Source of the DNA: a virus
IMG/VR virus record: IMGVR_UViG_3300030090_005495
Coordinates: 1-29,997 of that record
Strand: one strand, 5' to 3'
Length of the DNA stretch: 29,997 nt
Below, piece after piece: positions 1 to 29,997 of the stretch (its first letter is position 1; every line of letters begins with the position of its first letter). Position numbers and translations under genes: made by a program. The notes beneath the pieces are model-generated. The model was not told the DNA's origin. It ran no database searches and saw only the letters and a program-made list of their open reading frames with translations.

Positions 1-16
1 CGATGGCCGTCTTCCG

Positions 17-38
17 GTCCTGGGGCCGTCCTGGGGCC
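17..38. repeat. 11-nt tandem direct repeat
   Basis: The 11-mer GTCCTGGGGCC occurs twice back to back (17-27 and 28-38), just beyond the terminator that ends the leftward module. No role is evident; it may belong to whatever lies to the left of the window. Confidence 0.5.
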
Positions 39-48
39 GAAAAAGAAC

Positions 49-77
49 AAAAAAAGGGGCCCCCCGAAGGGAGCCCC
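49..77 (-). terminator. Rho-independent terminator of the leftward module
   Basis: On the minus strand a 9-bp GC-rich stem with one G-U pair and a TTCG tetraloop (56-77) is followed at once by seven T residues (49-55). It lies about 25 bases past the stop of the basic-protein gene, so it should end minus-strand transcription of the block at 103-4342. Confidence 0.85.
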
Positions 78-102
78 AGAAAGAGGAGAGGAAGCTAGCT
101 AG

Positions 103-627
103 CTAGCTTGCGAGGATTGCCTCCTTTGCCTCTCGGCTCCAGGCCTTCAACTTCTCCAGTCCCTCGGCTCCGCCGACCTTGCCCTTCTTCACAGCCTTAA
201 AACCCTTCTTACAGAAGGGCTTTACCGCCGGATTCGAGAGGAAGGCTTCCATGCTTTGACGGCTGGAGAGCTTCACCGACTTCACCAGGACCTTCAACTC
301 CGTTGAAGGATCGACCTCTTTCGTCTCTCCGTCCCGACGTCGAACGACCTTCGCTCCCTTCTTCTTCTTCTTCCCCTTCTTCGAAGGGGCGAGGCTCTTC
401 TGGACTGCCGGTCGGAAGCTCTCCAGAGCTTCGATCAGCGAATCAAGATCAGCTTCGCTGCGGAGGATGATGGCCTGGGACCGGGTTCCCTCTTCGAGGG
501 AATCAGCGCCGTAGGCCTTGCCGACCGTCGTCAAGCGAAGCTTTCCTTTGCTGGAGTAGAGCTTCGCTCCGAAGGACGGGGTGATGGCCTCGAGGCCCAG
601 AAGCTTTGCTTCGGTTTGGTTTCGCAT
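103..627 (-). CDS. Lysine-rich basic protein, 174 aa
   Basis: Unknown function. The protein is strongly basic: residues about 82-92 form a run of lysines and glycines (KKGKKKKKG), followed by VVRRR, and the C-terminal third is again lysine-rich (KKGFKAVKKGKVGG). Such composition suggests nucleic-acid binding, perhaps a DNA-organising or accessory replication protein, but no domain is recognised. The ATG at 627 is chosen because AAAGGA lies 8 bases upstream; the longer in-frame GTG at 687 falls inside a 24-base palindrome and has no ribosome site. It is the last gene of the leftward block, separated from its upstream neighbour by about 170 bases that carry a hairpin and a palindrome, so it may also be expressed separately. 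Confidence 0.75.
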   Translation of the reverse strand: MRNQTEAKLLGLEAITPSFGAKLYSSKGKLRLTTVGKAYGADSLEEGTRSQAIILRSEADLDSLIEALESFRPAVQKSLAPSKKGKKKKKGAKVVRRRDGETKEVDPSTELKVLVKSVKLSSRQSMEAFLSNPAVKPFCKKGFKAVKKGKVGGAEGLEKLKAWSREAKEAILAS

Positions 628-682
628 TTTGCTTTTCCTTTGTTTGGTGGGCCGCTTTAGTGCGACCCGGCTCAACCCATTA

Positions 683-706
683 AGCACCCCCCTTAAGGGG
701 GGTGCT
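683..706. repeat. 24-bp perfect palindrome
   Basis: The arm AGCACCCCCCTT is followed directly by its exact reverse complement, giving a perfect 24-base palindrome with TTAA at its centre. No T-run follows on either strand, so it is not a typical terminator. It sits in the leader of the basic-protein gene, where it could be a protein-binding operator, an RNA processing site or a transcript-stabilising hairpin. Confidence 0.7.
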
Positions 707-745
707 AAACCTGGGAGGATTCTGGTTTTCTAAATATTTTGTTCA

Positions 746-769
746 CAGGGTTTTTTGAGAGGAACCCTG
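746..769. other. Hairpin between the 86-aa gene and the basic-protein gene
   Basis: CAGGGTT (746-752) pairs perfectly with AACCCTG (763-769) around a 10-base loop. It lies just downstream of the stop of the 86-aa gene on the minus strand. There is no T-tract, so at best it is a weak or Rho-assisted terminator or a processing signal. Confidence 0.45.
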
Positions 770-774
770 GTCTT

Positions 775-789
775 GCCTGGACTGATAGC
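775..789 (+). repeat. Third, diverged copy of the 15-mer intergenic repeat
   Basis: GCCTGGACTGATAGC differs by one base (G to A at position 11) from the two copies at 4651 and 4704. Twelve bases further on it has CAGGGG (802-807), exactly as the copy at 4651 does. It borders the stop of the 86-aa gene. It may be a phage regulatory or protein-binding site; its direction of action is unknown. Confidence 0.5.
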
Positions 790-796
790 AAAATTT

Positions 797-1057
797 CTAT
801 GCAGGGGATTTGCTGGGTTGCGAGAAATAAAAGGAACCGTGAAAAGCTCCGTACAAACCTGCTGAATTCTCAAACCAAAGAATCTCAATGTCGTAAACAT
901 CGGCAAGGTCCTCTGCTTTTTCCATGAGATCGGCAAGTTGTTCGAAGTTCGAAGTTCCATTTAGTACCTCTGTTCTTTTCCTATCTATATTTTCTAGTAA
1001 GTCTCGAAGAGGAATCGGTGGGCCCGAAGTTCCCCAGGCGTTATTAAATGGGACCAT
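797..1057 (-). CDS. Small acidic protein downstream of the VWA gene, 86 aa
   Basis: Unknown function. The start ATG lies 6 bases after the stop of the VWA gene, in the same operon. The AAAGGA inside the VWA stop region is about 12 bases upstream, slightly long but usable. An in-frame TGA directly precedes this ATG, so there is no longer start. The middle of the protein (RDLLENIDRKRTEV, then EQLADLMEKAEDLADV) is predicted helical and acidic. No cysteines, membrane segment or known motif are visible. The competing minus-strand reading frame at 730-960 has no ribosome site and unlikely composition. Its fixed place behind the AAA/VWA pair suggests it is an accessory of that module. Confidence 0.6.
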   Translation of the reverse strand: MVPFNNAWGTSGPPIPLRDLLENIDRKRTEVLNGTSNFEQLADLMEKAEDLADVYDIEILWFENSAGLYGAFHGSFYFSQPSKSPA

Positions 1058-1063
1058 TCATAT

Positions 1064-2932
1064 TCACCGTCCTTTCTTTAGCTTTCGCAGTCCTGCGACT
1101 GCGGTTTTTGCGTCGTGAACACCGCCAATTATGTAGGCCCTTGCCTTGTCAAAGACCCTTTCGTTTCTTCTATCCATTTGCTTTAGCCGGTACTGGCAGT
1201 GCTCTTCGTCGTCTGGCGACAACCAAAGCAAAGGACAGTAATGAGACAAAAGGGAATAAACCTCTTCGGCATCGTCGTCGCCAAAGGCAATTGCCCCAGA
1301 GACTTTGCCCTTCTTGAGGAAGTCTTCGAAGTCTTTGAGTCTGTCGCCGTAGATATGGGGCACTTCCTCTTGTCTTTGACCAACAATAACGGCATCGGAC
1401 ATATCGGCAGTCCAGCCATTAAAATGGGCCATAACAACAACGTCAGGATCTTGATCGGCAATTGCTAGGGCAGCAGCAAAGCAGGCATCCCTAATTGCCT
1501 CACAAGAAGGAGAAATATCCACAAGAACTAGCTTGAGGCCGGCACCCTTTTCTTCTTTGCGAGCAGAAGAAAGCCTCATGCTCTTTCCAAAAAGCTCTTT
1601 AGCAAGCTTTCCACTGTGGATTCGGGGCGTTTCCTCAGCACCAATGCCAACTTCGTTGGCAATAAAGAAACCAGTAAAGTGCTCGGCAATCTTGCGGGCC
1701 TCAGCTTTTACTTGTCTCTTCTCTAAAGTCGCTTTGTTTTTGTCGATGTAGCCACCAGGGTTTCCGTCGCGGAACTTGCTTTCCCTTGAAAAGCCTGACC
1801 CTGGGTCAGTATTTAGAAACTGATCATCAAGCCCATCGGAAAGCTCTGCCGAATTGATTAGGCTTTTTAGGTCCACCTTTGTAGATGGATTAGTAATCAT
1901 CGACTGATTCCCCACTACCCTTCGGCCCTTTGCCCCCGAAAGGGCAAAGGTACCGAAAGAGAAGGGGTTATTTAGGGGTGAGGATACATCCCCCAGGGGT
2001 TCGTCAAAGCCAGCCGTACTTGAGTCCATAACTCCGTCAAAAGTCTTTCCTTGCAAGGCAGAGGGTAGTTTCTTTGAAGGCAGCGTCACACCTGACTCTG
2101 GCAATTCCGAAGACCCAGTTATAAAGCCATTTTGTTTAGAGCTTTTTTCAGCAAAACCAGAGTGTCTCGGTCTATCAGCAGGGTTGGCCGACCCTTTTTG
2201 AAACGACCTTGAAGCATCCGAGGGATGGCTTAGTTCCCCCTTGTCACTCTCTGTTTTTCCATCAAAAGCTTTAGCCTGGGAAAGACTAGGTTGCTTGCTC
2301 TCGCTTACACCTTGCTTACCGTCTCCAAAAGAAAGTTCCCACTTGAAACCCTCTGGGTTTCCCTCTTGAGAAAACTGCCCGTTCCTCTCCTCTGCCACGC
2401 CCGGCTCGGAATCCGTCGATTCTTTTTTGCCAGGAGAAAGGTGATCAACCCTTTCCTCAGTAGGACAGGAGTCAAGGTCAGAATCCTCAGAGGCTTCTTC
2501 TAAAGACTTTAGTTGCTCATCATTTAGAGGCTCCTTTGTAAAATGCTCTTCTGTTTGCATGTTGTAATCAGCAATCGGGAATACGGCGTCGGGACCATGC
2601 TTTTGAATAAGCTCATCAACCCTTTTGTGATAAGCCCAAGCTCGACCGTAAACACTGAATGGTTTTTCTCTGAGTTGGGGCAACCAAATGCGCCCTTCCT
2701 TCAGGCCCAAATCCCTCCCCCTTCTTCTTCCATCATTCAAAACAATCATTGAATAAGAAGGGCCAATATCGACTCCCCCGATAGAGCGGCGAAGCATTAT
2801 GTCTTCGTCTGTCATTTGAAGTTCATGAATAATGGTAAGGACTTGCTTCACCTCCCGAAGGGACATGTGGCTTCGGTTGAAAAAGGTTTCTAGATAACGC
2901 CTTTTCTTTAGTAGCTTGTTCCACTTAGCCAT
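1064..2932 (-). CDS. VWA-domain protein, CobT-like partner of the MoxR ATPase, 622 aa
   Basis: A large protein with an N-terminal region (about 1-130), a long Ser/Gly/Lys-rich and probably disordered middle (about 135-350), and a C-terminal von Willebrand A-type domain. The MIDAS metal-binding motif appears as DISPS at residues 472-476, after a hydrophobic strand (LKLVLV), and an acidic GDDDAEE follows about 90 residues later. In the MoxR/CobS-VWA families such proteins act as metal-dependent adaptors that present substrates to the ATPase. The start at 2932 is chosen over 2968 because the ATG overlaps the ATPase stop (TAATG) and has GGAGGG 6 bases upstream. Coupled translation with the ATPase supports a two-protein complex. 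The segment is visibly richer in A+T than the rightward early genes. The substrate is unknown, and cobalt chelation should not be assumed. Confidence 0.8.
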   Translation of the reverse strand: MAKWNKLLKKRRYLETFFNRSHMSLREVKQVLTIIHELQMTDEDIMLRRSIGGVDIGPSYSMIVLNDGRRRGRDLGLKEGRIWLPQLREKPFSVYGRAWAYHKRVDELIQKHGPDAVFPIADYNMQTEEHFTKEPLNDEQLKSLEEASEDSDLDSCPTEERVDHLSPGKKESTDSEPGVAEERNGQFSQEGNPEGFKWELSFGDGKQGVSESKQPSLSQAKAFDGKTESDKGELSHPSDASRSFQKGSANPADRPRHSGFAEKSSKQNGFITGSSELPESGVTLPSKKLPSALQGKTFDGVMDSSTAGFDEPLGDVSSPLNNPFSFGTFALSGAKGRRVVGNQSMITNPSTKVDLKSLINSAELSDGLDDQFLNTDPGSGFSRESKFRDGNPGGYIDKNKATLEKRQVKAEARKIAEHFTGFFIANEVGIGAEETPRIHSGKLAKELFGKSMRLSSARKEEKGAGLKLVLVDISPSCEAIRDACFAAALAIADQDPDVVVMAHFNGWTADMSDAVIVGQRQEEVPHIYGDRLKDFEDFLKKGKVSGAIAFGDDDAEEVYSLLSHYCPLLWLSPDDEEHCQYRLKQMDRRNERVFDKARAYIIGGVHDAKTAVAGLRKLKKGR

Positions 2933-3825
2933 TACGAAGCCCTCCGAAAGCGGACGATCTCCGACCAACTGCCAGCAACTTCTTTGTGTAAATCGCTACT
3001 TTTGTTGTCTGAAGACAAAGTAATAAAGTTGCGAGCCTTCGAAGACCGGGCTGCCCACTGAGAAAGAAGAATGAAAATGTCGTCTATCGACTCAGCCAAA
3101 TAAGAAGCTGAGGTGATGAGGCGAATCCCCTCCTGGATAGAGAGAGATTCGTTCTTTTCAGAAGAGGCAACCCGGCGAGCCGCTTTCCAAAGAAGCTTGC
3201 AAATACCGACCGGAATCCCCGACCGAGTATGAATCAAAGCAATCTGTGTTTTTACGTCCAAAGGATTCATGACAAGCCGGCAAAACCTACGGGTTCCGGC
3301 TTCGGTCAAATCCCTTTGCTCATTTGATGTAGCAACAACAAGGACATTATTGAGGTTTGTTTGCAGGTGAACACCGGGCTTGATTGGCACTCGGCCAGAT
3401 TGCAGCCAGTCCAAAAGCAAAGACTCGGTGCGCTCCATAGTTTTATCAAGCTCATCAAGCAAAAGGACAACGCCTTTCTCTTGACTAAGCTTTGCAACGC
3501 GAGCCAAAACCCCATCTTGCCGAACCGAAGAAGCGTCCCCAGAAACAGCAGCAGAAACATCTACGCCAACAAAAAGCTCGTCGGCATCGGACCAGCTGTG
3601 GCACTGATAAACAACAAGCTCAGAAGAAAGAGCTTTTGCTACGGCAGCAGCAAAGGCTGATTTGCCGGTGCCGGGAGGCCCCATAATAACCATTGCTTTT
3701 GCACCAGCCTTTTGGTCAACAAGCAAAAGGGTCCCCGCCAAACCAACAATGTCAGTTCGGCGGGGAATGTAACCTGTTTCTCTGATTCTTTTTTCAAGGT
3801 CATCGAGGGTAAAGCCGAGCTGCAT
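2932..3825 (-). CDS. MoxR-like AAA+ ATPase, 297 aa
   Basis: An AAA+ ATPase of about the usual MoxR length. Walker A is GPPGTGKS (residues 49-56), Walker B is LLLDELDK (121-128), sensor 1 is in VVATSNEQRDL (163-173), and an arginine-finger-like RRF follows at 179-181. The ATSN...L.EA..RRF arrangement is typical of the MoxR/CobS clade, whose members form hexameric remodelling machines working with VWA proteins; here a VWA gene follows with a one-base overlap. The start is the ATG at 3825, overlapping the upstream stop (TGATG) with GAGG about 6 bases before; a GTG at 3828 is also possible. No transmembrane segment is visible, so a cytoplasmic role is likely. The target, whether host protein, phage complex or defence factor, is not shown by the sequence. 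Confidence 0.88.
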   Translation of the reverse strand: MQLGFTLDDLEKRIRETGYIPRRTDIVGLAGTLLLVDQKAGAKAMVIMGPPGTGKSAFAAAVAKALSSELVVYQCHSWSDADELFVGVDVSAAVSGDASSVRQDGVLARVAKLSQEKGVVLLLDELDKTMERTESLLLDWLQSGRVPIKPGVHLQTNLNNVLVVATSNEQRDLTEAGTRRFCRLVMNPLDVKTQIALIHTRSGIPVGICKLLWKAARRVASSEKNESLSIQEGIRLITSASYLAESIDDIFILLSQWAARSSKARNFITLSSDNKSSDLHKEVAGSWSEIVRFRRAS

Positions 3826-4034
3826 CACTCACCTCGCTTGTCAAAAAGAAGGGTGATGGGGTTCTCGGAATCGTCAAAGAAAATGTCCATCTCTTCGTCG
3901 TCAATGCCGAGGTGAATGCTGGCATTAGAAAGAAGGACAGTCTTTCTTGTTGGAATTTCCTCGTTCAAAGGAGGCGGAACGGTGATGCAAAGGGAAGGGA
4001 AAGGGAAAGAAGAATCAAAGTAATCTTTGGACAT
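3825..4034 (-). CDS. Small acidic protein of the MoxR-VWA module, 69 aa
   Basis: Unknown function. The gene is held between its neighbours by TGATG overlaps at both ends, which is good evidence for real translation. The C-terminal half is very acidic and aromatic (GIDDEEMDIFFDDSEN), as in small proteins that bind a larger partner. The N-terminal half has a proline stretch (PPPLNEE). The ATG at 4034 is preferred; an in-frame GTG at 4040 would add two residues. Its place directly before the ATPase suggests an adaptor, inhibitor or substrate of that enzyme, but this is inference only. Confidence 0.65.
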   Translation of the reverse strand: MSKDYFDSSFPFPSLCITVPPPLNEEIPTRKTVLLSNASIHLGIDDEEMDIFFDDSENPITLLFDKRGE

Positions 4035-4342
4035 CAGCACACCGCCCCAACTTCACCAAAGCCATCGGGAAAAATCACAAGAGGAAAAGCACAGTGGTCA
4101 GGCCAACCCTCCAACAAAGAAACAATGGGGAAATCAGCGATGTGATTGCCGTCTTCGTCGTTCACCGGAGCAACAACAAAAGCTTTCTCTTTCTCTTGAA
4201 TCAAACAAAGATTGTTCAAATCAAGACCAAAGGGAGGGTTGCCAGCAGCCTGGAGAATCGAAAACTTCATCACTGTTTTTTCTATGTGCTCGGAGAGCGT
4301 CGGTTCGAAGCGGTAAAAAGATGCGGGGGTTCTGAAAATCAT
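4034..4342 (-). CDS. First gene of the MoxR-VWA operon, 102 aa
   Basis: Unknown function. The frame is open further upstream to 4528, but the ATG at 4342 has an AGGA site at ideal distance, and a TTGACT/TACACT promoter at 4466-4495 would place the transcription start downstream of that longer start. From 4342 the protein begins MIFRTPASFYRFEPT. It contains FVVAPVNDEDGNHIADFPIV, which looks like a small beta-rich fold, and ends FPLVIFPDGFGEVGAVC. No membrane segment or nucleotide-binding motif is seen. The stop overlaps the next start, so it belongs to the same operon as the ATPase. Whether it is an accessory subunit or an unrelated small early protein cannot be judged. Confidence 0.65.
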   Translation of the reverse strand: MIFRTPASFYRFEPTLSEHIEKTVMKFSILQAAGNPPFGLDLNNLCLIQEKEKAFVVAPVNDEDGNHIADFPIVSLLEGWPDHCAFPLVIFPDGFGEVGAVC

Positions 4343-4350
4343 TTTCTTTC

Positions 4351-4410
4351 CTAGTTGCTGGAGGCGATTGCACCAATCGTGATGCAAACAAAGATGTACG
4401 AGATGAGCAT
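4351..4410 (-). CDS. Candidate 19-aa membrane peptide in the operon leader
   Basis: A short frame from ATG (4410) to TAG (4351) encodes MLISYIFVCITIGAIASSN, which is nearly all hydrophobic and long enough for one membrane segment. Its stop abuts the AGGA site of the next gene, 8 bases before that start. It lies within the leader expected from the promoter at 4466-4495. The only possible ribosome site is AAAGG about 11 bases upstream, which is weak spacing. It may be a small membrane protein, a leader peptide that controls the operon, or chance. Confidence 0.3.
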   Translation of the reverse strand: MLISYIFVCITIGAIASSN

Positions 4411-4465
4411 TCGGCGGTTGGCCTTTCTTATTTGTTGTTGAGAGCCCCACCTCGGGGCGGTCCAC

Positions 4466-4495
4466 AGTGTATGCCAGACGGCTTACGGCAGTCAA
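4466..4495 (-). promoter_or_regulatory. Leftward sigma70-like promoter
   Basis: On the minus strand TTGACT (4495-4490) and TACACT (4471-4466) are separated by 18 bases. The spacer contains CCGTAAGCCG at the same place as in the rightward promoter at 4766-4795. Transcription would begin near 4459, leaving a leader of about 115 bases before the gene starting at 4342. The matching spacer points to one shared regulator or to a common origin of the two promoters. Confidence 0.6.
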
Positions 4496-4544
4496 GCTGC
4501 GCCCCGTTTCCCCTGTGATTACGGGCACTTAGGGCTGCTCCTCA

Positions 4545-4583
4545 CGCGTATATATAAAGAATAAGTATCCTTATATCTACGCG
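4545..4583. other. AT-rich imperfect dyad in a GC-rich intergenic region
   Basis: CGCGTA (4545-4550) and TACGCG (4578-4583) are exact inverted repeats. They flank an AT-rich core in which TATATAA and TTATAT can also pair. This is the most AT-rich patch in the hub and is followed directly by GC-rich palindromes (CTCGCGCGAG at 4608-4617). It could be an easily melted element, as in an origin or a protein-operated switch. No iterons or DnaA boxes were recognised. Confidence 0.45.
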
Positions 4584-4628
4584 AGGAAGGTCGCCCGTCC
4601 GCGCACCCTCGCGCGAGCGCGCGCGCCC

Positions 4629-4650
4629 TGCCCCCCCTACGGGGGGCAGC
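4629..4650. other. Strong GC hairpin without T-tract
   Basis: CTGCCCCCC and GGGGGGCAG form a perfect 9-bp stem around a 4-base loop. No T-run follows on either strand. Immediately to its right begins the first copy of the 15-mer repeat (4651). It is probably a structural part of the regulatory hub rather than a terminator. Confidence 0.6.
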
Positions 4651-4666
4651 GCCTGGACTGGTAGCG
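4651..4666 (+). repeat. Intergenic repeat, copy 1
   Basis: GCCTGGACTGGTAGCG is identical over 16 bases to the copy at 4704-4719, 53 bases away. The 15-mer plus a 12-base gap plus CAGGGG (4678-4683) is also matched at 775-807. The repeat lies between divergent promoters and is a candidate binding site for a phage regulator or replication protein. Confidence 0.65.
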
Positions 4667-4679
4667 CTCGCGCACTACA

Positions 4680-4690
4680 GGGGTTTCCCC
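4680..4690. other. Small hairpin between repeat copies
   Basis: GGGGTTTCCCC is a 4-bp stem with a 3-base loop, lying between the two copies of the 15-mer repeat and overlapping the CAGGGG part of copy 1. Small 3-base-loop hairpins serve as promoters for the N4 virion RNA polymerase, but no such polymerase was recognised here, so no function is assigned. Confidence 0.35.
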
Positions 4691-4703
4691 ACAGCCCGTC
4701 GCC

Positions 4704-4719
4704 GCCTGGACTGGTAGCG
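4704..4719 (+). repeat. Intergenic repeat, copy 2
   Basis: Exact 16-base repeat of 4651-4666. At the 12-base offset it has CCCAGG instead of CAGGGG, so only the 15-mer part is conserved. It is 47 bases upstream of the -35 box of the rightward promoter. Confidence 0.65.
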
Positions 4720-4765
4720 GCTGACCTCTGCCCAGGTACCCAACTACGTTGGGTAAACTAAGGGG

Positions 4766-4795
4766 TTGACATCCGTAAGCCGGTCGGTGTACCCT
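4766..4795 (+). promoter_or_regulatory. Rightward sigma70-like promoter of the early genes
   Basis: A consensus -35 box TTGACA (4766-4771) is followed after 18 bases by TACCCT (4790-4795), a weak -10 box. The spacer carries CCGTAAGCCG, also found at the same offset in the leftward promoter at 4466-4495. Transcription would begin near 4802, about 60 bases before the first gene. The weak -10 box suggests dependence on an activator or moderate strength. Confidence 0.6.
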
Positions 4796-4860
4796 CTAGG
4801 GCAGCGTCGGGTCAGAAGTTGCTGAGCCGGTGCCATCAACGCCAACCACAGGAAATGAAA

Positions 4861-5133
4861 ATGGATGTGATGTTCCCCCCTGGGCAAGTTGTCGCCACCC
4901 CTGGCGCTCTCTCCTTGCTCGAACAGCATGACCTTGAAGCTGCAACCTTTCTCCTACGTCACCTAGGTGGAGACTGGGGTGATGTGTGCAAGCAAGACTC
5001 AAAGCTAAACGACGACGCCTTGAAGGACGGCACTCGGATCCTCTCTTCATACCCAATCAACAAGAAGAAGCTTTGGATAATCACAGAAGCTGACCGCTCG
5101 GTTACCACCCTTCTTCTCCCGGAGGAGTACTAA
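4861..5133 (+). CDS. Small conserved mobile-element protein, 90 aa
   Basis: I recognise a widespread small protein of phages, plasmids and integrative elements. Its pattern is FPPGQVVATPGAL near the N-terminus, then GDWGDV, LNDDALKDG, and a conserved end KLWIITEADRSVTTLLLPEEY (shortened here to its key residues WIITEADR and LLPEEY). Databases carry it as hypothetical or, misleadingly, as a restriction subunit; the biochemical role is unknown. The start at 4861 is chosen because AGGA is 7 bases upstream; ATGs at 4819 and 4855 lie before or too close to that site. It is the first gene behind the rightward promoter and its stop overlaps the next start (TAATG). Confidence 0.8.
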   Translation: MDVMFPPGQVVATPGALSLLEQHDLEAATFLLRHLGGDWGDVCKQDSKLNDDALKDGTRILSSYPINKKKLWIITEADRSVTTLLLPEEY

Positions 5134-5561
5134 TGGAAATCACGCACTACATTGAAGAGGCAGAAAGCTATGCAAGCGATGCTCAAGACCAAATCCAGTA
5201 CGTCATAGACGCTCTCTCTGAAGTTAGTGCGTTGGCAGAGGAAGTCACTGAGCAAAAGCAGATCTTAACTGACTACGCAGAGGACACTGAGACGGTTCAG
5301 GCCCTCGGGTTCGACTCAATTAGCGACATGATTAGAGCCTTCGAGGGGACCGGGGACTTCCGTGACCAGGTTGATGAGTCCCTTTCCTCTCTCGGCCTGC
5401 CCAAGACTGATGAGGGTCTAAAGCAAATGGCTAAGGCTGCATCCATTTGGTTGCAGCTAGAGCCGCACATCAAGTCTATTGCTGGGCTTCGTGATGGCTT
5501 GACCATAAGGCTAAACAAAACCGTCCCGGCATTCCAAAGCCCAGACAAGGAGGTGAACTAA
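5133..5561 (+). CDS. Acidic helical protein, 142 aa
   Basis: Unknown function. The first 60 residues are acidic with heptad-like spacing of hydrophobics (IEEAESYASDAQDQIQYVI, then LAEEVTEQKQIL), consistent with a coiled coil. The rest is also predicted helical, with KAASIWLQLEPHI near residue 105. It has GGAGGAG about 6 bases before the ATG and one-base TAATG overlaps with both neighbours, so translation is certain enough. It may be a small structural or inhibitor protein of the early programme. No cysteines, membrane segments or catalytic motifs are visible. Confidence 0.75.
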   Translation: MEITHYIEEAESYASDAQDQIQYVIDALSEVSALAEEVTEQKQILTDYAEDTETVQALGFDSISDMIRAFEGTGDFRDQVDESLSSLGLPKTDEGLKQMAKAASIWLQLEPHIKSIAGLRDGLTIRLNKTVPAFQSPDKEVN

Positions 5562-5809
5562 TGGTGGATTACACAGGAAGAACGAGGCCGGATTACCTGG
5601 CGATGGAGCTTCAGAACATGGGGCTCTTCGTCAGGGACTACAGCCCACAGGGAAAGAAGAGACTCTACGACGCTGCGGTAAAGCTCCACACAGAGCTTTG
5701 CAAGCTTGACTCAACCAACATCGAAGAGTGGATGAAGCTGCCGCTCATCGAGTTTGTAAATGCGATTGCCAAAGTTGACGGCATGAAGCTCATCACAAAG
5801 GGAAAGTGA
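5561..5809 (+). CDS. Small early protein, 82 aa
   Basis: Unknown function. The gene starts on the last base of the preceding stop (TAATG) with GGAGGTG upstream. The protein has a basic N-terminal half (YSPQGKKRLYDAAVKLH) and an amphipathic C-terminal helix (IEFVNAIAKVDGMKLI). No family is recognised. Its position in the overlapping run of early genes suggests a host-takeover or accessory role, without direct evidence. Confidence 0.7.
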   Translation: MVDYTGRTRPDYLAMELQNMGLFVRDYSPQGKKRLYDAAVKLHTELCKLDSTNIEEWMKLPLIEFVNAIAKVDGMKLITKGK

Positions 5810-5810
5810 A

Positions 5811-6074
5811 ATGGAAGACAACAACGAAGAGAAGGCACTTAGTTTCCTCGGCACAATGCGAGGTCAGTTCATCATGGGTCAGGCTTTGCAGATTGCCATT
5901 GAGACGATGGAGTCCATTGAGCCTGAGTTTCTAAGAGAAACATCCAACATCAAGGACATGAAGTTCTTGAGGGACAACCTCTTCAACGTCGGAGCTGCGC
6001 TGTATCAAGCCAGGGAAACCTTCGGTGATTGGGGCGAGGCCCAGGATGAAAGGGGGGCAAGCCATGACTCGTAA
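5811..6074 (+). CDS. Conserved phage small protein, 87 aa
   Basis: The pattern GQFIMGQALQIAIETMESIEP then SNIKDMKFLRDNLFN matches a family I have seen in many tailed phages, always as a hypothetical protein. The core is two helices with the conserved SNI.DM.FLRDNLF block at about 46-60. The start is the ATG two bases after the previous stop, with GGGA upstream. Its end overlaps the next gene by 11 bases. The function is not known. Confidence 0.75.
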   Translation: MEDNNEEKALSFLGTMRGQFIMGQALQIAIETMESIEPEFLRETSNIKDMKFLRDNLFNVGAALYQARETFGDWGEAQDERGASHDS

Positions 6075-6252
6075 AGACTTCCAGCTTATTGCAGATGCCT
6101 TGAAGGCGGGCTTCGAGGATTACTCAAGCGATGAGTATCAAGGCGTTAAGAAGATGGTGATTGGGTCTATGGCTCAGCACCTAATGCACACCAACAAAAA
6201 CTTTGATGCCCCTCGGTTCATCCGAGCTTGCGAAGGGTGGGAAAAGCAATGA
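6064..6252 (+). CDS. Conserved phage small protein (TRKDFQLIA type), 62 aa
   Basis: The start MTRKDFQLIADALK is typical of a small phage protein family of unknown function that often lies in early regions. An ATG at 6025 would be longer, but the ATG at 6064 has AGGGGGG about 6 bases before it and fits the family start. The rest is helical, ending HTNKNFDAPRFIRACEG. The gene overlaps the preceding one by 11 bases and the next by 4 (ATGA). Confidence 0.7.
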   Translation: MTRKDFQLIADALKAGFEDYSSDEYQGVKKMVIGSMAQHLMHTNKNFDAPRFIRACEGWEKQ

Positions 6253-6500
6253 GCAAGCGCACAACTATAGGGGTTGTAGATGGCATGGCGTGGTTTGAGG
6301 ATGGAACATCAGTAGACAACGTGACTGTGGAGTTGATAGCGGCGGCACCTGACCTACTGGCTGTGCTGAAGCGAACCCTGTCGATGGCTGTTGGTCACGC
6401 TGCCGATGCTCGTGGAGTTTCTCCTTCCGAGTGCAAAGACTTCCCGTGGGCAGTAGAGGCGCAAGCAGTCATCGACAGAGCAACAAAGGAGGAAGCATGA
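6249..6500 (+). CDS. Small protein with AAPDLL motif, 83 aa
   Basis: The segment VELIAAAPDLLAVLKRTL resembles a helical motif (LIAAAPELL) common in small uncharacterised phage and prophage proteins. An N-terminal beta part (TTIGVVDGMAWFEDG) precedes it. The start at 6249 overlaps the previous stop (ATGA) and has GGTGGG upstream; the ATG at 6228 is less well placed. Function is unknown. Confidence 0.65.
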   Translation: MSKRTTIGVVDGMAWFEDGTSVDNVTVELIAAAPDLLAVLKRTLSMAVGHAADARGVSPSECKDFPWAVEAQAVIDRATKEEA

Positions 6501-6769
6501 GCATCGAATGGTTCGACAGAAAGAGTGGTGCGCCAAGGATCAAAGAAGCCCCTGGTGGTGGATACATGACGGTCTTTGGGACACCAGATTGGGTGAAGCT
6601 TCCCAAAGAATTAGGAGGTGGGAAGAAGAGAATCCTAAAGGAGAAGCGAGCTGTCTGTGTTTGTGGAGACAAGCACATCGTCAAGCACTTCGAACTTGAG
6701 GACGGCCTAGGAGTAGCTGAGTGCAGTGAACTCGGCTTCGCTTGGTACATGAGAGAAGGGAGTAAGTGA
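6497..6769 (+). CDS. Small protein with Cys/His cluster, 90 aa
   Basis: Unknown function. C54, C56, H60, H64 and C76 could bind one metal ion, so a zinc-stabilised fold is possible. Between about residues 42 and 51 it is lysine-rich (GGKKRILKEKR). The start at 6497 has AAAGGAGG at good distance and overlaps the previous stop (ATGA), which overrides an ATG at 6431. The stop overlaps the following zinc-ribbon gene, so the two are co-translated. Confidence 0.65.
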   Translation: MSIEWFDRKSGAPRIKEAPGGGYMTVFGTPDWVKLPKELGGGKKRILKEKRAVCVCGDKHIVKHFELEDGLGVAECSELGFAWYMREGSK

Positions 6770-6972
6770 TGGCTGCTTACTGCATTAGCTGTGGCAAGAA
6801 AGGGGTGCGCTGGCCGCCTGGGGAAAATCCGTTGGTGTGCTCTCAAAAGTGTGCTGCCTATAGCTTTGTTGAATACGCCGAGACTTGCCCCTGGGATGGT
6901 GCTCACTGCCCAGTTTGCGGAGAAAACGCCGACGCTTGCCAAGGCGATTGCGACTCGGAAGGAGATGAATGA
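6769..6972 (+). CDS. Cysteine-rich zinc-ribbon-like protein, 67 aa
   Basis: Nine cysteines in 67 residues: C5/C8, C24/C28, C40, C47/C50 and C57/C61. This spacing (CxxC, CxxxC, CPxCG) is what is expected for one or two zinc-binding knuckles. The tail is acidic (DCDSEGDE). It starts at the TGATG overlap with the preceding stop and has AAGGGAG upstream; a GTG at 6766 is the only alternative. Small treble-clef proteins like this may bind nucleic acid or a protein partner, but no target can be named. Confidence 0.7.
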   Translation: MAAYCISCGKKGVRWPPGENPLVCSQKCAAYSFVEYAETCPWDGAHCPVCGENADACQGDCDSEGDE

Positions 6973-7214
6973 TGGAAAGAGAAGAGCAAGCAATGAACAG
7001 CCACAAGAAAGAGCTAGAAGCAATCCTGACCCTTGCAGAAGCTGCGTACGAACGACTCTCTAACGACATCTCTATGAGGATGGAGCTTGGGTTCGGTCAA
7101 AGCGATGCACCAGAGCCCGAGCGCTCAAACTTTCGAGAGCTTTACGACGACCTTTGTTATCTGCGCGGAGCGATCTGCGTCCTGGAAAGGTGCCGGAAAG
7201 GAGATGAAGGATGA
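6969..7214 (+). CDS. Helical small protein, 81 aa
   Basis: Unknown function. The N-terminal third reads as an amphipathic helix (KKELEAILTLAEAAYERL) and the C-terminus as another (LRGAICVLERCRKG). Two adjacent ATGs (6969, 6972) are possible; both follow AAGGAG. The gene overlaps its upstream neighbour by 4 bases and its own stop overlaps the DUF3846-like gene. Confidence 0.65.
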   Translation: MMEREEQAMNSHKKELEAILTLAEAAYERLSNDISMRMELGFGQSDAPEPERSNFRELYDDLCYLRGAICVLERCRKGDEG

Positions 7215-7522
7215 ACAACCAGCAGCAACAAATCTCAGACAACAACAAGTTCTTCTGGTCGAACATTAGAAAGGCTGCGAACAGCGATCCCAAAAGCGTG
7301 CTGTATGAAAAGACAGAAGACTCGCCAACCCTTGAGCAAGCTCGGGAGTTTGTCGGTGGGTACATCGAGCTTGTCCATACACAGTATGGCGCTCAGTTAA
7401 TTGTCGATGAAGAAGGCGGCTTTAAGCCTGACCTAGAGGTCAACTCTGTCGCTTCGTTTCTTTACGGAGGAGAGATTGTCGGCAACGCAATCATCCTGAT
7501 TGGAGATGCAAAGTGGACCTAA
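7211..7522 (+). CDS. DUF3846-like protein, 103 aa
   Basis: The core TLEQAREFVGGYIELV, then QLIVDEEG, then EIVGNAIILIGDAK matches the DUF3846 pattern known from phages and integrative elements, where the domain (about residues 40-100 here) is small and alpha/beta. Its function is not established. The first 30 residues are polar and Gln/Asn-rich and probably flexible. The ATG overlaps the previous stop (ATGA), and its own TAA overlaps the next ATG. Confidence 0.75.
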   Translation: MNNQQQQISDNNKFFWSNIRKAANSDPKSVLYEKTEDSPTLEQAREFVGGYIELVHTQYGAQLIVDEEGGFKPDLEVNSVASFLYGGEIVGNAIILIGDAKWT

Positions 7523-7704
7523 TGCCTGATGACCTTTTCAAGCGTCTCTCTGAAGAAGAGCAAGACGAGTACCGAATGTGGGCAATCAATAACTACACAC
7601 CAGGGACTCACATCTCTGGGCTGTGGCACCCAGTTGTAAGGAAGGAGTGTGAGCGAATCAATGCAGAGCGAAACCAGAGAGCAAGCAACAATAAGAATTC
7701 TTGA
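7522..7704 (+). CDS. Small conserved phage protein, 60 aa
   Basis: The protein reads FKRLSEEEQDEYRMWAINNYTPG, then ISGLWHPVVRKECERINAE; this short helix plus W.HP.VR..C..IN pattern occurs in small phage proteins that are only known as hypothetical. The start at 7522 shares a base with the preceding stop; an in-frame ATG at 7513 lies inside the previous gene. No strong ribosome site is close, so it is probably translated by coupling. Its last 56 bases overlap the next gene. Confidence 0.65.
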   Translation: MPDDLFKRLSEEEQDEYRMWAINNYTPGTHISGLWHPVVRKECERINAERNQRASNNKNS

Positions 7705-7900
7705 GAAAGCAAAGCCAGCGACCAAGTACCCAGTGAAAAGGCATGTCCCAGAAACTGAGATTGGCGTTCTGCGAAAAGGCGGCAAGACCTTCTTCGTCAC
7801 AAAAGATGAAAACATTTTCCTCGGAGCGAAAGAAGGTTGCCTAACCCTCGACTACCAATCGGTAGAGGATGTGATGAGCGATGGCTGGCTCATCGACTAA
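7649..7900 (+). CDS. Small protein with GTG start, 83 aa
   Basis: Unknown function. The GTG at 7649 follows AAGGAAGGAG and so is preferred; an ATG four codons later (7661) has no good site. The C-terminal part is beta-rich (VLRKGGKTFFVTKDENIFLG, then LTLDYQSVEDVMSDGWLID). The unusually long 56-base overlap with the upstream gene may couple their expression. Confidence 0.6.
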   Translation: MSESMQSETREQATIRILEKAKPATKYPVKRHVPETEIGVLRKGGKTFFVTKDENIFLGAKEGCLTLDYQSVEDVMSDGWLID

Positions 7901-8132
7901 GGCAGGACAAAGATTGTCCCGCCTGAAGAGTAGCTTTGTCTTTGCTCCCACTATCTCGCACTTTCTCTCGGCAGCTCGTGATTCTAGGGGCTGTGTCAGG
8001 TGCGGGGCAAAGATAGGAAACAAGTCTCTCTATGCCGTGCTTGCCCAGGTTGTTAAGCATGACATCAGCGGAGGAATGGTCTGCGCGAAGTGTGTTGCTT
8101 CGTTCAGAAGATGGATGAAGGAAGGAGAATGA
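7881..8132 (+). CDS. Small zinc-ribbon-like protein, 83 aa
   Basis: C38/C41 (GCVRCG) and C68/C71 (VCAKC) are two CxxC pairs 26 residues apart, a standard arrangement for a four-cysteine zinc ribbon. The rest is basic (STKAGQRLSRLKSS, FRRWMKEG), which would suit nucleic-acid binding. No strong ribosome site is seen and the start overlaps the previous gene by 20 bases, so coupling is likely. Function otherwise unknown. Confidence 0.6.
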   Translation: MAGSSTKAGQRLSRLKSSFVFAPTISHFLSAARDSRGCVRCGAKIGNKSLYAVLAQVVKHDISGGMVCAKCVASFRRWMKEGE

Positions 8133-8133
8133 A

Positions 8134-8442
8134 ATGAATAAGGATGAGAAAGAAGAGTTCATTGAGTCTTACGCACCAATGAGGACCAAAGAGGGTCTGC
8201 CCGATGGGCCAACCCCAACATCTATTCCCAGGGCTAAGCCAAAGTCCGGCCTTCTGGCTGGCGTAGTCTCAGAGATTGAATGCCCTGTCTGTGGTTGCGA
8301 AGACATCTTTGAAGTTGAACAAGATGTAGAAGACAGCAGGCTTGTTGGCGGCAAAGGCATCGGGGTCTTCCTCGGTTGCCCCGCCTGTCCCTGGGCATCT
8401 TCGATGCTAACGGTTGCCATCGCTGGCTCTTCTGTAGATTAG
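8134..8442 (+). CDS. Small zinc-ribbon-like protein, 102 aa
   Basis: Cysteines C50/C53 (CPVCG) and C82/C85 (CPAC) form two CxxC pairs, with an additional C55. The intervening segment is acidic and beta-prone (IFEVEQDVED). AAGGAG lies 6 bases before the ATG. The first 40 residues are acidic then proline-rich and likely flexible. This is the third Cys-rich small protein in the run, and is the last small gene before the recombination genes. Confidence 0.7.
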   Translation: MNKDEKEEFIESYAPMRTKEGLPDGPTPTSIPRAKPKSGLLAGVVSEIECPVCGCEDIFEVEQDVEDSRLVGGKGIGVFLGCPACPWASSMLTVAIAGSSVD

Positions 8443-8472
8443 TTGGTAAGCTAGGAAGCGAAGGAGGTTAAG

Positions 8473-9606
8473 ATGCTGTGGAGTAAGAGCTTTGTTCAGG
8501 CCGATTCGGCGTGCCCTAAGCAATCAGTAAAGTTGCGTATGGGAGATAAGGGTCGAGCCTGGGATGGCTTCAAAGTCGGCTCGCATGTTCACTACGTCAT
8601 CGCTGCAACCCTGAAGAGAAAAGGGGCGAAGCTGGATGAGGTAGGAGCCTCCTTCGCTAGCAAGCTTTCTATTCAAGAGATGGTTTCGGTAGACCAGATG
8701 CTCCGTAACTTTGAGGAGATGCAGATTGGAATTCCTGAGCGCTCAGTGATCGAGCAGTCTTACTGCTCTGTTATTGAGCGAGACGGAAGCCCTGTCATGT
8801 GGGAAGAAGCCCCGGCCTGGATGGAAAGAGGAGATGAGTGGGACCCATCTCTTGCCAAGGAAACAGTGTGGAGGTTTCAGCCTGACGCTTACTTCCTCTC
8901 TGAGGATGGGACAAAAGTCTTCTGCATTGACTGGAAGACTGGCTGGGGTTCGCCCTCTGACACTGCGTTGATGTCAGACATTCAAGCCATTACTTACTGC
9001 GCTGCCCTATGCCAAATGACTGGGGCAAAGGAAGCAGAGTTCCAGTGGTGGAACCTTCGGTGGAAGAGGGGGCAATCAGTTGCTCGCTCAAGCGAAGAGT
9101 GGATTGCCCTAGCCAAGCCAATCTGGGCTGCGTGCTGGACAAAAGACAGGTTCAGGGAGAAGGAGATCGAAAAGGACGAGCGCCCTGGAGAGCACTGTGG
9201 TCGCTGCCCTTACTCCGAAGAGTGTCTCGTGGTTGCCCCTGAGCACCTAAAGAAAGACGACAGGGACCTTTACCTGTACTCGCTGAAGATTGACCAGCTA
9301 GCGAAGAAGGTACGAGGAGAGATGAAGAGCAGGCTGAAGGAGCGCACTGGTGTCTTAGACATTGGCAACGGCGTAACCCTTGGGCCTCGCATGGTGACAC
9401 ACAAGAAGTGGAAGAGAGGAGAGAAGGAGCACGGAATGAGAAAGGTGCTGGAGCTATTCCCAGATCACCTTTCACTTACAGATGTCTTCGACATCAAGGG
9501 GTCGATTGGTTCGTGGTTGAAGCAGTTGCCCGACACGCTGAGAGAGCACATTGACGAACACATTGAAGAGGGAAGCAGACAGACCCTCATTGAGAAGGAG
9601 AATTAG
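8473..9606 (+). CDS. Cas4/RecB-like PD-(D/E)XK exonuclease, 377 aa
   Basis: A RecB-type nuclease: D138 in QPDAY, D153 and K155 in CIDWKTG, and Q171...Y175 (QAITY) match motifs II, III and the Q-x3-Y motif. H40 (GSHVHY) could be the early histidine. C14 and the trio C242, C245, C251 (CGRCPYSEEC) are spaced as in the iron-sulphur cluster of Cas4 and AddB. The C-terminal 120 residues are an extra helical part. GGAGG lies 7 bases before the ATG. Next comes RecT, so the enzyme probably resects ends to give single strands for RecT to anneal, in the way of lambda Exo/Beta or RecE/RecT. Family and role are good inferences; polarity of digestion cannot be told. Confidence 0.85.
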   Translation: MLWSKSFVQADSACPKQSVKLRMGDKGRAWDGFKVGSHVHYVIAATLKRKGAKLDEVGASFASKLSIQEMVSVDQMLRNFEEMQIGIPERSVIEQSYCSVIERDGSPVMWEEAPAWMERGDEWDPSLAKETVWRFQPDAYFLSEDGTKVFCIDWKTGWGSPSDTALMSDIQAITYCAALCQMTGAKEAEFQWWNLRWKRGQSVARSSEEWIALAKPIWAACWTKDRFREKEIEKDERPGEHCGRCPYSEECLVVAPEHLKKDDRDLYLYSLKIDQLAKKVRGEMKSRLKERTGVLDIGNGVTLGPRMVTHKKWKRGEKEHGMRKVLELFPDHLSLTDVFDIKGSIGSWLKQLPDTLREHIDEHIEEGSRQTLIEKEN

Positions 9607-9607
9607 A

Positions 9608-10717
9608 ATGGGAGTTAATCAACTTCAAGCCCCAGGACACGGGGCAAGGGGACCGGGTGGCCTTAACGATATGGCCGCTAAGATTGAGCACGCGAAAGGA
9701 AAGCTCGCAAAGGTTTCGACTAGGTACCTAGGAGAAGACCGGCTTGCTGCCCTCGCCATCTCTATCTGGTCGAAGAACAAAAGGCTGCAAAGCTGTAGCC
9801 CAACAAGCTTTCTCCGAGCCCTCTACGAGGCTTGCCAGCTTGGCCTTGACCCTACTGGCGTCGGCAACCAGGGACACATCGTTGCCTATCGTGGCGAAGC
9901 AAAGTTCATCAGAGGATGGGGCGGCGTCGTCACTATGGCGGCTCGCCGGGGCATCAACATCGACACCTTTGCTGTCTATGACTCTGACGAGTTTGAGGTT
10001 GCCCGGTATGCAAACGACAAGGGCTACTTCCTTGGGTTGCACCACGTTGAAAAGCGGGAAGACCCAGAGACTCTCGGGAATGTCCGAGCCGCTTACGCTG
10101 TAGCTTCTTGCAAGGATTGGGAGCAGCCGATGATTGAGGTCGTTTGGCGGCATGACGTAGAGAAGATTCGAAAGAACTCTGCCTCACCGAATAGCCCAGC
10201 CTGGAAAGAGTGGTACTCCGAGATGGCCCGCAAAACTGCGGTCAACCGACTCGCCAAGCGACTGCCTCTCTTTGTCGAGGTGAAGGAGCTTAACGACGAA
10301 GGCAAGGTAGAGAAGCGGAGCGTTGCCATTAACTCTGTTCCATACGAAGACACTTACTACGACGGCAGCGTTGGCAATAAGCAGATCGATGCGCCCATTC
10401 ATGGCGAAACCATCGAACATCAAGCAGCCCCGAAGCCCCAAAGCAACGAGCAGCTTGCTGCAATCTCTGACGCGCTAGAGCTTAGGAACGAGTCTCCAGA
10501 TATTTATGCCCAGGTTTTTGGCCGTAAGGACATCACGAAGATGGGCCGAGACGAGTTGTTTTCCTTGATTGAAAAGGTCAAGCAACTCTCCATTGCTGCC
10601 GCCCAGCACGCTGAGCGGGAGACGGTTGAGCACAAGCAGTCCGTTGAGATTCAGTACAACGACCGATACCCAGAAGGAAACAAGAAGAACGATTACGAGG
10701 AAGAGCTAGGTTTTTAG
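9608..10717 (+). CDS. recT: RecT-family single-strand annealing protein, 369 aa
   Basis: Matches RecT: the conserved core SFLRALYEACQLGLDP (residues about 67-82), GNQGHIVAYRGEAKF (86-100), IRGWGGVVTMAARRG (101-115), and the later SPAWKEWYSEMARKTAVNR block. RecT proteins coat single-stranded DNA and anneal complementary strands during phage recombination and recombination-dependent replication. The start is the ATG at 9608, which has AAGGAG 7 bases upstream; the ATG at 9551 lies in the exonuclease gene. The C-terminal 90 residues are acidic and variable, as is usual for partner-binding tails (ending EEELGF). It is directly behind the exonuclease and shares its transcript. Confidence in family is high. 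Confidence 0.93.
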   Translation: MGVNQLQAPGHGARGPGGLNDMAAKIEHAKGKLAKVSTRYLGEDRLAALAISIWSKNKRLQSCSPTSFLRALYEACQLGLDPTGVGNQGHIVAYRGEAKFIRGWGGVVTMAARRGINIDTFAVYDSDEFEVARYANDKGYFLGLHHVEKREDPETLGNVRAAYAVASCKDWEQPMIEVVWRHDVEKIRKNSASPNSPAWKEWYSEMARKTAVNRLAKRLPLFVEVKELNDEGKVEKRSVAINSVPYEDTYYDGSVGNKQIDAPIHGETIEHQAAPKPQSNEQLAAISDALELRNESPDIYAQVFGRKDITKMGRDELFSLIEKVKQLSIAAAQHAERETVEHKQSVEIQYNDRYPEGNKKNDYEEELGF

Positions 10718-10986
10718 AGGGTGGGTTTCCTAAAGCCCTTCGTATTCGTGCCTACCCTCTAGCGGTGAGCTTCGGCTTCTGCGCATTTTCCACGAGTCAA
10801 AGGCTATGCCTTCCGGGAGTTGGGGTCGAAGTCCCAACGGTGAACGGGCTTCCTGTTTGAAGGAAGTCAAACCGGACATTTAGCAATCCCTAGCGGGTCT
10901 TTCCTCTAGAGATAGGCCAAGGGGGCAAGTGAATTAGAACACCACTTGCCTGCCTCCTAGCCGCACAGGGAGGCACAGCGGCGGCT
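10716..10986 (+). ncRNA. Candidate structured RNA with pseudoknot, about 270 nt
   Basis: The 309-base gap after recT has no convincing gene but has at least six helices in series. These are a 10-bp stem (10716-10725 with 10751-10760, one G-U), a TTCG hairpin (about 10762-10784), AAGGC-TAT-GCCTT (10800-10812), GTTGGG/CCCAAC (10819-10838), an 8-bp stem (10847-10854/10861-10868), and GGCAAGTG/CACTTGCC (10924-10950). TCCGG (10812-10816) with CCGGA (10872-10876) can close a three-way junction. TGCCTCC (10951-10957)/GGAGGCA (10969-10975) and AGCCGC (10959-10964)/GCGGCT (10981-10986) interleave as an H-type pseudoknot. It could be a noncoding RNA or a leader element of the gene at 11027. No known RNA class is recognised. 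Confidence 0.5.
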
Positions 10987-11026
10987 GTATCAGGTGCCTC
11001 AACTAACCAACAGCAAGGAATAGAAA

Positions 11027-11371
11027 ATGGCCGAGCACACATATTCAGATTATTGGAGCGCTGTAAAAGGGTTTGCCTTTGATGCAATCGAGGAGGCCCT
11101 GGACAGAGACGACGACAAAGACTTTTACGAGTTCATTGACGAGTGGCTGCACAACTTAGTCGATGGCTCTTACTGGGTTATCTACACCCACGCTGCGACA
11201 AAGGTCATGCAGTACACAGACCACGCCAATGCTTATTGGGATGTACTTGGCGAAGAGGTGAGTGCCAGCTCTTGGTCTGAGCTTGTAAGCAAGCTTGCCT
11301 ACTTTGCCCATGAGCAAGACATCAGGGACAGGATTAACGTCGAGCTTGAGAAAGAAGGGATGGTGCCGTGA
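11027..11371 (+). CDS. Conserved phage acidic protein, 114 aa
   Basis: The segment FYEFIDEWLHNLVDGSYWVIYTHAATKVMQYTDHANAYW resembles a small family of uncharacterised phage proteins with a VDGSYWVIYTH-like core (here at about 45-56). The protein is acidic and rich in aromatics. AGGA lies 7 bases before the ATG. It follows the structured gap, about 40 bases after the predicted pseudoknot, so the RNA structure may affect its expression. The stop overlaps the next start (GTGA). The function is unknown. Confidence 0.75.
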   Translation: MAEHTYSDYWSAVKGFAFDAIEEALDRDDDKDFYEFIDEWLHNLVDGSYWVIYTHAATKVMQYTDHANAYWDVLGEEVSASSWSELVSKLAYFAHEQDIRDRINVELEKEGMVP

Positions 11372-11541
11372 CAACCTACCTTTCAATCAAGCAAGCGCTA
11401 AAGCTCCTCACCATGATGAGGAACCAGCGCCTGACAAAAGAAGAACGAGACAAAGTAAACGCTGCCATCATGGAACTAACCAGGGCCTCGGTGGACCCTG
11501 AGTACAGAGCTTCTCTAGAAGCAGGTGGGAGCAAGACATGA
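11368..11541 (+). CDS. Short helical protein with GTG start, 57 aa
   Basis: The frame starts at a GTG overlapping the previous stop (GTGA) and ends at 11541. It reads TTYLSIKQALKLLTMMRNQR, then LTKEERDKVNAAIMELTR, a likely pair of amphipathic helices with charged surfaces, and a Gly/Ser tail. A GGGATGG precedes the GTG. Coding character and the overlap support translation, though the gene is short. Function unknown. Confidence 0.55.
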   Translation: MTTYLSIKQALKLLTMMRNQRLTKEERDKVNAAIMELTRASVDPEYRASLEAGGSKT

Positions 11542-11586
11542 CCCCGATAGCCTCAGCAATTCAAGCACCAAACATAGGAGAAGCAC

Positions 11587-11796
11587 ATGAAGCACTGGCA
11601 CAGGTTCGGACCCTGGACAGTTATCCGTGCAGGAGAGCACGCCAATCTTCCAGAGCAAGAGTATTTGAAGAAGACCTGGGCACCGCCCATGTGGGTTCAG
11701 AGTTGCTCATGCGGTCAAGAACACAGGATGAGAAGCAGGTCTAGGCCCAAAGCCTCGATTAAGTTCAAGGAAATGTGGGGAGCTAAGCTCTGGTAA
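11587..11796 (+). CDS. Small Trp/His/Cys-rich protein, 69 aa
   Basis: Unknown function. The N-terminal half is rich in tryptophan and histidine (MKHWHRFGPWTV), followed by WVQSCSCGQEHRMRSRSR, where C40, C42 and H46 could bind metal, and a basic C-terminus. AGGAG is 6 bases before the ATG. It overlaps the resolvase-like gene by one base (TAATG). A longer overlapping frame from 11538 in another phase is rejected because its composition is unlike a real protein. Confidence 0.6.
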   Translation: MKHWHRFGPWTVIRAGEHANLPEQEYLKKTWAPPMWVQSCSCGQEHRMRSRSRPKASIKFKEMWGAKLW

Positions 11797-12293
11797 TGGG
11801 AAAGAAAAGCAGAAACAAAGGAGCTACCTTCGAAAGGGCTATCGCCAAGAAGCTTCGCGAGTGGCTTGGCGATGACTGGGAAGTTAAACGAAACCCAACC
11901 GACAGACAGAAGGGAAAGACCGGGGCTGGCGAGTTTGAAATCGTAGGGCCCTTTGACTTTCCTTTCGCCATTGAGTGCAAGGCTCACGAGAGTTTTGAGT
12001 ACAGCCAGCTATTCAAGATCCCTGTCTCTGGGCCCTTTGAATCTTTTTGGGACCAAGCCAAGAGACAGGCTGAGGCAGCCGAGAAGGCTCCCTTGTTAGT
12101 CTTTAAGCGCAATAACGGCCCAGTGCTCGTGGCGGTCAGTTGCAAGGGCTTCTGGCCCCTTGTGGCGGCTTCTGGAGTTGAGTCGGTTCACAGCCTTCTG
12201 AGGCTCTATGACTACGACTGTGTGGTGATACCGCTCGAAGTCTTCCTGGAGCTTCAGCCTTCTGCTCTTTACGAGCTAACCGCTGACAAGTAA
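11796..12293 (+). CDS. PD-(D/E)XK nuclease, Holliday-junction-resolvase-like, 165 aa
   Basis: Has the small archaeal-type resolvase/VRR-like pattern: NKGATFERAIAKKL with E13 (residues 7-20), GEFEIV with E46/E48 taking the place of the usual aspartate, and IECK with E60 and K62 (59-62). A W..QA helix follows (85-88), then the LLVFKRN strand (100-106). In phages such enzymes cut branched DNA made by recombination before packaging, which suits its position behind RecT and the exonuclease. The length is typical. The ATG shares a base with the preceding stop. It is the last rightward gene, ending 23 bases before the terminator. It could also be a less specific nuclease of the same fold. Confidence 0.75.
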   Translation: MGKKSRNKGATFERAIAKKLREWLGDDWEVKRNPTDRQKGKTGAGEFEIVGPFDFPFAIECKAHESFEYSQLFKIPVSGPFESFWDQAKRQAEAAEKAPLLVFKRNNGPVLVAVSCKGFWPLVAASGVESVHSLLRLYDYDCVVIPLEVFLELQPSALYELTADK

Positions 12294-12316
12294 GTTTTAC
12301 TAGCTCAGCAATCTTG

Positions 12317-12366
12317 AAACCTCACCCGGCTACCTCCTCCTTCTCAGCCGGGTGGGGTTTCTTTTT
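12317..12366 (+). terminator. Terminator between the convergent early and late blocks
   Basis: AAACCTCACCCGGCT (12317-12331) pairs over 15 bases, with one G-U pair, with AGCCGGGTGGGGTTT (12346-12360). It is followed on the plus strand by CTTTTT. The stem is long enough to stop transcription from both directions; on the minus strand the trailing T-run (GGTTT) is shorter. Confidence 0.88.
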
Positions 12367-12724
12367 ACTCTAGGAAGTAAGCGGCGTTTGCCGTTCCGCT
12401 TGTTGCTCCAGAGCCAGTAGCGGCACTTGATGCGGAGACAGTTACCGCTGTGCTGAAGGTAATCCCTTTGTCCACCCACATCACCACGCTCTCTGTGTGC
12501 TTCACAGGGATAACAACGTCAGCGGAGCTGGCTGTTGCCTCGGTGGAATCCCAAAAGAGATAGTAATTCGTAGCTCCACCGCTGCTCGTGTTGTCGAGCT
12601 TTGCTGTGTAAAGCGAGCCACTGGTTCCAGTGAGGTTGATCTTCGCTGTGGTGTCGATGTCCTGGGCAGTGAACAGGTAGTTCTGTAGGCCAGTGACAAA
12701 CGGGGAAACCTTGTAAGTAGCCAT
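12365..12724 (-). CDS. Beta-rich structural-type protein, paralogue of its neighbour, 119 aa
   Basis: Short beta-strand and Ser/Thr/Ala/Gly-rich protein with few charged residues, typical of small phage decoration, head-fibre or fibre-tip proteins. It shares a pattern with the next gene: DNT (44-46), FWDS (57-60), DKGITF (85-90) here and DNT, FWDT, DKGIYF there. It is directly adjacent (TAA then ATG) to that gene, so the pair probably arose by tandem duplication. The last gene of the late block; no enzyme motif or membrane segment is visible. The structural role is inferred from composition and position. Confidence 0.65.
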   Translation of the reverse strand: MATYKVSPFVTGLQNYLFTAQDIDTTAKINLTGTSGSLYTAKLDNTSSGGATNYYLFWDSTEATASSADVVIPVKHTESVVMWVDKGITFSTAVTVSASSAATGSGATSGTANAAYFLE

Positions 12725-13117
12725 TTAAGATCCCAGGAGATAGGTCAGGTTTACGTTGCCAGCGGGAGCTACGTTTGTGGTTGTGCCCACCGTAGTCACC
12801 ACCGCCGTGTGGATTCCTGTCCCAAAGTAAATGCCCTTGTCAAAGTTGTACTGAACCTTGGTGGAAGCATCTGCCTTGAGAATCATAAAGGGAAGGTCGG
12901 TCCCGCTCTCGGCATCCCCGGCGGTCGTTGTGTCCCAGAAACGAAGGTAAGCAAGCGAGGAGTTTGCAGTGTTGTCGATGACAACGGCGTAGACCCTTAT
13001 CGCTCCGTTGTAGATAAGCTCTGAAGCCAGGGAAACTCCTTTCGCCGGGGGAGTCTGAGTCTGGTGAACAATGTCTGTGCCTACCTGAGACTCAATGGCT
13101 GTTTTGTAATCAGACAT
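12725..13117 (-). CDS. Beta-rich structural-type protein, 130 aa
   Basis: Paralogue of the protein at 12365-12724: DNT (48-50), FWDT (60-63) and DKGIYF (93-98) occupy matching places, and both end in a hydrophobic strand (LTYLLG and AAYFLE). Composition is Thr/Val/Gly/Ala-rich, consistent with a compact beta-sandwich on the virion surface. The start shares one base with the preceding stop (TAATG). The two genes follow the lysis cassette rather than the main structural genes, which is a slightly unusual place for decoration proteins. Confidence 0.65.
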   Translation of the reverse strand: MSDYKTAIESQVGTDIVHQTQTPPAKGVSLASELIYNGAIRVYAVVIDNTANSSLAYLRFWDTTTAGDAESGTDLPFMILKADASTKVQYNFDKGIYFGTGIHTAVVTTVGTTTNVAPAGNVNLTYLLGS

Positions 13118-13536
13118 TACCTCACCGCCTCCTCTAGCTTAGCGATACGCCGCTCGATACGACGCTTTGTGGCGGCAGCCATCTTCGGGCCTCGCTCCTC
13201 AAGACGGCGCTTGAGCTTGTCGGCCTTCTCTTTCCGGCGAGCCATAGCCTTTTCGATGGCACGGTAAATGCCGATGGCTGCAAGAGATGCCAGGAAAAAG
13301 CCGAAGAAGTCGAGGGCCTCAGCTAGCTCATTGGGAATCTGGATTGCCTTATCGAGTCGGTAGGCCATTTCAAGCGCGAGCCGGCTGTCCCTTTGGATCT
13401 GGTTAAGACCCACAAGCTCCTCACCAATGTCCTCGGTGACATCGAGCAAGAGCGAAAGCATCTTGTCATTGTGCTTATTTACGAAGGCTGCTGCCTCCTT
13501 CTCCTTCTGGAGACGACTAGCTTTCTTCAGACTCAT
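13117..13536 (-). CDS. Membrane protein with basic coiled-coil tail, 139 aa
   Basis: One hydrophobic segment at about 77-91 (FFGFFLASLAAIGIY) is preceded by a long helical domain and followed by a strongly basic helix (AMARRKEKADKLKRRLEERG, about 97-116; then RRIERRIAKLEEAVR). GGAGGTGG lies just before the ATG, and the gene overlaps the holin-like gene by 20 bases. It is part of the lysis cassette; possible roles are antiholin, spanin-like or other membrane accessory protein. No specific family is recognised. Confidence 0.6.
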   Translation of the reverse strand: MSLKKASRLQKEKEAAAFVNKHNDKMLSLLLDVTEDIGEELVGLNQIQRDSRLALEMAYRLDKAIQIPNELAEALDFFGFFLASLAAIGIYRAIEKAMARRKEKADKLKRRLEERGPKMAAATKRRIERRIAKLEEAVR

Positions 13537-13759
13537 CTGCCACCTCCTTCACTTCCTCGACGACATCAGCAATTTTGCGGCCAGAGCGGATAGCTTCGCT
13601 GACATCGACAAGCCCTTGAGCACCGACAAAGGACAAGACCATCGTGGTCAGGGAGGAAAGCGTTTCATCCGATAGCCCAAGGCCAAGCATGTCAGAGCCA
13701 GCAACGAGGATGACGACTACCAGGGTCAGGATGAGCTTACGAGATACGAACTTTTCCAT
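13517..13759 (-). CDS. Holin-like small membrane protein, 80 aa
   Basis: Two hydrophobic segments (about 9-27, LILTLVVVILVAGSDM..., and 36-52, LTTMVLSFVGAQGLVDV) are separated by a short polar loop, with a basic N-terminus (EKFVSRK) and an acidic C-terminus (VVEEVKEVADESEES). The SRK...second helix with GQGL-like motif is a pattern I know from phage small membrane proteins annotated as holins. Holins open the inner membrane at lysis. The start at 13759 has AGGA 5 bases upstream; the adjacent ATG at 13762 is also possible. It is two genes downstream of the cell-wall enzyme, which supports a lysis role. Confidence 0.65.
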   Translation of the reverse strand: MEKFVSRKLILTLVVVILVAGSDMLGLGLSDETLSSLTTMVLSFVGAQGLVDVSEAIRSGRKIADVVEEVKEVADESEES

Positions 13760-13767
13760 CATGTTCC

Positions 13768-13854
13768 TTAACAAAAGCGGGTGCTTGCAAGAAGCAAGAC
13801 CACCACGAGGATACCAGCTATAGCGAGCCAATCCACGATAGGCTCATGGCGCAT
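13768..13854 (-). CDS. 28-aa single-span membrane peptide in the lysis cassette
   Basis: The frame starts on the last base of the stop of the cell-wall enzyme (TAATG at 13854), with GGCGGG a few bases before, and ends with a TAA that overlaps the ribosome site of the holin-like gene. The product begins MRHEPIVDWLAIAGILVVVL and has one hydrophobic span at about 8-24. The two tight junctions make it a likely real gene. It may be a small holin or antiholin component. Confidence 0.6.
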   Translation of the reverse strand: MRHEPIVDWLAIAGILVVVLLLASTRFC

Positions 13855-14462
13855 TACCACCCGCCGTCAATAAGCGTGTAGGTAAACGCTTTCTTCCAGG
13901 TTGGGTGAGTTTCAATCTGCTTATTCACCAAATCCATGAGACTGCGAAATCCCGTGGTTGTAGCAAAAACCTGGCAACCTGCTGACCACACCCCGACATC
14001 GGATTCTTCGTCTCGATCCCTCGTCTTGTCGTAGGGAGTGCTTGAAGAAGCATGGATGTTAATACCGAAGAAACCAGTGTCTTCTGGTACGTCGTGATCA
14101 AGCACAGAGTCCTTGTTCGCATCACGCCAGACAGTCACAGGACCTCCCCTTTGGCACAGGGCTAGGTACTTTCCGGCGTGCATGTCCACCTTGTAGACCC
14201 CAACGTATTGCCCAGGAACAAGGATGGCAGTCCCTTTGACGTTCAGCGGGTTCTCTCGATAGTAGATGGAGGGGTCCGTCGTCGCTGCCCAGTAGTCCAC
14301 TCGCCATTCGCCGTTCACCTTGTAGGCGCAGCCCAGGATGTCGTTGTAGGCCCCAGAGGTTGTGTCAGGCGAGCGAATGCCGAAGATGTTTAGGTTGTAA
14401 TCCCCATTGGTAAAGACCTTGTGGCCCAGGGACTTGATTCGCTGTAGGACGGGAGGAAGCAT
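13854..14462 (-). CDS. L,D-transpeptidase-like cell-wall enzyme, putative endolysin, 202 aa
   Basis: I recognise a family seen in phages and Bacteroidetes: the pattern YNLNIFGIRS (22-31), GTAILVPGQYVGVYKVDMH (77-95), FFGINIHAS (131-139) and WSAGCQVF (159-166). H137 and C163 in NIH...S.GC have the spacing of the catalytic His-Cys pair of YkuD-type L,D-transpeptidases, so a cysteine enzyme acting on peptidoglycan stem peptides is likely. Classical members cross-link, whereas a lysis enzyme would have to cleave; the lysis role is inferred from its membrane-protein neighbours. No signal peptide is visible, so it would need the holin to reach the wall. The ATG at 14462 overlaps the previous stop and has AAGGTG upstream; a GTG at 14471 is the alternative. 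Confidence 0.72.
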   Translation of the reverse strand: MLPPVLQRIKSLGHKVFTNGDYNLNIFGIRSPDTTSGAYNDILGCAYKVNGEWRVDYWAATTDPSIYYRENPLNVKGTAILVPGQYVGVYKVDMHAGKYLALCQRGGPVTVWRDANKDSVLDHDVPEDTGFFGINIHASSSTPYDKTRDRDEESDVGVWSAGCQVFATTTGFRSLMDLVNKQIETHPTWKKAFTYTLIDGGW

Positions 14463-14734
14463 TACTTGCACCTTGCCCCGGTTGCAGCGCAGATAGCTGC
14501 GACATTCTCACGAACAGTAACGAGGTCCGACTGCATAAGACGTTGCTCCTCTCGCATCGACTCCATTTGGCTAGCGCCAACTGGGTGCGAGGGAAGGCTT
14601 GAGTGAACCGACACCGCTTCCTCTAAAGCCATGACATCAGAAGCAGTGCTCTCCTGAACGGCAAGAAACCCACCCACTGCGATAAGCGTAGGTACGACAA
14701 CAACCGCAATCTGGATGAGTTGATCTTTGGTCAT
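14462..14734 (-). CDS. N-terminally anchored membrane/coiled-coil protein, 90 aa
   Basis: One hydrophobic span at residues 7-26 (IQIAVVVVPTLIAVGGFL) is followed by a helix, a HSSLPSHPVGAS turn, then a second helix (SMREEQRLMQSDLVTVREN). This span plus SLPxHPGA plus coiled coil is a pattern found in small phage proteins. It could be a spanin-like or other lysis accessory protein; no lipobox was seen. It is joined to the genes on both sides by overlaps (ATGA with the upstream gene, TAATG with the downstream enzyme gene). Confidence 0.6.
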   Translation of the reverse strand: MTKDQLIQIAVVVVPTLIAVGGFLAVQESTASDVMALEEAVSVHSSLPSHPVGASQMESMREEQRLMQSDLVTVRENVAAICAATGARCK

Positions 14735-15597
14735 GACTTCTTCCTTCTGAGGACGCGAAAGTGTGTGTACTTAGCTGTCCAGGTAGAGCCGTCGTCGTTG
14801 TTCTCGTGCCCTGCAATAAGCTGAACCTTTGCCCCCGTTCGGCTAATCGCGAGAGTCGGATTCTCTGTGATGTTGGTTGCCCCGCCTGCCGAGTCTACGG
14901 TTGTGCAGACCTCCATCGAGGTAGAGGTAAGGGGATCGACGAACGCCTTGTTAATGTTTGAGCTACAGATAAAAGAGGCAGAGCCAACATGCCAAACAGT
15001 TTCTCGAAGCCCAGGCTCATTACTCCCAGTTCCGTAGTTAGCTAGGGAGGCAAGCCTCTGTCCATCACCTTTCATAACGTCGTTGCCGACAGGGCCAGAG
15101 CTGTAGCCATCGGCCCCACCGTTGTAGAGCGTTCGGTTAGCAACCCACTTGTTGGCCCCATCAATAATGGTAATGCCCTGCGTCTGCCAGTTGTCGTTCA
15201 TGCCAGTGCTTTCCATAAGGACCTGGAAAGCAAGCGTGTCGTCAGAGGCGGGCGTCTCCCCGATGAGAGTAGCGATAGAAATCTCTATCAGAGGGACATT
15301 GGTTGTAGAGCCGTCCTGCTCAGAGTCAGCATCGCTGCTAGCGATAGTGATGTGCAGGCCAGAGCCTTTGATGACTTGAAAGCCACTGCAATACGAAGTG
15401 TTCGCGGCGTTCCTTGCGGTCCAATCTTTGCCGTTAATAGTCACCGCAACGCCGTCGTTGATCGCGGCGGAGTCCGCAGAGACATCGCCAATGTCTGCCT
15501 CGTATAGGACTTCCCACTTAGAGGTGTCCGCAGCAGCAGCCGGTGGGTCAGGGAAAGCCCTTGTTGCCTTGCTTCCGTCTGGGAATGACCTAGCCAT
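14731..15597 (-). CDS. Beta-rich virion or fibre-type protein, 288 aa
   Basis: Low-charge, Thr/Ser/Asp/Gly/Ala-rich protein made mostly of predicted beta strands, with few lysines and arginines until the final RVLRRKKS. A lectin-like jelly-roll (concanavalin-like) fold is plausible: strands such as LIEISIATLIGE, LAFQVLMEST and TLAISRTGAKVQLIAG are in the expected mix. It is probably exposed on the virion and might bind the host surface. Translation starts at 15597 just after the preceding gene, and its stop overlaps the next gene by 4 bases. The fibre role is inferred from composition and position. Confidence 0.6.
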   Translation of the reverse strand: MARSFPDGSKATRAFPDPPAAAADTSKWEVLYEADIGDVSADSAAINDGVAVTINGKDWTARNAANTSYCSGFQVIKGSGLHITIASSDADSEQDGSTTNVPLIEISIATLIGETPASDDTLAFQVLMESTGMNDNWQTQGITIIDGANKWVANRTLYNGGADGYSSGPVGNDVMKGDGQRLASLANYGTGSNEPGLRETVWHVGSASFICSSNINKAFVDPLTSTSMEVCTTVDSAGGATNITENPTLAISRTGAKVQLIAGHENNDDGSTWTAKYTHFRVLRRKKS

Positions 15598-15601
15598 ACA
15601 A

Positions 15602-15997
15602 CTACGCCATTCCCTTCACATAGAACTTAATCGTGTAGTCCTTGCCTCCGCCGCCAGCTACGTCAGTAATCGTGTAGCTAGCTCCGTCGAAGAAAGGAAT
15701 CGGCGTAGTAAGGGTGTCACTGGTTTGGGTGTTAGGGTTTAGGTCTACCGTTACCTCATAGTGGAGATAGTCGGTGGTAGTTCCGCTGTACACTTTGACT
15801 GTGGCTTTGTGCGAAACCCCACTGCTTGCGCTGACCGTAAGCTGAAAACCGTGGATTAAGCCTCTAGGGACAGCCGAAGAAGCAAGCGTTCCCGTTTTAA
15901 TTAGGCCGTCGCCAATAGCTGTAGTGGCGTTATTGCCAACGCCACTGTGGGTGTTTCTAGCTACAGGAACCCAGATTTCCTTTGTGCTGTATGCCAT
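15602..15997 (-). CDS. Beta-rich small structural-type protein, 131 aa
   Basis: Starts MAYSTKEIWVPVARNT and then consists of alternating beta strands (GLIHGFQLTVSASS, KATVKVYSG, YEVTVDLN, YTIKFYVKG) in a Thr/Gly/Val-rich context. It has the general look of the small decoration/fibre proteins further downstream but no shared motif strong enough to call it a paralogue. GGAGGAA lies 4 bases before the ATG. It comes directly after the giant gene, separated by 75 bases that hold a weak hairpin (about 16021-16041). Confidence 0.6.
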   Translation of the reverse strand: MAYSTKEIWVPVARNTHSGVGNNATTAIGDGLIKTGTLASSAVPRGLIHGFQLTVSASSGVSHKATVKVYSGTTTDYLHYEVTVDLNPNTQTSDTLTTPIPFFDGASYTITDVAGGGGKDYTIKFYVKGMA

Positions 15998-16072
15998 CGC
16001 TTCCTCCTGCCCCTTGTCCGACTATCAAGCGACAGATAGCCGGTGGGTCTATGGGGTTATGGAATTACTCTA

Positions 16073-19000
16073 CTACTTATCATCGGGGATGTAGAAAAGA
16101 CTAGGGAGTTCGTCGCTGTCTTCCTTCTTGGGCGAGACTCTCATTGCTTCCTCACCGCCGACATAAAGCTCTTTCTTCAGTCGGTCCATCTGCACATCAA
16201 TCGGGATGCCTTGGTTGCGGTAAATCTCCTTGAGCCTTTTGAGCATCAGGTATTCGTACATCGCCAGTGCTGAATCAAAGTCCAGAGCTGTTGGCTTTAG
16301 ACCCAGGAAGTAAGCAAGGGCACGCTCCCTGTCGGTTGCAAGAGCATCGGTGTCGCCCATGTCCACTGACCTCGACATAAACGTGTCTTGGACTAGCTTC
16401 ATGTGCTCTCGCATTACCCGGAAGCCAGGGAGCTTGCTGACAAGGTAGAACTGCGCGGGCTTTTTAGACCTGTATTCGTTCCTCCACTTGCCGGTCCACT
16501 CTCCGTCTTTGTTGTAGACCTTTCGCCGGCTTGTCGGGACAGCCTTGCCCTCGTCGTCAACTTCCATTCCGATAAACCACTTGAGAAGCGGAGGAGCGTC
16601 TTTGTACGCCCGGATGTTGTTGATCTGCTCCCAGCCCTTTCCATAGTAAAGGGACTTGTTAAACGCGGCTTCTGCCATCGTCAGAGGGATTGGGTTCATT
16701 CGGGTGAGAGAACCAATCGGCATAAAGCCGTGGTCCTTTCTGGCTAGGAACTCAATCGCAGCCTGCTGCGGAATGCCGTGAATTCGGAACATTCTCCCTA
16801 GCCCGGTGCGGACAACAACCTGCCACCGCATCTCCTGGGGCATCGCCTGGATTTCCTCTTCGGTGAATTGCCCGTTGCCAACTCCATTGATGAAGCTCTT
16901 GAGGACAACAAAAGACCGTGGGTTCCTCACCATCTGGCGAAGCTGGAACCTCATGTTTCCTGCATCCCAGGTGTAGAAGAAGAAGAACCTTCGGAGGTAG
17001 TGCCGCTCAAACGGAGTGAGGTGGCCGTAGTTCCTCATGGCGTCATCAACAAGAGTCGAAGCCTCTTGTACCGTTTTGCCTTTTCTCATGAGGCCAACGC
17101 CGAGAGTGAGCCTCGCCTGTAGCTCGATGCTTGAGTTGAGGTTAGCCATCATCCTCATGTACGAGGGGAACGACATGCCGGCAATCGCCGTGGTGACAGC
17201 CGCCGTTGGCCCACCAAAGGTCGATGCAATCGCGGCAGATGTGGTTAGGCCGACAGCCCTTTCGCCCCAGTACATGATGAAGTTCTTGGGGTTCTCTTTG
17301 TCCTTGCCGATTGGGATAGCGGCGTTTTCCATGAACTCGCTGACTTCGCTTTGCCAAACCTTCCTAAAGCCAGTGGCAACTCCCTTCGGAATCGAACGAC
17401 CCCTGCGAAGCCCAGAGCTAAGGACCTCTGTCCCAAGCGCTCCAGCAGCCTGACCAAGGAAGAAGCCAGCCGCAGCCCCAGCAGGCCCAGCAGCAGCCAT
17501 ACCGGCAGCAGCGCCGAGCCCACCGCCAACACCGCCGCCAATAAGAGACTGGTACAGGGGAACGTCTGTCTCTCTAGCCGCTCCGTACATCTCTTCTGCA
17601 TAGGCAGAGCCTCGAAGGCTTTCTGTAATAGCCGTCTCTTCTTCGAGGATCCTTCGCCAGTCGGCAACGGTTTCTATCCGGCCACCAAGCCTAAGCGGCT
17701 TGTCTTTGACGAGCTGCCAGCCCTTTGAGCTGTAGTCCATCATCAAGCCCATAGCCAGCATGTGATTAACAGGGTTGAAAGACCCCAGTCCTAGCTGCTG
17801 AAGGATAGACAAGTAGTTGCCAGCGAAGTTCATGCCGATATGGGCAAGACCTACGATGGTGGCCTGACTCTTTGCCACTCCGGTAAGGCCGTCGAAAACG
17901 CCCATGAAGTAGCTGCCAGACGCCGGGTCTGGAGAGTTCATCCACCGGATGTACTCCACGGCAGCCGTTGGCAGGTAGACATCAGGAAGGTTAAAGGCCC
18001 TGACGACATTTGCATCTACGTTGACGCCTAGCTGGCGAAGCGAGCGAACGATAAGGCCAGGGTCTTCCCCACGAGCCAGCCTAGTGACGATTAGCTCCTT
18101 GAACTTTCTCAGCTCAGAAGGAAGCTCCATTCGCGCCGTTGCTGCAATCGTGTCCTCTGCCGTAAGCCGAGAGTACCCATACTCCTTAGCCTTCATCTCT
18201 GACCAGGAAGCAGGGTTTTCCGCAACAAGCCGAGCAATCTCTTTCCCTAGCGGGAAAAGGTCCTGCATATCCCGGATAAAGATGGCGTCAGCTACCGCCT
18301 TGTCGGTTTGCTGGCCGTAGCGCTTAATCAAAGTACCTAGGTCAGTCTCAAAGAAGTCGTAGATTTCGTTGAGGTCAGCCTCTTTCCGAGCCCACTTGAT
18401 TGCTTCGGACCACTCTTCTGGAGAGAAGAGCATTTCTAGGTCGTTGTTGTTTACCGCAGTCGAAAGCTCATCAAGCTGCTGGACTGAAACGAAACGCTGG
18501 AACGGGCCGTTGTCGCCCCACCCTGGGCCTCTCTTCGTGCTTGCGATGTGGTACAGAATCTCCGTAGCCAAGTCGTCCCTGGCAACTTCATTGATGTCTT
18601 CCAGGAACGAAGCCTTTGCTCGGAACTTCTCCGACCCAAGCTTTGCATCCTTTGGCATGAGGCCACGGCCTCGCAGCACGGCAACCTTTCTTCTGGTTGT
18701 GGTGCTTAGGATATGAGGGACATACGCAGCAAGGTTCACTCGCGACAAGAACTCTTCTTTGCCCCAGGGCTTCTCCAGCTTGTTTTCTCTTAGGTAAGTA
18801 ATTCGCTCTTCGAGGATTTCTCGGGCGCTGGTTCCTGCATCAAGCTCGTTTGCCTGCTTCCGAAGGTCCTGGATTTCCTTGAGGACCTTCGGGTCAACGG
18901 TCTTAACCAGCTTGCCGGCAGCCTGCATTCTCTTTAGCTGCTCACCCAGGAAGTCATCGACAAGCTCCGCTACCTGCAAAGCTTGCTCAATCTCATCCTT

Positions 19001-22000
19001 AGAGAAGGCTGCTCCTACCCTCGACCGGCCAGCTACTTTTCGGCGCTTGCCCGCCTTGAGGCCAAGGCGCAAGTCTTCGGTTCCGACAAGCCCTAGCTTT
19101 GCAGCAATTCGCTTAGCTTCTGGGCTAGCGTTCTTGCCGACCCCGTAGAGGCGCTTGTTCGGGTCCTTGAGAAGGCGCATGATCTTCTGAATCTCATCAG
19201 AGGTCATCTCCCTCAGAATGTCTGCCGCCTGAGACTTCTTAAACGTATCGACCGCCACCTGCTTTTGCAGTTCAGCGTAGTCGCCGTAAGCACGAGCTTC
19301 TTTCCTGAGAGAAATGACCTCACGCCAAACCTGACCAGGAGTTCTGAAGTCGTAGTTCAAGAGCTTTGCCGTAGCCATAAGCTCTTTAGAGAACTCTGGG
19401 TACTGCTCTAGAATTTTTGTCAGGCGGTCGGCCTCCTTGACCGGAGCAATCTTTAGCTCAAGGTCGCGCTCGCTTTGCCTTAGCCTCTTGATTTCATCTT
19501 CGATGTTTCGTCGCTCAAGAGAAGACGGCTGTAGCGGAGCAGCTTTCTTTTCAAGCGCCTGAATCTTTCGCTTAATCTTTCCAGCCTGGGCTCGCACAGA
19601 GCCCTTCTTTGGCAGCGTGGCTTTAGCCCTAGGCTCAACACCCGTCAAAGCCCTGGAGGCAACGGAGAGGGCGTCTGAGAGGGCGTCTTCGGACGCAACG
19701 CCAGTGCCTCCCCCGATGTCCATGTCCCGAAGAGCAGGAAGCTCATCGTAAGCAGCGGCGCTCCCAAACTTCTTGCCCTGCCTCCGAGCAAGAATCAGCT
19801 CTTTTCTAACGATGTCCTCAAGGTCAGAGATTGCCCCGTCAATCCACTCCAGGGTCTTAGCTGCCTTCTTTTGCTGTCGGGCCGTAATCTTCTTCTTCTT
19901 CGAAGAAATCTCGTTAGCCAACTCAAGGGTTTCTTCAGCCGCAACCTTTGCCTGGGCAAGCTCTTCAAGCTTAGCCTTGGCTTCGAGCATCCACCGCTTA
20001 ACTGCCGTGAAGTCGCGAGCTGAAATCAACTGCTTGATGCTCTTCCCGCGAACCTCTGGCTCAAGGCCAGTCCTTTCGGCAAGCTCTTCAGTTAGCTTTC
20101 TTAGCTTGAGTTCATCCCTTGCCGTTCCGGTTCTTGCCTTGTCCCACACAGAGTTAGGCAGCTCTGGGTCCATTGCCTGGATGTAACGCACATCTTCTGG
20201 GTCAACGCCCTTAGCCGAAATCTTCGGGATTACCACTCCCTGCTGGTCTGCGTTTCGGCTGTTGAAGGTGGCCGCAACTTCCTCAATCCACTGCCTCCAC
20301 TGCTCGCTTCGAGAAGCTGGCTTAAGCGCCATGAACTTCGTAAGCTCGCTTCCTCGGTAGAGCTTGAAAATCTCATTAACGAGTGAGGCAACGTCGTCCT
20401 CGCCCAACAGGGTGTTGCGAACAATGTCTCTAATCAGAAGCTTCTTGAACTGAGCAACCCCGCCTCTGCCCTTCTTGAATTCAGAGGGCGTTGGCGCTTT
20501 GAACCTGCGAAGCCTTTGCGGAGAGTGGTACCTGCCTGCGGCCTTGTTGCTTGCTTCCTGGAGAGTTTGAAGGGCAACAGACTTTGTTGTCGCGCTTTCC
20601 GACAGCGCCATCTTTACCGTCTTGGCAATCTCTTCGTTGCTGTAGCCGACGCTCTTCATCAACCGTTGGATTGAGTTGCGATAGGCAGCTCCAGAGAACA
20701 GCCTGGACACGGGGTCTGAAAGCTCATACGCCCGCTGGGCTGTCCTGACCTCAACTGAAAGAGGGCTTTCCTCCAAGGCTCTGGGGTCGAAGATGCGGTC
20801 AAGAACGCCCTTGATGTCGTCCGACACCGTGAAGGTTTCTACCCCAGCATCTCTCAGAATCTGCATCTTCTGAGCGTCAGACATTTTTTCAATCTGCTCA
20901 GTCGTGTACTTCTTTTTCTTTCCGTATCTTTTTGCAAGCGTTTTCAGATTCTTAGTTGAGTAATCAACCGGAAGAGGGGTGGTGCCATCGGTCGGAAGCA
21001 ACACTGCACCCTTAATGCTCCCACTGCGCGTCTTGTAGTAGGCGTAATACATCGTCTTAACCCAGTCCTTGAACTGGACGAAAATCTTTTTAATCCCAGC
21101 AGACCGATTAACGATGTCTGGGAATTCCCCAGTCTTCATGTACTGGACGAACGCATTTGCGAACGCCTCTTCGGCAATCGTGCTCCACCGACCGTCTTCG
21201 GCAACAGCCCTTTTGCCAAAGCTTCTCCGAGCCCATTCGTTCGCAATCTCTTGGTCGCGCTTGCCCAAGGTCGTTCGGAAAAGGTGCCCAGTCTCATGGA
21301 TGAAGGTCGAGAAGTCGCCCTTCTGCATGATGTCAATGATTCGGGCCCCATCTTTTGAGTTATGACGGAAGGTCCCCAAAACTTCGTAGCCGTCTTGCTT
21401 TGCATCAAGCGCGTACTTCGGAACGCCCTTCTCTCGAATCTTTTCCTTTTGAGCATCGCTCATCGAGACTTTGTAGAAGTCCGCTCTATATGGCCTTCCC
21501 TCTGCGGTGTCTTTTGCTTTTTTAATCAAGCGAGAGACATAACTTTCCTGGTTAGACGGGGGAATAAACGAGTCAACAACGCTCCACTCAACAGCCTCGT
21601 CACCTCTAAGCTCTGCAACCGACATCAAGCGCCGCTTATCGTCTAGGTTAAAGGGTGCCTGAACAAGCCTTAGCCTTATGCTGGCCTTATCCACTGGATA
21701 TTCGCGAGTCCCGAGATTAGAGCTGTCTAGAATCCCCAAAAGGAACGTGTCGATTTCGTCCTGATAAATACGGCCAATGCCGTAAGGAGCGTGAGAAAGT
21801 TTGTTCTCTATGGCTTTGTACCTGTTGTAGGCAGAGCGAATTTTTCGGTAGTTTTTACTAGCAAAAGCTTTCTTAAGATTTTCCCCTGCTCTTCTAAGCG
21901 GAACAAAGTCGCCAGCCAGCATTTCCCCAGAATCTCCTGGGCCTCTCTCCATAGCTTTCGCAAGACCGCTGTATCGGCCTTTATCTGTTCCTAATTGAGA

Positions 22001-25000
22001 GAGCTTATAAGTTGCCTTCAGATCCTTCGCCCCAAACTTATTTGGAAACTGCGAAGCCAGCTCTAAAAGGTCGTCATTTGTTTTTGCAGACTTTGCCTTT
22101 TCCCAGATTTCGTTGACTTCAGGAGAAGAAAAAAGCGACCTAGGCGGTTGGCCTGAGCCTCCACCGGGTCTTTGAGAATTTAAGAATTCGTTAAACTTTT
22201 TCGTTAAGCCGTAAAGGTCTTCAGGAGAATCCGAAGCAATTGGGGCTGCCACCATCGCCATCGGGTCATCTTCGTAGTCGATGAACTTGACCTTAGTGTC
22301 GGAGCCTAAAGTGCGTACCAGTTCTTTCCTAATCTTTTCATCATAAAGAACCTTCGCTGGCTTTCTGGTCATCCGGCCAGACTCAACCCTTCTTCGGCCA
22401 CCCTCCCAAAGTATTCCGTCAAAGTCGTTTTTAACTGCGTGATCAACAAGCGACCTTGTAGCTAGTTTTTGCCAGCTTTTTTTGTAAGGAACATTCGGGA
22501 CAGGAGCCTTTTCAAGGGCCGTTGGACCAAGCCTTATTGCCTTGCTTGAGGCTTCAACTATTTGCGGCCACAGGAATCGGAGGTCCTCGATGTATTCGCC
22601 TTGAATAAATGGGAATGAATCTGGCCCAGCGTTTTCCTCTACAAACCGACGCAACCTTTCTTCGGGAAAGGCAGAGTTAATCGACCTGTTTTTGCCGTTA
22701 ATAAAGTTAGAGACTTCTTCAGACAATATCCCTTCAACATCAGCAGCAACTGACGGAGCTAGCTTTGCGGTGTAAGCCGCGTCGTTAAGAGACTCAACAA
22801 CAGGAATCCTAACGCCGTCAACAGGGTCGATATAGCTGGCTTTTTGAATTACTCTGGCAGCATCGTCTGGGTCGAAAAGGAATGGAGCGCGAGCAATTTG
22901 CTCTTCGCTTCTTTGGTAACCCGCTTTCTTGGCAGTGCCGTGAGCATCGCTCTGAATTTCTAGAATTCTTAAAAGCTTCTCCCCAGTGTCTGGGTCGATA
23001 ACCGTGTCAAAGCGAACGTGAAGAAAGATGTTGGGGCTGTACTCATACTTCTTCACGATCTCTTCGCCGTAGTGGTAAAGCCCAGTAGCCCTGTCTACTG
23101 AAACTTCACCCGGCAGAAGGTCGTCAACCGAGAACGTCATCTCGGTGTATTCCTTGCCAGGAAGCCCTCTGATGTAGCCCTGAGTCCCTGGGTTTGTCTC
23201 TGGGCTAACGTAACCTGGGTCGTATTTGTTAGCGAAATGACCTGCGTCTGCGTTTCCTCTTAAGGTTTGGTCTTCGGGAAAAGAGTCAGCGATTTTTCCT
23301 AGTTCAATGTAGGCGTAATGGCTGTCGAGAAGCTCTTTGTTTGATCCAAGCAAAGGTGCTCGGTCAGCCGGAATGTAGCTTTCATAGACAGCCGGCTCTC
23401 CAGAAGCAGATTTGCCCTCAACCCAAACTCGAATTCCCTGCTCACGTTTTTCCCCAAGGCCCTTTTCTTTTGCAGAAACTAAGACGTCATAGGATTCGTC
23501 CAGCGCATCAAGGCTTTTACCGATAGCACCACGAGGGCGGTTAAAGTGCCCGGTGTCAATCACTAACTCACCAACAGGGTGGCGGCTATCAATGATAGTT
23601 ATCCTTGGGCGCATGGAACCTGCAAAGTAGTCAAACAGTGCAGTGTTTGTTAGGCCGTAGTTATCCAGGACGTTTGCAGATTCTTGAACAGTAAGCGGCT
23701 TCCCATCAATGTACACCGCTGTGAAATTCCCAAACTCATCAGGAATGTCGCCGTCTTCAAGTAGTTCTTTCCAGAAATTGCTTCTGAAAAAGTCAGTAAC
23801 GACGTCATCAACGCCAACCTCAAAAAGTTCGTCAACCTCGATAAACCCCTCGTCTATCGGATTGAATACATGTAGCTCGTCATCAAACTTTGTTACTTGA
23901 ACTTCGTTCGGGTAAACAAAACCCTCGTCAAAGCGACGAGCAGTAGCGCCCTCTGACATAAAGTAACCGGGGTCGTACTCCCTTTGGGCCTTAACGACCT
24001 TTGTCATTCTCGGCCACTCACCCTTAACGAAATCTGGGGTGGTTTCTTGAGGGGCGCGAAGACCTACAAAAATACCCCTGCGCGCTTCTTCGCTTAGAGA
24101 TGAAAGATCAACACTAACGTCGGGGGTCCTTTCGACTCGGACAGACCAGGGCCGAGTGTTTGCCTCAACAAGCTCAATCAACTCATCTTTTGTAATGCTC
24201 TGATAATCGTCTAGACCAGGGATAATTGAATCAGCGATTTCCTCCTGCTTTACTCCGAGCTTTTGAGCCTGCTTTCCACTAAGGAAATCTTTGAACTCGC
24301 CAACTGTCTTGAAGCTAGGAGCTTCTCTAAGCGCGTTTAATAGAACAGAGTAGAAACGGGTGCTGTCATTCGGGTTAAACGGGTTTAGCTGCTTCAAAGC
24401 GCCAGCTTCAGCGGGAGCGCCTGGGTCCTGAACCCTTACCTGAATGTTCATCTCGGTGAAATAAGCTGGCGCGTACTCCTTTGGCACCCCTTGATTGAAG
24501 GCCCATGCCTCAGCCGCAAGCCTGTACATCTCCTTAATCGCCTTAACCTGGGCAGGAGAAAACTTATCTGGCGACTTGAATGAGAGGCTTTCTACGGACT
24601 CATTGAACGCCCGCTGCGTTGCCTTCCACTGGCTGAGGTCGCCAGCAGGAAGCCGGCCTGCTGCCTGGGCATTTTTTACAGCCGACTCTGGGTTCTTCGT
24701 CCACTCAGCAGAAGGCCCCTGGGGGAGATAGATCTCGTCCAGGGTTTCGCCCATAGAAAGACGGACCATCTCAAGGTTCTTTAGAGCCTCATCTAGGCTT
24801 TCGCTTTGGTTCCAGACCTTGTTTTTAACCAGCTCTTGCAAGCCATCTCTGGCTTCTCGAAGCATTGCAATCCGGTCAACGATGGCCCCGGTTTGCTCGA
24901 AAGCGCCGAGCATTGCCTCTCGCCTAAACGTCTCGCCAAGAGTGTCGGCCAAGGCCGTGCGAATCATTCGGATGTTGTTGGTCGCATCAGCCAAGAGTTT

Positions 25001-27709
25001 CTTGCGAGCTTCTTTTGCCGGAAGAGGATTGCCGGCAACGTCCATGACAACAGTGTCGTCGGCCAACCCCCTGGTCGCCTCTAGCTCCCTTGAGAGAGTC
25101 ATGAGCGAATCGCCAATGTTTGCGAACTCAGCGGCAGCGTTTAGGTCGTCAAGGAGAGACTGGGGAATGTCCGAGAGGTCGCCGTCTAGAGCGCGGGAAA
25201 CAATTTGCTCAACATTAGTTAGCTTCGCAAAGCCTTCGATTGCTTCCTCGGACAAGGGCATGTGACGACCCAGCTCAGCAAGCTGCAACGCAAGCTGCTG
25301 GACTTCTTTGTCGTCTGTAATCGCATCAATCCTTCGAAGGAACTCAGCAATCCTGGCAGCGTCAACAGCCCTCTTTCGGGCGTTCTGCATATCCAGACGC
25401 TCGACCTGCTTGAATCGAGCAGGGTGCAGCACCTCGTCCTGGCTAAGCTTCCTTGCTTCAGCCTTAAGGCCAGTGACATAAGGCTGCGCCTTGTCGATGT
25501 TGAAGATGCTGGAAGCGCGCCTTCGAGCTTTGTCAGCTCGCAAGGGAATGATTTTGCCAGTCGCCCAATACCCGAATCGGGACCGAAGGGCGTCTGTTGA
25601 AGAGACAACCTTGGTGGCTTCGTAGGCAGCCTTTTTGCTTTGCTTCGGCGCTCTCGGGGGGTCGGACCACTTTACCTTGCCAACCCACTTTGGCTTCCCA
25701 GCCGCGTCTGCCCCAACCATTGCGGCGTCAAAAGAAAAGAGCTGCTTCTTTTTCTTAGACTCCTTCATCAAGTAAACCCAAAGAGCCTCGCCTTGAAGGG
25801 GGCCAGCGTTCACAGTGTTGAGCGGTATGTTGTTTGTCTTGATGTAGTTCTGGACTGCTTCGGCAACGCCGCCGGCAGAGTTGTCCATCATCTGCCTAAG
25901 CTGCACTGCCTGATCGATTCCGTAAACGCCGATGCGCCCGTTCCTGTAAGCAGTGTCAGTGGCAGCAATTACGTCTGCGGCTACCGACTCATTGGCCTGC
26001 TGCACGGCCATACTCCGCGCCTTTTCCGGCGACCAAGCGTTCTCGCCCTTCTGGAGCTTTGAGTTAATGTCCTTGAGATACTGGGCTGTCCTCTTAGCGA
26101 CCTCGCTGCCAACAGCTTGAGCGCCCTTCCTCGTCATTGTGATTCCGTACCTCATCGGAATGGCGATAGCCTTTACGGGCGCACCTGGGAAGTTAAGGGG
26201 GTCGAGGATTGCCGAGTTGACAGTGCCTACAAACTCCCTTCCTCCACGGCTCCCCTGTTCCCAGGCTCTTTCCCTCGAAGCAAGCCACTGCTCTTTCGTA
26301 GCTCCGGTCAGCCACTCAGGAAGCACAGAGCCAACCTTGTATCCAAAACCTGTCCAAAACTGAGCGGCCTGCTCGTTCCTTTCATCGAACTCCTTTTCCA
26401 AGAAGTCGATGTACTTAGCCATCTCCTCTTTGCTCTCAGAAGCTTTAAGCCGCATTGCGTGAGCTTCTTCTTCCTCTTTGCTGCCAGCGTTGAGGACGCC
26501 CCCCTTGAGAATCATGTTCCTGGGAAGATAGGTAGCAATATCAACAAGATCGCCGGCAAGCTCGCCAGCGCGCACGGGAAGCATGTCATCAAGAAAAGAC
26601 AGGCCAATCCCTGAGCCGCCTAGCCCAGGCAAGCGATTCAGAACGTACTGAGCCTTGGCGACCTCGTTGCCGACATCAGCTTCCCAGGTAGCCTTCTTCC
26701 AGTTCTCCTTAAAGCGCTCATCAAACTGCTCTTTAGAAAGGGTGTGTGGCGTGTTCTCTGGGTCTAGGATGCGGTTCTTTTTGTGCTCGTAATCAGTGAG
26801 AACGGCAGCCCTCATCCGACGAGCGCCCTTGTCGATGAACCACATGGCCCCCATCAGGCTCCACCCATAGCCACCCCCAAACTTTGTTGGGTCTTGACCA
26901 AGTGGTTGCCCAGAAAGCGTTGCGTCATAACGCGGCCTGAACTCGTCGTCTAGCAGCTCTCTGAACTCAGGGTGGTACTTGTTGGTGTAGTTCACCAGCG
27001 CAGCAATTTTCCTGCGCTTTGGCATCCCGTCCTCGTTGTAAATCTCCTGAACTTCGTCAAAGTCAGCAATAGCCTGGGGGCGCTGATCTGGCGGCAAGTG
27101 ATCTATGTGAGCCGGGTCTAGCGTGGTTTCAATCTTGTCTGGAAAAACTTCTGCAAGGTCTTCAAGCGCAAGGTCTTCTATCTTTGCGAGGCGCTTCTGG
27201 GTCTGCTGAAACTCCCAGTCTCTGGACAGCTCTTCTTGCCGCCTAGAAATGTAGTCTTCTTCGCTCTCATAGATTGAGCGTCCGGGCTCTCGGCCTGCAC
27301 CTGTAATGAACTTGGGGAACAAGCTCGGCCCTACGGCTGGCCTCGCAATCGTGTACCCGCCGAAGAACCCCTCCTTCTTTACCCCAGGCTCCTGCATGAT
27401 TTTCTCAGTAAAATCAGGAGCTTCCGCGTCTGAGGGGAAGAGCGTTTCCGCAACCTCTTCTCGCTCTTCGGCTCTTAGCTGCGCGTTCCCAGCCAGCCCA
27501 GCCTCGTACCTTGCCTTGTCAAAAAGCGAAGGCGGCTCTGCCTCAGACCTCGGGGCCATTAGCTGACCAACAAACGAAGAGGGCTCTTCGGGCGCAGGGG
27601 TGCCGGCCTCCTCTAGACCAGAAAGCGACCCGGTATCCCGAAGCTCATCAAAAAGACTTGAGTATTTCTTTTCGCCTGACTCAGGAAGAAGGGCGTTCTC
27701 TTCGGCCAT
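16073..27709 (-). CDS. Giant multidomain phage protein, probable internal/ejected virion protein, 3878 aa
   Basis: One open frame of 11.6 kb. Recognisable parts, with approximate residues: a GVK-type helical module (FKDFLSGKQAQKLGVK, about 1125-1145); a module with EIQSD (1584-1588) and PYKKSW...DGILWEGG (1741-1772), common in large phage polyvalent proteins; a zincin-like metallopeptidase site HETGH (2138-2142) with E2180/E2181 in EEAFANAF as possible third ligand; long charged helices (about 2570-2790); and, near the C-terminus, GMNFAGNYL (about 3285), a Gly/Ala-rich hydrophobic zipper (about 3386-3426) and RRFFFFYTW (about 3570), also typical of this family. Such proteins are packaged and often ejected with DNA. 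No N4-type RNA polymerase or helicase motif was found. It overlaps the upstream gene (TAATG). The metalloprotease might process the virion or act in the cell. Confidence 0.85.
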   Translation of the reverse strand: MAEENALLPESGEKKYSSLFDELRDTGSLSGLEEAGTPAPEEPSSFVGQLMAPRSEAEPPSLFDKARYEAGLAGNAQLRAEEREEVAETLFPSDAEAPDFTEKIMQEPGVKKEGFFGGYTIARPAVGPSLFPKFITGAGREPGRSIYESEEDYISRRQEELSRDWEFQQTQKRLAKIEDLALEDLAEVFPDKIETTLDPAHIDHLPPDQRPQAIADFDEVQEIYNEDGMPKRRKIAALVNYTNKYHPEFRELLDDEFRPRYDATLSGQPLGQDPTKFGGGYGWSLMGAMWFIDKGARRMRAAVLTDYEHKKNRILDPENTPHTLSKEQFDERFKENWKKATWEADVGNEVAKAQYVLNRLPGLGGSGIGLSFLDDMLPVRAGELAGDLVDIATYLPRNMILKGGVLNAGSKEEEEAHAMRLKASESKEEMAKYIDFLEKEFDERNEQAAQFWTGFGYKVGSVLPEWLTGATKEQWLASRERAWEQGSRGGREFVGTVNSAILDPLNFPGAPVKAIAIPMRYGITMTRKGAQAVGSEVAKRTAQYLKDINSKLQKGENAWSPEKARSMAVQQANESVAADVIAATDTAYRNGRIGVYGIDQAVQLRQMMDNSAGGVAEAVQNYIKTNNIPLNTVNAGPLQGEALWVYLMKESKKKKQLFSFDAAMVGADAAGKPKWVGKVKWSDPPRAPKQSKKAAYEATKVVSSTDALRSRFGYWATGKIIPLRADKARRRASSIFNIDKAQPYVTGLKAEARKLSQDEVLHPARFKQVERLDMQNARKRAVDAARIAEFLRRIDAITDDKEVQQLALQLAELGRHMPLSEEAIEGFAKLTNVEQIVSRALDGDLSDIPQSLLDDLNAAAEFANIGDSLMTLSRELEATRGLADDTVVMDVAGNPLPAKEARKKLLADATNNIRMIRTALADTLGETFRREAMLGAFEQTGAIVDRIAMLREARDGLQELVKNKVWNQSESLDEALKNLEMVRLSMGETLDEIYLPQGPSAEWTKNPESAVKNAQAAGRLPAGDLSQWKATQRAFNESVESLSFKSPDKFSPAQVKAIKEMYRLAAEAWAFNQGVPKEYAPAYFTEMNIQVRVQDPGAPAEAGALKQLNPFNPNDSTRFYSVLLNALREAPSFKTVGEFKDFLSGKQAQKLGVKQEEIADSIIPGLDDYQSITKDELIELVEANTRPWSVRVERTPDVSVDLSSLSEEARRGIFVGLRAPQETTPDFVKGEWPRMTKVVKAQREYDPGYFMSEGATARRFDEGFVYPNEVQVTKFDDELHVFNPIDEGFIEVDELFEVGVDDVVTDFFRSNFWKELLEDGDIPDEFGNFTAVYIDGKPLTVQESANVLDNYGLTNTALFDYFAGSMRPRITIIDSRHPVGELVIDTGHFNRPRGAIGKSLDALDESYDVLVSAKEKGLGEKREQGIRVWVEGKSASGEPAVYESYIPADRAPLLGSNKELLDSHYAYIELGKIADSFPEDQTLRGNADAGHFANKYDPGYVSPETNPGTQGYIRGLPGKEYTEMTFSVDDLLPGEVSVDRATGLYHYGEEIVKKYEYSPNIFLHVRFDTVIDPDTGEKLLRILEIQSDAHGTAKKAGYQRSEEQIARAPFLFDPDDAARVIQKASYIDPVDGVRIPVVESLNDAAYTAKLAPSVAADVEGILSEEVSNFINGKNRSINSAFPEERLRRFVEENAGPDSFPFIQGEYIEDLRFLWPQIVEASSKAIRLGPTALEKAPVPNVPYKKSWQKLATRSLVDHAVKNDFDGILWEGGRRRVESGRMTRKPAKVLYDEKIRKELVRTLGSDTKVKFIDYEDDPMAMVAAPIASDSPEDLYGLTKKFNEFLNSQRPGGGSGQPPRSLFSSPEVNEIWEKAKSAKTNDDLLELASQFPNKFGAKDLKATYKLSQLGTDKGRYSGLAKAMERGPGDSGEMLAGDFVPLRRAGENLKKAFASKNYRKIRSAYNRYKAIENKLSHAPYGIGRIYQDEIDTFLLGILDSSNLGTREYPVDKASIRLRLVQAPFNLDDKRRLMSVAELRGDEAVEWSVVDSFIPPSNQESYVSRLIKKAKDTAEGRPYRADFYKVSMSDAQKEKIREKGVPKYALDAKQDGYEVLGTFRHNSKDGARIIDIMQKGDFSTFIHETGHLFRTTLGKRDQEIANEWARRSFGKRAVAEDGRWSTIAEEAFANAFVQYMKTGEFPDIVNRSAGIKKIFVQFKDWVKTMYYAYYKTRSGSIKGAVLLPTDGTTPLPVDYSTKNLKTLAKRYGKKKKYTTEQIEKMSDAQKMQILRDAGVETFTVSDDIKGVLDRIFDPRALEESPLSVEVRTAQRAYELSDPVSRLFSGAAYRNSIQRLMKSVGYSNEEIAKTVKMALSESATTKSVALQTLQEASNKAAGRYHSPQRLRRFKAPTPSEFKKGRGGVAQFKKLLIRDIVRNTLLGEDDVASLVNEIFKLYRGSELTKFMALKPASRSEQWRQWIEEVAATFNSRNADQQGVVIPKISAKGVDPEDVRYIQAMDPELPNSVWDKARTGTARDELKLRKLTEELAERTGLEPEVRGKSIKQLISARDFTAVKRWMLEAKAKLEELAQAKVAAEETLELANEISSKKKKITARQQKKAAKTLEWIDGAISDLEDIVRKELILARRQGKKFGSAAAYDELPALRDMDIGGGTGVASEDALSDALSVASRALTGVEPRAKATLPKKGSVRAQAGKIKRKIQALEKKAAPLQPSSLERRNIEDEIKRLRQSERDLELKIAPVKEADRLTKILEQYPEFSKELMATAKLLNYDFRTPGQVWREVISLRKEARAYGDYAELQKQVAVDTFKKSQAADILREMTSDEIQKIMRLLKDPNKRLYGVGKNASPEAKRIAAKLGLVGTEDLRLGLKAGKRRKVAGRSRVGAAFSKDEIEQALQVAELVDDFLGEQLKRMQAAGKLVKTVDPKVLKEIQDLRKQANELDAGTSAREILEERITYLRENKLEKPWGKEEFLSRVNLAAYVPHILSTTTRRKVAVLRGRGLMPKDAKLGSEKFRAKASFLEDINEVARDDLATEILYHIASTKRGPGWGDNGPFQRFVSVQQLDELSTAVNNNDLEMLFSPEEWSEAIKWARKEADLNEIYDFFETDLGTLIKRYGQQTDKAVADAIFIRDMQDLFPLGKEIARLVAENPASWSEMKAKEYGYSRLTAEDTIAATARMELPSELRKFKELIVTRLARGEDPGLIVRSLRQLGVNVDANVVRAFNLPDVYLPTAAVEYIRWMNSPDPASGSYFMGVFDGLTGVAKSQATIVGLAHIGMNFAGNYLSILQQLGLGSFNPVNHMLAMGLMMDYSSKGWQLVKDKPLRLGGRIETVADWRRILEEETAITESLRGSAYAEEMYGAARETDVPLYQSLIGGGVGGGLGAAAGMAAAGPAGAAAGFFLGQAAGALGTEVLSSGLRRGRSIPKGVATGFRKVWQSEVSEFMENAAIPIGKDKENPKNFIMYWGERAVGLTTSAAIASTFGGPTAAVTTAIAGMSFPSYMRMMANLNSSIELQARLTLGVGLMRKGKTVQEASTLVDDAMRNYGHLTPFERHYLRRFFFFYTWDAGNMRFQLRQMVRNPRSFVVLKSFINGVGNGQFTEEEIQAMPQEMRWQVVVRTGLGRMFRIHGIPQQAAIEFLARKDHGFMPIGSLTRMNPIPLTMAEAAFNKSLYYGKGWEQINNIRAYKDAPPLLKWFIGMEVDDEGKAVPTSRRKVYNKDGEWTGKWRNEYRSKKPAQFYLVSKLPGFRVMREHMKLVQDTFMSRSVDMGDTDALATDRERALAYFLGLKPTALDFDSALAMYEYLMLKRLKEIYRNQGIPIDVQMDRLKKELYVGGEEAMRVSPKKEDSDELPSLFYIPDDK

Positions 27710-29997
27710 TAATTTGCTCCGGGCTTCCCATACCTACGAAGTAGTTCCTCATCAGACAGTGATCCCGAATCTGAAGAGTCAACGGAAGTGGTTTTGAACG
27801 GGTCGGTCACTGCCCCAGGGCGCTCGTAGGACTCTTCTTGAGGAAACCGTTTTTTATCAATGGCGTCAATCGCTTCTTGAATAAGGGGCGCTAGCTTTTC
27901 CGGGTTTGCAACCCCTTCTTTTCTCAGCTCTTCAACGACCCCATTAATTACGTTTTCATGAATAAAGAAGGGGTTTTCGACAATGCCAGATGACTCTCGG
28001 TTGTAGATTTCCTCTGTCACCATCCCGATCATCCGCGGCGTAATCTCTCCCTTTGGAGTTTCGATAACCCCAGTAGAAGCTGCATCGGAAACAAAGGGGC
28101 TTTCGGGCAGCTCTCCAGAGCGCACAACATTACCTCTGGATAGGCGAATGCCGTAAACGTCTTGGTATGCCTTAGCAAGTTCGTTGTAAAGCTCCTTCTC
28201 CCTTTTCATTTCTTCCTTAATGATGTCAGAGAAGCCTTCCTGCTTTGACTTGATAAGGGTGTCGGCTTTCATCTCCTTCACACCCATGAGGCTCTTGTAG
28301 ACCGTCTGCCACTGTTTGGTCAGAAGTTTAATTCTGTTGTCTCCAGCCTTCTGGTCCCTGAGCTTGTCTGGAGTTCGGTAAGTAACCGTAGACCTGCTCG
28401 GAGTCTTCTTTTCCTTGATAGCCAGATCGCCACGAGTCTTTACCAAGTCCATTTCGGACTGGTCTTTCATCGTCTGGTCAAAAGCTTCAACCCACTGGAG
28501 TCGCTCTCGGAGAGGCATCTTGAGGACCATCATTGCCTCGGCAATGCCTGACGGGTCTTCAAGGTCAAACACCTTGCGGTTGTACCTACGGTTCATCGAG
28601 GCCATCCAGACCTTCGCGGCCTCTTCCGGGCTGGCCCCTGCGTCCTCGGCAAGAGAGACATCTTCCTCAATCATCTGAGCAAGCTTCCCTCGGTAAGCCT
28701 GAACATCGCCAGTGAGTCCTTCGCGGAAAGCCTTCTTAGACTTCTTAACGTCCATGCCCATTTGCCGCATAAACCGGGTAGCCCTGGCATCGCCAGCGCC
28801 CTCAAGCTCAGCGATTGCAGCAAGCGTTGACGGGTCAAGAATCGTTCTCTTGTCTAGGCCAATGTCCACTGCCGGGTTCCAAAGGGCACCAGAGATGTCC
28901 TTCTTGCCCATTCGGCCTTCAAGCTGGGCCGACCGCTTCTCCATCTTGTCAAGGAGTCGGAGAGCACTCGTCTCTCCGTCAGTTCGGCCAACCAGCTCAG
29001 GCGCAGGCTCAGGACGCACAAACATCTCTCCCATCATTCGACGGGTATTTGGGTCAAGCCTTTCTTCAACTTTTGAAAATTCGTCAAACTTCTCTGCCAT
29101 CATGCGGCGAGTGTTTGGATCGAGGCTTTCTTCGGCTTTTGCGATGTCGCGGTCACGAGGGCTTTCGCCCCCCAAGTACATCCTGTACTCATCAGGGGAC
29201 ATCCCTGCGCGAGAAGCAGCTTCTTCCTCAGCCGTTGCGAGCATCGTTCGGTAGGCGTCAGAAAGGGCCTGACGGCTTCGAGCTTCTCTCGGGTCAGGCT
29301 GCTGTAGCTGGCTGACAAAGCTGCTCAGAGGAGCGTCTGAGAAGCCTTCAGGACCGCCCTGATTAGCTTCAGCAATGAGGCGGTCCTCTTCTCTCTTAGC
29401 TCTTTGGAACTCTGCGATTAGCTCGCGGGGGCCTGCTGCGCGCCGGTCTGCCTCAAACCCAGGGCCTCTTGGTGACCTTGAAGGAACTCTCGGGCCAGCC
29501 AAGGCTTCTGCCATCCCTTCTGGGGTTTGCCGATAAACACGGTCAAACTCCTCGTCGGACATTGCCGCAAGCTCTTCTCGATACCCGTCGTCAACGAGTC
29601 CTTCTCCAGGGAAAGCTTCGGCGTCTGCAATGAGGGCATCCCGAAGCGCCCTGGTCTTTTTGTCTTCTAGGGAGGCGTCCTCAAGCAATGCTTGGGCAAT
29701 CGCTTCTTCAGAAAAACCTGGCTGGACAGCCTCAACATCCTCGGGGCCGGCTGTCCTAACTGTTGTCCTCGGGTTGGCAAAAGAGGCGTACTTGGAGCCT
29801 TGACCGATGATGTCGTACTCCGTCTCATAGCCACCCAAGGCCCTGTTAATAGCCGCAAGGTTGTGCGCCGCTTCAGCCCTATCCTGAGCCTCTCGCAGAG
29901 ACACGGGGTCAGCGCCCATCCCTCCAGCGGCAGCGCCGCCAGCGGCCCGTCCTCTAGAGGCCCTTCTTCCGCCAGTTGCCCCCGCAGCTTGCCCAGC
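27709..29997 (-). CDS. Coiled-coil virion-type protein, 5' end outside the window (at least 762 aa)
   Basis: Overlaps the giant gene start (TAATG at 27709), so they are in one operon. The frame is open to the window edge: before the ATG at 29919 there are 26 more sense codons, Gly/Ala/Arg-rich, without a stop, so the true start may lie outside; 29919 remains an alternative. The protein is charged and helical, with a tandem pair of EE(S/R)LDPNTRRMM(A/G)E blocks (about 29030-29130) and a C-terminus ending SDEELLRRYGKPG. Short SDEEF/SPDEY motifs recur. No enzyme motif is seen. By position and composition it is probably a structural or internal virion partner of the giant protein. Confidence 0.7.
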   Translation of the reverse strand, partial: AGQAAGATGGRRASRGRAAGGAAAGGMGADPVSLREAQDRAEAAHNLAAINRALGGYETEYDIIGQGSKYASFANPRTTVRTAGPEDVEAVQPGFSEEAIAQALLEDASLEDKKTRALRDALIADAEAFPGEGLVDDGYREELAAMSDEEFDRVYRQTPEGMAEALAGPRVPSRSPRGPGFEADRRAAGPRELIAEFQRAKREEDRLIAEANQGGPEGFSDAPLSSFVSQLQQPDPREARSRQALSDAYRTMLATAEEEAASRAGMSPDEYRMYLGGESPRDRDIAKAEESLDPNTRRMMAEKFDEFSKVEERLDPNTRRMMGEMFVRPEPAPELVGRTDGETSALRLLDKMEKRSAQLEGRMGKKDISGALWNPAVDIGLDKRTILDPSTLAAIAELEGAGDARATRFMRQMGMDVKKSKKAFREGLTGDVQAYRGKLAQMIEEDVSLAEDAGASPEEAAKVWMASMNRRYNRKVFDLEDPSGIAEAMMVLKMPLRERLQWVEAFDQTMKDQSEMDLVKTRGDLAIKEKKTPSRSTVTYRTPDKLRDQKAGDNRIKLLTKQWQTVYKSLMGVKEMKADTLIKSKQEGFSDIIKEEMKREKELYNELAKAYQDVYGIRLSRGNVVRSGELPESPFVSDAASTGVIETPKGEITPRMIGMVTEEIYNRESSGIVENPFFIHENVINGVVEELRKEGVANPEKLAPLIQEAIDAIDKKRFPQEESYERPGAVTDPFKTTSVDSSDSGSLSDEELLRRYGKPGAN

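Follow-up and report, generated by a model that had tools for sequence, protein, structure and literature searches.

The 309-base gap (10718-11026) that separates a recT gene from the next start codon at 11027 in an IMG/VR virus record carries two structured RNA elements, designated here as A and B, whose pairing has been kept by compensatory mutations in dozens of uncultured phages. The window analyzed was the whole stretch of 29,997 bases from this record. The structures, folding strand, conservation, placement and modularity of both elements are established at the level of comparative sequence analysis, which presents them as two new RNA families of the kind considered candidate cis-regulators in phages, both absent from Rfam. 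With moderate confidence, A and B are interpreted as cis-acting intercistronic mRNA elements that would control the expression of flanking genes.

The gap is bounded by the following features:

9551..10717, plus strand: gene for a RecT-family ssDNA annealing protein (PHROG 148, E 1.1e-40; Pfam RecT, E 1.8e-30)
11015..11019, plus strand: Shine-Dalgarno-like AAGGA between an unpaired spacer, AACUAACCAAC, and the ATG at 11027
11027..11371, plus strand: downstream gene for a protein of 114 aa with no function assigned, relatives of which were found by protein search

No match to the 114-aa protein was found in Pfam or PHROG, and a relative of it is encoded upstream of element A in another phage (L059). 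The gap contained no sigma-70-like promoter site, the type of promoter that the scan covered, and a terminator search returned one terminator-like site at chance level only. Several good helices, described in the first-pass annotation of this gap, were confirmed. The folding energy, on the other hand, was unexceptional: the minimum for the whole gap (-112.6 kcal/mol) was equalled by 11 of 100 shuffles (z -1.36) in a test that is blind to pseudoknots, and the minus strand gave a similar result. As this energy was barely better than that of shuffled sequences, the question was settled through the comparison of homologues, and compensatory changes in homologous phage gaps supported the presence of structured RNA. 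An energy-only test would have discarded a genuine RNA in this case.

Structure and covariation of elements A and B

Element A has a size of approximately 165 nt and comprises five helices and, in addition, a pseudoknot that pairs 10744-10750 with 10791-10797. Its parts in the window are:

10714..10877, plus strand: whole element A (P1, pseudoknot PK, variable P2, P3, optional P4 and P5), from the covariance model and covariation
10714..10726, plus strand: 5' strand of helix P1, TTAGAGGGTGGGT (own-versus-cross duplex test, 0/20000)
10750..10762, plus strand: 3' strand of P1, GCCTACCCTCTAG
10744..10750, plus strand: 5' strand of pseudoknot helix PK, ATTCGTG, which abuts the P1 3' strand (own-versus-cross, 0/20000)
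10791..10797, plus strand: 3' strand of PK, CACGAGT
10812..10816, plus strand: 5' strand of helix P3, TCCGG (GCCGG in most relatives; a U-A pair here versus G-C elsewhere)
10872..10876, plus strand: 3' strand of P3, CCGGA
10819..10838, plus strand: optional hairpin P4, GTTGGGG/TCCCAAC, missing from about half of the relatives
10847..10868, plus strand: hairpin P5, GGCTTCC-TGTTTGAA-GGAAGTC, where three pairs differ among relatives on both strands (own-versus-cross, 0/20000)

The loop after the 5' strand of P1 has a recurrent UCC...AAGNCC pattern, and the 3' strand of PK ends about 7 nt 5' of a conserved UAUGCCU, which is followed by the variable hairpin P2, by P3 (GCCGG/CCGGC) around the optional P4, by GAACG and by P5, whose loop has the consensus UGYUU(N)GAA. 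The unpaired nucleotides of UAUGCCU, GAACG and UGYUU.GAA are highly conserved. The stop codon of recT (10715-10717) falls within P1, where UAG pairs with CUA in the window and UAA with UUA in a close relative (L002). The stretch ending GAACGGGCTTCCTGTTTGAAGGAAGTCAAACCGG is also found 3' of recT in phages with no more than 48-67% identity in RecT.

Each P1 strand pairs far better with its own partner than with that of another phage (mean -15.6 versus -6.3 kcal/mol), and the same is true of the PK strands (-7.7 versus -3.2 kcal/mol); none of 20,000 permutations was as good in either case. The PK helix is weak in three loci (L021, L030 and L075). In P3 and P5, 93.8% of cells were paired; shuffling lowered this share to 84.8%, and sliding the strands to 54% at best.

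Element B is a compact H-type pseudoknot located between A and the next start codon. It is listed below together with the pseudoknot of the first-pass annotation:

About 10913-11001, plus strand: element B, an H-type pseudoknot and the hairpin 5' of it (24 copies compared)
10913..10950, plus strand: 5' part of B, comprising the motif UAGGCC (most copies: UAGRCC) and hairpin P0, which is variable, GGCAAGTG/CACTTGCC
10960..10964, plus strand: 5' strand of stem S1, GCCGC, paired in 24/24 copies, with changes on both sides
10965-10969, plus strand: loop L1, ACAGG (NCAGG in all copies)
10970..10976, plus strand: 5' strand of stem S2, GAGGCAC, paired in 24/24 copies, with changes on both sides
10978..10982, plus strand: 3' strand of S1, GCGGC
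10983..10993, plus strand: loop L3, GGCTGTATCAG
10994..11000, plus strand: 3' strand of S2, GTGCCTC, beyond the interval first annotated
10951..10986, plus strand: pseudoknot of the first-pass annotation, a genuine complementarity that is specific to the window

The consensus of B consists of S1 (5 bp), NCAGG, S2 (7 bp), R, S1', 10-12 nt ending in GNAU(C)AG, and S2'; on its 5' side there is usually UAGRCC together with a variable hairpin. Both stems are complete in every one of the 24 copies, with several pair types at positions 1, 3 and 5 of S1 and 1, 4 and 7 of S2. Among 18 distinct sequences, 99.5% of cells were paired (88.9% when shuffled, 43% at best when slid), and two pairs had changed on both sides in each stem. 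All of 500 shuffles were surpassed in paired cells, in cells with both sides changed and in covariation score. The count of pairs with both sides changed did not exceed that of the shuffles, owing to the low variability of the columns. A mini-ORF inside the pseudoknot of the B2 copies (AUG-UCG-..-UAG) was considered and dropped, since B1 copies do not have it.

An H-type pseudoknot just 5' of the next start had been proposed from two interleaved perfect helices, one of 7 bp (TGCCTCC, 10951-10957, with GGAGGCA, 10969-10975) and one of 6 bp (AGCCGC, 10959-10964, with GCGGCT, 10981-10986). Both are present as described, with connectors of 1, 4 and 5 nt, and a pseudoknot of this type does exist at this position; however, the conserved one pairs other, overlapping strands, and among the 24 homologous copies the 7 bp helix is complete only in the window itself and the 6 bp helix in two. 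It had also been suggested that alternative pairing could provide a switch. The 7 bp helix competes with the conserved S2 in this window only, and a conserved switch based on it is not supported; switching specific to the window is possible, though it would not be a feature of the family. The interval first proposed (10716-10986) is indeed structured RNA, but it mixes the two elements and omits the 3' end of the second one (10994-11000).

Across A and B, every helix that could be tested showed covariation. With regard to the folding strand, G-U cells outnumbered A-C cells by 17 to 0 in P1 and by 16 to 0 in B. The occurrence of G-U without A-C in the helices indicates that the mRNA (coding) strand is the one that folds.

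Distribution, genomic placement and modularity

Pattern scans of viral contigs combined with inspection revealed at least 22 loci of element A. The covariance model (R1) detected A in 22 of 24 phage records of up to 73 kb, with one match each at E 5e-12 or better; two further matches were near chance level. Three loci that came from the pattern scan (L037, L038 and L042) are genuine. In all of the 21 loci surveyed, A lies on the same strand as the flanking genes, its core 63-108 nt from the upstream stop codon, and the 5' strand of P1 begins at this stop codon or at most about 20 nt from it. On the 3' side, a short A/C-rich spacer and a Shine-Dalgarno sequence precede a start codon located ~15-35 nt away when no module intervenes.

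The gene upstream of A in these 21 loci encodes RecT (6), an SSB-like protein (8), a 138-aa family (6) or the P0002 family (1). The SSB-like proteins have an acidic DDLF end, a sub-threshold match to DUF669 and a match to PHROG SSB (E 5e-4). Members of the 138-aa family are encoded directly 5' of A (L024:6953-7369, L025, L037, L038, L042 and L084); no relative was found in Pfam, PHROG or PDB, and the predicted fold, although confident (mean pLDDT 85.9), matched nothing. About a quarter of A copies come after a gene lacking functional assignment. The genes downstream of A are mostly unrelated, one of them being PAPS-reductase-like.

For element B, the first scans yielded near-identical sequences, and a looser scan added more than a dozen phages with a diverged form. 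One segment of the window has no counterpart in a near-identical phage:

10874..11001, plus strand: segment missing from L002 (IMGVR 3300030098_005157), corresponding to a module with element B (blastn)

Although its RecT is 99% and its next protein 97% identical to those of the window, L002 does not have these 128 bases, and the part of the window at 10959-11012 recurs with 94% identity in L008 and L009, where it precedes a different gene. These comparisons imply that the gap consists of two separate elements. The first-pass view of the gap as one structured RNA was thus replaced by that of two independent ones: A occurs without B in L002, and B without A in L031, L032 and L125. In addition, B is found before different genes in the related phages L030 (8259-9001) and L062 (1219-1387), and about 300 extra bases follow A in L030, differences that suggest recombination at the A and B elements. 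Judged from these comparisons, B is a module of gain and loss. It is single in the window and in most phages, while tandem arrays occur in L146 (three copies, 2110-2340), L032 (two, 492-645) and L129 (two, 5022-5163), in which the neighbouring copies have diverged with fully compensated helices.

The protein upstream of B in L125, L148, L146 and L032 has a predicted model resembling the ssDNA-binding protein PrgE (Foldseek probability 1.00, E 5e-5 for the L125 type, at a modest model confidence with mean pLDDT 62.7). UDG-polymerase A fusions are encoded downstream of B2 copies. In L125 (2323-2375) and L148, only 6-8 nt separate the end of the B2 pseudoknot from the start codon of the UDG-DNA polymerase A fusion; a U-rich tract lies in between, and no Shine-Dalgarno sequence is visible. 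Given this short spacing and the missing Shine-Dalgarno sequence, a single occlusion mechanism is insufficient for all copies.

Some additional structures were observed near these elements. Between A and B of L021 (about 7085-7170, minus strand) there is a second P1-like helix, TCTCTAGCGGGCC...GGTCCGCTAGAGA, which resembles P1 of L003. A possible H-type pseudoknot 5' of B in L031 (3430-3500) is formed by AGGUCA/UGACCU interleaved with GGUGAAC/GUUCAUC and flanked by GCCAG/CUGGC, perhaps representing a reduced element A.

Searches of Rfam, both at the gathering score and at permissive E-values, produced chance matches only (the best weak one with E 0.6 or worse), in agreement with the initial impression that the gap matches no known RNA class. 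No related element was found in records of cultured phages and plasmids. A pattern scan of prokaryotic genomes revealed no A and five matches to the B pattern, all of them without the helices, so that these genomes pointed to no host. The carrier phages are apparently mostly marine, which we take from the IMG sample numbers.

Proposed function and alternative explanations

The genes around the two elements belong to recombination and replication (RecT, Sak4, SSB-like proteins and UDG-polymerase A fusions), and most copies adjoin genes for ssDNA binding, annealing or replication; the elements are placed between a stop codon and the next start codon. Their edges at stop and start codons, the lack of a promoter, the gain and loss of B and the conserved loops together suggest a cis-acting, post-transcriptional intercistronic element. 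A and B would act within the polycistronic mRNA of a recombination/replication operon, most copies filling the junction between an ssDNA-binding or annealing gene and the next gene; A extends from the upstream stop codon to ~15-35 nt before the following start when nothing is inserted. In this mRNA, the two elements may govern the translation or decay of neighbouring cistrons by way of a partner that recognizes the conserved loops, and they probably help to set the amount of the adjoining proteins. The RNA core is conserved across upstream proteins of unrelated families, which makes the upstream protein a less likely partner than a small ligand or a host factor (ribosome, RNase or RNA-binding protein). 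Against this reading count the unrelated downstream genes, which do not sit well with the regulation of a single pathway, and those copies of A, about a quarter, that come after a gene lacking functional assignment.

A more specific role of the upstream protein would be autoregulation, in which free ssDNA-binding protein, in excess over ssDNA, binds the pseudoknot and either acts as a translational repressor of the neighbouring replication gene or accelerates decay of its own mRNA. Phages T4, T2 and RB69 have an H-type pseudoknot operator 5' of the ssb gene under control, gene 32, and in T4 it is situated 67 nt upstream of the start codon of gp32 itself (PMC3014915). A and B share with this operator the phage origin, an H-type pseudoknot before a start codon and the link to an ssDNA-binding protein gene, and the gene immediately before most copies is of the RecT, SSB-like or PrgE-like type, with polymerase, helicase or Sak4 genes after several of them. 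We nevertheless consider such an operator unlikely: unrelated upstream proteins share the same RNA core, the elements lie 3' of the ssb- or recT-type gene in every case seen rather than in the 5' leader of ssb, and the A+U-rich tract that follows the T4 operator has a short spacer as its counterpart.

Equally unlikely, in our estimation, is a metabolite or ion riboswitch, with A, B or both as aptamers before the start codon, sensing for example a replication-dependent nucleotide. The conserved unpaired loops on variable helices (NCAGG and GNAU(C)AG in B; those listed above in A), the adjoining start codons and the tandem copies of B speak in favour of it. Yet the downstream genes share no common pathway, there is no conserved expression platform (the alternative pairing first proposed being specific to the window), and none of the Rfam riboswitches matched.

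The remaining explanations are less probable still. The structures might act as ssDNA, in the form of a replication origin, primosome site or priming site, as suggested by the single copy per record adjoining ssDNA-binding or replication genes; the authors who described STAXI raised such an option for SSB-associated pseudoknots (PMC2864571). This appears quite improbable here, because the 33 G-U and 0 A-C cells of P1 and B together indicate RNA of the coding strand, the orientation always follows the genes, the edges fall at stop and start codons, and B may be in tandem or missing. The bias in G-U and A-C cells and the shared orientation make mRNA a better fit than an ssDNA origin.

An even lower probability is given to a processive antitermination RNA, with put and EAR as precedents, by which RNA polymerase would be modified for transcription of the distal operon. 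A structured cis RNA of about 165 nt, once per genome in an early-type operon, would be compatible with this role; however, it would not need the exact fit between stop and start, and B is lost, or precedes a different gene, in related phages. Least credible is that the mRNA is processed into a trans-acting or decoy RNA (an sRNA, a ToxI-like pseudoknot repeat or an anti-CRISPR RNA). Its compact H-type fold and the tandem copies in three phages would allow this for B, but most copies are single, no ToxN-like neighbour was noticed among the neighbourhoods read, and the match of a CRISPR repeat to the segment between A and B was at chance level (E 8.2). Programmed frameshifting was rejected in view of the closed upstream stop and the separate starts of downstream genes, and HDV-like, hammerhead and twister ribozymes for want of a matching core (Rfam, strand order).

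Relation to known RNA elements

The nearest described kind is STAXI (RF01728), whose pseudoknots, in many cases tandem, occur in the vicinity of genes for DNA-handling proteins, ssDNA-binding ones included (PMC2864571). A and B are likewise located near such genes. STAXI comes in two or more repeats and frequently has UUCG tetraloops, in contrast to B, which is usually found as one copy and whose pseudoknot encloses no hairpin. In 11 records, those with tandem B among them, the STAXI model gave no match over the cut-off of 40.5 bits (best match 4.8 bits, E 7). PeSL cassettes of T4-type phages are promoter-carrying mobile modules gained and lost between genes. They resemble the present elements in this gain and loss but differ in that the window gap has no sigma-70-like promoter. 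ESAS (extended start-associated sequences) of cluster K mycobacteriophages are conserved elements with inverted repeats directly 5' of the starts of unrelated genes (PMC3203893); they are simple 17-bp repeats with many copies per genome, whereas A occurs once per genome, and both elements contain pseudoknots and helices that covary. The manA and wcaG motifs are candidate structured cis-regulatory RNAs mainly from marine metagenomes and phages (PMC2864571), and they precede metabolic genes, unlike A and B, which have no Rfam match.

Two strongly covarying RNA families outside Rfam are thus present at the same type of junction in many unrelated phages, and their dozens of natural variants could be used to ask whether pseudoknots control phage replication modules more widely. 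A and B might even be the first of a new class of phage RNAs that gauge the supply of ssDNA-binding protein or a replication-linked ligand and adjust downstream polymerase, helicase or recombinase genes. This is a speculative idea with a rather small chance of being correct; if true, it would provide an RNA control point for replication that is common to unrelated uncultured phages.

In another part of the window, a minus-strand ORF of 3,878 aa (16073-27709) fills over one third of its length.
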